A stretch of 64,000 nt of DNA from Alphaproteobacteria bacterium. GTDB taxonomy: Bacteria; Pseudomonadota; Alphaproteobacteria; Ferrovibrionales; Ferrovibrionaceae. Both the position numbers and the translations under genes were made by a program. Shown here piece after piece: positions 1 through 64,000 of the stretch (position 1 is the first letter of the stretch; each line of letters begins with the position of its first letter). The stretch spans positions 62,001-126,000 of the forward strand of contig JAFKFH010000004.1 in NCBI GenBank assembly GCA_017307375.1. Direction: 5' to 3'. The notes beneath the pieces were generated by a model. That model made no database searches. It worked only from the letters and a program-made list of their open reading frames with translations, and was not told the origin of the DNA.

Positions 1-2
1 AG

Positions 3-1418
3 GCCCAGGTCGATGCGATCATGGCCGATGCCAAGGCGTTGAACGACCCGCAGGCGATGCAGAAGGCCAAGCAGTACACCGACCAGATCGTCGCGAATTT
101 CGAACAGGCGGCGGCGGCGGCCCAGCAGGCGGCGCAGAACAGCCAGGTGGCGGCGACCGTGGGCGGCGCCACCAGCGTGGCGGTGGCCCGCCAGCAGGCG
201 GCGACAGCGGCGGCGCAGAATGCCCTGGGCACCGCCAGCCAGGCGGTGGCGCAGGCGCAGTCCGACCTGTCGGCCGCGCAATCGGCGGTGCAGCAGCAGA
301 TCGGCGCCGCCGCCCAGGCGGCGCAGGCCTGGGCGGCGACGGCCGACCGGCTGGCCTCGGCCCGCCGCGACCTTGCCCTGAGCGAGCTGTCGCCGTTGTC
401 GGAGGCCGAGAAGCTGGCGGAGGCGCGTGCCCGCGTCGGCGTGCTGCGCGCGCAGGCGACCTCGGGTGGCACCGATGCGGCGACCCAGGCGGCGATGGAC
501 GCGCTGCCGGATGCGATCCGGACATTCCTGCAGCTCGATCGCCTGTTCAACTCGGGCAGCGATAACGCGACCTACGGCCGGGATTTCGCCGAGATGCAGG
601 ATCTGCTGCGCGATACCGAGACGACGGCCGGTCGCCAGGCGCGGTTGCAGCAGCAGATGGTCGACATGCTGCAGGCGCAACTGCCGGGCATCGGCACCAA
701 CGTCAAGTCGATCGCCGACGCCACCGCGGCGCTGGCCGGCGCCCAGGCGGCCGAGGCCGCCGCCAAGGCCAATGCGTCGACGGCGGCGACGACATCGAAT
801 GCGGCGCTGAAATCGCAGTTCGAGACGCTGGCGACCCAGGCGCTTGGCTACTACAACGATGCCGTGCCCAAGATCGGCGCGAAGCTAGCCGGTGACAATA
901 TGGAAGCCCGCTACGGCGCCGCGCGCGACCAGATCCTCGGCGCGATCACCGACTGGCATATCATTAACGAGTTGGGCGAGAAGTACTATAAGGGCGCGGT
1001 GGGCTCGCCGGCGGCCGACAGCATGCGGGTAAAGATCATCCAGCTCGGGGGGGTGCCGACATTCGCCGATGGCGGCCTCGTCGCCGGTGGCATCCCGGGC
1101 ATGGACAGCGTGCTGGCCGGCTTGATGCCGGGCGAGCGGGTGCTGACCGTCGAACAGACCAGGATCTTCGACCGGCTGGCGGCCCGGGTGGTCAATGACA
1201 ATGTCCAGCCGGATCTGGCGCCGGTGGTCAAGGCGCTGGGCGGCCTCGGCCCGGTGTTCCGCGGTGCGCTGATCGGGACCGAAGGTCTGCTATCCCGGCT
1301 GCTGGCCGAGGTGGTCAAACTCAACGGCCAGGTGGCGCAGCAGCAGCGCGATCTGGCAGCACTTGGCCAGACGCGCGGCGATCTCTACGGCCGCGATATC
1401 GCCCGGTCGAAGCGATGA
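3..1418 (+). CDS. Phage tail tape measure protein, C-terminal part (5' end outside window)
   Basis: The reading frame is open from the first bases of the window, so the gene begins upstream and only about 470 C-terminal residues are seen. Most of it is a very Ala/Gln-rich helical region, as in the rod-like middle of tape measure proteins that set tail length. Near the end is the segment FADGGLVAGGIPGMDS...LMPGERVL, the usual glycine-rich 'FADGG...GER' signature close to the C-terminus of tape measure proteins from siphovirus prophages. The genes that follow are tail and lysis genes, which fits. The family call rests on that motif, the composition and the context; an unrelated coiled-coil phage protein is less likely. 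Confidence 0.75.
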   Translation, partial: AQVDAIMADAKALNDPQAMQKAKQYTDQIVANFEQAAAAAQQAAQNSQVAATVGGATSVAVARQQAATAAAQNALGTASQAVAQAQSDLSAAQSAVQQQIGAAAQAAQAWAATADRLASARRDLALSELSPLSEAEKLAEARARVGVLRAQATSGGTDAATQAAMDALPDAIRTFLQLDRLFNSGSDNATYGRDFAEMQDLLRDTETTAGRQARLQQQMVDMLQAQLPGIGTNVKSIADATAALAGAQAAEAAAKANASTAATTSNAALKSQFETLATQALGYYNDAVPKIGAKLAGDNMEARYGAARDQILGAITDWHIINELGEKYYKGAVGSPAADSMRVKIIQLGGVPTFADGGLVAGGIPGMDSVLAGLMPGERVLTVEQTRIFDRLAARVVNDNVQPDLAPVVKALGGLGPVFRGALIGTEGLLSRLLAEVVKLNGQVAQQQRDLAALGQTRGDLYGRDIARSKR

Positions 1419-1518
1419 GCAAACCTGATCGCCCCGGCCGCCAGGGTTGGCGGCCGGGCCGGGTTGACGCACGCGCCCGGCCGTGCTGGCGTCGCCCATG
1501 CTGACAGGGGAGGTCATG

Positions 1519-1896
1519 ATGCGGCTTGGTGCGGTGGTGCTGGCGGCGATGGTGATGGCGGCAGGGCCGGCGGTGGCCGAGGGCGAGGGCGTGCCGATCC
1601 CGCCCGACGTGATCATGCAGGCACCCTATACCGGCGCCCAGGTCCGCGCCGGCCGGGCCGGCGACGGGTGGACATCGTTCACGCCGAACGGCTGCATCAC
1701 CTACTACGATGGTGATTTGAAGCAGATGGTAACGATGATGTCGACCCGCGAAGGCCGGTGGTTTGGCAGCACGCTTCCCGGTGGTGTTGCCGCGCTGAAT
1801 ACCGCCTGCGCGGTGGCGGCGACGATGATGTTCCAACTCGAGGGCAATACCTGGACCCAGTGGTTGATCCAGGCCAATCCGCGGCTGGCGCAGTAG
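1519..1896 (+). CDS. Small secreted protein of unknown function in the prophage
   Basis: The product is about 125 residues. It begins with a clear signal peptide (MRLGAVVLAAMVMAAGPAVA, likely cut after AVA), so it is exported. AGGGGAGG lies 5 nt before the ATG at 1519; an ATG three bases earlier (1516) is less well spaced. The mature part has two cysteines (in NGC and TAC contexts) that could form a disulfide in the periplasm. I recognise no family. It sits between the tape measure gene and small tail-region genes, so it may be a cargo ('moron') gene or a tail accessory protein; this is inference from position only. Confidence 0.6.
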   Translation: MRLGAVVLAAMVMAAGPAVAEGEGVPIPPDVIMQAPYTGAQVRAGRAGDGWTSFTPNGCITYYDGDLKQMVTMMSTREGRWFGSTLPGGVAALNTACAVAATMMFQLEGNTWTQWLIQANPRLAQ

Positions 1897-1923
1897 GAGG
1901 ATTCTCGCGCCCTGATGTTAGTA

Positions 1924-1965
1924 TGTCGATTGTTCGTAGATTGTATTTGCCGATCGACAATTTTT
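1924..1965 (+). terminator. Possible Rho-independent terminator
   Basis: TGTCGAT (1924-1930) and ATCGACA (1953-1959) can pair and are followed by a run of five T. The loop is long, about 22 nt, so the call is weak. It would end transcription of the secreted-protein gene. Confidence 0.3.
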
Positions 1966-2025
1966 GCGTCTTGCTTTGACCCGGGATCCCGATGATTGCT
2001 TCGGGGCGGGTTGGGGGAGGGTAGG

Positions 2026-2334
2026 TTGGCGGAAGAGAATGCGCCGCGTGACGCGCTGATGGAGCGCCGGATGGCGGAAATTCGCGAAATCATGGCGCAT
2101 CAGCCGCAAATGAAGGACCCGGCAACACAGGCTATCGCGTTCCTCGGGGCCAGCGTCGAGCAGGTCGCACGGGACATCAACCGGTTGAAGCGCATGATCT
2201 TCCTGGTGATCGCCGCACTTCAGAACGGCGGCAAATTCGATGACGAGGTGCTGGTCGGGCGCCTTCTCGACGATATGGGGTTCCAGCGCGCGGCCAAGCC
2301 CGCCGACACCGAAGGGCGCGATGATGGCAACTGA
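2026..2334 (+). CDS. Small prophage protein of unknown function
   Basis: The product is about 102 residues, charged at the N-terminus, with a hydrophobic stretch around MIFLVIAALQNGG in the middle. The chosen start is a TTG at 2026 because GGGGGAGG lies just upstream (2013-2020); a TTG at 1996 in the same frame has no such site. The stop codon overlaps the start of the next gene by about 10 nt, showing translational coupling. No domain is recognised. Its place among tail genes suggests a tail chaperone-like or membrane-associated phage protein, but nothing in the sequence proves this. Confidence 0.55.
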   Translation: MAEENAPRDALMERRMAEIREIMAHQPQMKDPATQAIAFLGASVEQVARDINRLKRMIFLVIAALQNGGKFDDEVLVGRLLDDMGFQRAAKPADTEGRDDGN

Positions 2335-2674
2335 ACGTCGGACCGAGGTGTTCGGCTATTCTCTTCCGGCAAACGATGGGGTTGTCGCCTTCGGTGGCGG
2401 CGGCAATAATGGTGGCATGTCGATCGAGACCGAAGTTGCATTGCTCAAGCACCGGGCTGATGACGCCGATCGGCGAGCCGAACGGGTCGAGGGCAAGATC
2501 GACCGGATCGGCGATGTTTTGACCGATATCCGGGTGGAGCTTGCCAAGCGGCCGACCACCGCCGGGCTGTGGGGTATGGTGGCTACGGTGATCGGCGTGG
2601 CGCTGACGATGGTGGGCATTGTTGCCGCATTGCTGGCGATACCCTGGGTCAGTAGCAGGCTGTCAGGTGGTTAG
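2324..2674 (+). CDS. Small prophage membrane protein with coiled coil
   Basis: The product is about 116 residues. A heptad-like charged segment (ETEVALLKHRADDADRRAERVEGKIDRIGDVLTDI) is followed by one strong membrane segment (TAGLWGMVATVIGVALTMVGIVAALLAIP) near the C-terminus. GAAGGG at 2311-2316 is well placed for the second of two adjacent ATG codons (2321 and 2324). The layout, a coiled coil then one helix, is shared by many small phage lysis-region or tail-region proteins without known function. It overlaps the preceding gene. Confidence 0.55.
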   Translation: MATERRTEVFGYSLPANDGVVAFGGGGNNGGMSIETEVALLKHRADDADRRAERVEGKIDRIGDVLTDIRVELAKRPTTAGLWGMVATVIGVALTMVGIVAALLAIPWVSSRLSGG

Positions 2675-2735
2675 CGGGATCTGCCGCCTTGACTTGAACC
2701 GGTGATCTTGACACTCTAGCCACAGTCGAATTCGC

Positions 2736-2769
2736 GCGCCCGCCAGGAAATCATTCCGGCGGGCGCTTT
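2736..2769 (+). terminator. Possible terminator hairpin
   Basis: GCGCCCGCC (2736-2744) and GGCGGGCGC (2758-2766) are perfect complements, and the loop contains a further GGAA/TTCC pair. Only TTT follows, so it may be a pause or an RNA-stability hairpin rather than a full terminator. It separates the small-protein genes from the large tail genes. Confidence 0.4.
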
Positions 2770-2827
2770 GCGTTTGGGCGCTCGACACCTGGGTGCTCGG
2801 TAGCGGCGGGACGGGGAGGGGATAGGC

Positions 2828-4390
2828 ATGGCCATCTTTGCCCCGGTCTCCGAATATCTGGTGCTGGTCACGCTGCAGCCGCTCGACCGCGCGACCGGCC
2901 TGCGCACCACGGTGCGGCTGGCCGACCGGCATTACACCACCGGCGCGGCCGAGACGCCGGCCAATGCCGAATTTCTCGGCCTGCTGGTCGAGGCGCGGAT
3001 CGAGGGCAACCTCGTCGCGCCGGGACGGACGCGCGGCGGCTCGGTCGGGGCGCGCGGCAGCCTCGCGGTCGCCGACCCGTCGGCCGATGTCGGGGCAGGG
3101 CGCAAGCTTGGCCCCTGGCGCGGCTATCGCTGGCAGTACGCGCCGGTCACCATCGACCTGCTGGCGGTCGGGCGGCCGATCGCCGAGGCGGTGCGGGTGT
3201 TCTCGGGCCAGCTCGGCGACGTCACCTCGACCGGGGCCGAATGGCGGATGCCGCTGCGCGATCGCCAGGCCGACTGGTCGCGGCGCAAGCTGCTGACGGC
3301 GCGCTATGACGGCTTCGGCGGGTTCGGCGGCGTCGCGGCGCTGGCCGATCGCTATAAACCGCGGGGCTGGGGGCTGGCGCGGCAGGTGCCGGCGGTGATG
3401 GTCGATCCGGCCAATCTGTGGCTCGACCTGCATAGCGGGCCGATCGACAGCATCGTCGGCAATGGCTATGACGGCGGCGCCCAGGTCATCACCCCGAGCG
3501 CCAGCAACCCGCCGCCCAGCGGGTCGTTTTACGTCGACGCCGCGAACGGGCGCGTGCGGCTCGGCGTCACGCCGACCTTCGACGCAACCTTTGACGTGCG
3601 GCTCGACGTGTCGGGCGGCGTCTACGTCGCGACCCATGCCGGCATCCTGCGCCGCCTCGCCGTCGGCGATGGCGGGCTGGCCGATCCGGCCGGGCTGGTC
3701 ACCGCCTCGTTCGCCGCGCTCGACGCAGCGCTGCCCGACGAGATCGGGCTGTGGTTCGGCCCCGACGACGATCCCGACCTGGCCGAGGTCTGCGACCGCA
3801 TCGCCGAGAGTTATGACGGCTGGTGGATCCTCGACCGCGACGGCCGCCTCGATATCGGGCGGTGGACGCCGCCGACCGCGACGGCCGCCACCGCGGCCTT
3901 GGTGCTCGACGAACGCGACGTCGTCGCCGGCACGCTGCAGCGCATCGCCACCGATCCGCCGCCGCCCCGGCTGACCGGGCGCTATCGCCGCTATGCCATC
4001 GGCGGTCGCGACCGGTCGCGGCTGGCCGGCGCGGTCAGTGAGGCGGCCAAGCTGGACTTGGCCCAGGAATGGCGACAGGTGACCTGGGAATCGACGGCGC
4101 TGGCCACCGAGTATCCCGGGGCCGAACCGCTCGACGTCGAGTTGCTGCATGACGGGCGCGCCGATGCCCAGGCCGAGATCGACCGCCGCGGCGCCGGGCT
4201 GGTCGACAGCCCCTGGATGCTCGGCCTTCAGACCGGCATGCAGGCCGGCGCGCTACGGCTGGGCCAGCAGGTGTGGATCTCGCACCCGGACGAGGATCTC
4301 GACGCCGGCAAGGCGTTCATCTGCGCCGGCTGGCGGGCCGACCTGCTGGCCGGGCTGGTCGATCTGGAATTGTGGCGGGACAGGGATTAG
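2828..4390 (+). CDS. Putative phage tail structural protein
   Basis: The product is 520 residues, soluble, and rich in beta-strand-like alternation and glycine, without signal peptide or membrane segment. GGGGAGGGG is directly upstream of the ATG. It starts a block of four genes with overlapping or near-overlapping ends (2828-7402) that finishes with a tail fibre, so it probably belongs to the tail tip or baseplate. I recognise no catalytic motif and no named family. Its size and place after the tape measure region are consistent with a tail hub or distal tail protein; that assignment is inference. Confidence 0.6.
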   Translation: MAIFAPVSEYLVLVTLQPLDRATGLRTTVRLADRHYTTGAAETPANAEFLGLLVEARIEGNLVAPGRTRGGSVGARGSLAVADPSADVGAGRKLGPWRGYRWQYAPVTIDLLAVGRPIAEAVRVFSGQLGDVTSTGAEWRMPLRDRQADWSRRKLLTARYDGFGGFGGVAALADRYKPRGWGLARQVPAVMVDPANLWLDLHSGPIDSIVGNGYDGGAQVITPSASNPPPSGSFYVDAANGRVRLGVTPTFDATFDVRLDVSGGVYVATHAGILRRLAVGDGGLADPAGLVTASFAALDAALPDEIGLWFGPDDDPDLAEVCDRIAESYDGWWILDRDGRLDIGRWTPPTATAATAALVLDERDVVAGTLQRIATDPPPPRLTGRYRRYAIGGRDRSRLAGAVSEAAKLDLAQEWRQVTWESTALATEYPGAEPLDVELLHDGRADAQAEIDRRGAGLVDSPWMLGLQTGMQAGALRLGQQVWISHPDEDLDAGKAFICAGWRADLLAGLVDLELWRDRD

Positions 4391-4395
4391 GAGCG

Positions 4396-5262
4396 ATGGG
4401 CGAGAAGATCCTGTTCCTGTACGACACGATCACCGACCGCGACGGGGTGACGCTGACCGCCTCGAGCGCGCTGACCCCGGTCACCAACCTGCAGGACATC
4501 TCGCCCAGCCGGGTCTGGCGGATGGCCACGAACAATGGCGAATGGGTGTCGATCGATGCCGGCGCCGGCGGGCGCCATGTCGTCGATACCGTCGCGCTGG
4601 TCGGATTCAACATGACGGCCGGCCGGCCGTTCCAACGCTCGACCGTGCGGGTGCGCCTGGCCGACGCGGCCGACATGTCGGATGCGAGCTATGACCAGAC
4701 CTATCCGGTCTGGCCGGCGGTCTCGGGGTTCGGCCAGCTGTTCGGTCAGTGCCTGGGCGGCTATCCGCAGATCGGCGGCTACGTGCCCTACACCCGCCGG
4801 CGCATCATCCGGCTGGCGCGCCAGGTCAAGGCGCGGTTCCTGCGGCTCGATTTCTCCGACACGCTGTCGGCGGTGCCGCTCGAGCTGGGGCGGATCATGG
4901 CCGGCGTGGCGTTTCAGCCCGAGAGAAATTTTTCCTACGGTTGGAAGCGCCGGCCGGTCGATCCATCGACGATCAAACGCTCGGATGGCGGCACGCCGAT
5001 CGGCACGCGCCGCCGCGTCTATCACGAGACCGATGTCGAATTCGGGCTGGTCCGGCTGCGCCGGGCGCTGACCCAGTTCGACGACATGCTGTCGGCGGTC
5101 GGCAACTCGCGGCCGGTGCTGGTCAGCCTGTTTCCCGATGCGGCGTCAACGCTGTTCTACCGGACGAGTGACTACGGGCTGATCACCTCGACCGTCAACC
5201 TGACCGGCACGCATCACGATTTCGCCGCGGTCAGCCAGATCACCGTGCAGGAGGTCCAATGA
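4396..5262 (+). CDS. Putative phage tail tip protein
   Basis: The product is 288 residues and starts at the ATG at 4396, preceded by TTAGGAG and only 5 nt after the previous stop. The N-terminal half (LTASSALTPVTNLQD...WVSIDAG...VDTVALVGFN) alternates strands in the manner of a discoidin-like (F5/8 type C) binding fold, which would suit surface recognition; this is pattern-based and unproven. The last codons overlap the tail-fibre gene start by 4 nt (ATGA), so the two are made together. Confidence 0.55.
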   Translation: MGEKILFLYDTITDRDGVTLTASSALTPVTNLQDISPSRVWRMATNNGEWVSIDAGAGGRHVVDTVALVGFNMTAGRPFQRSTVRVRLADAADMSDASYDQTYPVWPAVSGFGQLFGQCLGGYPQIGGYVPYTRRRIIRLARQVKARFLRLDFSDTLSAVPLELGRIMAGVAFQPERNFSYGWKRRPVDPSTIKRSDGGTPIGTRRRVYHETDVEFGLVRLRRALTQFDDMLSAVGNSRPVLVSLFPDAASTLFYRTSDYGLITSTVNLTGTHHDFAAVSQITVQEVQ

Positions 5263-6863
5263 CGAACTTTATCAGCCAGTCGCGCGATTTCGGCGCGGAC
5301 TGGGATGGCATGTGGGAAGATTTTCTTCAGCTGCTGACCGACACGACCGACGCGATCGAGGCGATGGGGGCGACCAGCCTGTCGAGCGTGACGCTGACCA
5401 CCGGCGCCAAGACCTTCGCGCTGCAGCAGCCGACGCGGGTGTTCCCGCTGACGCGGCCGATCACCGCGATGTCGGTCGACAACGGCGCCGCCAGCCTGAG
5501 CGGCACGGTCACGGCCTCGACGCCGGGATCGCTCACCATCAACGTGACCTCGGTCACCGGCAGCGGCGGCCCCTATGGCCGCTGGATGATCCTGATCGGC
5601 GGGCCCAAGGGCGACCAGGGCGCTCCGGGCCTCGACGGCGCGGTGATGTCGGTGGCCGGCCGAACGGGCTACGTGACGCTGGCGGTGGCCGATATCGCGG
5701 GCGCGGCGCCGGCGGTCTCGCCGAGCCTGACCGGCACGCCGACCGCGCCGACCGCGACGGCCGGCACGAACACCGGGCAGATCGCGACAACCGCATTCGT
5801 GGCGACGGCGACGGCGGCGCTGTCGACCGTTTCCGGCCGCAACCGGATCTACAACGGCAATTTCCGGGTGGCGCAGCTGTCAGGCAGCACGACGGTCAAC
5901 AGCGCCACCCGCGTCTATCCGATCGACCGCTGGCAGGCGTTCGGGGTCGCCTCGGCCGGCACTTTTACCGTCTCGCGCAGCAGTGGCGCCAGCGGCTATC
6001 CCTACATGCTCACCGCCACCGTCGGCACGGCGGCGGCCAGCCCCGGCGCGTCGGACAGTTACGCGATCCTGCACCGGATCGAGGGGCCGCAGGTGGCCGA
6101 CCTCGGGTTCGGTGCGTCCGGGGCGCAGTCGATCACGCTGTCGTTCATCGTCCGCTCGTCCGTCACCGGCACGTTCTCCGGCTCGATCCGCAACGGCGCG
6201 GCCAACCGGTCCTGGCCGTTCACCTACTCGGTAGCCACGGCGAATACCGCCACGCCCATCTCTGTCACCATCACCGGCGACACCTCCGGTACCTGGCCGA
6301 TCACGGCCGGTTCGGTCGGGCTCGATGTGATTTTTTGCCTGGGCTCGGGATCGTCGGGGCTCGGCGCCGCGGGTAACTGGGCCGCGGCCAATTATTTCGG
6401 CGCGACCGGGGCCACCAACCTGATGGCCACCGCCGGCGCGACCTGGTCGATCGCCAATGTGCAGCTGGAGCGCGGCACCGCCGCGACCACCTTCGATTTC
6501 CGCCCCTATACGGTCGAGCTGGGGCTGTGCCAGCGTTATCTGCAGGTCTTCGGCGAGGGGCAGTCGTCGACCATATTCGCCTTCGGGTCGGTCGAGACGG
6601 CGACCACCGGCCTCTATAGCCTGCGGCTGGGGGTGCCGATGATGGCGGCGCCGACGGTGACGTTCCTGCCCGCGGCGACCAGCTTCAACGTGTATAGCCC
6701 GGCTGGCTCGGCGCCCTGCACCACGATCACCATGACCTACGGCGACAGCGCCGTCGTGGTGCTCAATGCCGCCAATGCCTCGGGCGGCATGACGCCGGGC
6801 TATGCAACCCGGCTGCTGTCGACATCGTCGAGTGCCCAGATCGTCGCGAGGGCCGAGCTGTGA
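5259..6863 (+). CDS. Phage tail fibre with short collagen-like segment
   Basis: The product is 534 residues. After an N-terminal attachment part there is a short Gly-X-Y run (GPKGDQGAPGLDG, residues about 115-127), then the repeat types common in tail fibres: SVAGRTGYVTLAVADIAG and SLTGTPTAPTATAGTNTGQIATTAF. From about residue 194 (RNRIYNGNFRVAQ) follows a beta-rich domain resembling the carbohydrate-binding ends of fibres. This protein should form a trimer and bind the host surface. It overlaps its neighbours by 4 nt on both sides. Confidence 0.8.
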   Translation: MTNFISQSRDFGADWDGMWEDFLQLLTDTTDAIEAMGATSLSSVTLTTGAKTFALQQPTRVFPLTRPITAMSVDNGAASLSGTVTASTPGSLTINVTSVTGSGGPYGRWMILIGGPKGDQGAPGLDGAVMSVAGRTGYVTLAVADIAGAAPAVSPSLTGTPTAPTATAGTNTGQIATTAFVATATAALSTVSGRNRIYNGNFRVAQLSGSTTVNSATRVYPIDRWQAFGVASAGTFTVSRSSGASGYPYMLTATVGTAAASPGASDSYAILHRIEGPQVADLGFGASGAQSITLSFIVRSSVTGTFSGSIRNGAANRSWPFTYSVATANTATPISVTITGDTSGTWPITAGSVGLDVIFCLGSGSSGLGAAGNWAAANYFGATGATNLMATAGATWSIANVQLERGTAATTFDFRPYTVELGLCQRYLQVFGEGQSSTIFAFGSVETATTGLYSLRLGVPMMAAPTVTFLPAATSFNVYSPAGSAPCTTITMTYGDSAVVVLNAANASGGMTPGYATRLLSTSSSAQIVARAEL

Positions 6864-7402
6864 TCTACGAGCTGACCGAGGCCGGCATGATCCGGCGGAT
6901 CGCTGACGGCGCGATCATCCCGCGGGATGAGCGCAACGGCGAGTACCGCGACTATCTCGCCCATGTCGCCGCCGGCGGGGCCGAGGCGGTGTTGCCGCCG
7001 CCGTCCCTCGACGAGGCGCGGGCGGCCAAGGTTGCGGCCATTGATGCGTGGCGCGATGCCGTGCTGGCGGCCGGCGCGCCCTATGGCGCGGCCCGGATTG
7101 CCGTGCATGACGGCGCGCGCGCCGATCTCTCGGGCATGGCGGCTTATGCCACGACGGTCATGATCACCGCGGCGACGGCGGCGCCGGTCGCCTGGCCGGC
7201 ATCCTACGCGCTCGGGTGGATTGCGGCCGACAACAGCCGCGTGCCGCTGCCGACCGCTGCCGATGGCCTCGCGCTCGCGGCGGCCGTAGGCGCCTGGTAC
7301 GGCGCGGTGGTGCAGCACGCGCGCGACCGGAAGGATGCCGCACTGGCCGCGGCCGACTTCGCAGCCCTCGACGCGATCGACGAGGCGGCCGGCTGGCCCT
7401 GA
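6860..7402 (+). CDS. DUF4376-like phage protein (tail-fibre-associated)
   Basis: The product is 180 residues. The start IYELTEAGMIRRIADGAIIPRDERNGEYRDYLAHVAAGG is a segment often seen at the N-terminus of proteins encoded right after tail fibres, and the Ala-rich remainder, with WIAADNSRVPLPTAADGLALAAAVGAW, resembles the DUF4376 family. Such genes are thought to aid or accompany fibre assembly, but the role is not established. It overlaps the fibre gene by 4 nt. Confidence 0.6.
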   Translation: MIYELTEAGMIRRIADGAIIPRDERNGEYRDYLAHVAAGGAEAVLPPPSLDEARAAKVAAIDAWRDAVLAAGAPYGAARIAVHDGARADLSGMAAYATTVMITAATAAPVAWPASYALGWIAADNSRVPLPTAADGLALAAAVGAWYGAVVQHARDRKDAALAAADFAALDAIDEAAGWP

Positions 7403-7471
7403 TCGGCCGAAACCTAAACGACACACGTCAGCGGGGCGTCCAGGTGGTGCCCCTCGTTCATGGGGGACATC

Positions 7472-7777
7472 ATGGCCGACGATGCGCCGCGCGAATCGTG
7501 GCATCTCGACAAGAAAGTGCCGATCGCGCTGATCGCGACGCTGATCGTCCAGGCAGGCGGATTCGTGTGGTTCGCCTCCAAGCTGGATGCGCGCGTCGAC
7601 CAGCAGGCCAGTCGACTTGAACGCCTCGAGGCGGCCGACCGGGCGCAGGACGTCAAGATCCTGGCGACGGCGGAAGGCGTCATCCGGCTGCAGGAACAGT
7701 TGGCCTATCTGACCCGGATGGTCGAACGCCTGGTCGAGCAGGCCGATCGCCGCCAGCAGGGCGCCGCGCGCCCCTGA
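7472..7777 (+). CDS. Small membrane protein of the lysis region (holin-like position)
   Basis: The product is 101 residues. One membrane segment (KKVPIALIATLIVQAGGFVWFASKL, residues about 14-38) is followed by a coiled-coil tail (RLERLEAADRAQD...). GGGGGA sits a few bases before the ATG at 7472, which is preferred to the ATG at 7460. It is directly before the endolysin gene, where holins usually lie. With a single membrane helix it could be a class III-like holin or an antiholin, but many such proteins have no tested function. Confidence 0.55.
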   Translation: MADDAPRESWHLDKKVPIALIATLIVQAGGFVWFASKLDARVDQQASRLERLEAADRAQDVKILATAEGVIRLQEQLAYLTRMVERLVEQADRRQQGAARP

Positions 7778-7834
7778 TTTCGCCCGCCGGCGGCGTTCGG
7801 CCGGCACCGCATCAATTCACCATAGGAGACGACA

Positions 7835-8560
7835 ATGCCCCGCAACACCAATGCGGCCGGGCTGGCGCTGTATCACGAGTTCGAACAGGGGCCGGGCGGC
7901 GGCCCGGCGCTGGTCCCGTATCGATGCCCGTCGGGCGTCCTGACGATCGGCTGGGGCCATACCGGCCCCGATGTCCACGAGGCGATGAAAATCAGCGAGG
8001 CCGAGGCGGATCGGCTGCTGGATCTCGACCTCGACGAGGCCGAGGCCGACGTCGAGCGGTTACTGAAGGTGCCGACGAACGACAATGCGTTCGCGGCGCT
8101 GGTCAGCCTGCGGTTCAACATCGGCCCCGCCGGCTTCAGGGGCTCCTCCGTCCTGCGCCTGCATAATGCCGGTGACTGGGCCGGCGCGGCGCGGGCCTTC
8201 GCGCTCTGGAACAAGGGGCGCAACGCGCAGGGCGAGCTGGTCGTGTTGAACGGGCTGGTCCGCCGCCGGGCGGTCGAGGCGGCGCTGTACATGACCCCGA
8301 CGCCGGACAGCGAGGCCCGCGACCCGCAGCGCACCCGGGCGGCCGAGGTCGAGGCGACGCCCGATCGGCTGGCGCCGGTCGCGGCGATCGGCGGCACGGT
8401 CGCGGCGACGGCCACGGCCGCGCAGCAGGTCGTGGTGCAGGTCGGCGGCGTGCATCAGGCGCTCGTCGCCGCCGGCGTCAACCCGCAGCTCGCGATCCTG
8501 CTGCTGGCCATCGCGGCCGGTGCCGGGATCTGGTGGGCGACGCGCCGGCAGGCCGGGTGA
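7835..8560 (+). CDS. Endolysin, GH24 lysozyme family, with C-terminal membrane segment
   Basis: The enzyme should cut the glycan strand of host peptidoglycan. The GH24 signature is visible: catalytic Glu17 in YHEFEQ, then CPSGVLTIGWGHT, in which Cys31 takes the place of the Asp of T4 lysozyme and Thr37 follows after five residues (the E-D/C-T pattern). The rest of the lysozyme domain (to about residue 150) includes ALVSLRFNIGPAGF. An Ala/Thr-rich linker leads to a hydrophobic C-terminal helix (LAILLLAIAAGAGIWW) and a basic tail, so the enzyme may be tail-anchored in the inner membrane. Length, 241 residues, exceeds the usual 150-180. Its stop overlaps the next start by 1 nt. Confidence 0.85.
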   Translation: MPRNTNAAGLALYHEFEQGPGGGPALVPYRCPSGVLTIGWGHTGPDVHEAMKISEAEADRLLDLDLDEAEADVERLLKVPTNDNAFAALVSLRFNIGPAGFRGSSVLRLHNAGDWAGAARAFALWNKGRNAQGELVVLNGLVRRRAVEAALYMTPTPDSEARDPQRTRAAEVEATPDRLAPVAAIGGTVAATATAAQQVVVQVGGVHQALVAAGVNPQLAILLLAIAAGAGIWWATRRQAG

Positions 8561-8799
8561 TGCCGGGCTGGCTGGCGGCGCTTGGCGGCGGGCGGCTGAT
8601 CGCCGCCGCGCTCGCCGTGGCGGCCGTCATCGCCGCGGGCGCCTGGCTCTACCTGGCCGGGCGCGATTCGGCCCGGGTCGACGGGCTCGAGGGAACTGTC
8701 ACCGCAGTGGGGAGACGCAACGATGTCGATCGCGCGATCGATCGCCTGCCTGACGGCGCTGCTGCTGACCGGCTGCGCCGCGACTGGGCGAGGGACTGA
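8560..8799 (+). CDS. Rz-like inner-membrane spanin (i-spanin)
   Basis: The product is 79 residues: a short cytoplasmic start, one membrane helix (LIAAALAVAAVIAAGAWLYLAG) and a charged periplasmic helix (RVDGLEGTVTAVGRRNDVDRAIDRLPD...). This is the layout of Rz proteins, which join with an outer-membrane lipoprotein to fuse the two membranes during lysis. The TGA of the endolysin overlaps this ATG by one base. A lipoprotein gene is embedded in another frame (8723-8914), which is typical for spanin pairs and is the main support for the call. Confidence 0.7.
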   Translation: MPGWLAALGGGRLIAAALAVAAVIAAGAWLYLAGRDSARVDGLEGTVTAVGRRNDVDRAIDRLPDGAAADRLRRDWARD

Positions 8800-8914
8800 G
8801 TATTGCAGCCTGGCTCGGCCGATCTTCATCGCCCGGGCCGACCAGCTGACCCAGCGGACCGCCGAGGCGGTGCTGCGGCATGACGAGACCTGGCGCGAGA
8901 CCTGCGCCCGGTAG
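8723..8914 (+). CDS. Rz1-like outer-membrane lipoprotein spanin (o-spanin)
   Basis: The product is 63 residues with a lipoprotein signal peptide and lipobox (ALLLTGC), giving a mature lipoprotein of about 45 residues that ends in CAR. It begins inside the i-spanin gene in a different frame, with GGGAGA upstream of its ATG, and extends beyond its end by 115 nt. This overlap is characteristic of Rz/Rz1 pairs. Two further cysteines could make disulfide-linked dimers, as known for Rz1. Confidence 0.75.
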   Translation: MSIARSIACLTALLLTGCAATGRGTEYCSLARPIFIARADQLTQRTAEAVLRHDETWRETCAR

Positions 8915-8915
8915 G

Positions 8916-8946
8916 CCGCCGCCCTCCGGGGTGGCGGGGTTTTTTC
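8916..8946 (+). terminator. Rho-independent terminator after lysis cassette
   Basis: CCGCC-G-CCC pairs with GGG-GT-GGCGG around a short loop and is followed by GTTTTTT. It closes the plus-strand late operon just before the convergent minus-strand genes. Confidence 0.75.
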
Positions 8947-8949
8947 GCG

Positions 8950-9267
8950 TCACGCCGCGTCTTTCCGCCCCGGCTGCGGCCGATGCTCGTCAGAAGGCGA
9001 GTTGGTGGCTGAGGTCTGCGTCAGGGCAATAATGGCAGCGTCAATGGCGCGCAGCTGTTGAGGATTGCCGGATAGCCCGGATGCCGCCCACGTCTCGGCC
9101 AGCCGCTTCGCCGCCAGCCGCAGGCGCATCACCTCGATTGTGTGCTTGTGTGGCTCCCGCTCTCCTTCGTCCAGGCGCTTGACATAGCGCCAGGACAGTT
9201 CAAGCGCTTTTCCTGCCTCGGCGATCGTCCAGCCGAGGGATTCGCGGGCGGCGCGGAAGGGAGTCAT
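8950..9267 (-). CDS. Helix-turn-helix DNA-binding protein of the prophage
   Basis: The product is 105 residues. The N-terminal part (FRAARESLGWTIAEAGKALELSWRYVKRLDEGEREP) has the spacing of a helix-turn-helix of the XRE/Cro type: an initial helix, an AEAGKALELS turn and a recognition helix with RYVKRLDEGE. The C-terminal third is polar and low in complexity. It is the last gene of the minus-strand set and may regulate it or the late operon; the palindromes at 10619-10674 are a possible target. The DNA-binding call is from pattern only. Confidence 0.5.
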   Translation of the reverse strand: MTPFRAARESLGWTIAEAGKALELSWRYVKRLDEGEREPHKHTIEVMRLRLAAKRLAETWAASGLSGNPQQLRAIDAAIIALTQTSATNSPSDEHRPQPGRKDAA

Positions 9268-9289
9268 GTGGCGAGTTCTCCCTGTACCT

Positions 9290-9865
9290 TCACAATCTGG
9301 AGGCCAACTCGGGATCGCCCCAATACCACTCGATGGCGCGGTAGGCGCAATCGCCTCGAAGCCCCGTCAGCCTTGCGGCTGTTTGCCATTCAGAGGCCAG
9401 CAAGCCCTCAATGTGAATATTCCATGGCGAGGCGCCGCGATGACGGTAGCCCTCTCGGTCGTGCATAGCATCCAACCGCTGGATGCGAGCTGCGCAGGCT
9501 GCCACAGCCGCGTCGCTCAATTCCCGCAACGGTGAATTCTGGGCCTCGACCCTCGCGGATCGAGGATGCCAGTCCGGCGTCACATGGTCCGGATATGGCG
9601 CCACGCGGATGATATCTCGGATCTTTTCCGCGATATCGTCCGGGACCTTCCCGGACGGTAGATCTAGCATGGCGTAGACGAGATCAGAGATCTCGCCCCG
9701 CGTCCAACCTCGGTACTCTCCGACATAACGGATGGCTTTTTCCGTCGGACAGGTGACTTCTACTGGCCAGCCGCCGAAGTAGTACGACCTTTCGGTCGCG
9801 AACATTACGAAGAGGCCATCGTCTTCGAGGTACTCGTGGCAAACCGGCATTTTCACTTTCTGCAT
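9290..9865 (-). CDS. Prophage protein of unknown function
   Basis: The product is 191 residues, soluble, with several Trp and Tyr and one conserved-looking CHEYLEDDGLFVMFATERSYYFGG start. GGAGGG lies 4 nt before the ATG, inside the last codons of the preceding gene. I recognise no domain. It is translationally coupled to the upstream gene: the two abut with no spacer. Confidence 0.5.
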   Translation of the reverse strand: MQKVKMPVCHEYLEDDGLFVMFATERSYYFGGWPVEVTCPTEKAIRYVGEYRGWTRGEISDLVYAMLDLPSGKVPDDIAEKIRDIIRVAPYPDHVTPDWHPRSARVEAQNSPLRELSDAAVAACAARIQRLDAMHDREGYRHRGASPWNIHIEGLLASEWQTAARLTGLRGDCAYRAIEWYWGDPELASRL

Positions 9866-10210
9866 TTAGCCCTCCGGAAACAGGATGTCGGCGGGGGTCC
9901 AATTGCCTGTGCCGCCGGACCACGCCACAAACACCATATGGTGCCCCGGCGGTTGCGGCTCATCGACATCCTGGATGATTCCGGTGTCGACACCGTCGGC
10001 GTCGTGAGCATAGACCTTTAGCCCAGCAGGCACGGCAACCCACATCTGGGAAGGATCGGCGGCCAGAAGTTCGGCGGCCTCAGACGTGTCCGGGTCGATA
10101 TCATCCCGCGCCCCGGAGGCCGGGTCGGCGTAGCTGTTCACGAAGTAGCCGAAGCGGCTACCGAACGTTGCTGCTGCGTGTCCCTTGAGGATATAGGCAG
10201 TGAGGGCCAT
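9866..10210 (-). CDS. Prophage protein of unknown function
   Basis: The product is 114 residues, acidic, with many aromatic residues and no membrane segment or recognised motif. The last codons (Pro-Glu-Gly-stop, encoded with GAGGG) double as the ribosome binding site of the next gene. Its own start is preceded by GGGAGGG. It belongs to the packed minus-strand block 9290-10591. Confidence 0.5.
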   Translation of the reverse strand: MALTAYILKGHAAATFGSRFGYFVNSYADPASGARDDIDPDTSEAAELLAADPSQMWVAVPAGLKVYAHDADGVDTGIIQDVDEPQPPGHHMVFVAWSGGTGNWTPADILFPEG

Positions 10211-10213
10211 CGC

Positions 10214-10453
10214 TCAGCCCTCCCGCACCAGACAACCGTGATGCTCGATGCAGACCTCGGCCTGTCTGGTCAGCGCATCGGTTTCGCCAAGATCCCGCAG
10301 CCGCCCGTCGGCAATGTCGGAAAATGTCCGGGCCGCCATCCGCAGCCCTTCGCGCTGAGCATAGATGCTGCGGTCAAGCAGGTCTGGTCGCATGCTATCC
10401 GCGGCGGCAAATGCGCGATCGGCGCTGGCGCGGTAGTTGATATTGGTGGCCAT
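10214..10453 (-). CDS. Small prophage protein of unknown function
   Basis: The product is 79 residues, charged and mainly helical in appearance, with one cysteine near the end. The ATG follows GGAGGGCTGAGCG, in which the upstream gene's stop codon lies. The same start-stop junction sequence recurs at this gene's own 3' end. No family recognised. Confidence 0.45.
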   Translation of the reverse strand: MATNINYRASADRAFAAADSMRPDLLDRSIYAQREGLRMAARTFSDIADGRLRDLGETDALTRQAEVCIEHHGCLVREG

Positions 10454-10456
10454 CGC

Positions 10457-10591
10457 TCAGCCCTCCGCGCCCAGGCGCTTCAGCGCCGCTGCTTGCCAAT
10501 CGACGAGGGTAATCCCCCAGGCCTCAAACACGGCGATCACGGCGGCGTCGTAGTGGCGGTCGAAGTCGGCGAGCTGCTTGGCTGTGGTCAT
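10457..10591 (-). CDS. Very small prophage protein (44 residues)
   Basis: A short reading frame encodes MTTAKQLADFDRHYDAAVIA... and ends in LGAEG. It has a good ribosome binding site (GGGAG about 8 nt before the ATG), and its last codons supply the site for the next gene, so it fits the coupled arrangement of the block. It is the first gene of the block and lies just downstream of two palindromic motifs. Function unknown. Confidence 0.45.
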   Translation of the reverse strand: MTTAKQLADFDRHYDAAVIAVFEAWGITLVDWQAAALKRLGAEG

Positions 10592-10618
10592 TTTAGTTGC
10601 TCCCTTGCTGGTGAATTC

Positions 10619-10674
10619 AATATGGCCCATAGGCCCTACGCCGTCAACAGCAAATATGGCCAGTAGGCCATATT
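10619..10674. promoter_or_regulatory. Pair of related palindromic motifs, candidate phage operators
   Basis: AATATGGCC-AGTA-GGCCATATT (10653-10674) is a perfect inverted repeat, and a half-matched copy, AATATGGCC-CA-TAGGCC (10619-10635), lies 34 bp away on the same face of the helix. They sit just upstream of the first gene of the minus-strand block. A repressor operator is the simplest reading; a hairpin in mRNA is the alternative. Confidence 0.4.
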
Positions 10675-11170
10675 ATTCCGGCAGTGCCGTCCATTCGACC
10701 TCGGCCGCAATCGCCTGTAGCTCGCCGCACCCGCCGCATCTGGTCACATAGACGTCCCGCAATCCGGTACTCGCTCCGGCGAGCGGATGCGCCACAAGGT
10801 CGACCGGCAGTAGAGCCCAGCGGTCACCGCATGTGCGGCAGGCGTAGTGGACGCGGTCGCTCTCGATCAGGTCGGAGGCGCGAGCGGCAAAAATAAACGG
10901 GATCGGCCTGGCACCATGCTGCCGCTGATCGGGCCGGGGCCGACTCGGGCGGAGGCTCACCGGCGCCGACTGCCCGCAGACCGCGCACCGCGCAGTAACC
11001 CGGGCTCGAGGCCAGTCCTCGCCGCGTCGGGCGACGATCGTAGCCAGGTCGAGGGCCACCGATCGCCCGCATGGCCGGCAGGTCGCGACCAGTTCGTGTT
11101 CGCGCGCCAGGATCAGGCCGACAGTGTCGATGCTGTAGCGGTTGCGGGCGCGGAGGGGGATAGGCTGCAT
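10673..11170 (-). CDS. Zinc-ribbon protein of the prophage
   Basis: The product has four Cys-x2-Cys knuckles: CRPCG, CAVCG, CRTCG and CGGCG. These are likely to bind two zinc ions as two ribbon units, an arrangement used for nucleic-acid or protein binding. The start is uncertain: ATG codons at 11170 and 11200 and a TTG at 11221 share the frame and none has a strong ribosome site; the first is chosen because homologous-looking sequence (RNRYSIDTVGLILAREHELVATC) begins close to it. The function is unknown; small phage zinc-ribbon proteins often act as regulators. Confidence 0.55.
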   Translation of the reverse strand: MQPIPLRARNRYSIDTVGLILAREHELVATCRPCGRSVALDLATIVARRGEDWPRARVTARCAVCGQSAPVSLRPSRPRPDQRQHGARPIPFIFAARASDLIESDRVHYACRTCGDRWALLPVDLVAHPLAGASTGLRDVYVTRCGGCGELQAIAAEVEWTALPE

Positions 11171-11245
11171 GATCGGCAAAGTAAGCCGCATCCGCACCAT
11201 GAACAAGAGTGGAACATTCAATATCCGGCGTTGTCGGGCCGACCA

Positions 11246-11280
11246 ACAAAAAAGCCCCGCCAGGCATGCTGGCGGGGCTT
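11246..11280 (-). terminator. Rho-independent terminator, minus strand (downstream of glnA)
   Basis: AAGCCCCGCCAG and CTGGCGGGGCTT form a perfect 12-bp stem with a 5-nt loop. On the minus strand six T follow the stem. It ends transcripts coming from glnA, about 120 nt beyond the glnA stop codon. Confidence 0.85.
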
Positions 11281-11344
11281 GGTCGCGTTAGACAGGGGAA
11301 AATCGGCCGTTGATTTCTCTAGGCTTTTTTACCCCTGATTTTTC

Positions 11345-11398
11345 GCATTTCGTCTAACGGAACTTCGTCTAAGTATCTGTTTCTGTTAGAAAAAATGC
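11345..11398. repeat. AT-rich repeats at the prophage-glnA junction
   Basis: The 117-bp interval between the glnA stop and its terminator is far more AT-rich than its surroundings. GCATTTCGTCTAAC (11345-11358) is an imperfect inverted copy of GTTAGAAAAAATGC (11385-11398), which abuts the glnA stop. TTCGTCTAA also occurs twice in direct orientation (11349-11357, 11364-11372). These could be a remnant of an attachment site or a regulatory RNA structure; the sequence does not decide. Confidence 0.4.
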
Positions 11399-12808
11399 TT
11401 AGACGCTGTAGTACATCGCGTATTCGATCGGATGCGGGGTGTGTTCGAAGGCGTAGACCTCTTCCCACTTCAGCTCGATGTAGGAGCTGATGAAGTCCTC
11501 GGTGAACACGCCGCCCTTCTTCAGGAACTCGTTGTCCTTCTCCAGGCTTTCCAGCGCTTCGCGCAGGCTGCCGCAAACCTGCGGAACCTGCTTAAGTTCC
11601 TCCGGCGGCAGGTCGTAGAGGTTCTTGTCCATCGGGTCGCCCGGATGGATCTTGTTCTGGATGCCGTCGATGCCGGCCATGAGCATGGCGGCATAGGCGA
11701 GGTAGGGGTTCGCGCCCGGATCGGGGAAGCGGACCTCGACGCGCTTGGCCTTCGGGCCGGTGCCGAACGGGATACGGCAAGAAGCCGAGCGGTTGCGCGC
11801 CGAGTAGGCGAGCAGCACCGGGGCCTCGAAGCCGGGGATCAGGCGCTTGTAGCTGTTGGTCAGCGGGTTGGTGAAGGCGTTCAGCGCCTTGGCGTGCTTG
11901 ATGATGCCGCCGATGTAGTACAGCGCCATTTCCGACAGGTCGGCATAGCCGTTGCCGGCGAACAGCGGCTTGCCGTCCTTCCACAGCGACTGGTGGACAT
12001 GCATGCCCGAACCGTTGTCGCCCTTGATCGGCTTCGGCATGAAGGTCGCGGTCTTGCCCCAGGCGGCCGCAACGTTGTGGACGCAGTACTTGTAGATCTG
12101 CATCGCGTCGCCGCACTTCAGCAGGCTGTCGAACTTGATGCCGAGCTCGTGCTGCGAGGGGGCGACCTCATGATGGTGCTTTTCCACCGAGACGCCCATC
12201 TCGGCGATGGTCGCCAGCATCTCGCCGCGCAGGTCGTGGCCGCGGTCGAGCGGCTGGACCGGGAAGTAGCCGCCCTTGATGGCCATCTTGTGGCCGTCAT
12301 TGCCGCCTTCTTCCTTGCGGCCCGAATTGTACGGGGCCTCGATGTCGTCGAGATAAACGAAGGTCTCGTTCATCGCGACCTTGTAGCGCACGTCGTCGAA
12401 CACGAAGAACTCGGCTTCCGGGCCGAAGAAGGCGGTGTCGGCAACGCCCGAGGCATTGATGAAGGCTTCGGCGCGCTTGGCGATGCCACGCGGGCAGCGG
12501 ACGTAGGGCTCGGCCGTCGCCGGCTCGAGGACGTCGCAGAAGATGATCAGCGTCGACTGGGCCGAGAACGGATCGTGCGTCACCGACGACAGATCCGGGC
12601 GCAGCAGCATGTCGGACTCGTTGATCGCCTTCCAGCCGGCAATCGACGACCCGTCGAACATCGTGCCTTCGTTCAGCAGATCCTCGTCGACGACGGAGAC
12701 GTCCATCGTCAGGTGCTGCCACTTGCCGCGCGGGTCGGTGAAGCGCAGATCGACGTACTTGACGTCCTTTTCCTTGATCTGCTGCAGGATGGTCTTTGCG
12801 TCGGACAT
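11399..12808 (-). CDS. glnA: Glutamine synthetase type I
   Basis: The enzyme makes glutamine from glutamate, ammonia and ATP, the entry point of nitrogen. Length is 469 residues, the normal size of the dodecameric GSI-beta type. Visible hallmarks are the start region with [20 protein letters not shown] (metal-binding Glu), [11 protein letters not shown] (ATP and metal site), [10 protein letters not shown], and Tyr398 in [10 protein letters not shown], the adenylylation site that switches the enzyme off when nitrogen is plentiful. It lies 71 nt downstream of glnB in the same direction, so the two form the classic glnBA operon, served by the sigma-54 promoter before glnB. Confidence 0.97.
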
Positions 12809-12879
12809 GCCTGTAGTTCCCGTTTTCGTACTGATACCCTGGGGTGGAAAGTCTGGCGGGGTTTGCCGTCGGCGATCGT

Positions 12880-13230
<351 letters not shown>

Positions 13231-13296
13231 TCACCAACAAGACGGAGTCCGCCACCCGCAGCGGATGGAACCGTCGCGGGCGGACATCCCTGTGTT

Positions 13297-13312
13297 TGCA
13301 GGGAGCGTGCCA
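13297..13312 (-). promoter_or_regulatory. Sigma-54 (RpoN) promoter of glnBA
   Basis: On the minus strand the sequence reads TGGCACGCTCCCTGCA, which matches the -24/-12 consensus TGGCAC-N5-TTGCA except for one base. It lies about 80 nt before the glnB start. Promoters of this type need NtrC, so glnBA should be induced when nitrogen is scarce, as known for other alphaproteobacteria. Confidence 0.8.
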
Positions 13313-13342
13313 AGTCTGGGCGAAGGGTTTTCAGCGAGTCGT

Positions 13343-13376
13343 GAAACGCCTCGGCAGCCAGAATGCTGCCGAGGCG
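13343..13376 (-). terminator. Hairpin downstream of the OmpA-like gene
   Basis: CGCCTCGGCAGC and GCTGCCGAGGCG form a perfect 12-bp stem with a 6-nt loop, followed on the minus strand by TTTCAC. It is the second of two hairpins after the OmpA-like gene. Confidence 0.55.
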
Positions 13377-13387
13377 TGCAGGATGAT

Positions 13388-13415
13388 CAAAAATTAGGCT
13401 GAAAATCGCCTAATT
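13388..13415 (-). terminator. Rho-independent terminator of the OmpA-like gene
   Basis: AATTAGGC and GCCTAATT pair perfectly around an 8-nt loop. On the minus strand the stem is followed by TTTGATC, and its own AATT makes the run TTTTT. It lies just after the stop codon at 13429. Confidence 0.6.
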
Positions 13416-13428
13416 AATTTGCCGACAA

Positions 13429-13881
13429 TTAGTTGGAGAAAATCACCTGAACGCTACGGTCGGCCTGTGCCTTCTGATTGAGCACGCCGCCGATGGCCGG
13501 AACCGGCTCGCCGGCGCCTTCGACGACCAGGTCGGCTTTGGTGCCGGCGGCCTTGATCGCGTTGGCAACCGCCTGTGCCCGCGCCTTCGAGAGCTTCTCG
13601 TTGGCGGCGACCGACCCGGTCTTGTCCGCCGAACCGAAGATGCAGATCTGCTGGGCGAAGGTATCGTTCGACCGCTTGGCGATCTGGGCGGCCTCCTTCT
13701 TCTGCTCGGCGGTTAGCGCCGACTTGCCTGTCGGGAACTGGAAGAAGTAGGGGGGCGGGAAGTTCGAGCCGGCCTTGCGACGGCAGGCGCTTTCGGCTGC
13801 GGCAGGGCCGATGCTGCCGGCCAGCAGGGCGGCGGCGGCAATGCCGGCCAGGGCAATCAGGGCGGACGGGCGATGGGGCAT
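13429..13881 (-). CDS. Small OmpA-family periplasmic protein
   Basis: The product is 150 residues with a signal peptide (about 29 residues, ending GPAAA). The mature part is one OmpA-like domain: YFFQFPTGKSALTAEQKKEAAQIA, then ICIFGSADKTGSVAANEKLSKARAQAVANAI, matching the fold that binds the meso-diaminopimelate of peptidoglycan, although the usual TD..G..NxxLSxxRA motif is slightly changed (ADKTGSVAANEKLSKARA). There is no beta-barrel and no lipobox, so it is probably soluble in the periplasm. GAGG lies before the ATG. It is a single-gene unit with two hairpins after it. Confidence 0.75.
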   Translation of the reverse strand: MPHRPSALIALAGIAAAALLAGSIGPAAAESACRRKAGSNFPPPYFFQFPTGKSALTAEQKKEAAQIAKRSNDTFAQQICIFGSADKTGSVAANEKLSKARAQAVANAIKAAGTKADLVVEGAGEPVPAIGGVLNQKAQADRSVQVIFSN

Positions 13882-13999
13882 GGCGTGACCTCGTTGTGTC
13901 GGATGGCCTTCAGTTCTCCTTTAAACCTATCACGTTGATTTGGTTCCGGGATCCTCGCAAAATGCGCGCCCTTGCCGTCCTGCCGGGAGCGCCGCCGCC

Positions 14000-15160
14000 G
14001 TGAAGCCAGCCAATCAGATCCTTTCCGGGTATGGCACGACCATCTTTACCGTCATGAGTGCGCTCGCCGTCGAGCACAAGGCGGTCAATCTGGGGCAGGG
14101 ATTTCCCGACGGGAACGGCCCGGAGGACGTGCGTCGGGTGGCGGCGGAGGCGCTTGAGGCTCCGCCCAACCAGTACCCGCCGATGATGGGCATTCCGGAG
14201 TTGCGGCAGGCGGTCGCCGCCCACAACAAGCGCTTCTACGGGCTCGACGTCGACTGGCAGAGCGAGGTGATGGTCACTTCGGGCGCGACCGAAGCGCTTA
14301 CCGACTGCCTGCTGGCCTGGCTGAACCCGGGCGACGAAGTCGTTCTGCTGGAGCCGCTCTACGACTCCTATCTGCCGATCATCCGGCTTGCCGGGGCGAT
14401 ACCCAGGCTGGTGCGGCTTACTCCCCCGGACTGGCACCTGCCGCGTGAGGAAGTGGCGGCGGCCTTCGGACCCCGGACCAAGCTGCTGATGCTGAATTCG
14501 CCGATGAACCCGACCGGCAAGGTGTTCGACGACGACGAACTTGCTTTCCTGGCCGGCCTTTGCGTCCGCCACGACGTCGTGGCCGTCTGCGACGAGGTCT
14601 ATGAGCATCTGACCTTCGACGGCCGCCGGCATCGTCCGCTGATGACCTTTCCCGGCATGCGCGAACGGTCCCTGCGCATCGGCTCGGCCGGCAAGACCTT
14701 TTCGCTGACCGGTTGGAAGATCGGCTACATCACCGGGGCGCCGCCGGTGCTCGGCGTGGTCGCGAAGGCCCACCAGTTCGTGACCTTCACCTCGGCGCCC
14801 AACCTGCAGCGTGCGGTGGCTTATGGTCTGGGCAAGGATGATCGCTATTTCAACATGTTGGCGGCCGAACTTGCAGCCAAGCGCGATCGCCTGCGCGCCG
14901 GCCTCGAGGAGGTCGGTTTTGCCACGGCATCGTGCGAAGGCACCTATTTCATCAATGCCGACTTCCGGCCGCTAGGTTTTGCCGGCGACGACGAGGCGTT
15001 CTGCCGCCACATTACCGAACAGGCCGGCGTCACGGCCGTGCCGGTATCGGCGTTCTACAGCGACGGGGCGATCCGGCATCTTGCGCGGTTCTGCTTCTGC
15101 AAGGACGATGCGACGCTCGACGAGGCGCTGCGGCGACTCAAGGCGCATTTCCGGAAATAA
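14000..15160 (+). CDS. Class I/II PLP-dependent aminotransferase
   Basis: The product is 386 residues from the GTG at 14000 (GGGAG upstream). This start gives the usual N-terminus KPANQILSGYGTTIFTVMSALAVEHKAVNLGQGFPD. The PLP lysine is in SAGKTFSLTGWKIGY; MLNSPMNPTGKVF and CDEVYEHLTFDG carry the conserved Asn and Asp/Tyr that hold the cofactor, and RFCFCK replaces the usual RxxF arginine region. The sequence resembles the kynurenine/methionine aminotransferase branch, so transfer of an amino group from an aromatic or sulfur amino acid is likely, but the substrate cannot be read from sequence. Confidence 0.85.
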   Translation: MKPANQILSGYGTTIFTVMSALAVEHKAVNLGQGFPDGNGPEDVRRVAAEALEAPPNQYPPMMGIPELRQAVAAHNKRFYGLDVDWQSEVMVTSGATEALTDCLLAWLNPGDEVVLLEPLYDSYLPIIRLAGAIPRLVRLTPPDWHLPREEVAAAFGPRTKLLMLNSPMNPTGKVFDDDELAFLAGLCVRHDVVAVCDEVYEHLTFDGRRHRPLMTFPGMRERSLRIGSAGKTFSLTGWKIGYITGAPPVLGVVAKAHQFVTFTSAPNLQRAVAYGLGKDDRYFNMLAAELAAKRDRLRAGLEEVGFATASCEGTYFINADFRPLGFAGDDEAFCRHITEQAGVTAVPVSAFYSDGAIRHLARFCFCKDDATLDEALRRLKAHFRK

Positions 15161-15175
15161 AGCCGCTGATCGCGC

Positions 15176-15204
15176 TTGACCGGGGGCCGTTCGGGCCGTA
15201 CAAG
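15176..15204 (+). promoter_or_regulatory. Sigma-70-type promoter of tRNA-His
   Basis: TTGACC (15176-15181), a 17-nt spacer and TACAAG (15199-15204) place a start of transcription about 10 nt before the tRNA. Confidence 0.65.
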
Positions 15205-15220
15205 ACGCGCCACCCACGGT

Positions 15221-15298
15221 GGCGGGAGTAGCTCAGCTGGTTAGAGCGCCAGATTGTGGCTCTGGAGGTCGCGGGTTCGAAACCCGTCTCTCGCCCCA
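15221..15298 (+). tRNA. tRNA-His (anticodon GTG)
   Basis: A complete cloverleaf is present. The acceptor stem GCGGGAG/CTCTCGC has one G-U pair; the anticodon stem-loop is CCAGA-TTGTGGC-TCTGG with anticodon GTG; the T arm is GCGGG-TTCGAAA-CCCGT. The extra 5' G (G-1, position 15221) is encoded and can pair with C73, the identity element of most bacterial tRNA-His. The 3' CCA is encoded. Confidence 0.95.
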
Positions 15299-15417
15299 CC
15301 TTTCTTCCTGAATTTTGACTCTGCATCGGCGTCGCGACTGCGACGCGATGCCGCTGGACGCCCGCTCCGGCGTGGCTCAGGATGGCCCGACCTGACTGAG
15401 TAACGCATTGGGGGGCA

Positions 15418-16167
15418 ATGCAAGCCAAGCAGTGGGGGCGAGGCGCGACATGCCTGTTGGCGGCCGCGATCCTGGCGGTGTCGACAGGCTTGCCGGACCC
15501 GGCCGCAGCCGAAAATCTGCGCTTTGCCTGCAATCCGTTTCCGCCGCACAAGATCGAGGGGGCCGCGGCTGGCCGCGAAGGCTTCGACATCGACATCCTG
15601 CGCGCGGTCCTCGCCGGCGACAGTGTCGAGATCGTGTTCTATCCCTGGCGCCGGGCGCTGGCTCTGGCCGAGGCCGGCACGGTCGATGGCCTGTGCAGCT
15701 GCAGCCACATGCCCGAGCGCGAGCAGGCCTTCGTTTTCTCGACCGAGATCGGCAATGCGTCGGTCGGCCTGTTCGCTCTTCCCGACGACCGCCCGTTGCC
15801 GTCGGACGGTCATGCCTTGCAGGGCCAGACGATCGGGGCGGTGGCTGGCTACAATCTGACCAGCGAACTGCGCGAATTCGGGGCAATTCCTGCCGAGGCG
15901 CCCGACGACGCCACCGCGGTCGCGATGCTGAAGGCGGGGCGCTTTGCCTATCTCTATGGCTATCGCGATACGGTGCGGTGGTTTGCCGGCACACAGGACA
16001 ATCTGCGCTACACCGAACTGCGGCCGAATCCCTACTACACCTGCTTCAGCCGCAAGGCGGGCGATGCGACGGCACGCGCCGCCAGGTTCGATGCGGCATT
16101 CAGGCGGCTGGAGCAGGACGGCACCATTGCGGCGATCCGGGCTCGCTATGGCGCGGGCGGCAGCTAG
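15418..16167 (+). CDS. Periplasmic solute-binding protein, family 3 (first of two)
   Basis: The product is 249 residues with a signal peptide (to about AAAE, residue 31). The mature protein follows the pattern of amino-acid-type binding proteins: GFDIDILRAVLAG...EIVFYPWRRALALAEAGTVDGL near the N-terminus, GAVAGYNLTSELR in the middle and YYTCFSRKAGDATARAARFDAAFRRLEQDGTIAAIRARYG at the end. No permease or ATPase gene is next to it, so it may not serve an ABC importer; stand-alone members with PWxRA motifs occur widely without known ligand. It overlaps the following paralogue by 20 nt. Confidence 0.75.
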   Translation: MQAKQWGRGATCLLAAAILAVSTGLPDPAAAENLRFACNPFPPHKIEGAAAGREGFDIDILRAVLAGDSVEIVFYPWRRALALAEAGTVDGLCSCSHMPEREQAFVFSTEIGNASVGLFALPDDRPLPSDGHALQGQTIGAVAGYNLTSELREFGAIPAEAPDDATAVAMLKAGRFAYLYGYRDTVRWFAGTQDNLRYTELRPNPYYTCFSRKAGDATARAARFDAAFRRLEQDGTIAAIRARYGAGGS

Positions 16168-16894
16168 TCTCGTCCTGGCCGCGGCGGCAATCCTGGCCGG
16201 ATTTGCCGTGGGCCCGGTCGGGGCGGAGGAGATGACAGGTGCCTGTCTGCACTTTCCGCCCGGCAAGATCGAAGGTCAGCCGATCCGGCCCGGTTTCGAG
16301 ATCGAAATCCTGAACGCGGCGCTCGGCGTCGGCGGGGATACCGTCCGGCTCGATTTCTATCCCTGGGCACGCGCGCTGGCGCTGGCCGAATCGGGCGAGG
16401 TCGATCTGCTCTGCGGCTGCAGCGACGATCCGTCGCGCCGCGAGACGCTGATGACATCGGACCCGGTCGGCAAATTGTCGATCGGCCTGTTCGGCCTGGC
16501 CGAGCAGGGGGAGACGCAACTGCCCGGTTTGGACGATCTGAGCGGCGTCTCGGTCGGTGTGATCGCCGGCTACAACCTCGTCACCGATCTGCGACAGGCG
16601 GGGGCCATGCCGGTGCGGGTCGACAACGACGTCGAAGGCTTGCGCATGCTCGCCGGCAGACGCTTCGCGCTGTTCTATGGATTTGCCGATTCAGTGCGTT
16701 ACACGCTGCACGACAAGCGCATGACGCTGGCGCTGAGCTTTCGCGAACTGCGGGCCGAGGCCAACCATGTCTGCTTCAGCCGGAAGGCGGGAGATGCCGC
16801 TGCCCGCGCCGCACGGTTCAACCGCGGTCTGTCGGCGATCCGGGCAGACGGCCGGATCGACGCAATCCGCGAACGCTACGGCCTGGCCGACTGA
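16148..16894 (+). CDS. Periplasmic solute-binding protein, family 3 (second of two)
   Basis: The product is 248 residues and starts inside the previous gene. It has its own signal peptide (ending GPVGAEE). It is a clear paralogue of the upstream protein: FYPWARALALAESGEVDLLCGCS, IAGYNLVTDLRQAGAMP and CFSRKAGDAAARAARFNRGLSAIRADGRIDAIRERYG align with matching segments there. Both keep a CxC motif after the PW.RALALAE segment. The pair arose by tandem duplication and is translationally coupled. The 3' end overlaps the convergent TrpD2-like gene by 19 bp. Confidence 0.75.
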   Translation: MARAAASLVLAAAAILAGFAVGPVGAEEMTGACLHFPPGKIEGQPIRPGFEIEILNAALGVGGDTVRLDFYPWARALALAESGEVDLLCGCSDDPSRRETLMTSDPVGKLSIGLFGLAEQGETQLPGLDDLSGVSVGVIAGYNLVTDLRQAGAMPVRVDNDVEGLRMLAGRRFALFYGFADSVRYTLHDKRMTLALSFRELRAEANHVCFSRKAGDAAARAARFNRGLSAIRADGRIDAIRERYGLAD

Positions 16895-17892
16895 CCCGCC
16901 ATGCGGTGCCGCCACAGCCGTTCGGCCAGGGCCTGCGCCTCGGCCGGAGTCTTGGCATGGTCGGTCAGTTGCAGCGCGATCGCCGCCGTCCCGATCACGG
17001 CGGCGGTGGGCGCCGGGTCGTCGATCTCGCCTTGCCAGAGCGCCGCAAGACGCCCGGGGGCCAGGTCTTCGTCGCGCCAGCGATGGTCGGTATCCGGCAA
17101 CAGCGCCGGCCAGGACTGCTCGATGATGTCGGGTCCGCTGACCCGGGCTACGGCGCAGGGTTTCAGCGGGTTGCGCTGTGCCTCGCCGCCGCCGCCCTTG
17201 AAGACGGCTGCTTGCGGCTGGCCAAGCAGCTGCGCCGCCGCGGCCTGAAGCGTGCGATAGGGCGGGTGGAAGACACCCTGCATCTGCGCCGGCGCTGCGG
17301 CCGGGTTCAGGGCGCGGACGAAGGAATTGACAACGGTGCGGACACCGAGCAGCGGCCGCAGGGCAAGCAGCGCATCCACGTCCGGGCAAAGGGTCTCGAG
17401 CCCCAGATAGGCAAGGCCCTGTCGATCGAGATCGGCGGCGACCGCGTCGCGGCCTGATGCCGGGGTGATGCCAAGCGCCGCCAGGGCCGGCCGGGTCGAC
17501 GCATAGCCGGGCCCCGTCGCGCCCTCGACGCCATGGATCAGGATGCGGATGCCATGCTGCGCGACCAGTCGGGCCGCCAACAGGAACCACGGCTGCTGGC
17601 GGTGGCGGTCGGCATAGGACGGCCAGTCGAGATCGATGCCGAGGCCGGAAAGGTCGAGGCGCAGCCGTGCCCGCGCCGCCATGGCGAAGCCGGCCAATTC
17701 CTCGGCCGTCTCCCCGCGGTAGCGCAGCAGCAGCAAAAGCGCGCCGATCTGAATGCGATCGGCCCGGCCGTCGAGGATCGTGGCCATCGCCTCCGCCGCT
17801 TCGGCCTGTGTCAGGCTGCGCGAGAGGGTCGGGCCGCGGCCGACCACACGCAGCAGTTCGGCGAGGCGATCGGCGGCGGCTACCTGCCCCAT
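16876..17892 (-). CDS. TrpD2/YbiB-like glycosyltransferase-family protein
   Basis: The product is 338 residues from the ATG at 17892. It has the two-domain fold signature of anthranilate phosphoribosyltransferase relatives: an N-terminal helical part (LTQAEAAEAMATILDGRADRIQIGALLLLLRYRGET) and a body with LRPLLGVRTVVNSFVRALNPA and FKGGGGEAQRNP. The latter motif and the changed PRPP loop are typical of YbiB (TrpD2), which lacks the anthranilate reaction and binds nucleic acid in Escherichia coli, with a proposed DNA-damage role. It is therefore not trp biosynthesis. The start is 13 nt from the stop of the duplicated-domain gene upstream, so the two are co-transcribed. Confidence 0.75.
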   Translation of the reverse strand: MGQVAAADRLAELLRVVGRGPTLSRSLTQAEAAEAMATILDGRADRIQIGALLLLLRYRGETAEELAGFAMAARARLRLDLSGLGIDLDWPSYADRHRQQPWFLLAARLVAQHGIRILIHGVEGATGPGYASTRPALAALGITPASGRDAVAADLDRQGLAYLGLETLCPDVDALLALRPLLGVRTVVNSFVRALNPAAAPAQMQGVFHPPYRTLQAAAAQLLGQPQAAVFKGGGGEAQRNPLKPCAVARVSGPDIIEQSWPALLPDTDHRWRDEDLAPGRLAALWQGEIDDPAPTAAVIGTAAIALQLTDHAKTPAEAQALAERLWRHRMAGQSARP

Positions 17893-17905
17893 CGGCGGGC
17901 AGCGA

Positions 17906-18577
17906 TCAGAACGTCTCGGGGTCGGATGATTCGTGGGCGTCGCGCATCGCCTCGAGCAGAGCTTCGAGCTGCTGCAGCGCCGCGACGGCACGGCCATGCC
18001 AGGTCGGGCTGAAGATGATCGCCGGATGGCCGACGATCTCGGCATCGACCAGGTTGACCGCGACCGAGGCGGCGTGGACGGCTTCGTAGCCGCCGAGCGA
18101 GCCGGGGGCGAAAACTTCCCGCAGCATTTGCGGCGAGGTCTGCTCGGCCTTGGCTTCCTGCTCGATTTCGCGCAGCAGCTGCTTGCGCTCCGGCTCGGCC
18201 TTTGCCGCCGCGGCGCAATCGGCGGCGAGGTCGAGCCGATCGGGCGGCAGCGAGGCCGCGCTTTCGCCATGCACGGCCGGCAGATGCACCGCCTCGATCC
18301 GTTCGTGCAGCGCATCGAGCAGGGCGGAAGCCGCCGCGGCACGCCCGAACCAGTCGGGGCGATAGGCGACGGCCGGGTGAAAGCACAGTTCCTCGCGAAT
18401 CAGCCGTGCCGCCATCGCGGTGGCATGCAGCGCCTCGTGGCAGCCGAAGCCGCCCGGCGCATAGCGGGGGGCGAGCGCGTCGATCGTCTCCTCCTCGCCC
18501 AGGGCGGCGGCAAGATCGCCCAATGCCTGGGCATGAAGTTCGGCCAGCGCTTCAGCGGACGGCAGGGTGGGGATCAT
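17906..18577 (-). CDS. Protein of unknown function with internal duplication
   Basis: The product is about 223 residues, helical, with no signal peptide. Two halves match each other: ALAPRYAPGGFGCHEALHATAMAARLI...HPAVAYRPDWFGRAAAASALLDALHERI aligns with MLREVFAPGSLGGYEAVHAASVAVNLV...HPAIIFSPTWHGRAVAALQQLEALLEAM. Each half keeps a G-x-E-A-(L/V)-H-A motif and an HPA-x-x-x-x-P-x-W segment. The start at 18577 is chosen because GGAG lies 6 nt before it; ATG codons at 18589 and 18613 are alternatives. It is followed after 13 nt by the TrpD2-like gene. I recognise no family. Confidence 0.6.
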   Translation of the reverse strand: MIPTLPSAEALAELHAQALGDLAAALGEEETIDALAPRYAPGGFGCHEALHATAMAARLIREELCFHPAVAYRPDWFGRAAAASALLDALHERIEAVHLPAVHGESAASLPPDRLDLAADCAAAAKAEPERKQLLREIEQEAKAEQTSPQMLREVFAPGSLGGYEAVHAASVAVNLVDAEIVGHPAIIFSPTWHGRAVAALQQLEALLEAMRDAHESSDPETF

Positions 18578-18704
18578 GTGATGCTCCATCGGCTCTTCAA
18601 CCGACAGAGCCATAGCGCAGTTCCGCGACAATGTCGCGAACGACCCGGCGCGATGCCTGCCGGCCGGACCGCAAGGCGGCGATCCGGCCGGCAGGGCTGG
18701 CGCC

Positions 18705-20963
18705 TCAGCCCTGGCGGATCTCGGCCAGGAACTTGCCGACCTCGCCGCGCAACGAGTCGGCCAGCCGCGACAGTTCGCCCGAGGCGGTGAGCACTTCGCC
18801 GGCAGCCGTCCCCGATTCGGCGGCGGCGGCGTTGACCTGGGCGACGTTGGACGAGGCCTGGCGGGTGCCGGCTGCCGCGTCCTCGACCGACCGGGCGATC
18901 TCGCGCGTGGCTGCGCCCTGCTGCTCGACCGCCGCCGCGATCGAGCCCGAGATCTCACTGATCTGGTCGATGATGCCCGAGATCGAGCGGATCGCACCGA
19001 CCGCCTCGTGCGTGGTTTCCTGGACCGAGGTGATCTGCTGACCGATTTCCTCGGTCGCTTTCGAAGTCTGGTTGGCCAGGTTCTTCACCTCGCTCGCCAC
19101 CACGGCGAAACCCTTGCCGGCCTCGCCGGCCCGCGCCGCCTCGATCGTCGCGTTCAAGGCCAGCAGGTTCGTCTGGCCCGCGATCTGGTTGATCAGCCCG
19201 ACCACCTCGCCGATCTTCTCGGCGGCGGTTGCGAGGCCGCGGACGATCTGGTCGGTGCGATGGGCCTGCTCGACCGCCTGGGCGGCCACGCGGCTCGAGT
19301 TCGCCACCTGGGTCGCGATCTCGGAGATCGAGGCCGAAAGCTCCTCGGTCGCCGAGGCGACGGTCTGGACGTTGGCCGCCGCCTGCTCGGTGGCATGCGC
19401 CGCTTCCTGCGACTGGCGCGAGGTCGAGTCGGCGATGCCCGACATGGTGCGAGCGGTCGATTGCATCCGTGTCGCCGCGGTCGCGACCGAATCGACCACG
19501 CCGCCGACGGCGCGCTCGAACGTCGAGGCCAGCGCCTGCATGCCGGCCTTGCGGCTCGCTTCCGCTTCACGCGCCTGGCGGGCCTCGGCATCGCGACGCT
19601 CGATCTCGGCGCGGCGCTCGGCTTCCTCGAGCTCACGCCGCTGGCGCTCCTCCGCCTGGGCCTGGGCTTCGGCCTGGGCCTTGGCGGCGGCCTCGGCCTG
19701 ACGCTCCTGCGCCTCGCGCTCGCGCGCGGCGGCGGCGGCCGTCTCGCGCGCCGCCTCGGCTTCGGCCTGCAGCCGTTCGTTCTCGATGCCGTTCTCCTTG
19801 AACTGCTGCACCGCGCGGGCCATCGCGCCGATCTCGTCGGTCTGATTGCGCGACGGCACCTCGACCGACCAGTCGCGATCGGCAAGCCGACCCATGGCTC
19901 CGGTCATCTGGGTGATCGGCCGGGCGATCGCGCCACCGATGAACCAGGCCAGCACCAGTCCAAGCAACGTGCCGGCGCCGCCGACCCCGCTCATCAGCTG
20001 CTGGCTTTCGGCGACGCGGTCTTCGTTCTCCAGGGTCAGGCGGTCCTGCAGCGCGATCAGCGAATCGCGGATCGCTGTCGTCGATTTCGTCACCGTGCCG
20101 GCCTGGGCGACCATTTCCTGGGCGACCATCTTGTCGGCGGCGCTGCGCAGGCCGACCAGTTCGTCGAAAGCCTTCGCCGTGGCCTCGAGCTGCAGGGTCA
20201 GGTCCTTGAGCTTCGCCTTGGATTCGGCGCCATAGGCCAGCGACGTGACCTGACCCAGGGCGTCCTTCAGCTTGCCCAGCTGGGTCTTGCCCTCGTTCTC
20301 CAGCACCGGATCGTAGACGAAAACCAGCTGTTCGATCGCGGCGCGCGCGCGACCCAGGGCCAGCAGGCCAGTGACCAGATGGTCGCCGGCCTCCTTGTCG
20401 CAATAGTCGGCGCAGATCTTGATCATCTCCTCGAACTGCGTCTCGAGCTTGGTGGCCGACGGCTTCACCGTGTCGGCGACCAGGGCCTGCTGTGAGGAAA
20501 TGACGTTCGCCAGACCGCCCAGCTTCTTGAAGTAGGCCTTCAATTCGCCGTCGATGGTGTCGAGCTCGCGCTTCTCGGCATCGGTGCGGGCTTCCCCGAT
20601 TGCCTGGTCGACGCGGTCCTGCAGGCGTGTCTGCACCGCCAGCGCGGCCGACTGATAGCGTTTGTCGCCGGTGATGCCGAACTGATCGACATTGCGGCGA
20701 ACCTCGACGAAGTCGCGGTCGATGTCGCGGGCCAGCCCCGCCAGCTTGAGCGAGCCGACCAGCGAGCGCGACGAGTTCGCGACCTGGTCGAAGGCCATGA
20801 CCCCGACGATGGTGAGCGCCACCAGAAGGGCGATCACCGCCAGGAAGCCGATCATGATCTTGGAGCGAACCTTGATGCGGCCGAACAGGCCGGGCCGGTC
20901 GTTGCCCGTGCCTACCCCGCCGCCTGCCATGGTCCCGGATGAGACCGCGGATGCAGACGTCAT
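18705..20963 (-). CDS. Methyl-accepting chemotaxis protein
   Basis: The product is 752 residues. A first membrane helix ([23 protein letters not shown], about 35-58) is followed by a helical periplasmic sensor of about 260 residues, a second helix ([17 protein letters not shown], about 325-342), a HAMP domain ([22 protein letters not shown]), and an unusually long Ala/Glu/Arg/Gln-rich charged helix (about residues 395-480). The signalling domain contains the conserved hairpin [13 protein letters not shown]...[41 protein letters not shown] and interacts with CheA/CheW. The ligand is unknown. No che genes lie nearby, so it is an orphan receptor gene. GGGAGA precedes the ATG. Confidence 0.93.
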
Positions 20964-21042
20964 TCTATGTCTCCCGACTACCCTGTTTGCGGCGGCACTG
21001 CCATCCCCATGTCCGGCGCGCCGCTCTGCGATATTGAGGTCA

Positions 21043-21072
21043 TCATAAGCCGCGAAATTGGACGGATGACAA
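21043..21072 (-). promoter_or_regulatory. Possible sigma-70 promoter of the chemoreceptor gene
   Basis: On the minus strand TTGTCA (21072-21067), 18 nt, then TTATGA (21048-21043) lies about 80 nt before the start codon. In the rest of the 411-nt gap 20964-21374, between the divergent chemoreceptor and cold-shock genes, I see no gene; it must also hold the cold-shock promoter. Confidence 0.4.
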
Positions 21073-21374
21073 CGGATTTAATGTTGCCGCGGAAAGCGGT
21101 CCCGGCGTCGCCACTCGCACGAGTGGTAGTCGCCTTCTGTTACAGGCCGGGGACACGACAATTCGCGCGATGGCAACCGGGAGTCGCAGATTGGACTTGC
21201 CAGCCGCGGGTCGCGGCCTCATCGTGCCACCGTGAACGTTACTGTGTCGGCGTCTGCCGCTAAGCACCGTGGCCCGGAGGAGGCGACCGGTGCCGGGCTA
21301 GGGTCCTCTCACAAACACGCTCCAAATCCACCGCGCACTTCCGCGCGGCGGGCGATCTATCTGAGGAGATTTCC

Positions 21375-21584
21375 ATGCCTACTGGCACTGTTAAGTGGTT
21401 CAACGCGACCAAGGGTTACGGCTTCATCCAGCCGGAAGACGGTTCGGCCGACGTGTTCGTCCATATCTCGGCGGTTGAGCGCGCCGGCATGGGCAACCTG
21501 AAGGAAGGCCAGAAGCTGTCGTTCGAGCTGCATCGCGATCCGCGCAAGGGCAAGACCTCGGCCGAGAACCTGCGCGCGCTCTAA
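21375..21584 (+). CDS. cspA: Cold-shock-domain protein
   Basis: The product is 69 residues, one cold-shock domain: [15 protein letters not shown] (RNP1) and DVFVHISAV (RNP2), which bind single-stranded RNA or DNA, followed by EGQKLSFEL and [10 protein letters not shown]. It acts as an RNA chaperone in cytoplasm. GAGGAGA precedes the ATG. The 5' untranslated region could be long, as in cspA-type genes, but I see no defined cold-box. It is a single gene with a terminator. Several paralogues are usual in alphaproteobacteria, so the symbol means family rather than strict orthology. Confidence 0.92.
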
Positions 21585-21608
21585 GCAGCGTCGCGGCGCC
21601 AGCCGTTC

Positions 21609-21650
21609 GGGGCGCTGTCCGCGCAGGCGGACAGCGCCCCGATTGTTTTC
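21609..21650 (+). terminator. Rho-independent terminator of the cold-shock gene
   Basis: GGGGCGCTGTCCGC and GCGGACAGCGCCCC form a perfect 14-bp stem with a GCAG loop, followed by GATTGTTTT. Confidence 0.85.
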
Positions 21651-21688
21651 ATGAGATTGTTTTCACTCGATTTTCCGGCTTCCCGCGC

Positions 21689-21723
21689 AAAAAAAAAGCC
21701 GCCGCGGGGACTGCCGCGGCGGC
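21689..21723 (-). terminator. Rho-independent terminator, minus strand
   Basis: GCCGCCGCGG and CCGCGGCGGC pair around a 6-nt loop. On the minus strand nine T follow. It ends the operon of the HD-domain and glycosyltransferase-like genes. Confidence 0.85.
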
Positions 21724-21795
21724 GTACCGAACCCCTGTGTGCGGTTTGGGGACTGCTCGGGGGAAGGGGTCGGTCAACTGATCTGGCATCGAGCG

Positions 21796-21845
21796 TAAGG
21801 TTTAATTCGTTAAAAATATATCTAAATTTTTATATAAATCGCTCC
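21796..21845. other. AT-rich block between convergent genes
   Basis: About 50 bp (AAGGTTTAATTCGTTAAAAA and onwards) are nearly all A and T, in sharp contrast with the GC-rich surroundings. No gene or terminator occupies it; the two terminators of the convergent genes lie before it. It may be a nucleoid-protein or regulatory site or a scar of past insertion. Confidence 0.4.
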
Positions 21846-21867
21846 ATCGGGCTATTTCGGCGTCGTG

Positions 21868-22710
21868 CTAGCGGCGCCCAAGCAGGGTCTCGAGAAAGCC
21901 GCTCTGCGGTCGCGCCATGATGGCCCGGCGCCCGGCCTCGGCCCGCTGGCGGCGGGCCTCTCCATCGGCCAGCAGCGCGAGGGCGGCGCCGATCAGTCCG
22001 TCATAGGGCACGAACTCGACGCCGTCGCGGTAAGGTGCTTCCAGCCCGGCGTCGTTGCCGTCTTCGGACAGCACGCAGCGGCCATTCGCCAGCAGATAGG
22101 ATACCCGCACGATCTCGAACAGCCGGGCGGTCTGGGCGTGGATGTTGAGCACGAGCCGCGACCGCGCGATGTAGCGGTCGCGCTCCGGCCCGTAGACGTT
22201 GAACAGCGGCACGACTTTCAGGCCGCGCTGGTGCAATGCCTGAAGGATCGCGATCCGTCGCGGCGTCATCGCCCCATAGGCCAGCACGTCGATGTCCTCG
22301 ACCGCCGGTTCGATTCGGCTCAGGCAGGGGGCGTAGCCCACCGGCAGCAGCCGGGCCGGCACGCCACGGGCGGCAAGATAGGCGGCATTGACCGCCGAGT
22401 AGTCCCACACTTCATGGCTGCGCAGCAGCGACCAGTAGGCGGGCGAGAACCAGTCGTTGCCGTCGTCGCCCTGTTCGAGATTGTAGAGGATTGCATCGGC
22501 CGGCGGCTGCCAGCCGACATGCGGGATCAGATGGGGGGCGAGCACGATGGCCCGACCGCTGATCTCGGCCGGGTCCTGCGTCAGGCCGGCGACGAAGCCG
22601 AGCGCGCCGAGACCTTGGACCAGCGCATTGGCGAGTTCCGCAAAGGCCAGGACATGCGGATAGTTCGGCGGCGTCACGATGTAGACGGTGTAGTCGTTTG
22701 CCATTGTCAT
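21868..22710 (-). CDS. Glycosyltransferase-like protein (GT4-type C-terminal half)
   Basis: The product is 280 residues from the ATG at 22710, which overlaps the upstream stop as ATGA. The C-terminal part, with YGAMTPRRIAILQAL, LKVVPLFNVYGPERDRYIARSRLVLNIHAQTARLFEIVRVSYLLANGRCVLSED, follows the pattern of family 1/4 glycosyltransferases, where the Glu of FEIVR and the following segment contact the nucleotide-sugar. The N-terminal domain is short, so the protein may be a minimal or inactive member. Donor and acceptor are unknown. It is cotranscribed with the tandem HD protein. Confidence 0.6.
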   Translation of the reverse strand: MTMANDYTVYIVTPPNYPHVLAFAELANALVQGLGALGFVAGLTQDPAEISGRAIVLAPHLIPHVGWQPPADAILYNLEQGDDGNDWFSPAYWSLLRSHEVWDYSAVNAAYLAARGVPARLLPVGYAPCLSRIEPAVEDIDVLAYGAMTPRRIAILQALHQRGLKVVPLFNVYGPERDRYIARSRLVLNIHAQTARLFEIVRVSYLLANGRCVLSEDGNDAGLEAPYRDGVEFVPYDGLIGAALALLADGEARRQRAEAGRRAIMARPQSGFLETLLGRR

Positions 22711-23912
22711 GCCTGCAGGTAACCGCGGGCGACCCCGTCGGCCACCAGTCCCTGCGCGTAGGTCCAGAGCGCCGGCGCGCCATCGCCGATCAACCGCTTG
22801 CGTCGCAGCACCTCGGCGGCGGCGATACCGGCCTCGGCCCAGGTGCCGCCGGCGGTATGGTAGTTGTGCAGCAGCGGCTGCAGCCGGTCGAGCGCCTTGG
22901 CGAAGCGGGCATCCGGCGATTGCCGGGCTTCGAACTCGTCCCACAATGCGCGGAAGGCCTGTCCCTGGTCTGGCGGCAGCAGGCCGAAGATCCGGTCGGC
23001 CGCGCCCTGCTCGCGCGCTTCCTGGCCTAGGCTTGCGGCGGTGTCGTAGAAGAACGTGTCGCCCGCATCGATTTCGACGATATCGTGGATCAGCAGCATG
23101 GCGATGGCGCGCGGCAGCGTGACCCCCGGCACCGCATGCTCGTCGAGGACCAGGGCCATCACGGCCATCTGCCAGGAATGCTCGGCATCGTTCTCCCGGC
23201 GCGACCGGTCGATCAGCCAGGTCCGGCGGAATACCTGCTTCAGCCGGTCGAGTTCGACGATGAAGTCGAGTTGTCGCTCCAGCCTTGACGCGGCCGCCGG
23301 CAGAGCCGGCTGCTGCCAGTCGCCGGCCGCGAGATCGCCATTGGCGACACTCGCCGCGATCAGGCGCCTGGCGTGGTCCCACAGGCGCGGCGCGCCGTCG
23401 CCGATCACGCTGAGCCGGTCTGCGACCTGGGCGGCGGTCACCGCATGATCGCGCCAGCTGCCGCCGTCGGTCAGGTGGTCATGCAGCAGCGGCTGGAAAC
23501 GGTCGAGCGCCTTGGCGAAACGGGCATCGGGCGTTACCCGTGCCTCGAACTCGTCCCACAGCGCGCGCAATGTCAGGCCCTGGTCCGGCGGCAGCAGTCC
23601 GAAGATGCGGTCGGCCGCGCGACGTTCGCGCGCCTGCTGGTCGGCGGCCGCCCCGTCATCGAACAGGAAGCTGTCACCGGCATCGATCTCGACGAGGTCA
23701 TGAATCAGCAGCATCCGTACGACCCGGTCGATCGCGACCTCCGGCCCTGCCTGGTCGGCGAAGACCAGGGCCAGCATGGCAAGATGCCAGGAATGTTCGG
23801 CGTCGTTCTCGCGCCGCGTGCGGTCGAGCAGCCAGGTGCGGCGCTCGACCTGCTTCAGCCGGTCGAGTTCCAGGGTAAAGGCGATCTGGCGATCGAGGCG
23901 TGTGGCGGTCAT
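22707..23912 (-). CDS. Protein with two fused HD phosphohydrolase domains (YfbR/HDDC2-like)
   Basis: The product is 401 residues from the ATG at 23912 (an upstream ATG at 23978 would overlap the divergent exporter gene). Two full copies of a COG1896-type HD domain lie in tandem. Both keep RRENDAEHSW (first metal-binding His), LLIHD (the HD dyad) followed by (L/I)VEIDAGD, and FAKALDR (second Asp). Single-domain relatives of about 190 residues include the 5'-deoxynucleotidase YfbR. Both copies look catalytically intact and are very similar over their length, so this is a gene duplication with fusion. It is expected to be a cytoplasmic nucleotide phosphatase; the physiological substrate is unknown. 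Confidence 0.8.
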   Translation of the reverse strand: MTATRLDRQIAFTLELDRLKQVERRTWLLDRTRRENDAEHSWHLAMLALVFADQAGPEVAIDRVVRMLLIHDLVEIDAGDSFLFDDGAAADQQARERRAADRIFGLLPPDQGLTLRALWDEFEARVTPDARFAKALDRFQPLLHDHLTDGGSWRDHAVTAAQVADRLSVIGDGAPRLWDHARRLIAASVANGDLAAGDWQQPALPAAASRLERQLDFIVELDRLKQVFRRTWLIDRSRRENDAEHSWQMAVMALVLDEHAVPGVTLPRAIAMLLIHDIVEIDAGDTFFYDTAASLGQEAREQGAADRIFGLLPPDQGQAFRALWDEFEARQSPDARFAKALDRLQPLLHNYHTAGGTWAEAGIAAAEVLRRKRLIGDGAPALWTYAQGLVADGVARGYLQA

Positions 23913-23976
23913 CGGGCAGCGATAGCAGATCGGCGGCGCGGCGGGTAGAGTGGCGGTCACCGTGCGGAGCGCCGAC

Positions 23977-24309
23977 ATGACCCAATACCTCTACCTCGCC
24001 ATCGCGATCATTGCCGAGGTCGTCGCCACCTCGGCTCTCAAGGCGTCCGACCAGTTCACGAAACTGGTGCCCAGCGCAATTGTGGTGATCGGCTATGGCG
24101 TCGCGTTTTACTTCCTGGCCTTGTGCCTGCGCACGATTCCGGTCGGCGTCGCCTATGCGATCTGGTCGGGTCTCGGGGTGGTCCTGGTGGCGGTGATCGG
24201 CTACTTCGTCTTCGACCAGAAGCTCGATGCCCCGGCCATGGTCGGCATCGGCCTGATCCTCGCCGGCGTGCTGGTTCTCAACCTGCTGTCGAAAACGTCA
24301 GGTCACTGA
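23977..24309 (+). CDS. Small multidrug resistance (SMR) family exporter
   Basis: The product is 110 residues with four membrane helices. The essential Glu14 lies in the first helix ([16 protein letters not shown]), and [16 protein letters not shown] in helix 3 carries the conserved Trp and Gly. Dimers exchange protons for quaternary cations or guanidinium-type compounds. The sequence resembles the EmrE/SugE group, but I cannot split exporter of drugs from Gdx. The ATG at 23977 has GGAG upstream; the gene is divergent from the HD gene. The stop overlaps the next convergent gene by 7 bp. Confidence 0.88.
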
Positions 24310-24509
24310 GTGACGACGCCGGGCAGGCCGAGCTGCTCGAGATCCAGCGGAACGGGCGGGTAGGGGCCGCGCTGGCGAACCGGGAGCGGTTCGGGCAGGT
24401 CGAAGGCCAGGGCCTGGATCGCGTCGACGAAACTCAGTTCGACCGGCATTGCCGCCAGGCTGAAGCCGAACAGTGCGATCAGGGCCCATTGAACGAGGCT
24501 CGGTCGCAT
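24303..24509 (-). CDS. Small exported protein of unknown function
   Basis: The product is 68 residues. A hydrophobic N-terminal segment ([21 protein letters not shown]) resembles a signal peptide or membrane anchor, and the remainder is proline-rich ([27 protein letters not shown]). AGGAGG stands 5 nt before the ATG, a strong ribosome binding site, which supports it as real. No family recognised. Confidence 0.55.
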
Positions 24510-24640
24510 GGCGTGTCCTCCTGCACTGCCTCTGCTTTGAGCATCATCCTACAAACTGGGCAGGCTGGCCAGTTGCGACCTTCTTGTGACCTATACAGCC
24601 GGGGCGAGCGCTGCTGCTCGCCCGCTCGTCGTCTCGCCGT

Positions 24641-25342
24641 TCAGCGCCCGCAGGCGGCGTTGCAGCGGCGGGGGCCGTTCGGGCTGTCGCGTTCGCAGGC
24701 CCCGGTAGCGATCGAGACATTGACGGCGCTGGCGAAGCCCTGGGGTGCCAGCCCGGGATTGCTGCCGATCACGATCCGGTTGCGCGGCAGGTTCATGATC
24801 TGCAGCGACGGGTCCGGCTCGCCTTCGGTACCCGAGCCGCGCGGCCCCTGCTGGTTCAGCACCCCGGTGCCGTCGTCGGGCGTCAGGTAGTCGGAAGCAC
24901 CCGGCACCGAATCCGAGCGGGCGGGCTGACCGTAGAAGGGGGCGAGCGACACGCCGCACTGGCCGGCGATGCGGGCATTCGGGTCGTCGTCACACGTGCC
25001 GGCGACGGCAATCTGCACGTCGCGCTCGGCATAGCTCAGGTCGACCGGCAGGTTGGCGAAGGCGGCGCGGTCGAGCTGGACGGTGCAGGTGCCCTGCTTG
25101 CAGAGGCTCGGGTTGTTGAAGCTCAGCGTGATGCGGCCGCAAGCACTGTTGCGGACCTGCAGCATCTGCCCGCTGGGCGGCGGCGAAACCGGTATGGCCA
25201 GCTGTTGCTGCCCGGCCTGCGCAACCTGGAAAATCCCCCGGTTGTCCGCCAATGCGTCGTCCGCCAATGCGTCGTCCGCCAATGCGTCGGTTGCCGCCAG
25301 CGCCAGCACCGCCGCCAGGCCCACTCGTCCCCAGCTCATCAT
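24641..25342 (-). CDS. Secreted protein of unknown function with ALADD repeats
   Basis: The product is 233 residues with a signal peptide. Just after the likely cleavage site lie three copies of a five-residue repeat (ALADD, ALADD, ALADN). The mature part contains eight or so cysteines in CG, LCKQGTC, CDDD, CGV, CERD, RRCN and ACG contexts, suggesting several disulfides, and a beta-rich appearance (GRITLSFNN, VDLSYAERDVQIAVAG). It should be periplasmic or exported. No known family. Confidence 0.55.
   Translation of the reverse strand: MMSWGRVGLAAVLALAATDALADDALADDALADNRGIFQVAQAGQQQLAIPVSPPPSGQMLQVRNSACGRITLSFNNPSLCKQGTCTVQLDRAAFANLPVDLSYAERDVQIAVAGTCDDDPNARIAGQCGVSLAPFYGQPARSDSVPGASDYLTPDDGTGVLNQQGPRGSGTEGEPDPSLQIMNLPRNRIVIGSNPGLAPQGFASAVNVSIATGACERDSPNGPRRCNAACGR
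25244..25288. repeat. Three perfect 15-bp tandem repeats
   Basis: GTCCGCCAATGCGTC is repeated three times head to tail. It encodes the ALADD repeats of the secreted protein on the minus strand. Because the unit is a multiple of three, copy-number change would alter length without breaking the frame. Confidence 0.9.
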
Positions 25343-25385
25343 GGGCGCAACTTAAGCCTGATCACCGTGACTTCTGCAAGCGCGC

Positions 25386-26447
25386 TCACGGCACCAGCAT
25401 CTGCCGGCCGACGACATGGCCGGCCTTGAGGTCGGCCAGAGCCGACGACGCCTCGGCGAGCGGCCGGGTGGTCACCGGCAGCGGCGGCAATGCCGCCTCG
25501 GCCGCCAGCGCGAACAAGGCCCGCAACTCGGCGAGGCTGCCGACATAGGAGCCCTCGACGCGGATCGCCTTCATGACCATCAGCGGCAGCGAGAGGGTGA
25601 GCGCGCCGCCGTAGAGGCCGACCACGACCAGATGGCCGCCCTTGCGCAGCACGCCCTGCGAGAAATCGGCCGAGGCCGAGGCGCCGACGAAATCGATCGC
25701 CGCGCTGATGCCGCCGGTGGCTTTCACCAGCGCGCGGGCGGCCCCGTCGGCCGCGGGATCGATCGCCTGGCGGGCGCCGGCCGCCAAGGCCGCCTCGCGC
25801 CGTTCGGGATTGGTCTCCGCCACGATCGGCGCCTGGCCGGTCACCAGCCTGGCCAGCCGGATCGCGTTCAGGCCGACGCCGCCGGCACCGACGATCAGCA
25901 GCGGCTGATCGTCGTCGAGCCGCCCGAGACGGACCAGCGCGGCATAGGCGGTCAGGCCCGAACAGGCATAGGTCGCGGCGAGGTGGTCGGGAATCGGGCC
26001 GGGATCGACCAGTGCCCGCACGTCCTCGACCAGCACGTGGCTGGCATAGCCGCCATCGGCGAACACGCCGATCGCGCGTGCGGCACCCTGGCAGATATGC
26101 TCGAAACCGGTCCGGCACAGCGCGCAGCTGCCGCAGCCCAGCCAGGGAAAGACCACCCGCCGATCGCCGATCGCCGCCTCGGCCGCCGGCACGTCCGGGC
26201 CTACTGCCGCCACCCGCCCGACGATCTCGTGACCCAGCGTGATCGGCGGGATGCCGCGGCCGGTACCGAAGGGCAGCCGCTTGCCCTGGCCGAGGTCCCA
26301 GTAGCCGTCCCACAGATGCAGGTCGGAATGGCAGACGCCGCAGGCATCGATGGCCAGCAGTACCTCGCGTCCCTTCGGCACCGGCAGGTCGACGACCTCT
26401 TCGGTCAGCGGGGCGCCGAATTCGGTGACGCGATAGCGACGCAGCAT
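25386..26447 (-). CDS. Zinc-dependent alcohol dehydrogenase
   Basis: The product is 353 residues from the ATG at 26447 (GGGAGG upstream). The medium-chain dehydrogenase pattern is complete: catalytic zinc ligands in CGVCHSDLH and GHEIVG, structural zinc cysteines in CGSCALCRTGFEHIC, and the NAD-binding motif IVGAGGVGLNAIRLA. Such enzymes oxidise alcohols or reduce aldehydes with NAD(H) or NADP(H). The substrate is not evident. The gene is followed by no partner in its direction. Confidence 0.9.
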   Translation of the reverse strand: MLRRYRVTEFGAPLTEEVVDLPVPKGREVLLAIDACGVCHSDLHLWDGYWDLGQGKRLPFGTGRGIPPITLGHEIVGRVAAVGPDVPAAEAAIGDRRVVFPWLGCGSCALCRTGFEHICQGAARAIGVFADGGYASHVLVEDVRALVDPGPIPDHLAATYACSGLTAYAALVRLGRLDDDQPLLIVGAGGVGLNAIRLARLVTGQAPIVAETNPERREAALAAGARQAIDPAADGAARALVKATGGISAAIDFVGASASADFSQGVLRKGGHLVVVGLYGGALTLSLPLMVMKAIRVEGSYVGSLAELRALFALAAEAALPPLPVTTRPLAEASSALADLKAGHVVGRQMLVP

Positions 26448-26505
26448 GCGTTCCTCCCTTGTTGCGGGAGGCATGATAGCCGGGACCGGCCGGGAAGAAA
26501 CCGGC

Positions 26506-26817
26506 TTAGCGGCTCAACCGCCGGGCATTGGCGCGGACACGGGCGTAGGCCGGCGCCATCATCGCCTCCCCGACGCGCATCATGCCCGCCGGGGTGATGC
26601 CGGCGCCCCACAGCATCTTCTGCCAGGCAAGGGCCGCGTCGAACAGGCCGGCCTGGGTGGCAATGATCTTTTCGGTCCAGGCCGCCTGCCATTCCCGCTC
26701 TGATCCGGCGGCCAGCAGGATCGGCCAGCGGAAGGCGAGTGTCGTCGCGGTGTCCAGGCCTGCCGAAGCGGCCTTGGTGGCCGAGCGGAGCAGGGCGGCT
26801 TGCAGGCCTCGGTTCAT
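26506..26817 (-). CDS. Small protein of unknown function (possible phasin relative)
   Basis: The product is 103 residues from the ATG at 26817 (GGAGAG upstream). It is helical and amphipathic, with WQAAWTEKIIATQAGLFDAALAWQKMLWGA in the centre. The size, the helical character and the 'TEK...A..A..AW..ML' pattern recall phasin-like or granule-associated proteins, but the match is weak. It lies between the sugar operon and the alcohol dehydrogenase. Confidence 0.5.
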   Translation of the reverse strand: MNRGLQAALLRSATKAASAGLDTATTLAFRWPILLAAGSEREWQAAWTEKIIATQAGLFDAALAWQKMLWGAGITPAGMMRVGEAMMAPAYARVRANARRLSR

Positions 26818-26881
26818 CGGTACTCTCCGGCGGTGGGATGTCCGAAGCAACCCGGACGCCTGCCGGTCGGTTCCCCGCGCC

Positions 26882-27631
26882 CTAGCCATCCCCCATGATC
26901 AGTGCCGCAAGGCCCTCCGGCGTCATGCCGGGGACGGCGAGGTCGGCGACCTTGGTGCCACCCTTCATGATCGCGGCGCGGTCGGCAACCTCGACCACGT
27001 CGCGCATGTTGTGGCTGATCAGCAGGACCGTGATGCCCTGGCCCTTGATCTCGTGGATCAGGTCGAGCACCTGGCGGGTTTCCTTGACGCCCAGCGCGGC
27101 GGTCGGCTCGTCCATGATCACGATGTCGGCCTGCCAGCGCAATGCCCGGGCGATCGCGACCGCCTGGCGCTGGCCGCCCGACAGCGTGTTGACCGCGATG
27201 TCCATATCCTCGAGGCGGATCTTCAGCCGGCCGAGATAGCCCTTTGCCGCCTGGCGCATGGCCGGCTTGTCGAGCAGCTTCAGGCCGGGTACCGGGCTGC
27301 GGCGCAGCAGTTCCGAACCCATGAAGACATTCTGGTAGATCGCCATGCGAGGGGCGAGCGCCAGGTCCTGGTAGATCGTGGCGACGCCCTGTTGCAGCGC
27401 GTCGGCCGGCGAGGCGAAATGGACCGTGCGGCCCTTCAGCCGGATCTCACCCGCCGACGGCGGCTGTGCGCCGGAGATGATGCGGATCAGTGTCGACTTG
27501 CCGGCGCCGTTGTCGCCGCAGATCGCCAGCGTCTCGCCCCGGGCCACGGTCAGGTCGACGCCCCTGAGGGCGTCGACCGCGCCATAGCGCTTGGCCAATC
27601 CGCGGAGTTCGAGGATCGGCTCGCCGCTCAT
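26882..27631 (-). CDS. Sugar ABC importer, ATP-binding subunit
   Basis: The product is 249 residues from the ATG at 27631. Walker A (GDNGAGKST), signature (LSGGQRQ), Walker B (IVIMDEP) and the switch His (LLISHN) are all present. It has only one ATPase domain, about half the size of the RbsA/XylG type, as in the single-domain sugar importers common in alphaproteobacteria. It powers the importer with the permease and binding protein encoded just upstream; the start overlaps the binding-protein stop by 4 nt (ATGA). It is the last gene of the operon that starts with the GntR regulator. Confidence 0.92.
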   Translation of the reverse strand: MSGEPILELRGLAKRYGAVDALRGVDLTVARGETLAICGDNGAGKSTLIRIISGAQPPSAGEIRLKGRTVHFASPADALQQGVATIYQDLALAPRMAIYQNVFMGSELLRRSPVPGLKLLDKPAMRQAAKGYLGRLKIRLEDMDIAVNTLSGGQRQAVAIARALRWQADIVIMDEPTAALGVKETRQVLDLIHEIKGQGITVLLISHNMRDVVEVADRAAIMKGGTKVADLAVPGMTPEGLAALIMGDG

Positions 27632-28581
27632 TTCTTGAGGAACTTGTCGACGTTGGTCTTGTCGACCAGCACCGCGTCCATCATCAGGTACGGCCCCTGG
27701 ACGATGCCGTCCAGCGGCTGCTTCTTGACGACGACCTGATCGACGGCATCGACCGCCTTCTTGCCCATTTCCTCGAACGGGATGGCCACGGTCGCCATCA
27801 GCGTCGAACTGGGATCGGCGATGCGGCGGTAGGTTTCGTCGCCGCCGTCGATCGAGACCAGCACCGGCTTGCCCTTGGTGGCGCCCGAACGGGTCAGGAT
27901 GTCGTCGATGATGTAGGCCTGGCCGTCGAAGGATGCCCAGATGCCGTCGACCTTGCCCTGGTTCTTCAGCAGCAGGGCTTCCATGCCCGACTTCACGTCC
28001 TCGCGCCAGCTGGCCGTGCGGGCCATCGAATGGGTGCCCAGCACCTTGACGGCGGTGTTCTCGGCCAGCACCGCATCGAGCACACGTGCGCGGATGCGGG
28101 TGCCGACATTGCCGTCGAAGCGCTGCTCGAGGATGTTGCCCTGGTAGCGCAGCTGCCCGAGCAGGTAGAGCGCCGACTGCGCGCCGACCTGGTATTCGTT
28201 CACCTGGATGTCGAACAGGGCATGCGGGCTCGACCCGCTCATCACCGTGACCACCGGGATCTTGGCATCCTTGGCCGCCTTGATCTGGGCATCGGCCTCG
28301 ATCGGCTTGCCCATCGCGATGATCAGCGCGTCGACCTTGGCCTGGGTCAGGTTCTCGATCTGGGCGGCATGGTCGGGCATGGCGCCGGCCGAGTTGAGCA
28401 GCGTGACCTTCCAGCCCTTTTCCTTGGCCGCCGCCTGGGCGGCGTTGGCGACGCGGGCATGGGTTTCCGACGACATCTGGAAGGCGATGATGCCGAGGTC
28501 GAAGGCCTGCGCCGCCCCGGCGGAACCGAGCAGGGCCGCGACCGCGACACCTGCCATTGCGAGATGCTTGAACCCGAACAT
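27628..28581 (-). CDS. Sugar ABC importer, periplasmic binding protein (RbsB-type)
   Basis: The product is 317 residues with a signal peptide (to AQAF, residue about 28). The mature protein has the two-lobed pattern of type I sugar-binding proteins: FDLGIIAFQMSSETHARVANAAQAAAKEKGW, IENLTQAKVDALIIAMG, VLVSIDGGDET and VAIPFEEMGKKAVDAV. The ligand cannot be read from the sequence; the kinase, dehydrogenase and SgcQ-like genes in the operon suggest a sugar or polyol. Confidence 0.9.
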   Translation of the reverse strand: MFGFKHLAMAGVAVAALLGSAGAAQAFDLGIIAFQMSSETHARVANAAQAAAKEKGWKVTLLNSAGAMPDHAAQIENLTQAKVDALIIAMGKPIEADAQIKAAKDAKIPVVTVMSGSSPHALFDIQVNEYQVGAQSALYLLGQLRYQGNILEQRFDGNVGTRIRARVLDAVLAENTAVKVLGTHSMARTASWREDVKSGMEALLLKNQGKVDGIWASFDGQAYIIDDILTRSGATKGKPVLVSIDGGDETYRRIADPSSTLMATVAIPFEEMGKKAVDAVDQVVVKKQPLDGIVQGPYLMMDAVLVDKTNVDKFLKK

Positions 28582-28608
28582 GACTGAAACCCTCCCGTTT
28601 CTGTAGGT

Positions 28609-29556
28609 CTAGATACCGAAAGCCGCCTTGCCCAGCGTCGAGGCGGAAATCGCCACCGAGCCGAGGATGATGATGCCGAGCGCGATGTCCTGCACGTAGT
28701 AGGGCGCGCCGATCAGCACGAGGCCGTTCGACAGCACGCCGATGACCAATGCCCCCACGAGGGTGCCGGGCATGTTGGGCTTGCCCGGCGTGAACATGGT
28801 CATGCCAAGCAGCACCGCCGCGATGCCCGACATCAGGAAATCGCCCGCCGCGGTCGGCCCGGCCGAGGACAGCGACGCGGTCAGCAGAATCGCGCTGATG
28901 CCGGCGAACAGGCCCGACAGCGTCAGGCCCCAGAGCTTCATGCGCCGGATCGGAATGCCGGCAAGCCGCGCGGCTTCGTCGGCCTCGCCGGTCGCGGTCA
29001 GCCAGACGCCGAAGCGGGTCTGGGCCACGACGAACCACGCGATGACGGCGAGGATTGCCGACCAGATCACCAGCACGGGCAGCCCGAGCAGGCGGCCGCG
29101 GCCGAGCCAGACGAAGCTCTGGTCCCAGCGGCCGACCCAGGCGACGCCGTCGGTCGCCATGAAGGCGAGGCCGCGGGCGACCGACGCGGTCGCCAGCGTG
29201 GTGATCAGCGAGGGGATCTTGACCCGGGTGACAAGAATGCCGTTCAGCGCCCCGAACGCGACGCCGGCGGCAAGCCCGGCGGCGATGGCCAGTATCGGGT
29301 TATACCCGAAATGGATCAGCCCACCGGTGATGACGCCGCAGAGGCTCGCCACATTGGCAAACGACAGGTCCAGTTCCGACGTGATCAGCGCGAAGGTGAA
29401 GCCGAGCGCGAGGATCAGCAGGAACGAGACCTGGCGCAGGATGGTCAGCTGGTTGGCCAGCGTCAGGAAGTTTTCCGACGCGATCGAGAAGCCGACGAAC
29501 ACGGCGATGCCGCCGGCCAGGGTGCCGAAGCGGGCGATGGCATCCTGGCGCGTCAT
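28609..29556 (-). CDS. Sugar ABC importer, permease (RbsC-type)
   Basis: The product is 315 residues with about nine membrane helices and the BPD_transp_2 features LALGFTFALITSELDLSFANVASLCGVI near the N-terminus and EADEAARLAGIPIRRMKLWGLTLSGLFAGISAI, the loop that contacts the ATPase. It probably works as a homodimer. Its start overlaps the SDR stop by 4 nt. Confidence 0.9.
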   Translation of the reverse strand: MTRQDAIARFGTLAGGIAVFVGFSIASENFLTLANQLTILRQVSFLLILALGFTFALITSELDLSFANVASLCGVITGGLIHFGYNPILAIAAGLAAGVAFGALNGILVTRVKIPSLITTLATASVARGLAFMATDGVAWVGRWDQSFVWLGRGRLLGLPVLVIWSAILAVIAWFVVAQTRFGVWLTATGEADEAARLAGIPIRRMKLWGLTLSGLFAGISAILLTASLSSAGPTAAGDFLMSGIAAVLLGMTMFTPGKPNMPGTLVGALVIGVLSNGLVLIGAPYYVQDIALGIIILGSVAISASTLGKAAFGI

Positions 29557-30329
29557 GCCTCGGGCCCCAGGAAACGGCCCAGCGTCGGCAAGAGTTCGAG
29601 CCCGCCGGTGACCGGGATGACCGCGCCGGTCACGAACGCCGAAGCTTGGCCGGACAGGAATTCGACGACGCCGGCGACATCCTCGGGGCTGCCGAGGCGG
29701 CGCAGCGGCGTCCGGCCGGCGACCGCGTTGTGCAGCCGGGTGAAGCGCTCGCCCGGGAAGGCGTTGCGCACCATCTCGGTCGCGATCACCCCGGGGGCCA
29801 CGGCGTTGACCCGGATCCCGTGCGGCCCCAGTTCCTGGGCCAGGTTGTAGGTCAGCGCGACCAGACCGGCCTTGGCCGCGCCATAGGCCGGGTTGGCGCC
29901 GCCCGAGACATAGGCGATCGAGGCGATGTTGACGATCGCCCCGCCCTGGCCATGGGCGATCATGCCCGGCGCCACCGCCTGGGTCAGGCGGAAGGCCGAG
30001 GTCAGGTTGATGTCGATCAGGCGCTGCCAGTCGGCATCGTCCTGCTCGAGGAACGAGCAGGCGCGCGAGGCGCCGGCACAGTTGACCAGCAGGGTCAGCG
30101 GCTGCCCGCCGGCCGACACGAGGTCGGCCAGCCGGGCGATGAACGCCTTGTCGGTCAGGTCGCCGGCGACGGCCCGGGCCTGCGGGGCGCCGGCCGCCTG
30201 CATCGCTGCCGGCATCGCCTCGACCGCGGGCTCCAGCCCGGTCAGCAGCAGGTTCCAGCCCGCCCGCGCCAGCCGCGTGGCGATGGCATGGCCGATACCG
30301 GAATTGGCGCCGGTGACCAGGGCCAGCAT
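29553..30329 (-). CDS. Short-chain dehydrogenase/reductase
   Basis: The product is 258 residues. Classical SDR motifs are seen: TGANSGIGHAIA (NAD(P) binding), NCAGA, the catalytic Ser in NIASIAYVSGG, and Tyr-x3-Lys in YGAAKAG, then PGVIATEM. It probably oxidises a hydroxyl of the imported sugar or polyol. It begins 2 nt after the SgcQ-like gene and overlaps the permease. Confidence 0.9.
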   Translation of the reverse strand: MLALVTGANSGIGHAIATRLARAGWNLLLTGLEPAVEAMPAAMQAAGAPQARAVAGDLTDKAFIARLADLVSAGGQPLTLLVNCAGASRACSFLEQDDADWQRLIDINLTSAFRLTQAVAPGMIAHGQGGAIVNIASIAYVSGGANPAYGAAKAGLVALTYNLAQELGPHGIRVNAVAPGVIATEMVRNAFPGERFTRLHNAVAGRTPLRRLGSPEDVAGVVEFLSGQASAFVTGAVIPVTGGLELLPTLGRFLGPEA

Positions 30330-30331
30330 GG

Positions 30332-31138
30332 TCAGGCGGCCTTGGCCGCGGCGGCGATGAAGCTTTCGGCGCGGCGCGGATCGACCGGGTTCAGGGTCTT
30401 GCCGTCCAGCTTGATCGAGGTGCCGACGATGAAGCCGTCGGCGACCGCGGCCAGCCGGGCGATGTTCTCGGCCGACACGCCGGTGCCGACCACGACCGGC
30501 ACGTCGGGCACCTTGGCCGCGACCTCGGCCACCAGGCTGACATCGGCCTCGCGGCCCGCCGCCGGTCCGGAGACGCAGACCGCGTCGGCCAGGCCGCAGA
30601 ACACGGCGCCGGCGGCGCGTTCCGGCACCGTGCGGCCGTCAAGGCTGACCGAGAAGCCGGCGGTGACGTTGCAGATGATGCGGATGTCGGTGGCGCCGAG
30701 CCGTTCGCGCTGGCGCAGCGCCTCGGCGCCGTCGGGCGCGTAGAAGCCGATGTCGCCGACATAGGCGCCGGTCAGGAAGCAGCGGATGAACCTGCCGCCG
30801 GTGGCGTGCGCGATGGCGATCGAGGCCTGCGGGTCCAGCAGCATGTTGATGCCGTGCGGCAGGTCGACGGTGCTCTGGGTTTCCGCCACCACCTCGGTCA
30901 TCGCCGCGATGGTCTCGGCCGGCATGCGCGTCTGGTAGGGCATGTCGGATTCGTTGCAGTAGAGCAGGCTGTGGAAGCCGGTATCGGCCAGGATCCGCGC
31001 CTCGGCCCGGGCCTGCTTGATGATCGCCTTCATGCCGCCGGTGCGGTCGTAGAGCGGGGCACCCGGCAGGGCCAGGGTATGAACCATGCCGATCAGGAAT
31101 TTTTCCCTGGAGAAGTCGCGGACGAAAAGGTCCTTCAT
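30332..31138 (-). CDS. BtpA/SgcQ-family protein
   Basis: The product is 268 residues. The start MKDLFVRDFSREKFLIGMVHTLALPGAPLYDRTGGMKAII and the later GVFYAPDG-like, VVGTGVSAENIARLAAVADGFIVGTSIKLDGKTLNPVD segment match the BtpA family of TIM-barrel proteins (SgcQ in Escherichia coli). One cyanobacterial member affects photosystem I assembly, but bacterial members in sugar operons have no established reaction. The barrel and phosphate-binding-like loop (GTGVSAENI) are compatible with an aldolase or isomerase acting on a phosphorylated sugar. It overlaps the kinase by 4 nt. Confidence 0.8.
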   Translation of the reverse strand: MKDLFVRDFSREKFLIGMVHTLALPGAPLYDRTGGMKAIIKQARAEARILADTGFHSLLYCNESDMPYQTRMPAETIAAMTEVVAETQSTVDLPHGINMLLDPQASIAIAHATGGRFIRCFLTGAYVGDIGFYAPDGAEALRQRERLGATDIRIICNVTAGFSVSLDGRTVPERAAGAVFCGLADAVCVSGPAAGREADVSLVAEVAAKVPDVPVVVGTGVSAENIARLAAVADGFIVGTSIKLDGKTLNPVDPRRAESFIAAAAKAA

Positions 31139-32634
31139 GACGCGTTCCCTTGTCGCTTGGGTTGGGTCGGGGCCGGCGCCGACGCGGGGCCGGCCAGATC
31201 GAGGGCGGTTGCCTTGACGCGCTGGTAGAGCACGGCACGGCGGTCGTAGAACGGCTTCAGCGGTGCCTGCGGCTCGAAAACCGCATCCACCGGGCACATC
31301 GCGGCGGCGGCGGCGGCAAGATCGGCGTGGATGCCCAGGCCCACCGTCGCGGCCATCGCCGCGCCGATCAGCCCGGTCTCCTCATGCGTGGCGCGGACCA
31401 CCGGCACGCCGGAGACATCGGCCTTGAGCTGGCACCAGGCGTCCGACCGGGCGCCGCCGCCCGAGACGCGCAGCTCTGCCACCCGGCTGCCGCAGCCGGT
31501 CGCGGCCATGTCGAGAATGTCGCGCACGGCATGGGCGACGCCTTCCAGCACCGACCACAGGAATTCGTCGGGCCCCAGCGCACGGCCGAGCCCGAAGAAG
31601 GCGCCGCGCACGTCCGAGCGCCAGACCGGCGTGCGTTCGCCGGCCAGATAGGGCAGGAACAGCGGCAGGTCGTCCGACGGGGGAATGCGCCCGGCGCGTT
31701 CCACCGCCGCATCGAGCCGTCCGGCGCAGCGGAACGACTGATGCGCCCACAGCGCGCAATCGGCGCCGGCCTGGGTGGGGCCACCCAGCTGGTAGAGGTC
31801 GTCGCCCCAGCGCATCGCCAGCAGCCCCGGGGTCGCGGCCCGCGCGCGGGACAACAGCCCGACGACTTCCGAGGTGCCGGCCACGTCATAGGCCTGGCCG
31901 GGCGACAGGGCGCCCGAACCGGTCGCCGCCGCCCAGGTATCCATCGCGCCGGCAAAGACGGGGAGGCCGGCCAGCCGGTCGAACGGCGCGGCCGCGGCGG
32001 TGATCAGCCCGATCTGCTCCCACGGCAGCGGCCGCGGCAGATCGAGAAAGCCACGGCAGCGATCGAGCCAGCCGGGCAGCGGCCCGCCAATCGGTTCCAG
32101 CGCGTCGAAGCGCGAGTAGGTGACCGCATCGGCGCAGGCCCGCCCGGTCAGCCGCCAGGCCAGGAAATCCTTCGGTTCCAGCACCAGGGCGAGACGCTCG
32201 AACACCTCGGGCTCGCAACGCGCGACCCAGGACAGCCGGGCCAGCGGGTGGAAGGCGGTGATCGCATCGGCCGGATTCGTGCCCGCAAAATGCGAGGCGA
32301 CCGCCGCCGCATCGTCGGCGGCGCGGCGGTCGCGGAACAGGATGGCCGGCCGCAGCACCTTGCCGGCGTGATCGAGCAGGACCTGCGAGCGGGTCAGGCC
32401 GGACAGGCAGAGCGCGGCGGGTTTCACCCCCTTGGGCAGGCGGGCCAGCACCTTGGCCGTCGCCTCGGCGAGGCCGAGCCACCACAGCTCGGGGTCCAGC
32501 TCGGCCCAGCCGGGGAAGGGTTCCGCGGCCGCAAGCGGCACGGCGGCCAGGCCGAGTTCCCGGCCCTCGGCGGTGATGGCGGCGACGCGCAGCGAGCCGG
32601 CGCCGAGATCGGCGGCGATGACGCAGGACGTCAT
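31135..32634 (-). CDS. FGGY-family carbohydrate kinase
   Basis: The product is 499 residues, normal for the family. Phosphate-1 (DLGAGSLRVAAIT), phosphate-2 (FAGAMDTWAAATGSG) and adenosine (SGGGARSDAWCQLKADVSGVPV) motifs are present. Members phosphorylate pentuloses, glycerol, gluconate and other polyols; the sequence is nearest in style to xylulokinase-like proteins, but the substrate is not certain. It overlaps its neighbours by 4 nt on both sides. Confidence 0.85.
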   Translation of the reverse strand: MTSCVIAADLGAGSLRVAAITAEGRELGLAAVPLAAAEPFPGWAELDPELWWLGLAEATAKVLARLPKGVKPAALCLSGLTRSQVLLDHAGKVLRPAILFRDRRAADDAAAVASHFAGTNPADAITAFHPLARLSWVARCEPEVFERLALVLEPKDFLAWRLTGRACADAVTYSRFDALEPIGGPLPGWLDRCRGFLDLPRPLPWEQIGLITAAAAPFDRLAGLPVFAGAMDTWAAATGSGALSPGQAYDVAGTSEVVGLLSRARAATPGLLAMRWGDDLYQLGGPTQAGADCALWAHQSFRCAGRLDAAVERAGRIPPSDDLPLFLPYLAGERTPVWRSDVRGAFFGLGRALGPDEFLWSVLEGVAHAVRDILDMAATGCGSRVAELRVSGGGARSDAWCQLKADVSGVPVVRATHEETGLIGAAMAATVGLGIHADLAAAAAAMCPVDAVFEPQAPLKPFYDRRAVLYQRVKATALDLAGPASAPAPTQPKRQGNAS

Positions 32635-33389
32635 CGGCCGTCCTCCAGATGCGGATGGAACGTCAATTTGTAGAGGTCCGAACGAATCAGGCTGTCGGAA
32701 AGCTCGACGACCTGGCCGGCGCGGTCGCGCGCGGTCCGATGGAAGCGGAAGACGGGCGAGCCGGCCGGCAGCTTCAGAACGAGCGCCGCGGGCGGGGCGA
32801 GCGCCACGGCTTCGACCACGTCTTCCGCCGCGGCCGGCTGGCGGCCGCGATGGGCGAGATAGGCATAGAGCGAACCGTCCGCCAGCATCGCCGCGGCGGA
32901 GGGGCCGAGCAGCCCGGCCGGCAGCAGCGTCGTCTGATAGACTGCGGGTACGCCGTCGAGCAGGCGCAGGCGGACAAGTTCATGGACGGCATCGGTCGCC
33001 GCGCCGAACTTCATCCGCTCGGCGATGCTCGCCGGCCGCTCGATCAGCGACATCAGCCGCGTGGTCGCGGTGCGGCCGTGGCGCTCGGCTTCGGCCCGGA
33101 AGTCGGTCAGGCCGCCGAGCGGCTTGTGAATGACGCGCGGGCGCACGAACGAGCCGGCACCGTGGCGCCGTTCGATCAGCCCGTCCTCGACGAGTTGCTG
33201 GAGGGCCGCGCGAACGGTGACCCGGCTGACCGAGAACAGGCGGCAGAGCTGGTGTTCGGAGGGCAGGGCAGCGCCCGGTTCATGCAGGCCGCGGGCGATC
33301 TCGGCGGCCAGCGCGCCGGCGATCTGGCGATAGCGCGGCGGGGCTTCCGCCCCGATCAGACCCTCCTGCCGCGATGCCTCGAGCGCCAT
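32631..33389 (-). CDS. GntR-family regulator with UTRA domain (HutC type)
   Basis: The product is 252 residues from the ATG at 33389. The winged helix-turn-helix (residues about 19-85) includes LPSEHQLCRLFSVSRVTVRAALQQLVEDGLIERRHGAGSFV, and the rest is a UTRA ligand-binding domain (VYQTTLLPA, VFRFHRTARDRAGQVVELSDSLIRSDLYKLTFH). It likely represses this operon, of which it is the first gene, until a pathway metabolite binds. A palindrome upstream at 33446-33468 is a candidate site. Confidence 0.88.
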   Translation of the reverse strand: MALEASRQEGLIGAEAPPRYRQIAGALAAEIARGLHEPGAALPSEHQLCRLFSVSRVTVRAALQQLVEDGLIERRHGAGSFVRPRVIHKPLGGLTDFRAEAERHGRTATTRLMSLIERPASIAERMKFGAATDAVHELVRLRLLDGVPAVYQTTLLPAGLLGPSAAAMLADGSLYAYLAHRGRQPAAAEDVVEAVALAPPAALVLKLPAGSPVFRFHRTARDRAGQVVELSDSLIRSDLYKLTFHPHLEDGR

Positions 33390-33445
33390 GTGCCCACCCC
33401 TTGTTCTGACAGGCATGGGACCAGCCGGCGATAAGACAAGTCAAT

Positions 33446-33468
33446 GACAAGTTTGGGGCAAAATTGTC
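33446..33468. promoter_or_regulatory. Near-perfect palindrome upstream of the GntR-led operon
   Basis: GACAAGTTTGGGGCAAAATTGTC has matching ends (GACAA...TTGTC) and inner TTTG...CAAA arms. GACAAGT also recurs just downstream (33435-33441). It lies in the 80-bp gap before the regulator's start and is a likely operator for an autoregulated GntR protein. Confidence 0.45.
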
Positions 33469-33469
33469 T

Positions 33470-34264
33470 TCAGAAGAAATCGTAGGGACCCGCAAACCGG
33501 CCGATCGGGCTGAGATGGGTGGTCAACCCTGTGTCGGGCCGCCAGTGGTGCAGCAGCAGGCCCGGCGGCTCGCCGAACGATGCCGGCGCCGCATCCGGGT
33601 CCAGGCGCAGCGCGATCTGGGTGGCGGTCGACGGGCAGGCGGCAAGCACAGTGCCGCCCCAGCGGCGCAGCATCAGGCGGTGGACGTGGCCGCAGACCAC
33701 CCGCTCGACATGGCCGTGGCGGGCGACCACGGCGGCCAGGGCATCGCCATCGTCGCAGCGATATTTGTCGAGATAGGGAATGCCGCAGGCGAACGGGTGG
33801 TGGTGCATGGCCAGCAGGACCGGCCGGGTGCGGTCGGCGGCCAGCGTCCGGTCGAGCCAGTCGAGACCCGCCTGATCGGCGGCACCGTGATGCCGGCCCG
33901 GCACCGTGGTGTCGAAGGCGACGATGCGCACCGGGTAGTCTTCGATGGCGTAGTGCATCGGCCCTGCCTTCGGCAGATAGGCGTGGTCGGCGAAGCAGCG
34001 GGCGACGCCCTCGCGGCTGTCATGGTTGCCCGGCATCACGAGATACGGAATCGCACTGCGATCGAGCCGCGGGCGCAGGGCGGCGTATTCCGCATCCTGC
34101 CCCTCGTCGACGAGGTCGCCGCTGACCAGCAGCAGGTCGGGGCGTGGCTGCAGCGCGTTCAGATGATCGATGGCGGCATCGAGCATGGCATTGGAATCGG
34201 CGACGCCGTAGTAGAGTTCGCCGGCCGGGCGGACATGCAGGTCGGAAATCTGGGCCAGGATCAT
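33470..34264 (-). CDS. Metallophosphoesterase, CpdA-like (class III cyclic nucleotide phosphodiesterase)
   Basis: The product is 264 residues from the ATG at 34264. The dimetal site is complete: QISDLHV, VSGDLVDEG, MPGNHDS, AMHHHPF and CGHVHR. This order and length match the CpdA/Icc cAMP phosphodiesterase group (cyclic 3',5'-AMP to AMP), although some members act on other phosphodiesters. It is probably cytoplasmic, as no signal peptide is seen. The gene is divergent from the SRPBCC gene. Confidence 0.8.
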   Translation of the reverse strand: MILAQISDLHVRPAGELYYGVADSNAMLDAAIDHLNALQPRPDLLLVSGDLVDEGQDAEYAALRPRLDRSAIPYLVMPGNHDSREGVARCFADHAYLPKAGPMHYAIEDYPVRIVAFDTTVPGRHHGAADQAGLDWLDRTLAADRTRPVLLAMHHHPFACGIPYLDKYRCDDGDALAAVVARHGHVERVVCGHVHRLMLRRWGGTVLAACPSTATQIALRLDPDAAPASFGEPPGLLLHHWRPDTGLTTHLSPIGRFAGPYDFF

Positions 34265-34303
34265 GCTGTCTCTCCGGTGTTTCGGATGAGAAGGGAGGCA
34301 GTC

Positions 34304-34795
34304 ATGCAGCCGGTGGTCAAGACAATGGTGGTGCGGCGCAGCCCGGAGGATGCTTTCCGGCTGTTCACCGCGGAGATCGCGCGGTGGTGGCCGCTGGCGA
34401 CCCATCACCTGTCACCGGTGCCGCCGGTCGCCTGCGCTGTCGAACCGGGCGTCGGCGGCCGGATCTACGAGACCGCGGCCGACGGCAGCGAGCGTGACTG
34501 GGGGCGGGTGACGGCGTGGCAGCCGCCGCACCGTTTCGCCATGGCGTGGACGGTCAACGCGGCGGAACACGAAGTCACCGAGGTCGTGGTCGACTTCGCC
34601 GCGGCGGCCGAAGGCGCGGAGATCCGCCTCGAACATCGCGGCTGGGAGCGCCTGGGGGGCGGGCGCGGCGCGGAACGGCGCGCCGGATACGAGGCCGGCT
34701 GGGACCAGGTCTTCGTCGGCGGCTACGGTCGCCTTGCCGGCCGAGTCGGCGCGTCGATACCGGACGCCTTCGATGCCGCGGAAGATGATTTCTGA
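34304..34795 (+). CDS. SRPBCC (AHSA1-type) domain protein
   Basis: The product is 163 residues from the ATG at 34304 (GGGAGG upstream). It has the START-like fold pattern: VVRRSPEDAFRLFTAEIARWWP, GGRIYETAADGSERDWGRVTAWQPPHRFAMAW, EVVVDFAAAAEGAEIRLEHRGWE and a C-terminal long helix. AHSA1-like proteins of this size bind hydrophobic ligands or act as activators; the role here is unknown. Confidence 0.75.
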   Translation: MQPVVKTMVVRRSPEDAFRLFTAEIARWWPLATHHLSPVPPVACAVEPGVGGRIYETAADGSERDWGRVTAWQPPHRFAMAWTVNAAEHEVTEVVVDFAAAAEGAEIRLEHRGWERLGGGRGAERRAGYEAGWDQVFVGGYGRLAGRVGASIPDAFDAAEDDF

Positions 34796-34904
34796 TCCGC
34801 TGTTCCAGCAACTCGGTCGGTTCGCGACATTTCGGCCGGCGCCGAAACGCCGGGCGATGCCGGCCGGATAGAGTGGGGCCTCGACAAGTCCGAGGTCCCT
34901 CACG

Positions 34905-35969
34905 ATGTCCGTTCCGGCCGATCCGATCGCTGCCGCGATCCATCCCGATCCGTACCCCTACTATGCCGATCTCGTCGCCTGGAGACCGTTCGACTTCGAT
35001 GCCCGAACCGGCCTGTGGGTCGCCGCCTCGGCCGAGGCCGTGCGGGCCGTGCTGTCGGCGCCCGCAACCCGCGTCCGGCCACCGGCCGAACCGGTACCGG
35101 CCACCTTGGCCGACAGCGCCGCCGGCGAGTTGTTCGGTCGTTTCCTGCGCATGCGCGACGGCAAGCCGCATGGCGCATTGCGCCAGGAAGTTGCCGGTGC
35201 GTTGGCCTGCCACGGCCCGGCGGCGGTCGCGGCCGAAACCAACCGCCAGCTCGATCGGCTGCTGGCCGGCCGGCGCAGTCTCGACGATATCGTCGACCGG
35301 CTGCCGCCGCTGGTCGTCGGCGCCTTGTGCGGCCTGACCGATCCGGCTTTGCCGGAAATCGCGATGCTTGCCGCGACCTTCGCCCGCGGCATCGCCGCCG
35401 GCCGCCCGGCGGGGCAGGTCGCGCTGGCGCGCCAGGCCGCGGTCGACTTGGGGAACCGGCTGTCGGGCTGCGGCTTCGCCGGCCTCGATGCCGAGCTTGC
35501 GGTGGCCAATCTTGTGGGGGTGATGGTCCAGAGCTACGAGGCCACCGTCGGGCTGATCGGCCTGGCGCTGATCGCGCAGGCACGGCACCCGGAACTTGCC
35601 GCGACCGATCCTGTCGCCTTCGTCGACGAAGTGCTGCGCCATGATGCCCCGGTGCAGAACACGCGGCGGTTCATGGCCGAGGACGCGGTCATTGCCGGCC
35701 GCGAGGTCGGGGCGGGGCAGGGCATCCTGGTCCTGCTGGCCGCCGCGAACCGCGATCCGCAGGCCAACCCCCGGCCCGACGCGTTCTGCCTGGACCGGCC
35801 GGACCGTCAGGTCTTCACCTTCGGCCTGGGCCAGCACCGCTGCCCGGCCCACGGCATGGCCGCGGTGATCGCCGCCACCGCGCTTGGCCGGCTGGCCGGG
35901 CGGGTGCTGTCGGGCCAGCCGATTCGCTATCGTCCGTCGCTCAATGCGCGCATGCCGCTTGTCGGCTAG
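34905..35969 (+). CDS. Short cytochrome P450 with Ala in the oxygen-activation Thr position
   Basis: The product is 354 residues, shorter than the usual 400 or so. The heme-binding loop FTFGLGQHRCPAHGMA gives the thiolate ligand Cys313, and EVLRHD supplies the K-helix Glu-x-x-Arg. The I-helix reads VQSYEATVG: the acid (Glu212) is kept, but the usual Gly-x-(Asp/Glu)-Thr has Ser for Gly and Ala213 where the proton-delivery Thr normally sits. It likely oxidises a small hydrophobic compound, or, with this change, may favour peroxide use. No ferredoxin or reductase gene is adjacent. It overlaps the convergent FAD enzyme by 4 bp. Confidence 0.82.
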   Translation: MSVPADPIAAAIHPDPYPYYADLVAWRPFDFDARTGLWVAASAEAVRAVLSAPATRVRPPAEPVPATLADSAAGELFGRFLRMRDGKPHGALRQEVAGALACHGPAAVAAETNRQLDRLLAGRRSLDDIVDRLPPLVVGALCGLTDPALPEIAMLAATFARGIAAGRPAGQVALARQAAVDLGNRLSGCGFAGLDAELAVANLVGVMVQSYEATVGLIGLALIAQARHPELAATDPVAFVDEVLRHDAPVQNTRRFMAEDAVIAGREVGAGQGILVLLAAANRDPQANPRPDAFCLDRPDRQVFTFGLGQHRCPAHGMAAVIAATALGRLAGRVLSGQPIRYRPSLNARMPLVG

Positions 35970-37090
35970 CCCTGGTGGCGCAAGCGCGCGGGACCAAGGC
36001 GGTCGGCGGTCACGCCCAACGCCTGCAGGTCGGCCGGCAGGTCGTCGCCCAGCGCCGCGGCGGCCGCCACCCGTCCCATCGCCGGGGCGGTCTGGATGCC
36101 GTAGCCGCCCTGCCCGGCCAGCCAGCAGAAACCTTCCGCCCGGTCGTCGAAGCCGCAGACGATCGTGCGATCGGGCGCGAAACTGCGCAAACCCGCCCAC
36201 TTGGCCGCCGGGCGCCGCACCGACAGCGTCGTCGCGGTCTCGATGCGGTCGATGGCGACGGCCAGGTCCATCTCGTCGGGCTGGACGTCGCAGGCCTCGA
36301 TCTCGCCTTCGTCGGCGGGCGAGGCGAGCAGCCGCCCGGCATCGGGCTTGAGGTACCATTGCTCGTCGCTGTCGACGATCATCGGCCAGGCCGCGATGTC
36401 GGTGCCGGCAGGCGGATCGAAGGTGAAGATGGTGCGACGCTTCGGGACGACCGGGATCGGGGCGATTCCGGCAAGGCCGGCGATGGCGTCGGCCCAGGCG
36501 CCGGCCGCGTTGATCACGACCGGCGCGCTGAACCGCCCGGCCGCCGTCTCAATCTGCCAGCTACCCGCGCGGCGTTCCAGCGCGGTGACGCCGGCATCGC
36601 AGACCAAGGTCGCGCCGGCCCCGCGGAGGAAGCCGCGATGAAGGGCATCGACATCGATATCCATCCCTTCGGGCTCGTAGATCCCGACCGCGGCATGGTC
36701 CTCGCGCAGGGCCGGGCAGAAGCCGCGGATCTCGGCCGATCCGACCAGCCGGACGCTGGCGACCATCCGGCCAAGGTCCGCCGCCAGCCGCTCGAGCTTC
36801 GTCGTGGCCGAGGCCGGCCCGACATGCAGCACGCCCCGCGGCGTAAGGATCGCATGCTCGGCAAAGCCCGGCGGCGGTGCGGTGAAGAAGGCGCGGCTGC
36901 CGGTGGTCAGCGCCCGGATCGTCGCATTGCCGTAGGTTTCGGCATAGACGGCGGCCGAGCGGCCGGTGGAATGGTAGCCGGGCTGGCTCTCCCGTTCGAG
37001 CAGCAATACGCGGGCCCGCCCACCGATGGCGAAGGCGGCCGAGGCGCCGGCGATGCCGGCACCGATGATGGCAATGTCGAACGCGGTCAT
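35966..37090 (-). CDS. FAD-dependent oxidoreductase, DAO family
   Basis: The product is 374 residues from the ATG at 37090 (GGGGGAG upstream). It begins with the FAD Rossmann motif IAIIGAGIAGASAAFAI and LLLERE, followed by GRSAAVYAETYGN, and in the C-terminal part has LRSFAPDRTIVCGFDDRAEGFCWLAGQGGYGIQTAPAMGR, typical for D-amino-acid oxidase, glycine oxidase and sarcosine oxidase-like enzymes. Such enzymes oxidise C-N or C-H bonds of amino acids or hydroxy acids. The substrate is open. Confidence 0.82.
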   Translation of the reverse strand: MTAFDIAIIGAGIAGASAAFAIGGRARVLLLERESQPGYHSTGRSAAVYAETYGNATIRALTTGSRAFFTAPPPGFAEHAILTPRGVLHVGPASATTKLERLAADLGRMVASVRLVGSAEIRGFCPALREDHAAVGIYEPEGMDIDVDALHRGFLRGAGATLVCDAGVTALERRAGSWQIETAAGRFSAPVVINAAGAWADAIAGLAGIAPIPVVPKRRTIFTFDPPAGTDIAAWPMIVDSDEQWYLKPDAGRLLASPADEGEIEACDVQPDEMDLAVAIDRIETATTLSVRRPAAKWAGLRSFAPDRTIVCGFDDRAEGFCWLAGQGGYGIQTAPAMGRVAAAAALGDDLPADLQALGVTADRLGPARLRHQG

Positions 37091-37200
37091 GACCTGCTCC
37101 CCCGGAAAGCGCGGAACACCTATCACGCCATTGCGCCGGGCGGTACACCACCGTCACAATGGCGCCTCCCGTCATCGGCCAGCCCTCGAGGAGAAACCCC

Positions 37201-38604
37201 TTGTCCGAGGATCTCTGCTACACCCCGGCGACCGAACTTCTGCGTCTCTACCGCAACCAGGAACTCTCGCCGGTCGAGGTGACCAGGGCGGTGCTGGATC
37301 GCATCGCGGCTGTCAATCCGAAGATCAACGCCTATTGCCTGGTCGACGAGACCCAGGCCCTGGCGCAGGCACGGGCGGCCGAACGGCGCTGGCTGGCCGG
37401 CCAGCCGCTGGGCCGGCTCGATGGCGTGCCGGCATCGGTCAAGGACCTGATCGTCACCAAGGGCTGGCCGACCTTGCGCGGCTCGCGGACCATCGATCCG
37501 GCCGGCCCGTGGAACGACGATGCGCCGGCGGTTGCGCGGCTGAAGGAGCATGGCGCCGTGCTTCTCGGCAAGACCACGACGCCCGAGTTCGGCTGGAAAG
37601 GCGTGACCGACAGCGCGCTGACCGGGGCCACGCACAATCCGTGGAAGATCGGGCGCACCCCCGGTGGATCGTCGGGTGGCGCCTCGGCCCAGGTGGCGGC
37701 CGGCCTCGGGCCGCTCGCCATCGGCACCGACGGCGGCGGCTCGATCCGGATCCCCGCCGCCTTTGCCGGCATCGTCGGCATGAAGCCGTCGTTCGGCCGC
37801 GTGCCGGCCTGGCCGGCCTCGCCGTTCGGGACTGTCGCCCATCTCGGGCCGATGACGCGGACGGTGGCGGATGCCGCGCTGATGCTGACCGTGCTGGCCG
37901 GGCCCGACTATCGCGACTGGCTGGCCCTGCCGGCGAGCGGCGAGGATTACGGCCAGGGCCTCGACCAGGGCATCAGGGGCCTGCGCATCGCCTTCTCGCC
38001 CGATCTCGGCTATGCCCGGGTCGACCCCGAGGTCGCCGCGATCGTCGCCGGCGCGGTCAGGCATTTTGCCGCCCTCGGTGCCGAGGTCGAGGCCGCCGAT
38101 CCCGGCTTTTCGGATGTCGGGCCGATCTTTGCCGTCCATTGGCAGGCCGGCGCCTTCCAGGCCTTGAAGGCGATCCCGCCCGAGAAGCGCGCGCTGATCG
38201 ACGAGGGGCTGCTGCGGGCGGCCGAAGCGGGCGGGCGCTACTCGCTGTCCGACTATCTCGATGCTGCCCAGGCGCGCGCGGCCCTCGGCCTGACGATGCG
38301 CACCTTCCACACCAAGTACGACCTGCTGGTGACACCCAGCCTGGCAGTGCCGGCCTTCGCGGTGAACCGGCTGGCTCCGCCGGCGGACGAGGGCGGCGAC
38401 TGGACGGTGTGGACCCCGTTTTCCTACCCGTTCAACCTGACCCAGCAGCCGGCGATATCGGTTCCCTGCGGCTTCACGGCGGAAGGATTGCCGGTAGGCC
38501 TCCAGATCGTCGGGCCGGCGCATCGCGACGCGCTGGTGCTGCGTGCCGCCCGCGCCTTCGAGACGGCCTGCAACTTCCACGACAAGCGTCCGTCGCTGAA
38601 CTGA
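37201..38604 (+). CDS. Amidase (amidase signature family)
   Basis: The product is 467 residues from the TTG at 37201 (GAGGAG upstream, 6 nt away). The Ser-cisSer-Lys triad is present: Lys in SVKDL, Ser in the GRTPGGSSGGASAQVAAGL and GTDGGGSIRIPAAF segments. It hydrolyses an amide to an acid and ammonia. It is not GatA: there are no gatB or gatC neighbours and the length is typical for stand-alone amidases. An upstream in-frame ATG (37159) has no good ribosome site. The stop overlaps the next start (TGATG). Confidence 0.88.
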   Translation: MSEDLCYTPATELLRLYRNQELSPVEVTRAVLDRIAAVNPKINAYCLVDETQALAQARAAERRWLAGQPLGRLDGVPASVKDLIVTKGWPTLRGSRTIDPAGPWNDDAPAVARLKEHGAVLLGKTTTPEFGWKGVTDSALTGATHNPWKIGRTPGGSSGGASAQVAAGLGPLAIGTDGGGSIRIPAAFAGIVGMKPSFGRVPAWPASPFGTVAHLGPMTRTVADAALMLTVLAGPDYRDWLALPASGEDYGQGLDQGIRGLRIAFSPDLGYARVDPEVAAIVAGAVRHFAALGAEVEAADPGFSDVGPIFAVHWQAGAFQALKAIPPEKRALIDEGLLRAAEAGGRYSLSDYLDAAQARAALGLTMRTFHTKYDLLVTPSLAVPAFAVNRLAPPADEGGDWTVWTPFSYPFNLTQQPAISVPCGFTAEGLPVGLQIVGPAHRDALVLRAARAFETACNFHDKRPSLN

Positions 38605-40055
38605 TGGAATCGCTGCTGACGGTGGCCGAGATGGCGCGGGCTGACGGCCTTGCGATCGCCTCGGGCGTTTCCGGCCTGCAACTGATGGAGGCGGCAGGCA
38701 CGGCGGTGGCCGATGCGGTCAGCCAGCGCTGGGCGCCGCGGCCGGTGACGGTGATCTGCGGCCCGGGCAATAACGGCGGCGACGGGTTTGTCGTCGCGCG
38801 CCGCCTGGCCGCCCGTGGCTGGCGCGTGCGGGTCGCGCTGCTGGGCGATCCCGCGCGGCTGGCCGGCGATGCCGCGGCCATGGCCGCGCGCTGGTCCGGC
38901 GGCATCGAGCCGCTGGGGCCGGAGGTGGTGGCAGGCACGGGCCTGGTGGTCGACGCGCTGTTCGGGGCCGGGCTGGCCCGTCCGCTCGACGGGATCGCCG
39001 CGGCGACCGTTGCCGCGGTCAATGATGGCGGGATGCCGGTCGTGGCCGTCGACCTGCCATCGGGTATCAGCGGCGACAGCGGCGCCGTGATGGGCGTGGC
39101 GATCCGTGCCACGCTGACCGTCACGTTCTATCGGCGCAAGCCGGGACATCTGCTGTTGCCCGGCCGGCTGCATTGCGGCGAAACCCTGGTCGCCGAGATC
39201 GGCATGCCGCCTTCGGTCGAGCGGGAGGTCGCGTCCCGCCAATGGCGCAATACACCCGCCTTGTGGCGCGGCGACCTGCCGCGCGCCGATGCCGATGGGC
39301 ATAAATACCGTAGAGGACATGCGCTGGTCGCCGGGGGCGGCATGACCTCCTCCGGCGCGGCCCGCCTGTCGGCCCGCGCCGCGCTGCGCGCCGGGGCCGG
39401 GCTCGTCACGCTGTCCTGCCCGCGGTCGAGTCTGATGGTCAATGCCGCGCGGCTCGATGCCGTGATGGTCGATACCGCCGACAGCCTGGACGACTGGCAG
39501 GCGCTGGTCGGCGATCGCCGGCGCAGCGCGTTCCTGATCGGGCCCGGCCATGGCGTCAACGAACGGACCCGCGATTTCGTGCTGGCCGCGTTGGGCACGG
39601 GCAAGCCCTGCGTGCTCGATGCCGATGCGCTGACCGTCTTCCAGGACGCTCCGGCTGCATTGTTCGCCGCGATCCGCGGGCCCTGCATCCTGACCCCGCA
39701 TGACGGCGAGTTCGCCCGGCTGTTCGATGCCGGTGGCGACAAGCCGGCCCGCGCCCGCCGGGCGGCGGCGGCCTCCGGCGCCGTCGTGGTGCTGAAGGGG
39801 GCGGACACCGTGATTGCCGACCCTGACGGAGGGCTGGCCATCAACGACAATGCGCCGCCCGATCTCGCCACCGCCGGGTCGGGCGACGTGTTGGCCGGCA
39901 TCTGCCTCGGCCTGCTGGCCCAGGGCATGCCGGCCTTTGCCGCCGCCTGTGCCGCGGTCTGGCTGCACGGCGCAGCCGGTGCCGCCTGCGGCCGCGGGCT
40001 GATCGCGGAAGATCTGCCGGAAGCCCTGGCGACTGTGTTCCGCCGCCTGGGCTGA
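38604..40055 (+). CDS. nnr: Bifunctional NAD(P)HX epimerase/dehydratase (NnrE-NnrD)
   Basis: The product is 483 residues. The N-terminal YjeF-type epimerase has ICGPGNNGGDGFVVARRL and VVAVDLPSGISGDSG; the C-terminal kinase-like dehydratase has ILTPHDGEFARLFD and TAGSGDVLAGICLGLLAQGM. Together they repair hydrated NADH and NADPH: the epimerase interconverts S and R forms and the dehydratase removes water using ADP or ATP. Both halves seem intact, and fusion is the common bacterial form. Its start overlaps the amidase stop. Confidence 0.93.
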   Translation: MESLLTVAEMARADGLAIASGVSGLQLMEAAGTAVADAVSQRWAPRPVTVICGPGNNGGDGFVVARRLAARGWRVRVALLGDPARLAGDAAAMAARWSGGIEPLGPEVVAGTGLVVDALFGAGLARPLDGIAAATVAAVNDGGMPVVAVDLPSGISGDSGAVMGVAIRATLTVTFYRRKPGHLLLPGRLHCGETLVAEIGMPPSVEREVASRQWRNTPALWRGDLPRADADGHKYRRGHALVAGGGMTSSGAARLSARAALRAGAGLVTLSCPRSSLMVNAARLDAVMVDTADSLDDWQALVGDRRRSAFLIGPGHGVNERTRDFVLAALGTGKPCVLDADALTVFQDAPAALFAAIRGPCILTPHDGEFARLFDAGGDKPARARRAAAASGAVVVLKGADTVIADPDGGLAINDNAPPDLATAGSGDVLAGICLGLLAQGMPAFAAACAAVWLHGAAGAACGRGLIAEDLPEALATVFRRLG

Positions 40056-40070
40056 CCGACGATCGGGGTG

Positions 40071-40793
40071 TCAGTCCCGTCCGGCTTCCACCAGCTTGTC
40101 GGCCAGCAGCGCGGGGTTGGTGAAGATGACCTCGTGGCTGCCCGGCATCTGCACCAGGCGGGCGAGACCCAGGCGGGCGAGGAACCGCGGTGTCCAGGCA
40201 TATTCGCCCGGCGGCAGCGCGGTGTCCTCGGTGGCGTTCAGGTAACTCTTGGGGACTTCGAGCTGGAAGAAGGTCTTCAGCGGGACCTTGTCGGTATGGC
40301 TGCGGCGCGGCGTCGGCGACAGTGTGTCATAGGCGCGGCGGGCCAGGGCTTCGTCGGCATCGTTGATGAACGCTTCGCGCCAGACCGGGAAGGGCAGCAT
40401 GACTCCGCCGTCGGGCTGGGCCATCGCCTCGAACAGCGCCTTGTAATGCGGCGGCACGTTGTCCTCGAGGCTTTCGCCGTCCTGCAGGACGAAAGCGTTC
40501 CAGAACACCAGGCGGCGCAGCCGGTCGGGCACTTCCTCGGCCACGCGCTGGATCACCGTCCCGCCGAAGGAATGGCCGACCAGGACGAAGTTCCTGAGAT
40601 CGTGGGCCTTGATGAAGGCGACGACCGACGCGACGCAGTCCGCGTGGCTGACACCCTTGTTGCCGCCCGGTTCGTGCCCGGCGACGGTCGGGGCCCAGGC
40701 CCGGTGGCCAAGCTGTTCCAGCCGGGCGATGACTGGTGCCCAGGCGCTGTTGTCGTGCCAGGAACCATGGACCAGGACAAAATCAAGCGACAT
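40071..40793 (-). CDS. Alpha/beta hydrolase
   Basis: The product is 240 residues from the ATG at 40793 (GGGAGG upstream). FVLVHGSWHDNSAWAPV has the oxyanion HG, GHSFGG carries the nucleophile Ser75, and GSHEV near the end gives the His. The fold type is close to plant-like esterase/hydroxynitrile lyase proteins found in bacteria. The natural ester is unknown. Confidence 0.82.
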   Translation of the reverse strand: MSLDFVLVHGSWHDNSAWAPVIARLEQLGHRAWAPTVAGHEPGGNKGVSHADCVASVVAFIKAHDLRNFVLVGHSFGGTVIQRVAEEVPDRLRRLVFWNAFVLQDGESLEDNVPPHYKALFEAMAQPDGGVMLPFPVWREAFINDADEALARRAYDTLSPTPRRSHTDKVPLKTFFQLEVPKSYLNATEDTALPPGEYAWTPRFLARLGLARLVQMPGSHEVIFTNPALLADKLVEAGRD

Positions 40794-40897
40794 GCGATGC
40801 CTCCCTCGGGCTTGGTTTCTGGGAGCCATGATCGCATGTCAGGTAAACCGGCGTTCGGCGCCAGGTGCCCGATCGTTGGGCGTTCAGCGCACGGCGT

Positions 40898-41836
40898 TCA
40901 ACGCCCGCCCTGGCGCCACGCCGACGGGCTGACGCCGCGACGGCGGCGGAACACCCGGCCGAACTGGCCGAGATCGGCGAAACCGCAGCGCCAGGCGATC
41001 TCCGACACGCTCAACGCCGCGGCGCCGCGAGCGGCCAGCAGCATCTCGGCCCGCTTCAGCCGCAGGTCGGTCAGTTCGGCCATCATCGAACTGCCGGCCA
41101 GTGCGAACAGGCGATGCAGATAGCGGCGCGACAGACCGGCCGCGGCGGCAAGTGCCGCCGGATCGAAACCCGGATCATCGATGCCCCGGGCCATCAGGGC
41201 ACGCAGCCGGACCAGCAGGCGGCGCTGATGCGGCGTCAGGTCGCCCGGCGTCTCGGCCGGCCCCAGCGCCAGCGCCAGCAGCGTTGCGGTCTGTTCGGCC
41301 AGCGTCGTGTCGCTCAACCCGGGATTGGGCGTCGTCCGGACCGCGTCCAGGAAGCGGGCGAGGGCGGCGCCGAAACCCGCGCCTCCCGGGATCGTGCGGG
41401 CGGTGGCGTCAGGGGCATCGGCAACATAGCCGTCGAGAAAGCCCGGCGGGATCTGTACCGACAGGCAGTCGACGCGATCGGGAAAGCTGAACTGGTAGGG
41501 TTCGCGGCTGTCGACCAGGACAAGGTCGCCCGGGCCGGCGAAGGCTTCGCGGCCGCGCTGGCGCACCCGGATGCGATGGTCGTGGATGTGCAGCAGGTAG
41601 AAGTTCTGCCGCCGGCTGCGGGCGATGACCTGCCGGTTGCGCCAGACTTCCTGCCCGCTTGCGCTGACCTGGTTCAGGTCGATCGGGCCGAGCGGTCGCT
41701 GGGCCAGATGGCCGGCGAAGTCTCCGGGCACCGTGCTGTCGACCTTCATTTCGAGAAAGGCATCGCACACCGCCTCGGTCCAATAGCCCAGGCGGTCGCG
41801 CGGCGGGACCAGGTCGGTCGACCAGAGCCGTTCCAT
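40898..41836 (-). CDS. AraC-family transcriptional regulator
   Basis: The product is 312 residues. The N-terminal domain (RLGYWTEAVCDAFLEMKV..., then NFYLLHIHDHRIRVRQRGREAFAGPGDLVLVDSREPYQFSF) is of the AraC-binding-2 (FeaR-like) type. The C-terminal two helix-turn-helix units include FDPAALAAAAGLSRRYLHRLFALAGSSMMAELTDLRLKRAEMLLA and VSEIAWRCGFADLGQFGRVFRRRRGVSPSAWR. It probably activates a nearby catabolic gene in response to a small molecule; the target is not visible. Confidence 0.88.
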   Translation of the reverse strand: MERLWSTDLVPPRDRLGYWTEAVCDAFLEMKVDSTVPGDFAGHLAQRPLGPIDLNQVSASGQEVWRNRQVIARSRRQNFYLLHIHDHRIRVRQRGREAFAGPGDLVLVDSREPYQFSFPDRVDCLSVQIPPGFLDGYVADAPDATARTIPGGAGFGAALARFLDAVRTTPNPGLSDTTLAEQTATLLALALGPAETPGDLTPHQRRLLVRLRALMARGIDDPGFDPAALAAAAGLSRRYLHRLFALAGSSMMAELTDLRLKRAEMLLAARGAAALSVSEIAWRCGFADLGQFGRVFRRRRGVSPSAWRQGGR

Positions 41837-41893
41837 GCCGTTTCCTCCTTTCGGTCAGTCTGCCGCCTGCGCGGCCGGCCGTCGAGAGGGATG

Positions 41894-42532
41894 TCAGTCG
41901 CGCAGGACGCAGCGCCGTGCCTTCAGGCTGGTCACCGTGGCGGTGGCAAAGGCGAACAGCGATTTTTCCTCGATCGCCGGTTCCATCCCGACCGGCTTGC
42001 CCGCGGCCTTCAGCCGGGCGTAGTTCGTGCAGGTCTTCGCGCTCGCCGCCTCGCCGGTGACGCGCCAGAAGGTCAGCCCGGCATCGTCATAGGCGAATTC
42101 GTCGGGCTGGCCGCATTGCGCCTTGGGTTCGCAGGCATCCGTGGTCCCCTGAACCACGGAGTAGCCGCCCGAGAACGCCTTCCGCCCGGTCGCGAGGTCG
42201 AAGATGACGAGGTTGCGCGCGGTTCCGGTGCCGTCGTCGAGCACCAGGAAGTTGTCGTGCAGCATCGAGTAGTAGAAGGCGTTCATGTCGTCGCTGCCGG
42301 GCCGGTTCTCGCCCAGCACCAGATCGGTCGGGCGGGTCTCGATCATGCAGTCGGCGGCAATCGATTCGGTGCTTTTGCGCGTGACGAAGCGGGTGCCGAC
42401 GGACTTGACGTTTTCGGTCGCCAGTGCCGTGAAGCGGGCATTGCGATAGCAGGTCCAGGTGACGGTCTCGGAGGCGAGGGCCGGGCCGGAGGCGAGGACC
42501 AGGGCAACAAGAAGGAGGGACCGGGCGCGCAT
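41894..42532 (-). CDS. Secreted protein of unknown function
   Basis: The product is 212 residues with a signal peptide (LLLVALVLASGPALAS). Cysteines in WTCYRN, DCMIE, DACEPKAQCG, TCTNY and RRCVLRD suggest disulfides, consistent with a periplasmic place. The start could be either of two adjacent ATG codons (42535 or 42532); the second is better spaced from GGAG. No family recognised. It follows the hyf-like operon in the same direction after about 70 nt, so it could be read through from it. Confidence 0.55.
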   Translation of the reverse strand: MRARSLLLVALVLASGPALASETVTWTCYRNARFTALATENVKSVGTRFVTRKSTESIAADCMIETRPTDLVLGENRPGSDDMNAFYYSMLHDNFLVLDDGTGTARNLVIFDLATGRKAFSGGYSVVQGTTDACEPKAQCGQPDEFAYDDAGLTFWRVTGEAASAKTCTNYARLKAAGKPVGMEPAIEEKSLFAFATATVTSLKARRCVLRD

Positions 42533-42605
42533 CATCGGCTCCGCTGCTGACGGGGGTCCGTCACGTCGCACGGCGGGGGGGCCGTTGTCGACCTGACCGT
42601 TCGGC

Positions 42606-43124
42606 TCAACCCGGCTCCAGCAGGCAGCGCAGCCCGGCCAGCAGCTGGACCGGGGTGGGCGGGCAGCCCGGAATGACCAGATCGACCTGGGTGAACGACG
42701 ACAGCGGCCCGGCCACGCCATAGGCGCCGGCGAATACCCCGGTCCCGGCGGCGCAGTCGCCGACGGCGACCACCCATTTCGGATCCGGCGTCGCCTCGAT
42801 CGCCCGGTGCAGCGCCTCGCGCATGTTGGTCGTGACCGGCCCGGTCACCAGCAACACGTCGGCGTGGCGGGGCGAGGCGACGAACTTCAGGCCGAGCCGT
42901 TCCAGGTCGTGGAAGGCATTGGCCAGGGCATGCAGTTCGAGTTCGCAGCCGTTGCACGACCCGGCGTCGACGGCGCGCAGCGCCAGCGACCGGCCGAGCC
43001 GCCGGCGGGCCGCCGAGTCCACGGCGGCTGCCAGCTGTGCCATGCCGGCAGGATCGGCGGGCGGCGCCCCCTCGGTCAGGCTGGGCGCGAACAGGCGGCG
43101 CAAGGTGATCGGCCACTGGCTCAC
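42606..43124 (-). CDS. hyfI: Hydrogenase-4-like small subunit (HyfI/NuoB family)
   Basis: The product is 172 residues from a GTG at 43124 that overlaps the hyfG stop as GTGA. It belongs to the NuoB/HycG/HyfI family that holds the proximal [4Fe-4S] cluster: the ligand cysteines are visible in SCNGCELELHAL, GDCAAGTG and IPGCPPTP. It docks against the large subunit at the base of a membrane arm and would deliver electrons at the site corresponding to N2 of complex I. The NuoB-type motif is intact even though the large subunit lacks nickel ligands. Confidence 0.88.
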   Translation of the reverse strand: MSQWPITLRRLFAPSLTEGAPPADPAGMAQLAAAVDSAARRRLGRSLALRAVDAGSCNGCELELHALANAFHDLERLGLKFVASPRHADVLLVTGPVTTNMREALHRAIEATPDPKWVVAVGDCAAGTGVFAGAYGVAGPLSSFTQVDLVIPGCPPTPVQLLAGLRCLLEPG

Positions 43125-44653
43125 AGGTCGACCCCGGCATAGGAACAGTTGAAGCTTTTGTTGCAGACGGGGAAGTCGGCGATGATGTTGCCCTCGATCG
43201 CGGCTTCCAGCAGCGGCCATTGGAACCAGCTGGGGTCGCGGGGGTGGCAGCGGCCGACCCTTCCGGCGGCGTCGAGCCGTACCCAGGTCATGATCTCGCC
43301 GCGGAAGCCTTCGACCAGGGCCAGGCCCTCGCCGGCGCGGGCCGGCATGGCCACGGCGATCGGCCCGCCCGGCAGGCCGTCGAGCAACGCGTCGATCAGG
43401 TCGAGACTGGCCTCGACCTCGCGGATCCGCACCCAGACCCGGGCGTTGACGTCGCCTTCGCCGAACAGCGGTATCGGCCAGTCGAGCTTGTCGTAGGGCG
43501 GGTAGGGGGCGGCCTTGCGGGCATCGACCGCCCGCAGCGACGCGCGGCCGACGAAACCACCCGCCGCGAAGCGATGGACCAGTTCGGGCCGGACCGTGCC
43601 GGTGCCGACCAGGCGGTCGGCGAGGCTCGCCTGATTGTCGTAGACGTCGATCAGCTTGCGGAACGCGGGCCGGATACCATGCACCAGCCGGCGCAGGACG
43701 CCGACCTGGTCGGCGTCGATATCGCCGGCGACGCCGCCCGGCACGATCCGGTCGAACATCAGGCGGTGGCCGAAGCACGCGGCGGCGGCGCGCAGGCAGC
43801 GTTCGCGCAAGACCCCGCATTCGGCGGACATGAAGGCATAGGCGACATCGTTGCAGATCGCCCCGATGTCGCCGAGGTGATTGGCGATGCGCTCGAGTTC
43901 GGCCATCACGGCGCGCAACCAGTCGGCCCGCGGCGGCGGGCGGATGTCGGCCGCGGCCTCGGCGGCACGGGCGAAGGCCAGGGCATGGGCCACCGCGCTG
44001 TCGCCCGAGATCCGGCAGGCGAGCCGCGCTGCATCGGCCGGGGCCAGCCCTTGCATCAGGCTCTCGATGCCCTTGTGCAGCCAGCCGAGCCGGGCTTCCA
44101 GCCGCACCACGGTTTCGCCGTTGGCGGTGAAGCGGAAATGGCCGGGTTCGATGATGCCGGCGTGGATCGGCCCCACGGGAACCTGGTGGAGCCCGTCGCC
44201 GGTGGCGGGCAGGAAGGCATAGGCCTCGGCCGTCGGGGCATCGGGCGGCGTCGCGACCGGATGGGGCGACAGCGGCCGGCGATCGGGCCAGCGCCCATGG
44301 TCGAGCCACGGGCGGGTATCGACCGCACCATCGGCCTCATGCCCCCAGAGATCGCGGATCACGCGTTCCAGGCGGATCGCACCGGGCCTGACCGGCGACA
44401 CCGCGGGATAGCGGCCGTCGATCACGGGCACGCTGGCGACGGCGACGCCGCCCTCGACCTCGTCGCGCAGGGCCATGTGGATCCAGTCGACATCGGCCCA
44501 CAGGCCCAGCAACGACCAGTCGGCCTCGGCCATGCGCTCGACCAGCAGCCGCCAGGCCGGCTGGTCGAGCTCGAAGCGGGTGCAGGGCCGATGCCAGGTG
44601 ACGATGGTGGCCGGGGCAAGATAGGTCAGCAGGTCGTCGGCCATGGCCCTCAT
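43121..44653 (-). CDS. hyfG: Hydrogenase-4-like large subunit without nickel-binding cysteines (Ehr type)
   Basis: The product is 510 residues and fuses a NuoC-like N-terminus with a NuoD/HycE-like body. In [NiFe] hydrogenases the site is held by CxxC pairs at RVCGICG and DPCxxC. Here the first reads R-I-S-G-D-S-A, with Ser216 and Ser219 replacing both Cys, and the C-terminus ends DFPVCNKSFNCSYAGVDL, with Cys497 and Cys503 five residues apart instead of CxxC. No mature nickel site is possible, so this is not a hydrogenase. It resembles the 'energy-converting hydrogenase-related' (Ehr) proteins, an evolutionary link between hydrogenases and complex I. Its electron acceptor is unknown. Confidence 0.85.
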   Translation of the reverse strand: MRAMADDLLTYLAPATIVTWHRPCTRFELDQPAWRLLVERMAEADWSLLGLWADVDWIHMALRDEVEGGVAVASVPVIDGRYPAVSPVRPGAIRLERVIRDLWGHEADGAVDTRPWLDHGRWPDRRPLSPHPVATPPDAPTAEAYAFLPATGDGLHQVPVGPIHAGIIEPGHFRFTANGETVVRLEARLGWLHKGIESLMQGLAPADAARLACRISGDSAVAHALAFARAAEAAADIRPPPRADWLRAVMAELERIANHLGDIGAICNDVAYAFMSAECGVLRERCLRAAAACFGHRLMFDRIVPGGVAGDIDADQVGVLRRLVHGIRPAFRKLIDVYDNQASLADRLVGTGTVRPELVHRFAAGGFVGRASLRAVDARKAAPYPPYDKLDWPIPLFGEGDVNARVWVRIREVEASLDLIDALLDGLPGGPIAVAMPARAGEGLALVEGFRGEIMTWVRLDAAGRVGRCHPRDPSWFQWPLLEAAIEGNIIADFPVCNKSFNCSYAGVDL

Positions 44654-46083
44654 CCCAGCATGCCCGCGATCTGCCGCAACCAGCCGACCAGCGGCGGCGG
44701 CAGGTACAGCCCCGCCGCCAGCACCAGCGCGAGATGGAGGTAGAGCGGTAGCGGCGGTGCGACGCGCAGATCCTTGGCGCCCTCGGGCGCGGGGGCGAAG
44801 GCGATCGACTGCAGATGCCGGATCAGGCCGCCGAAGGCGAGCAGCAGGCCCACGACGATCGCGGCGGCCAGCCAGGGCATGTGTTCGACCGCCGCGGTGA
44901 CCAGCATGAATTCGGCGGCAAAGATCCCGAACGGCGGCAGGCCCGCGATCGCCAGCACCGCGACGACCAAGCCCCAGCCGATCGCCGGATGGCGCGCGAC
45001 TGCGCCGGACAATGCCCGGATTTCCTGGCTGCCGCGCGACTGCGCCAGGCTGCCGACCGCGAAGAAAATCGCCGACTTGGTCAATGCGTGCATCGCCATG
45101 TGCAGCAGCCCGGCAAAGTTCGCGACCGGCCCGCCGATGCCGAAGGCGAGGGTGACGATGCCCATATGCTCGATCGACGAATAGGAGAACAGCTTCTTCA
45201 CGTCGCGCCGGCGATAGAGCGCGGCGCCGGCCACCAGCAGCGACAACAGGCCCAGCGCGATCATCAGCGGCCCGGTCGCGAGCGCCTGCGGATTGGCGCC
45301 GAGCAGCATCTTGAAACGCAAGAGTGCATAGAGCGCGACGTTGAGCAGCAGCCCGGACAGCACCGCCGAGATCGGCGTCGGCCCCTCGGCATGGGCGTCG
45401 GGCAGCCAGGCATGCAGCGGCACCAGCCCGGCCTTGGTGCCATAGCCGATCAGCAGGAAGACGAAGGCGATGTCGAGGATGGCGCCGTCGAAACGCGGCG
45501 CACGCAGCTGCAGCTCGGTCCAGGCCATGGCCTCGATGCCATGGAACTGCGCGGTCTGGGCGGCGAGGTAGACCAGGATGGTGCCGAACAGCGCCAGCGC
45601 GATGCCGACACCGCAGAGGATGAAATACTTCCATGCCGCCTCGATCGCCGGCTTGGTGCGGTAGAGCGAGACCATCAGTGCCGTGGTCAGCGTGGCGCCC
45701 TCGACCGCGACCCACATCAGCCCGATGTTGTTGGCGGTCAGCGCCAGCAGCATCGTCGCCATGAACGCCTGGAACATCGCATGGTAGAAGCGGATCTGCC
45801 AGGGGGCGAGCTGGCGGTGCCGCTGTTCGTGGCCGAGATAGCCGGCCGAATAGAGCGACGTGGTGAAGCCGGCGAAGGCGGTCAGCAGGATCAGATAGGC
45901 GTTGAGGTCGTCGACGAAGAACAGCGCGTCGGCAGTCCGCTCGCCCAGCGCCACGGCGATTGCCACACAGAAAGTCAGGCCCGAGGCCGCGATATTGCCG
46001 GCGGCGCCGGCGCGATAGCCCGGCAGCAGCGCCAGCAGCGCCGCGGCCGCGACGGGCAGGCCGAGCAGGGCCAGGATCGTCAT
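44650..46083 (-). CDS. hyfF: Hydrogenase-4-like antiporter-type subunit (HyfF/NuoL-M-N family)
   Basis: The product is 477 residues with about 13-14 membrane helices. It contains the proton-channel landmarks of the family: WVAVEGATLTTALMVSL (Glu in helix 5 type position), GYGTKAGLVPLHAWLPDAHAEGPTPISAVLSG (Lys in helix 7) and LFSYSSIEHMGIVTL. It likely moves protons or Na+ together with the other membrane subunits. Overlaps both neighbours by 4 nt. Confidence 0.9.
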   Translation of the reverse strand: MTILALLGLPVAAAALLALLPGYRAGAAGNIAASGLTFCVAIAVALGERTADALFFVDDLNAYLILLTAFAGFTTSLYSAGYLGHEQRHRQLAPWQIRFYHAMFQAFMATMLLALTANNIGLMWVAVEGATLTTALMVSLYRTKPAIEAAWKYFILCGVGIALALFGTILVYLAAQTAQFHGIEAMAWTELQLRAPRFDGAILDIAFVFLLIGYGTKAGLVPLHAWLPDAHAEGPTPISAVLSGLLLNVALYALLRFKMLLGANPQALATGPLMIALGLLSLLVAGAALYRRRDVKKLFSYSSIEHMGIVTLAFGIGGPVANFAGLLHMAMHALTKSAIFFAVGSLAQSRGSQEIRALSGAVARHPAIGWGLVVAVLAIAGLPPFGIFAAEFMLVTAAVEHMPWLAAAIVVGLLLAFGGLIRHLQSIAFAPAPEGAKDLRVAPPLPLYLHLALVLAAGLYLPPPLVGWLRQIAGMLG

Positions 46084-46742
46084 GGTCCGCGATCCCGCAC
46101 ATCTTCGAGGTAGTGCAGCTCGAGACTGTCGAAGCGCTCGCGGATCTGGAAGAAGAACACCCCGAAGATCAGGAAGGCGACCAGGACCGAGAAGGCCACG
46201 CTCATCTCGACGACGAGCGGCATGCCCTGGACGCCGACGGCGGCGAGGATCAGGCCGTTCTCCAGGCTCATGAACCCGATCACCTGGGTGACGGCATTGC
46301 GCCGGGTGATCATCATCAGCAGGCCAAGCAGGACCACGGCGAGCGCGATGGCGATGATCTCGCGGGTCAGCAGCGCCGAGCCGGCGGCGATCGGCAGCAC
46401 CAGCAGGATGGTCAGCGCCACCAGCGCGACCCCGGCCAGCATCGTCGGGGCGATGCCCAGCGCCGTCTCGATCGTGCGATGAATGCCGAGCCGGCGGATG
46501 ATGCGGTTCAGGGCCACCGGGATCACGACGGTCTTCAGCCCGAAGGCGATCGCCGCCGTCAGGTAGAGATGCGTGGCCGCCTGGACATGGGCCTGCCAGG
46601 CGGCGGCCAGCGCGATCACCAGGCCCTGGATCGCGAAGACCTTGACGACCGCCGACAGCCGCCGCTGGTAGAGCAGGGCAAAGGACATCAGCAGCGTCGT
46701 GCCGGCGAGCAGATGGGCGACGTCGTAGGCGAGCCCGGCCAT
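46080..46742 (-). CDS. hyfE: Hydrogenase-4-like membrane subunit (HyfE, NuoK-like C-terminus)
   Basis: The product is 220 residues with about seven membrane helices. The C-terminal half (AIALAVVLLGLLMMITRRNAVTQVIGFMSLENGLILAAVGVQGMPLVVEM) has the NuoK-like pattern with Glu in helices that form part of the proton path. It is 2 nt from hyfC and overlaps hyfF. Confidence 0.88.
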   Translation of the reverse strand: MAGLAYDVAHLLAGTTLLMSFALLYQRRLSAVVKVFAIQGLVIALAAAWQAHVQAATHLYLTAAIAFGLKTVVIPVALNRIIRRLGIHRTIETALGIAPTMLAGVALVALTILLVLPIAAGSALLTREIIAIALAVVLLGLLMMITRRNAVTQVIGFMSLENGLILAAVGVQGMPLVVEMSVAFSVLVAFLIFGVFFFQIRERFDSLELHYLEDVRDRGP

Positions 46743-46744
46743 CG

Positions 46745-47677
46745 TCAGAACCCGTGGCTGACGTAGAGATAGATGGTGGCGAGCATGCCCAGCACCACCG
46801 CGCCGCCGAGGAACTCCGGATAGCGGAAGACGCGCATCTTGGCGATGCCGACCTCGAACAGGGCCAGCGCCACTGCACCCGCCGCCAGCTTGGCGACGAA
46901 GATCGGCAGGGCCAGGGCCGTCAGCGCCGCGCCGGCCATGCCGAACGGCACGAACAGCGCCTGGATCAGGCTGAGCCAGACCACCAGCTTGAGCATCGAA
47001 GCCAGTTCGATGGCGGCGAGATGGCGCCCCGAATAGTCGAGCACCATGGCTTCGTGCACCATGGTCAGTTCGAGATGGGTCGCCGGGTTGTCGATCGGGA
47101 TCCGGCCGTTTTCGGCGACCGCGACGATGACGATGGCGACCAGCGCCATGCCGAGGCTGACGCGCAGGCCGACGGGCTGGGCAATGAAATGGGCCGAGAT
47201 TGCCGGCAGCGACGTGGTGTGGACCAGCACCGCGACGGTGAACACGACCAGCAGCATCGCCGGTTCGGCCAGCGCGCCGATCATCAGCTCGCGGCTGCTG
47301 CCGATGCCGCCGAAGGCGGTGCCGGCGTCGAGCCCGGCCAGCGCCAGCAGGAAGCGCGACAGGCCGAGGATGCCGGCGAGCACGATCAGGTCGCCGGCCT
47401 GGGCCAGCGGCAGGTCATAGGTGAAGGCCGGCACCATCGCGGCGGCCAGCCAGATCGCGGCCAGCTGCAGGTAGGGTACCGCCGTGTAGAGCGGGCCGGA
47501 GGTTTCCGCCACGATGGGCGTCTTCAGCATCAGCCGGCGCAGGTCGCGATAGGGTTGCCACGGGGCAGGACCGGCGCGGCCCAGCGCCCGCGCCTTCACC
47601 CAGCGCACCAGGCCGGTGATCGCGGGTGCCAGCGCAACGATCAGCACCAGATGGACGACCTGGGCAATCACGGTCAT
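46745..47677 (-). CDS. hyfC: Hydrogenase-4-like membrane subunit (HyfC/NuoH family)
   Basis: The product is 310 residues from the ATG at 47677, with about eight membrane helices. It has the NuoH-type acidic loop near ENGRIPIDNPATHLELTMVHEAMVLDYSG, equivalent to the EGE/quinone-channel region of complex I. As the anchor protein it links the soluble module to the antiporter-type subunits. Overlaps the hyfB stop by 4 nt. Confidence 0.9.
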   Translation of the reverse strand: MTVIAQVVHLVLIVALAPAITGLVRWVKARALGRAGPAPWQPYRDLRRLMLKTPIVAETSGPLYTAVPYLQLAAIWLAAAMVPAFTYDLPLAQAGDLIVLAGILGLSRFLLALAGLDAGTAFGGIGSSRELMIGALAEPAMLLVVFTVAVLVHTTSLPAISAHFIAQPVGLRVSLGMALVAIVIVAVAENGRIPIDNPATHLELTMVHEAMVLDYSGRHLAAIELASMLKLVVWLSLIQALFVPFGMAGAALTALALPIFVAKLAAGAVALALFEVGIAKMRVFRYPEFLGGAVVLGMLATIYLYVSHGF

Positions 47678-49662
47678 CGGCTGACCACCACGGCTGCCAG
47701 CAGGATCACCAGGGCTGCAAACATCAGCATCAGATGGCCGCGGATGGTCAACTGCTGCAGCCGCGCCGCCTGGGTCGCGACCAGCTCGATCCCCTGGTCG
47801 ATCCGGAGATAGATCCCCTGCCACAGCCGATCGGCGACGGCGAGCGTGTGCCGCGCCGGCGCCATGTCGCCGGGTTCGGGCATGGCCACGCTTTCGCGTG
47901 CGACGAACGCCGTCCGGCCGAATACCCGGCGCAGCGGCTGGGTCAGGCTGGCGGCGGTATACTGCGTCGCGGGCCTGATATCGGGAAAACCGCAATCCCA
48001 GGCCGGCGCCCGCCGCGCCGGCATCGGCGACAGCCGCCCGGCCGCCATCAGCACGATGGCCGCAAGGGCCAGGCCGGCCAGCGCCAGTGCGGTGGCCACG
48101 TAGGCCGTGTTCCCGGCAACCAGGCTGGCAAAGGGCAGGGCGACCACCGGGGCGGCCGGCGGCCCCAGCATCTGGACGACCGCCGGTCCGGCCAGCCCCG
48201 CGACCGCCGCCGGGAACAGTCCGAACAGCAGGCAGAGCCCCGCTGCCACCGCCATCGCCAGCCGCATCGCCGGCGCCACCTCATGCGCGGCCGCTGCCGC
48301 AGGGCTGCGCGGTCGGCCGAGGAAGGCGATGCCGTAGAGCCGGCAGGCGGCGGCGGCGGCGAGCGCCGCGGTCAGCGCGAAGGCGCCCGCCACCACCGGC
48401 AGGATGAACTTCAGCATGGGCGACGGCAGGGCGATACCGCCGATCAGCGCCTGGAACAGCAGCCATTCGCCGGCAAACCCGTTGAGCGGCGGCAGGGCGG
48501 CGAGCGCCAGTGCTGCGACCAGGAAGACCCAGCCGGTCTGGGGCATCACCCTGCCCAGCCCGCCCAGTTGTTCGAGGTCGCGCGAGCCGGTGGCGTGCAG
48601 CACCGCGCCGGCCCCCATGAACGACAGCGACTTGAACAGCGCGTGATTGAGCGCGTGGACCAGCGCGGCCGTCAGCGCAAGCCCGGCAAGGGCCGCAAGG
48701 CCCGACCCGGCGAACGCGAGGCTCAGCCCCAGCGCACCGGCGATGATGCCGATATTCTCGATCGTCGACCAGGCCAGCGCCGTTTTCATGTCGCGCTCGA
48801 TCAGCGCGAACAGGACGCCGACCAGTGCCGTGCCGGCACCGAGGACCAGCAGGATGCCGCCCCACCACCAGGCCGGCTGGCCGTTCAGGTCGAAGACGAG
48901 CCGGATCACGGCATAGAGGGCGATCTTGGTCATCGCCCCCGACATCAGCGCCGAGACGTGGCTGGGCGCCGCCGGGTGCGCCAGCGGCAGCCAGGCATGC
49001 AGCGGCACCAGTCCCGCCTTCGACCCCGCGCCGAACAGGACCAGCACGAAGACCACGAGGCTGCCGGCCCGCTGCGCGCGCAAGGCGGCGAAGTCATACC
49101 GATCGAGGCCGCCGGCCATCAGGCCGAAGGCGACGAGCAGCGCCAGCGCGCCCGCAACGGCCATGACCAGGTAGATCTGCGCCGCCCGGCGGGCCGCGGG
49201 ATCGTCGGGCCGGGCCAGGATCAGCGCCCAGGAGGCGAGCGACATGAATTCCCAGGCGACCAGGAACGAGAAGGCGTCGGCCGCCAGCGGCACCAGGTTC
49301 AGGCCGAACAGAAACAATTGAAAAGGCACCAGCCGACGCGCCGGCTGCGCCTCGCCGTGTTCATGCGCCACGGCATAGAGCGAGACGATCGCCCCGACGA
49401 GGTTGACGACCAGGAGGAAATAGGCCGAAAGCGGGTCGAGGGCGAGAACGGTCCAGCCCAGCGCGAAACCGATCGGCAGCCGCAGCTGTTCGGCCGCCGG
49501 GGTCCACAGCGCAGCCAGCGCCATCGCGGCATTGGCGGCGCACAGGATGGTCGAGCCGAGGCAGACGATCGCGGTTGCACGCGCGCCCAGCCGGATGGCG
49601 GCGAGGCCGAGGCCCGCCAGCACGAGAAAGCCGAGATCGGCGAGGGCGAGGCCCGTCAGCAT
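47674..49662 (-). CDS. hyfB: Hydrogenase-4-like antiporter-type subunit (HyfB/NuoL family)
   Basis: The product is 662 residues with about 15 membrane helices. Landmarks are FLVAWEFMSLASWALIL (Glu), GAGSKAGLVPLHAWLPLAHPAAPSHVSALMSGAMTKIALY (Lys and His line) and LAWSTIENIGIIAGALG. The long C-terminus, with WDCGFPDIRPATQYTAASLTQPLRRVFG, is typical of HyfB. It is the first gene of the operon. The operon order B-C-E-F-G-I lacks HyfA, HyfD and the ferredoxin-like HyfH of Escherichia coli hydrogenase-4. Confidence 0.92.
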   Translation of the reverse strand: MLTGLALADLGFLVLAGLGLAAIRLGARATAIVCLGSTILCAANAAMALAALWTPAAEQLRLPIGFALGWTVLALDPLSAYFLLVVNLVGAIVSLYAVAHEHGEAQPARRLVPFQLFLFGLNLVPLAADAFSFLVAWEFMSLASWALILARPDDPAARRAAQIYLVMAVAGALALLVAFGLMAGGLDRYDFAALRAQRAGSLVVFVLVLFGAGSKAGLVPLHAWLPLAHPAAPSHVSALMSGAMTKIALYAVIRLVFDLNGQPAWWWGGILLVLGAGTALVGVLFALIERDMKTALAWSTIENIGIIAGALGLSLAFAGSGLAALAGLALTAALVHALNHALFKSLSFMGAGAVLHATGSRDLEQLGGLGRVMPQTGWVFLVAALALAALPPLNGFAGEWLLFQALIGGIALPSPMLKFILPVVAGAFALTAALAAAAACRLYGIAFLGRPRSPAAAAAHEVAPAMRLAMAVAAGLCLLFGLFPAAVAGLAGPAVVQMLGPPAAPVVALPFASLVAGNTAYVATALALAGLALAAIVLMAAGRLSPMPARRAPAWDCGFPDIRPATQYTAASLTQPLRRVFGRTAFVARESVAMPEPGDMAPARHTLAVADRLWQGIYLRIDQGIELVATQAARLQQLTIRGHLMLMFAALVILLAAVVVSR

Positions 49663-49772
49663 TGGCTGGTCATCCTCCAGGCCTCGGCAGTAAGCAATGA
49701 TTCGCTTGCGCGGCGCAACGGCGATCAGCGACCATGGCGGCCCCGTTCGGTTCCAACGGAGAGCTTGCGCCG

Positions 49773-51122
49773 ATGACCCAGCCAGCCGCCACCCTGTTCG
49801 ATCGCACGCTGGACCGGCTGACGCGCGTGTTGCGCGATGTCGCCGGCAGCGCCCGCGTCCGCCTGACCGGCCAGTTGCGCCCCGACCTGCCCGACGACGA
49901 TCTCGTCCGCCTGAAGAAGCAGATCGACGACTGCCTGAACCATCCGGGCGGCGAGGTCAGCCAGCGGGCGCAGGCGGCCGCGCTCGGCCGCGCCTTCCTG
50001 GCCTTGAGCGGCGAGGGGCGGCGGCGGTTCTATACCATGCTGCTGAACGAATACGGCACCGAGCGCGAGGCGGTCGACGCCGCCATGGGTCAGGTGCAGG
50101 CTGCCGCCGATCCGGCCGCGCGGCACAAGGCCGAGCGCGCACTGGCCGCCTGCCTGCGGCCGCCCCGCCTGTCGCTGCTCACTCATTTCAACGCCCTGCC
50201 CGAGGGGGTGAAGTTTCTGGTCGACCTGCGCGCCGACCTGCAGGCGCATGTCAAGGACGACAGGGCGCTGAAACCGCTCGACGACGAACTGCGCGACCTG
50301 CTGGCCGGCTGGTTCGATATCGGTTTCCTCGATCTCGAGCGTATCACCTGGTCGGCATCGGCCACGCTGCTCGAGAAATTGATCGCCTACGAGGCGGTGC
50401 ATGAGATCCGGTCGTGGACGGACCTGAAGAACCGCCTCGATTCCGACCGGCGCTGCTTTGCCTTCTTTCACCCCCGCATGCCCGAGGAACCGCTGATCTT
50501 CGTCGAGGTCGCGCTGACCCAGGGCATTGCCGCCTCGGTCCAGGCGCTGCTCGACGAGCAGGCGCCGGCCTTGGATACCGCGCGGGCCGATACGGCCATC
50601 TTCTATTCGATTTCGAACTGCCAGCGCGGCCTGGCCGGGGTTTCGTTCGGCGATTTCCTGATCAAGCGGGTGGTCGACCGGCTGAGCCATGAGCTGCCGC
50701 AACTCAAGCTCTACTCGACGCTGTCGCCGATTCCCGGGTTCCGCGACTGGTTCGATCGGACCCAGGCGGCCGACCATCCGGCGCTGGCCGCGGGCCTGGC
50801 CGAGGCCGACTGGCATCTCGACCCCGCCCGCTCGGCGGCGCTGGCCGCCCCCCTGACCCGGCTTTGCGCCCGCTATCTGGCCGAGGAGAAGGCGAATGGC
50901 CGGGCACTGGACCGCGTCGCGCATTTCCATCTGTCGAACGGCGCCCGGATCGAGCAGGTCAACTGGCTGGGCGATACCTCGGCCGCCGGTCTCGCCCAAG
51001 CCTATGGCCTGATGGTGAACTACCGCTACAAGCTCGACGAGATCGACGGCAATCACGAAGCCTACGTGGCCGAGGGAACGGTCGCCACCTCGTCGGCCGT
51101 GCGCAAGCTTTTGAAAGGCTAG
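49773..51122 (+). CDS. Malonyl-CoA decarboxylase
   Basis: The product is 449 residues. It converts malonyl-CoA to acetyl-CoA and CO2. The family's conserved segments are there: EAVHEIRSWTDLKNRLDSDRRCFAFFHPRMPEEPLIFVEVALT, FYSISNCQRGLAGVSFGDFLIKRV and RVAHFHLSNGARIEQVNWLGD, in which the last His is the proposed catalytic base. An N-terminal helical domain precedes. The start at 49773 (GGAG 11 nt upstream) gives MTQPAAT; an in-frame ATG at 49734 lies closer to hyfB. The gene is divergent from hyfB, with about 110 bp between. It may serve malonate use or limit malonyl-CoA. No malonyl-CoA synthetase gene is next to it. Confidence 0.92.
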   Translation: MTQPAATLFDRTLDRLTRVLRDVAGSARVRLTGQLRPDLPDDDLVRLKKQIDDCLNHPGGEVSQRAQAAALGRAFLALSGEGRRRFYTMLLNEYGTEREAVDAAMGQVQAAADPAARHKAERALAACLRPPRLSLLTHFNALPEGVKFLVDLRADLQAHVKDDRALKPLDDELRDLLAGWFDIGFLDLERITWSASATLLEKLIAYEAVHEIRSWTDLKNRLDSDRRCFAFFHPRMPEEPLIFVEVALTQGIAASVQALLDEQAPALDTARADTAIFYSISNCQRGLAGVSFGDFLIKRVVDRLSHELPQLKLYSTLSPIPGFRDWFDRTQAADHPALAAGLAEADWHLDPARSAALAAPLTRLCARYLAEEKANGRALDRVAHFHLSNGARIEQVNWLGDTSAAGLAQAYGLMVNYRYKLDEIDGNHEAYVAEGTVATSSAVRKLLKG

Positions 51123-51231
51123 GTGCGAAACGCTTTCCAGGTGTTGCGCGCGTCAGTGGCGCGAACGCTTGCCCTGCGCTCTTTCGTTTTCGATTTGCGG
51201 GTGCTATAAGCCGTCGCTTTCCGGGCCTAAG

Positions 51232-51316
<85 letters not shown>

Positions 51317-51404
51317 ACAGCCCTATCGAGAAGGCGCCCTGCCGACCTGAGCGACGGCCGTCGCGCAACCCTTGACTGAGACAGAGAGACGATCGGATTC
51401 GACC

Positions 51405-52730
51405 ATGCAGATCACCGAGACCAGCGCCGAGGGCCTGACCCGTCAGTACAAGGTCGTCATTCCCGCCGGCGAGCTTGCCGCTCTAGTCGACACGAAGCTG
51501 GCCGGTCTGGTGCAGCAGGTGCGCATGCCCGGCTTCCGCCCGGGCAAGGCGCCGGTCGCGCTGATCAAGAAGCAGTATGGCCGCGCCGTGCTCGGCGAAG
51601 TGCTGCAGGAGCAGGTCGGCGAGGCGTCGCGCCGCGTCGTGACCGACAACAACCTGCGTCCGGCGCTCGAGCCGAAGATCGACGCCGAGCCGTTCGAGGA
51701 CGGCAAGGATCTGGTCGTGACCTTCGACTACGAACTGCTGCCCGACGTCGCCCCGGGCGACCTGAAGTCGATCGCGCTGGAAAAGGAAGTCGCCGAGATC
51801 GCCGATGACGAGGTGACCCAGGCGGTCGAGCGCATCGCCGGCGAGCAGCGCAAGTTCGAGACGATCACCGAGGCCCGCGCCGCCGAGAAGGGCGACGTGC
51901 TGGTGTTCGACTTCCTCGGCAAGGTCGACGGGGTCGCCTTCGAGGGCGGCGCGGCCGAGGATTACGAGCTCGAGCTGGGCTCGGGCCGCTTCATTCCCGG
52001 TTTCGAGGACCAGCTGATCGGCACCAAGGCCGGCGAGGACAAGCTGGTCGAGGTGACCTTCCCCGCCGATTACGGCAACACCGAACTGGCCGGCAAGCCG
52101 GCGACGTTCGAGTGCAAGATCAAGGAAATCAAGGCCGCCCAGGCCGTCGCCATCGATGACGAGCTGGCCAAGCAGCTCGGCCTCGACAATCTCGACGCGC
52201 TGAAGGATGCGGTGAAGAAGCAGCTGGCCGAGCAGTACGACCAGTTCAGCCGTGCCAAGCTCAAGCGCGTGCTGTTCGACAAGCTGAACGAGATGCATGC
52301 CTTCCCGCTGCCGCCGACCATGGTCCAGATGGAATTCGACCAGATCTGGAACGAGCTGGCCCAGGATCCGGCCCAGCTCGAGAACGAGAAGAAGGAATCG
52401 GGCAAGGACGAGGACGGGCTGAAGGCGGATTACCGCGCCATCGCCGAGCGCCGCGTGCGCCTTGGCCTGCTGCTGTCCGAAATCGGCCGCCTGAACAACG
52501 TCGAGGTCAAGCCGGAGGAAGTCACCCGCGCGATGATCGACCAGGCTCGCCGTTTCCCGGGCCAGGAGCGGAAGGTGATGGAGTTCTATCAGAAGAACCC
52601 GGAAGCCGCCGCCCGCCTGCGCGCGCCGATCTACGAGGATAAGGTCGTTGACTTCATTCTCGGTCTGGTTGCGATGACCGAGAAGACCGTGCCGCTCGCC
52701 GAGCTGATGAAGGTGGAGGAGGCGGCTTGA
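51405..52730 (+). CDS. tig: Trigger factor, ribosome-associated chaperone
   Basis: The product is 441 residues from the ATG at 51405. The N-terminal ribosome-binding signature GFRPGKAP is present, the central FKBP-like prolyl isomerase domain spans about 150-245 (GDVLVFDFLGKVDGVAFEGG), and a helical C-terminal chaperone domain follows. It binds nascent chains at the exit tunnel. It stands upstream of clpP-clpX-lon, an order seen in many proteobacteria, linking folding and degradation. Confidence 0.96.
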   Translation: MQITETSAEGLTRQYKVVIPAGELAALVDTKLAGLVQQVRMPGFRPGKAPVALIKKQYGRAVLGEVLQEQVGEASRRVVTDNNLRPALEPKIDAEPFEDGKDLVVTFDYELLPDVAPGDLKSIALEKEVAEIADDEVTQAVERIAGEQRKFETITEARAAEKGDVLVFDFLGKVDGVAFEGGAAEDYELELGSGRFIPGFEDQLIGTKAGEDKLVEVTFPADYGNTELAGKPATFECKIKEIKAAQAVAIDDELAKQLGLDNLDALKDAVKKQLAEQYDQFSRAKLKRVLFDKLNEMHAFPLPPTMVQMEFDQIWNELAQDPAQLENEKKESGKDEDGLKADYRAIAERRVRLGLLLSEIGRLNNVEVKPEEVTRAMIDQARRFPGQERKVMEFYQKNPEAAARLRAPIYEDKVVDFILGLVAMTEKTVPLAELMKVEEAA

Positions 52731-52789
52731 AAAAGCCGCTGATCCCGGTCATCTAAGCTGTCGTAGAGCAAGCTTAGGATCGAATCGTC

Positions 52790-53425
52790 ATGGACAAGCT
52801 GGTCAGCCAGGCAACCAATTTCCTCATACCGATGGTGGTCGAACAGACCGCCCGCGGCGAAAGGGCCTACGACATCTATTCGCGCCTGCTGAAGGAGCGA
52901 ATCGTGTTTGTCACCGGCCCGGTCCATGACGAGATGGCCTCCCTCGTGGTGGCCCAGCTTCTGTTCCTGGAAGCCGAGAATCCGTCCAAGGAAATCTCGA
53001 TGTACATCAACAGCCCCGGTGGTGTCGTCACCTCGGGGTTGTCGATCTACGATACGATGCAGTACATCAAGCCGAAGGTCGCGACCCTGTGCCTCGGCCA
53101 GGCCGCGTCGATGGGCTCGCTGCTGCTCGCCGCCGGCGAGCCGGGGATGCGCATGGCACTGCCGAATTCGCGCATCATGATCCACCAGCCGTCCGGCGGG
53201 TTCCAGGGCCAGGCGACGGATATCGAGATCCACGCCCGTGAGATCCTGGCGCTACGCGCCCGGCTGAATCAAATCTACGTGAAGCATACCGGCCAGCCGA
53301 TCGAGGCGATCGAGAAGGGCATGGAGCGCGACAACTTCCTGTCGCCCGAGCAGGCGCAGGCCTTCGGCCTGATCGACCATGTCTACGAAAAGCGCGAAAG
53401 CGCCGAGGCCGACAAGGGCAAGTAA
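52790..53425 (+). CDS. clpP: ATP-dependent Clp protease, proteolytic subunit
   Basis: The product is 211 residues. The catalytic triad is Ser107 ([10 protein letters not shown]), His132 ([10 protein letters not shown]) and Asp181 ([11 protein letters not shown]). It forms a 14-subunit barrel that works with ClpX. It begins 59 nt after tig and is followed by clpX after 208 nt. Confidence 0.97.
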
Positions 53426-53522
53426 GAAGCGGGCACCCACTGGAAGCCCCGCCCCAGGGACGACATATTCTACCGGTAACCGGGTTTGTCAGTGGCCGGC
53501 AGACCCGGGCTTCCGTCAAGGG

Positions 53523-53552
53523 TTGTCTCCGCCCGGAGCGGGTGCTTAGAAT
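53523..53552 (+). promoter_or_regulatory. Possible sigma-70 promoter of clpX
   Basis: TTGTCT, 18 nt, then TAGAAT. It lies about 80 nt before the clpX start, so clpX may have its own promoter beside read-through from clpP. Confidence 0.5.
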
Positions 53553-53633
53553 GATTCTGTAACAGGCCTCCAGCGTCCATGCCGGCCGGGCAGCCGGCGA
53601 GGGCAAGGGAGGGAAAGGAAAATCGGTGTCCCT

Positions 53634-54902
53634 ATGACCAAGTTGAGCAGCGGCGACTCCAAGAACACGCTCTATTGCTCGTTCTGCGGCAAGAGCCAGC
53701 ACGAGGTCCGCAAGCTGATCGCCGGTCCGACCGTGTTCATCTGCGACGAGTGCGTCGAACTCTGCATGGACATCATCCGTGAAGAGCACAAGTCGACCCT
53801 GGTCAAGACGCGCGACGGCGTCCCCTCGCCCAAGGATATCTGCCGGGTCCTCGACGATTATGTGATCGGCCAGGAGCATGCCAAGCGCGTGCTGTCGGTC
53901 GCGGTGCATAACCACTACAAGCGCATCAATCACGGCGCCAAGCAGAACGACGTCGAACTGGCCAAGTCGAACATCCTGCTCGTCGGCCCGACCGGCTGCG
54001 GCAAGACGCTCTTGGCCCAGACGCTGGCGCGAATTCTCGACGTGCCGTTCACGATGGCCGATGCCACGACCCTCACCGAGGCCGGCTATGTCGGCGAGGA
54101 TGTCGAGAACATCATCCTGAAGCTGCTGCAGGCCGCCGACTACAACGTCGAGCGGGCGCAGCGCGGCATCGTCTACATCGACGAGGTCGACAAGATCAGC
54201 CGCAAGTCGGACAACCCCTCGATCACCCGCGACGTGTCGGGCGAGGGCGTCCAGCAGGCGCTGCTCAAGATCATGGAAGGCACGGTCGCCAGCGTGCCGC
54301 CCCAGGGCGGCCGCAAGCATCCGCAGCAGGAATTCCTGCAGGTCGACACGACCAACATCCTGTTCATCTGCGGCGGCGCCTTCGCCGGCCTCGAGAAGAT
54401 CATCGCCCAGCGCGGCAAGGGCACGTCGATCGGCTTCGCCGCCGAGGTGCGCGGCCCCGACGAGCGCTCGACCGGTGCGATCCTCGCCGAGTGCGAGCCG
54501 GAAGACCTGCTGAAGTTCGGCCTGATCCCCGAATTCATCGGGCGTCTGCCGGTCATCGCCACGCTGCACGATCTCGACGAGAGCGCGCTGATCGACATCC
54601 TGTCCAAGCCGAAGAACGCCCTGGTCAAGCAGTACCAGCGCCTGTTCGAGATGGAGGATGTGCGGCTGACCTTCGCCGACGATGCGCTGTCGGCAATCGC
54701 CCGCAAGGCGATTCAGCGCAAGACCGGCGCGCGCGGCTTGCGCTCGATCATGGAATCGATCCTGCTCGATTCGATGTTCGACCTGCCCTCGATGGTCGGG
54801 ACCGACGAGGTCGTGATCTCGGCCGACGTGGTCGAGGGCCGCGCCAAGCCGCTGTCGGTGCTGTCCGAAAGGAAGAGCGAAGGCGTCTCGACCGGCGCGT
54901 GA
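53634..54902 (+). CDS. clpX: Clp protease ATP-binding unfoldase
   Basis: The product is 422 residues. The N-terminal zinc finger has CSFCG and CDECVELC; the AAA+ module follows with Walker A GPTGCGKT and Walker [12 protein letters not shown], and the pore loop GYVGED. It unfolds substrates and feeds ClpP. In alphaproteobacteria ClpXP also controls the cell cycle. Sequence is fully typical. Confidence 0.98.
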
Positions 54903-54925
54903 AATCGTCGATCAGATGATGACTT

Positions 54926-54957
54926 GCGGGGCGTAATCCTCAGGGGTTGCGCCCCGC
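54926..54957 (+). terminator. Possible terminator of clpX
   Basis: GCGGGGCG and CGCCCCGC pair around a 16-nt loop that itself contains CCTCAGGGG. Only ATTT follows, so it is weak. The gap 54903-55187 otherwise holds only the lon promoter. Confidence 0.35.
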
Positions 54958-55065
54958 GGCATTTCGGCCGGGCCGGGCGCCGATTCGGCAAAGTGCGGTC
55001 CGCGGCTTCTCTGCATCACCTTTTGGCGATTTCCTGTAAGCCCCTGTAACAATGGCCCCACCAGC

Positions 55066-55094
55066 CTTGAATTGCTTTCGGCATGGGACCAAAT
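55066..55094 (+). promoter_or_regulatory. RpoH (sigma-32)-like promoter of lon
   Basis: CTTGAA (55066-55071), 17 nt, then CCAAAT (55089-55094). The alphaproteobacterial heat-shock consensus is CTTGAA-N17-CCATAT. It lies about 95 nt before the lon start and fits the known heat induction of lon. Confidence 0.6.
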
Positions 55095-55187
55095 TAATCC
55101 CTGACCGCGGCAGTTCGTGCGGTCCCTTGCTCCCCCTGGCGGTCGCCGCTTCGACTTTGGGACCGCCTTCTAGAAAGTGACAAGCGC

Positions 55188-57605
55188 ATGTTTGACAAGC
55201 CCGGCGCCCAGCTTTACCCAGTCCTGCCCCTGCGCGACATCGTCGTTTTCCCGCACATGATCGTGCCGCTTTTCGTCGGCCGCGAGAAATCCGTGCGCGC
55301 GCTCGAGGACGTGATGAAGGATGACAAGCAGATCCTGCTGGTCACCCAGAAGAATGCGGCGCAGGACAACCCGACGGCCGACGACATCCACATGACGGGT
55401 ACCGTCGCCTCGGTGCTGCAGCTGCTCAAGCTGCCGGATTCGACCGTCAAGGTTCTGGTCGAAGGCGGTCATCGCGCCCGCATCGTGCGTCACCTCGACA
55501 ATCCCGATTTCTTCCAGGCCTATGCCGAGCCGCTGGGCGATCGCCCGATCGATCCGCGCGAGCTCGAGGCCCTGTCGCGCTCGGTCGTCTCGCAGTTCGA
55601 GCAGTACGTGAAGCTCAACCGCAAGATCCCGCCGGAGGTCCTGGTTTCGCTGAACCAGATCGACGATCCGTCGAAGCTTGCCGACACCGTCGCCTCGCAC
55701 CTGACCGTCAAGATCCAGGACAAGCAGGAACTGCTTGAGCTCGAATCGGTCGGCGAGCGGCTGGAGCGCGTCTATGCGCTGATGGAAGGCGAGATCGGCG
55801 TCCTGCAGGTCGAGAAGAAGATCCGCTCGCGCGTCAAGCGCCAGATGGAAAAGACCCAGCGCGAGTACTACCTGAACGAACAGCTCAAGGCGATCCAGAA
55901 GGAACTGGGCGAGGGCGAGGAAGGCCGCGACGAGCTGGCCGAGCTCGAGGACAAGATCCGCAAGACCAAGCTGTCCAAGGAAGCGCGCGAAAAGGCGGCA
56001 GCCGAGGTCAAGAAGCTGCGGTCGATGTCGCCGATGTCGGCCGAGGCGACCGTCGTGCGCAACTATCTCGACTGGCTGCTCAACCTGCCCTGGGGCAAGA
56101 AGAGCAAGGTCAAGTCCGACATCAAGGCGTCCGAAAAGATCCTCGACCACGATCATTATGGCCTGGAGAAGGTCAAGGAGCGCATCCTCGAATATCTCGC
56201 CGTGCAGTCGCGCACCCGCAAGCTGAAGGGCCCGATCCTTTGCCTGGTCGGCCCCCCGGGTGTCGGCAAGACCTCGCTGGGCAAGTCGATCGCCAAGTCG
56301 ACCGGCCGCAACTTCATCCGCATGTCGCTCGGCGGCGTGCGCGACGAAGCCGAGATTCGCGGCCATCGCCGGACCTATATCGGCTCGATGCCCGGCAAGA
56401 TCATCCAGTCGATGAAGAAGGCCAAGTCGCAGAACCCGCTGTTCCTGCTCGACGAGGTCGACAAGATGGGCCAGGACTTCCGCGGCGATCCGTCGTCGGC
56501 GTTGCTGGAAGTGCTCGACCCCGAGCAGAACGCGACCTTCGCCGACCATTACCTCGAGGTCGACTACGACCTGTCGGACGTGATGTTCATCTGCACGGCC
56601 AACACGCTGCGCATGCCGCAGCCGTTGCTGGACCGCATGGAGATCATCCGCCTGTCGGGCTACACCGAGGATGAGAAGGTCGAGATCGCCAAGCGCCACC
56701 TGATCGCCAAGCAGATCGAAGCCAACGGCCTGAAGAAGGGCGAATGGTCGATCACCGACGAGGCGCTGCGCGACCTGATCCGCTACTACACCCGCGAGGC
56801 CGGCGTCCGCAGCCTCGAGCGCGAGATCGCGGGGCTGACCCGCAAGGCGGTGAAGGAAATCGTCACCACCAAGGGCAAGAAGGTCGTCGTCACCCCGAAG
56901 AACCTGGAGAAGTATGCGGGCGTCCGCAAGTTCCGGTTCGGCGAGGTCGAGGAGACCGACCAGATCGGCGTGACCACCGGCCTGGCCTGGACGGAAGTCG
57001 GCGGCGAGTTGCTGTCGATCGAAGCGGTACGGCTGCCCGGCAAGGGCCGGATGCAGATCACCGGCAAGCTTGGCGAGGTGATGCAGGAATCGGTGCAGGC
57101 GGCGAAGTCCTACGTGCGGTCGCAGGCGACCAAGTTCGGCGTCAAGCCGACCGTGTTCGACCGGCGCGACATCCATATCCACGTCCCTGAGGGGGCGACC
57201 CCGAAGGACGGCCCCTCGGCCGGCGTGGCGATGGTGACCTCGATCGTCTCGGTGCTGACCGACATTCCGGTTCGCAAGGACATCGCCATGACCGGCGAAG
57301 TCACGCTGCGCGGCCGGGTTCTGCCGATCGGCGGGCTGAAGGAGAAGCTGTTGGCCGCCCATCGCGGTGGTCTCAAGACCGTGCTGATCCCGAAGGACAA
57401 CGAGAAGGACCTGACCGAGATTCCCGAGAACGTGAAGAAGAGCCTGGAAATCATTCCGGTCTCGACCTGCGACGAGGTGATCCGGCATGCCCTGGTCCGC
57501 CAGCCCGTGGCGATCGAGTGGTCGGAGGAGGAGGAGGAGGCCAAGGCCGCCGCCGCCGCCGCCGCCGCCGCCAAGCCGGAGGGTGCGACCGTCGTCGCCC
57601 ATTGA
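55188..57605 (+). CDS. lon: ATP-dependent Lon protease
   Basis: The product is 805 residues. It has the N-terminal substrate-binding domain ([23 protein letters not shown]), AAA+ module with Walker [10 protein letters not shown] and Walker [10 protein letters not shown], and the C-terminal Ser-Lys protease with Ser677 ([11 protein letters not shown]) and Lys720 (GGLKEKL). It degrades misfolded and regulatory proteins. The extreme C-terminus is unusual: EEEEE, nine consecutive Ala and a short tail follow the protease domain. An RpoH-like promoter is upstream. Confidence 0.98.
57546..57572. repeat. (GCC)9 trinucleotide repeat inside lon
   Basis: Nine perfect GCC units encode nine alanines near the end of Lon. 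Such runs can change copy number by slippage while keeping the reading frame. Confidence 0.9.
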
Positions 57606-57633
57606 TTACCGAACTGTACGCAAGTACCTTCAT

Positions 57634-57669
57634 GGGGCGCGCCGCAAGGCGCGCCCCAACCTGTTTACG
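57634..57669 (+). terminator. Probable terminator of lon
   Basis: GGGGCGCGCC and GGCGCGCCCC form a perfect 10-bp stem with a GCAA tetraloop, followed by AACCTGTTTA. The T content is low but the stem is very stable. Confidence 0.5.
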
Positions 57670-57716
57670 GTGCCTGGGAAATCCTGTGGATAGCCCGGAA
57701 ATCCGCCGTTTTTGCT

Positions 57717-57745
57717 TTGACCCCCCACAGGCTCGTGGCTAAAGT
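57717..57745 (+). promoter_or_regulatory. Sigma-70 promoter of hupB
   Basis: TTGACC, 17 nt, TAAAGT. It would give a leader of about 95 nt before hupB. Confidence 0.65.
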
Positions 57746-57849
57746 CCGCCGATCGCCGACCGAGCGATTCTGCGGCTTCTCGGGCCGCGACAAACCAATT
57801 CGAATATCCACTTCGAATCCCATGTTACGTCCGACCAAGGGGGCCTAGG

Positions 57850-58122
57850 GTGAACAAGAACGAACTGATTGCACAGGTGGCTGAGACTGCCGAACTGTCG
57901 AAGGTGGACGCTGCGCGCGCCGTCGACGCCGTGTTCGACAGCATCGCCGCTGTGCTCAAGAATGGTGACGAAGTCCGCCTCGTCGGCTTCGGCACCTTCC
58001 TCGTCACCAAGCGCGCGGCCAGCGAAGGCCGCAATCCGCGCACCGGCGAGACCATCAAGATCCCGGCGTCCAAGCAGCCGAAGTTCAAGCCCGGCAAGGG
58101 CCTGAAGGACGCGGTGAACTAA
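57850..58122 (+). CDS. hupB: DNA-binding protein HU
   Basis: The product is 90 residues, starting with GTG at 57850. It is a typical [14 protein letters not shown]... with the arm sequence [15 protein letters not shown], in which the Pro intercalates into DNA. It bends and compacts DNA as a dimer. Its place right after lon is the common proteobacterial order. Confidence 0.96.
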
Positions 58123-58147
58123 GCAGCCGCGCTTCAGCGAGACGATG

Positions 58148-58180
58148 AACCGGCCGCCCTCGGGCGGCCGGTTTCTTTTT
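58148..58180 (+). terminator. Rho-independent terminator of hupB
   Basis: AACCGGCCGCC and GGCGGCCGGTT make an 11-bp stem with a CTCG loop, followed by TCTTTTT. Confidence 0.9.
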
Positions 58181-58210
58181 GGCCGCAGTTGGGTTACAAG
58201 ACCGGCGGCC

Positions 58211-58286
58211 GGGCGGTTAGCTCAGTTGGTAGAGCACCTCGTTTACACCGAGGTTGTCGGGGGTTCGAGCCCCTCACCGCCCACCA
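58211..58286 (+). tRNA. tRNA-Val (anticodon TAC)
   Basis: Acceptor stem GGGCGGT/ACCGCCC; anticodon arm CCTCG-TTTACAC-CGAGG with anticodon TAC; T arm GGGGG-TTCGAGC-CCCTC. A73 and CCA are encoded. A TACAAG box at 58195-58200 may be its -10. Confidence 0.95.
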
Positions 58287-58337
58287 TTTTCCTGCATATG
58301 CCGACTCGTTGTGCCGGCCCGCTAAGCGGTCCCGATC

Positions 58338-58391
58338 GTCATCCCGGCGCAAGCCACGATCGAGGCTCCGGCCGGGGTGACAGATTTTTTT
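58338..58391 (+). terminator. Hairpin and T-run after tRNA-Val
   Basis: GTCATCCCGGC and GCCGGGGTGAC pair (one G-U), then AGATTTTTTT follows. It lies about 50 nt downstream of the tRNA. The remaining part of 58287-58640 has no other feature that I can support except the tRNA-Asp promoter. Confidence 0.6.
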
Positions 58392-58596
58392 CCGAATCGT
58401 GATTCGTGCCGACCTCGTGATTTCTGTGCCCGGGAGCCGGGACAGCGTGTCCGTCCTCATTACCGCACCTGCAAGCGAACCGGCCTGGCAACCCCGATGC
58501 CGCGGATTTCCGCGAGTCGACTTGTCGTTGAGCCTCAAGGCACTAACGGCTGGAACTGCCATCGGGGACGATCTTTCGCGGCGCTGAAAAAAGCCT

Positions 58597-58625
58597 TTGA
58601 CAGGGGGGTGGGGCAGGGCTAAAAA
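58597..58625 (+). promoter_or_regulatory. Sigma-70 promoter of tRNA-Asp
   Basis: TTGACA (perfect -35), 17 nt, TAAAAA. Transcription should start about 10 nt before the tRNA. Confidence 0.7.
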
Positions 58626-58640
58626 CCGCCCACCGAACGC

Positions 58641-58717
<77 letters not shown>

Positions 58718-58734
58718 TTCGGTCTGAATTCGCT

Positions 58735-58766
58735 AACGGCGCCCTTCGGGGCGCCGTTGTCGTTTC
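58735..58766 (+). terminator. Terminator after tRNA-Asp
   Basis: AACGGCGCCC and GGGCGCCGTT form a 10-bp stem with a TTCG tetraloop, followed by GTCGTTT. The stretch 58767-59053 then holds the leader of the nuo operon; I see no gene in it. Confidence 0.7.
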
Positions 58767-59053
58767 CGGCCGAACCTCCGCTGCATACGACCGATGCAAG
58801 TTCTTGGCGCTGCGCGATTTTGCGGTGTTTTGTGCACTGCGAAACGCTGGAAACCGTCGTGGAAACGGGCTACAAGACGGCGAGGCCGGTGGGGGACTTG
58901 GACAACCGGCCCCCTTGGCTTTTGCCATCGTTCTGCATCCGCTGTTTGGCCGCTGATTTTCTGCGACCCTGGTTGCCGTCGATGGAGGCGGAAGCCTCGA
59001 GACCGCAAGACCTTCGACGCTTAGGACAACCGACGCGAAACGGATCTGGCTCC

Positions 59054-59419
59054 ATGGATGCCTTGCTGCGCGACTACCTGCCGATCATCATCTTCCTCGG
59101 CATCGCCATCGGCCTCGCCGGCGTGATGATCGGCCTGCCGTTCATCGCCGCCAAGCTCAAGCCCGACACCGAGAAACTCTCGGCCTACGAGTGCGGCTTC
59201 GACCCGTTCTCCGACTCGCGCAAGCAGTTCGACGTCCGGTTCTACCTGGTCGCCATTCTTTTCATCATCTTCGACCTGGAAGTCGCCTTCCTGTTCCCCT
59301 GGGCCGTCACCCTCGGCGAGAACGGCGTCTACGGCTTCTGGTCGATGATGGCTTTCCTCGGCGTGCTCACCATCGGCTTCATCTACGAGTGGAACAAGGG
59401 TGCCCTGGAGTGGGAGTGA
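59054..59419 (+). CDS. nuoA: NADH-quinone oxidoreductase subunit A
   Basis: The product is 121 residues with three membrane helices, from the ATG at 59054. The conserved loop [40 protein letters not shown] is intact; its Cys and Glu/Asp lie near the quinone chamber. First gene of the complex I operon. Confidence 0.96.
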
Positions 59420-59485
59420 TCCCATCCGCCCGATCCGCGTAAACCGAACCGATCGCCCGAGCCAGTCGCAAATCAGGAGTTCGCG

Positions 59486-60031
59486 ATGAGCCAGCTTCAG
59501 CCCGTATCCGGCAGCCAGTCCCCGGTCCCGGTCTCGCAGGACGCCTATTTCAAGGACGTCTCGGACGAACTGGCCGACAAGGGGTTCGTCGTCACCAATC
59601 TCGACAAGCTGGTCAACTGGGCGCGCACCGGCTCGCTGTGGCCGATGACCTTCGGCCTGGCCTGCTGTGCCGTCGAGATGATCCATGCCTACATGGCGCG
59701 CTACGATCTCGACCGCTTCGGCACCATGCCGCGCGCCTCGCCCCGCCAGTCCGACGTGATGATCGTGGCCGGGACGCTGACCAACAAGATGGCGCCGGCG
59801 CTGCGCAAGGTCTACGACCAGATGGCCGAGCCGCGCTACGTCATCTCGATGGGCTCGTGCGCCAATGGCGGCGGCTACTACCATTATTCCTATTCGGTCG
59901 TGCGCGGCTGCGACCGCATCGTGCCCGTCGACGTCTATGTGCCGGGCTGCCCGCCGACGGCCGAGGCGCTGCTCTACGGCATCCTGCTGCTGCAGAAGAA
60001 GATCCGCCGTACCACCACGATCGCGCGCTGA
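59486..60031 (+). CDS. nuoB: NADH-quinone oxidoreductase subunit B
   Basis: The product is 181 residues. It carries the N2 [4Fe-4S] cluster through the cysteines in [18 protein letters not shown] and VPGCPPTAE. It hands electrons to quinone. AGGAG precedes the start. Confidence 0.97.
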
Positions 60032-60056
60032 TCGCCAGCGCCCGCGAGGAAGACCG

Positions 60057-60686
60057 ATGGAAGAGATCGAGACCCAGGATCCGCTGGCCACGCTGGCCCA
60101 GCATGTCGCCAAGGCGCTCGGCGGCGATGTCGTCGAGACCGTCGTCGCCCTGGGCGAACTGACGGTAAGGGTGAAGCGCGAGGCCATCGTCCGCGTGCTG
60201 ACCTTCCTGCGCGACGACGCGGCCTGCCGGTTCACGCAGCTGGTCGAGCTGTGCGGCGTCGACTATCCCGAACGCGCCCAGCGGCTGGAAATCGTCTACC
60301 ACCTGCTGTCGATGACGCTGAACCAGCGGATCCGGGTCAAGCTCACCACCGACGAGATGACGCCGGTCGAATCGGTGGCGCCGCTGTTCCCGACCGCCAA
60401 CTGGTTCGAGCGCGAGGCCTACGACATGGTCGGCGTGATGTTCGACAATCACCCCGACCTGCGCCGCATCCTGACCGACTACGGTTTCGAGGGTCATCCG
60501 CTGCAGAAGGATTTCCCGCTGACCGGGTTCGTCGAGCTGCGCTACGACGAAGTCGAGAAGCGCGTGGTGCAGGAGCCGGTGCGGCTGGCCCAGGAATTCC
60601 GGCGCTTCGATTTCCTGTCGCCCTGGGAAGGGGCGGTCGACCATATTCTGCCCGGCGACGAGAAGGCCGGCGCGGCCAAGAACTGA
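60057..60686 (+). CDS. nuoC: NADH-quinone oxidoreductase subunit C
   Basis: The product is 209 residues from the ATG at 60057 (GAGGAAG upstream). It has the 30-kDa subunit signature [42 protein letters not shown]. It is separate from nuoD here, unlike the fused form of enterobacteria. Confidence 0.97.
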
Positions 60687-60695
60687 GGACAGGAC

Positions 60696-61874
60696 ATGGC
60701 CGATATCCAGATCAACAACTATGCGCTGAACTTCGGGCCGCAGCATCCGGCAGCCCACGGCGTGCTGCGCCTGGTCATCGAGCTCGACGGCGAGGTGATC
60801 GAGCGCTGCGACCCGCATATCGGCCTGCTGCATCGCGGCACCGAGAAGCTGATCGAATACAAGACCTACGTCCAGGCGCTGCCCTATTTCGACCGGCTCG
60901 ACTACGTCGCGCCGATGAACATGGAGCATTCCTACGTCCTGGCGGTCGAGAAGCTGCTGGGCCTCAAGCTGCCCCGGCGCGCGCAGTATATCCGCACGCT
61001 GTTCGCGGAGATCAGCCGGGTGCTGAACCACCTCCTCAACGTCACCACCCAGGCGATGGACGTCGGTGCGACGACGCCGGCGCTGTGGGGCTTCGAGGAG
61101 CGCGAGAAGCTGATGGAGTTCTACGAGCGCGTTTCGGGCGCCCGGCTCCATGCCGCCTATTTCCGTCCGGGCGGGGTTCACCAGGACCTGCCGAAGGGGC
61201 TGGCCGAGGATATTCACGCCTACGTCCCGCGCTGCCTGAAGATCCTCGACGACTTCGAGGAACTGCTGACCGAGAACCGCATCTTCAAGCAGCGCAACGT
61301 CGATATCGGCGTGGTGACGCAACAGGATGCGCTGGACTGGGGCATGACCGGCCCGATGCTCCGTTCGACTGGCGTTGCCTGGGACCTGCGCAAGGCGCAG
61401 CCCTACGAGGTATACGACGAACTCGACTTCGATATTCCCGTCGGCAAGAACGGCGACTGCTACGACCGCTATCTGATCCGCCTGGAGGAGATGCGCCAGT
61501 CACTGTCGATCATCCGCCAGTGCATCGAGAAGATGCCGGACGGGCCGCACTCGACGCTCGACCACAAGGTCGTGCCGCCGGCCCGCGCCGACATGAAGCG
61601 CTCGATGGAATCGCTGATCCATCATTTCAAGCTCTACACCGAAGGCTTCAAGGTGCCGGCGGGCGAGGTCTATGCCGCGACCGAGGCGCCGAAGGGCGAG
61701 TTCGGCGTCTATCTCGTGTCGGACGGGACCAACCGGCCCTATCGCTGCAAGATCCGCTCGCCGTCCTTCGTGCATCTTTCGGCCACGGACTACATGTGCA
61801 AGGGGCACCAGCTGGCGGACGCCGCGGCGATCGTCGGCAGCCTCGATATCGTGTTCGGAGAGATCGACCGATGA
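60696..61874 (+). CDS. nuoD: NADH-quinone oxidoreductase subunit D
   Basis: The product is 392 residues. The 49-kDa subunit pattern is complete: [16 protein letters not shown] (quinone-site His), [26 protein letters not shown] and the C-terminal DIVFGEIDR. It builds the quinone site with NuoB. It is related to the HyfG-like protein at 43121-44653. Confidence 0.97.
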
Positions 61875-62494
61875 GTCATCGTCCCATCGCGGGCCCCGAC
61901 GCCCAGCCGGCGCATTTCGCCTTTTCGGCCGAGAACCTCGAGAAGGCGAACACGCATATCGCCAAGTACCCGGCCGGCAAGCAGGCCAGCGCGGTCATGC
62001 CGCTGCTCGACCTGGCCCAGCGCCAGGAAGGCTGGCTGACCCAGGCGGCGGTGCGCGTCATCGGCGACATGCTGCAGATGCCCTATATCCGCGTCTGGGA
62101 AGTCGCCACCTTCTACACGATGTACAACCTGGCCCCGGCCGGCGAGCATCGCGTGCAGGTCTGCACCACCACCCCCTGCTGGCTGCGCGGCTCGGACAAG
62201 ATCGTCTCCGCCTGCAAGAAGACGCTGGGCATCGGCCTGGGCGACGTGACCGCGGACGGCAAGTTCGGCCTGACCGAGGTCGAATGCCTGGGCGCCTGCG
62301 TCAATGCCCCGATGGTCCAGATCAACGACGACTTCTACGAGGACCTGACCGAGGAATCGATGACGGCGATCCTCGAGGCGCTGCAGCGCGGCGAGAGCCC
62401 GAAGCCCGGTCCGCAGACCGGCCGCACGAGCTCCGAGCCGCTCGGCGGACTGACCAGCCTGACCACGCTCGATGCCGGTGCGGGAGACGATTGA
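61871..62494 (+). CDS. nuoE: NADH-quinone oxidoreductase subunit E
   Basis: The product is 207 residues; its start overlaps the nuoD stop (ATGA). The [2Fe-2S] ligands are in [11 protein letters not shown] and CLGACVNAP. It is part of the NADH-oxidising module. Confidence 0.96.
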
Positions 62495-62495
62495 G

Positions 62496-63785
62496 ATGCT
62501 GCAGGACAAGGATCGCATCTTCACCAATCTCTATGGCCACCACGACTGGCGGCTGGCCGGCGCGCGCGCGCGTGGCGATTGGGACAATACCAAGGCCATT
62601 CTCGATCGCGGTCCCGAGGGGATCATCGACGAGATGAAGAAGTCGGGCCTGCGCGGCCGCGGCGGCGCGGGTTTCCCGACCGGCATGAAATGGTCGTTCA
62701 TGCCCAAGAAGTCCGATGGCCGGCCGAGCTATCTCGTGGTCAATGCCGACGAGGGCGAGCCCGGGACCTGCAAGGACCGCGACATGATGCGCCACGATCC
62801 GCACAAGCTGATCGAAGGCTGCCTGGTCGCCGGTTTCGCCATGCGGGCGGTGGCCGCCTACATCTACATCCGCGGTGAATTCTACCGCGAGGCCGAGCAT
62901 CTCGAATACGCGATCGCCGAAGCCTATCAGGCCGGGCTGATCGGCAAGAACGCCTGCGGTTCGGGCTACGATTTCGACGTCTACGTGCATCGCGGCGCCG
63001 GCGCCTATATCTGCGGCGAGGAAACCGCGCTGATCGAAAGCCTGGAGGGCAAGAAGGGCCAGCCGCGCCTGAAGCCCCCGTTCCCGGCCAATGTCGGCGT
63101 CTGGGGCTGCCCGACCACGGTCAACAACGTCGAATCGATCGCGGTGGCGCCGACCATCCTGCGCCGCGGCGGCGACTGGTTTGCCGGCATCGGCCGCCCG
63201 AACAACACCGGGACCAAGGTGTTCTGCATCTCGGGCCATGTGAACAAGCCCTGCAACGTCGAAGAAGAGATGGGTATCCCGCTGAAGGAACTCATCGAGA
63301 AGCACGCCGGCGGCGTGATCGGCGGCTGGGACAACCTGCTGGCGATCATTCCCGGCGGTTCGTCGGTGCCGCTGCTGCCCAAGTCGATCTGCGACGACGT
63401 GCTGATGGATTTCGACTCGTTGCGCGCCGTCCGTTCGGGCCTCGGCACCGCGGCGGTCATCGTGATGAACAAGGACACCGACCTGGTGCGCGCCATCGCG
63501 CGGCTGTCGAAGTTCTACATGCACGAGAGCTGCGGCCAGTGCACGCCGTGCCGCGAAGGCACCGGCTGGATGTGGCGGGTGATGGAGCGGATGGCGGTCG
63601 GCCGCGCCGAAAAGCGCGAGATCGACATGCTGCTCGAAGTCACCTACCAGATCGAGGGTCACACCATCTGCGCCCTGGGCGATGCCGCCGCCTGGCCGAT
63701 CCAGGGCCTGTTCCGCCATTTCCGGCCCGAGGTGGAGCGTCGCATCGACGCCTATCACGGCGCCGCGGCCCAAGCGGCCGAGTGA
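62496..63785 (+). CDS. nuoF: NADH-quinone oxidoreductase subunit F
   Basis: The product is 429 residues from the ATG at 62496 (CGGGAGA upstream), one base after the nuoE stop. It binds NADH ([13 protein letters not shown]) and FMN ([14 protein letters not shown]), and the [4Fe-4S] cluster N3 uses [12 protein letters not shown]. It is the electron entry point of complex I. Confidence 0.97.
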
Positions 63786-63798
63786 GGAGGGGGTTCCC

Positions 63799-64000
63799 AT
63801 GCCGACGTTGACCGTCGACGGCATCCAGGTCACGGTCGAGCCCGGCTCGACCGTCCTGCAGGCCTGTGAAGCCGCGGGCAAGGAAATCCCGCGCTTCTGC
63901 TATCACGAACGCCTGTCGATCGCCGGCAATTGCCGGATGTGCCTGGTCGAGCAGGAGAAGGCGCCCAAGCCGATCGCCTCCTGCGCGATGCCGGCCGCCG
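63799..64000 (+). CDS. nuoG: NADH-quinone oxidoreductase subunit G (3' end outside window)
   Basis: The N-terminal 67 residues are seen. They form the [2Fe-2S] ferredoxin-like domain: [49 protein letters not shown], with the Cys ligands in [16 protein letters not shown], and a following cysteine in SCAMPAA. The gene continues beyond position 64000. GGAGGGGG precedes the start. Confidence 0.95.

Follow-up and report, generated by a model that had tools for sequence, protein, structure and literature searches.

Genes whose products resemble the subunits of hydrogenase 4 raise the question of whether those products can form a hydrogenase at all and, if they cannot, what else the resulting membrane complex might do. 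Six such genes lie in the 64,000-nucleotide stretch of alphaproteobacterial DNA analysed here, hereafter termed the window. They had been predicted to encode an Ehr-like complex that cannot be a hydrogenase and that pumps ions. Ehr (energy-converting hydrogenase-related) complexes are described as a link between hydrogenases and complex I.

Organisation of the operon

The six genes, hyfB-C-E-F-G-I, form tightly packed open reading frames that span positions 49662-42606 on the minus strand:

47674..49662, minus strand: hyfB, antiporter-like membrane subunit, 662 aa; scores above the NCBIfam 'hydrogenase 4 subunit B' cut-off
46745..47677, minus strand: hyfC, NuoH-like membrane subunit, 310 aa; Pfam NADHdh, E 1.8e-29
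46080..46742, minus strand: hyfE, HyfE-like membrane subunit, partly NuoK-like, 220 aa
44650..46083, minus strand: hyfF, antiporter-like membrane subunit, 477 aa; scores above the NCBIfam 'hydrogenase 4 subunit F' cut-off
43121..44653, minus strand: hyfG, Ni-free large subunit, 510 aa; HycE 7z0s_E, E 3.7e-57
42606..43124, minus strand: hyfI, small subunit with a GTG start, 172 aa; Pfam Oxidored_q6, E 1.2e-29

The reading frames overlap by 4 nt at the B/C, E/F, F/G and G/I junctions and are separated by 2 nt at C/E, and the coordinates thus confirm the compact six-gene set that had been described. The hyfE product matches the NCBIfam hydrogenase 4 membrane subunit at E 1.3e-21, yet under its cut-off, and its match to Pfam Oxidored_q2 is weak and also under cut-off. 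No homologues of HyfA, HyfD or HyfH are found among the six operon genes. Moreover, these contiguous genes encode no ferredoxin-like protein corresponding to the Fe-S subunits HycB/HyfA and HycF/HyfH, and none of the five operon proteins besides HyfI has a Pfam match to an Fe-S family.

Upstream of the operon and divergent from it lies a malonyl-CoA decarboxylase gene (Pfam); of the downstream gene products, one has no match in Pfam and another is a regulator of the AraC type. Neither hycH nor hycI is among the flanking genes examined (Pfam), and a scan for promoters found nothing. A complex I cluster begins ~10 kb away (nuoB, 59486-60031; nuoD, 60696-61874), positions that agree with the claim of a complex I separate from the Ehr-like operon.

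Of 145 loci, 120 have all six genes in the order B-C-E-F-G-I; among the 25 that do not, 17 run into the end of a contig. Together with the residue conservation reported below, this argues that the six-gene set is not a product of chance.

HyfG lacks the nickel site

Four features of HyfG bear on whether it could hold nickel:

43997..44008, minus strand: Ser216-Gly-Asp-Ser219, replacing the first Ni Cys-x2-Cys; aligned to HycE C241/C244
43124..43177, minus strand: Asp493-Leu510 (DFP-x-CNKSFNCSYAGVDL), replacing the second Ni Cys-x2-Cys
43163-43165, minus strand: Cys497
43145-43147, minus strand: Cys503

In the alignment, the Ni ligands C241, C244, C531 and C534 of HycE correspond to Ser216, Ser219, Ser504 and Gly507 of HyfG. 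Serines 216 and 219 therefore stand where the original prediction had placed them, at the first Ni Cys-x2-Cys. The Cys-x5-Cys that it reported at the C-terminus was also located correctly (Cys497 and Cys503), but these residues are not the second Ni pair. That pair is Ser504 and Gly507, and thus all four Ni positions are lost.

Conservation was assessed over 140 distinct HyfG sequences, a set that includes that of the window and three motif-less outliers (L092-L094, 28-41% identity). Cysteine occurs at position 219, 504 or 507 in none of them and at position 216 in two. Ser216 is found in 134/140, Asp218 in 137/140 and Ser219 in 125/140. Besides Ser216 and Asp218, the nearly invariant residues are Arg214, Gly507 and Asp509 (each 140/140), Ser500 (139/140) and Asn502 (137/140). 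Cys497 and Cys503 do not hold up as a feature of the whole family, both being present in 116/140 sequences. In the remaining 24/140 at least one of the two is replaced, for the most part in more distant lineages, whose usual form is NKSFN-Leu-SYSG, and a family-wide requirement for the pair is thereby ruled out. The pair may have a role limited to certain clades.

The last residue of HyfG, Leu510, aligns with Arg537 of HycE, after which HycI cuts HycE during maturation (available text of PMC7654741). The last pair of the structural alignment sets HyfG 509 on HycE 536, within a part of the HyfG model (506-510) that is unsure. None of the 140 HyfG sequences has a C-terminal extension past the position of HycE Arg537, although such an assembly peptide is also missing in some group 4 enzymes, e.g. 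that of Azospirillum thermophilum described below (L223).

The genome that carries the window, rated 100% complete, has no match to HypD; as a positive control, the same search found matches in 4 of 14 control genomes. HypD is also missing in 33 of 47 tested carrier genomes, and in 27 of the 41 with at least 90% completeness and at most 5% contamination. These 47 are carriers with at least 51% HyfG identity; carriers at ~42-49% and G015-G017 were left out. With the four Ni positions, the C-terminal processing peptide and HypD all missing, the sequences effectively exclude that the Ehr-like complex is a [NiFe] hydrogenase, as had been claimed. An annotation as 'hydrogenase 4' need not mean H2 metabolism.

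Fold of HyfG

Among proteins of solved structure, HycE is the nearest to HyfG in sequence (7z0s_E, with the E-value listed above). The predicted structure of HyfG matches HycE 7z0s_E with Z 41.4 and rmsd 3.3 over 481 aligned residues, and the complex I subunit NuoD (8e9h_D) with Z 40.8 and rmsd 2.0 over 317. HyfG is thus predicted to have the HycE/NuoD fold, the two matches being tied. The model is poor at 134-192 and 506-510. When HyfG is aligned to NuoCD of E. coli, Gly217 replaces Tyr273 and Ile168 replaces His224. We take Tyr273 and His224 to be quinone-site residues, and their replacement would mean that the canonical quinone site is absent from HyfG.

Cluster and pump residues are conserved

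The putative ligands of a single [4Fe-4S] cluster in HyfI are Cys57, Cys60, Cys124 and Cys154; Cys167 is also present. The first three are kept in 124/124 sequences and Cys154 in 123/124. The 'N2-like' cysteines attributed to HyfI are therefore intact, but the term is loose: Cys57-x2-Cys60 is the hydrogenase-type pattern of E. coli HycG, whereas NuoB of the same genome has a tandem Cys-Cys. In HyfF, Glu128, Lys217, Lys336 and Glu391 are kept in 132-133 of 133 sequences, and in HyfB, Glu138, Lys215, Lys344 and Glu399 in 118-119 of 119. On the basis of alignments and established knowledge, we take these glutamates and lysines to be the pump residues of NuoL/M/N. Short, stop-bearing and repeated sequences were left out of all three counts (119 HyfB, 133 HyfF and 124 HyfI). 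Given that both the cluster cysteines of HyfI and the pump residues of HyfB and HyfF are kept, the six-subunit complex looks like a working redox-driven pump.

Four genomes without hyfI after hyfG (G194, G289, G365 and G358) were tested, and all four have hyfI elsewhere, which rules out its loss in them. At one further locus (L193) hyfI was likewise not found behind hyfG. An acetyltransferase-like gene follows hyfG instead of hyfI at L087 (G194), L090 (G365) and L086 (G289), and two of these three loci lack one or both of Cys497 and Cys503.

Distribution and phylogeny of HyfG

At E<=1e-40, HyfG matches were found in 35 of 385 sampled class genomes. Subtracting the three motif-less matches (L092-L094) leaves 32 carriers, among which one (G088) was unread for the motif. 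The phylum sample gave 77 matches to HyfG out of 398, a figure that includes ~30% hits reaching only residue 506 and resembling true Hyc/Hyf. A scan of the GTDB collection returned at least 589 coding stretches, of which the best 80 were used; Azospirillum, rhizobia and Methylovirgula account for the best 40 plasmid records. The counts over 145 loci and the residue counts for HyfG, HyfB, HyfF and HyfI refer to loci or distinct sequences and not to species; some genomes appear once from each of two collections, and the sampling is weighted to Alphaproteobacteria.

In a tree of 52 rows, HyfG forms a clade of 44 (100/99), outside which lie HycE/HyfG, an Ech-type enzyme, NuoD and a Mycobacterium branderi/Caballeronia pair; several of the reference branches, HycE and NuoD among them, are long, and long branches may meet. 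The outliers L092-L094 fall inside the 44-row clade. They are distant HyfG relatives (28-41%) without the SGDS motif, from genomes G043, G174 and G348, and at two of the three only G and I homologues were found.

Relationship to known complexes

Ehr complexes are described as lacking Ni- and Fe-coordinating residues, with a suspected coupling of redox to charge translocation (available part of PMC6349859), and as lacking CxxC motifs, with function unknown (accessible text of PMC10284858). In Geobacter, Ehr subunits were higher on formate than in hydrogen conditions (excerpts of PMC7894505). As here, Ehr complexes combine subunits like those of complex I and group 4 enzymes with antiporter-like subunits and have lost the Ni-coordinating residues. 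The corresponding features in the window are a Ni-less large subunit of the group 4/NuoD kind and HyfB and HyfF with their pump residues. The complex fits the described Ehr class, an assignment made by features, and the Ehr-like framing of the original prediction is borne out by the lost Ni residues and the antiporter-like subunits. Several published Ehr examples are discussed together with formate dehydrogenase; none recurs by the operon in the 136-locus neighbour survey given below.

Formate hydrogenlyase-1 (Hyc) and hydrogenase-4 (Hyf) of E. coli have homologues of HyfB, C, E, F, G and I. To these HyfG is 28-29% identical, with the same fold, and HyfI 40%; unlike them, the operon is without HyfA/D/H, the Ni ligands and the C-terminal peptide. 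Complex I (NuoB/D/H/K/L/M/N) has the large-subunit fold and pump residues in common with the complex here, and the end of HyfG is that of NuoD in aligned position. However, there is no NADH or NuoI module, HyfG has Gly217/Ile168 for the quinone-site Tyr/His, and HyfI has Cys-x2-Cys and not the tandem Cys-Cys.

Literature searches, with subscription papers outside their scope, found no published work on the function of this HyfG clade, and the available part of a Gallionellaceae pangenome paper (PMC10734462) does not mention the complex. Four results had no counterpart in what these searches brought up: the number of carriers without HypD, a HyfG that ends where HycE is cleaved, a cysteine pair restricted to certain clades, and a ferredoxin fused to the small subunit of a related Ni-free complex. 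The complex is real, conserved and Ehr-like, and comes from a widespread, already described family.

Genes neighbouring the operon

In a survey of called genes within 7 kb of the operon at 136 loci, no recurrent redox enzyme was recognised. In 35 of 145 loci antisense frames caused the gene caller to miss hyfG, and therefore this negative carries only moderate weight. Presumed duplicates were dropped by hand (L127, L133, L146, L150, L165, L185 and L189), L133 alone being a confirmed duplicate. A small HTH_3-type gene recurs near the operon, detected by tblastn in 60/145 loci and in 43 loci of the neighbour survey. It is nearly always upstream of hyfB on the same strand, as at L009:8563-8859, where it overlaps hyfB by 4 nt, and at L012:8605-8850; both proteins tested contain HTH_3. 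The window itself lacks this gene. The remaining clusters that recur as neighbours resemble ordinary transporters, regulators or shared genus synteny, the Pfam check covering the two HTH proteins.

Nitrogenase was considered as a partner and rejected: nifH scored above cut-off in 11/385 class genomes, among them 4/32 carriers (G052, G060, G068 and G362), which is an excess, but 28/32 lack it. G358 has two nifH pieces below cut-off. An N-type ATPase was also rejected, being found in 1/145 loci and above cut-off in 1/26 carrier genomes (of the 47). On plasmid pHY1 of Methylovirgula sp. HY1 (L012:1672-8234), an F-type ATPase operon, which we read as N-type, is divergent from the six genes.

A ferredoxin fusion in related nickel-free sets

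On a plasmid of Caballeronia sp. SBC1, a two-cluster ferredoxin domain is fused to an intact HyfI-like domain (L224:8092-8901). The fusion is present at full length and at least 75% identity in two Caballeronia and three Burkholderia plasmid records. The Caballeronia set resembles the operon here in its six homologous genes, its missing Ni ligands and its intact HyfI-like cysteines. The fusion sets differ from it in their order (C-E-F-G-I-B), in the fused ferredoxin and in their separate branch of the tree.

Plasmid pJCM12687 of M. branderi carries another Ni-free six-gene set, also in the order C-E-F-G-I-B as against B-C-E-F-G-I in the window, whose HyfG is 32% identical to ours. Its HyfI-like protein (L220:10501-11295) has a single-cluster ferredoxin-like front part, and its four cluster cysteine positions are Asn, Asp, Asp and Ala. 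This set is presumably a relative of the mycobacterial rv0082-rv0087 locus. In the accessible text of PMC6901956, rv0082-rv0087 is a six-gene set annotated as hycD/P/Q/E-like, and so matches the operon in gene number and hydrogenase-like annotation, the sequence comparison being via L220 alone.

From the ferredoxin domain fused to a HyfI-like domain in a related set we guess that a ferredoxin-like donor acts on HyfI. By analogy, the fusion gives a hint that ferredoxin may dock on HyfI in the unfused complexes.

A possible mechanism

Following the original prediction, we infer ion pumping with an electron carrier other than H2/H+, from a sequence that reveals neither donor nor acceptor. There is, in our estimation, an even chance that this nickel-free, six-subunit, Ehr-type member of the complex I/group 4 hydrogenase superfamily is an ion pump fed by ferredoxin. 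The donor, acceptor, direction and ion that we infer would operate as follows. A soluble low-potential carrier, most likely ferredoxin, would dock on the face of HyfI bared by the missing HyfH/NuoI. Electrons would enter the lone [4Fe-4S] cluster of HyfI and pass to a small acceptor in a rebuilt HyfG pocket, formed by Arg214, Ser216-Gly-Asp-Ser219 and the C-terminal NKSFN-x-SYSG-x-D segment. The redox reaction would then drive ions via HyfC/E/F/B. The simplest candidate for the acceptor is a quinone in a non-canonical site. Against the ferredoxin-fed pump are the lack of a redox partner gene recurring by the operon in the 136-locus survey, the replacement of the canonical quinone residues (Gly217, Ile168), the occurrence of the fusion in another clade and the M. 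branderi relative without cluster cysteines.

A more inclusive statement, that the operon encodes a nickel-free respiratory complex either fed by ferredoxin or making it, which has one Fe-S cluster and an acceptor pocket of a new kind and works beside complex I, is put forward tentatively, at somewhat less than even likelihood. Were it true, the acceptor pocket would be neither a NiFe site nor the quinone site of complex I, the complex would occur in up to ~8% of sampled class genomes, and the respiratory chain of many soil, plant-associated and aquatic bacteria would have a second point of entry or exit that has gone unrecognised. Tractable bacteria of the genera Azospirillum and Rhizobium carry the complex, among them Azospirillum brasilense and Rhizobium johnstonii 3841; it requires no nickel machinery and has a minimal Fe-S chain. 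Together with the fusion-based hypothesis for the donor, this makes the reaction directly testable.

Alternatively, identical parts could be used in reverse, with a quinol-like donor in the pocket of HyfG giving up electrons that the ion gradient pushes uphill to ferredoxin on HyfI, which would supply low-potential reductant. The excess of nifH in carriers (above cut-off in 4/32, against 7/353 other class genomes, uncorrected for kinship) would be consistent with such a role. However, 28/32 carriers, including the genome of the window, have no nifH above cut-off, and nothing in the sequence fixes the direction. We regard reverse operation as rather unlikely.

A third reading is that of a non-redox, or merely redox-gated, module handling ions or CO2, in which HyfG binds an unreduced substrate and the membrane arm is complex I-like. 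HyfG has neither a Ni site nor canonical quinone residues, no donor gene is linked, and the small subunit of the distant M. branderi set lacks its four cluster cysteines, all of which would suit such a module. Yet the cluster cysteines of HyfI are kept in 123-124 of 124 sequences, and in 4/4 tested genomes with no hyfI behind hyfG the gene is found elsewhere. Such a module is therefore improbable.

The ferredoxin-fed pump has also to be set against decay. The lost Ni ligands and a patchy presence, in 5/18 genomes of the order sample including that of the window, might suggest a non-functional remnant of a hydrogenase, but the six overlapping frames are intact and motifs and cofactor residues are conserved over 119-140 sequences, which makes a remnant very improbable. 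Least credible of all, with barely any likelihood, is a genuine [NiFe] hydrogenase whose Ni ligands are unusual: the Hyf-type names and HycE-like fold are outweighed by the loss of four Ni positions and of the C-terminal peptide and by the absence of HypD from this genome and 33/47 carrier genomes.

By contrast, a Rhodovastum plasmid has a full hyf set with genes for HycH, HycI and FdhD. Plasmid unnamed2 of A. thermophilum (L223:1-8074) encodes a group 4-like enzyme whose RVCGIC and DPCISC motifs are intact, adjoining an aldehyde ferredoxin oxidoreductase gene, and the same strain has the Ni-free complex on a different plasmid.
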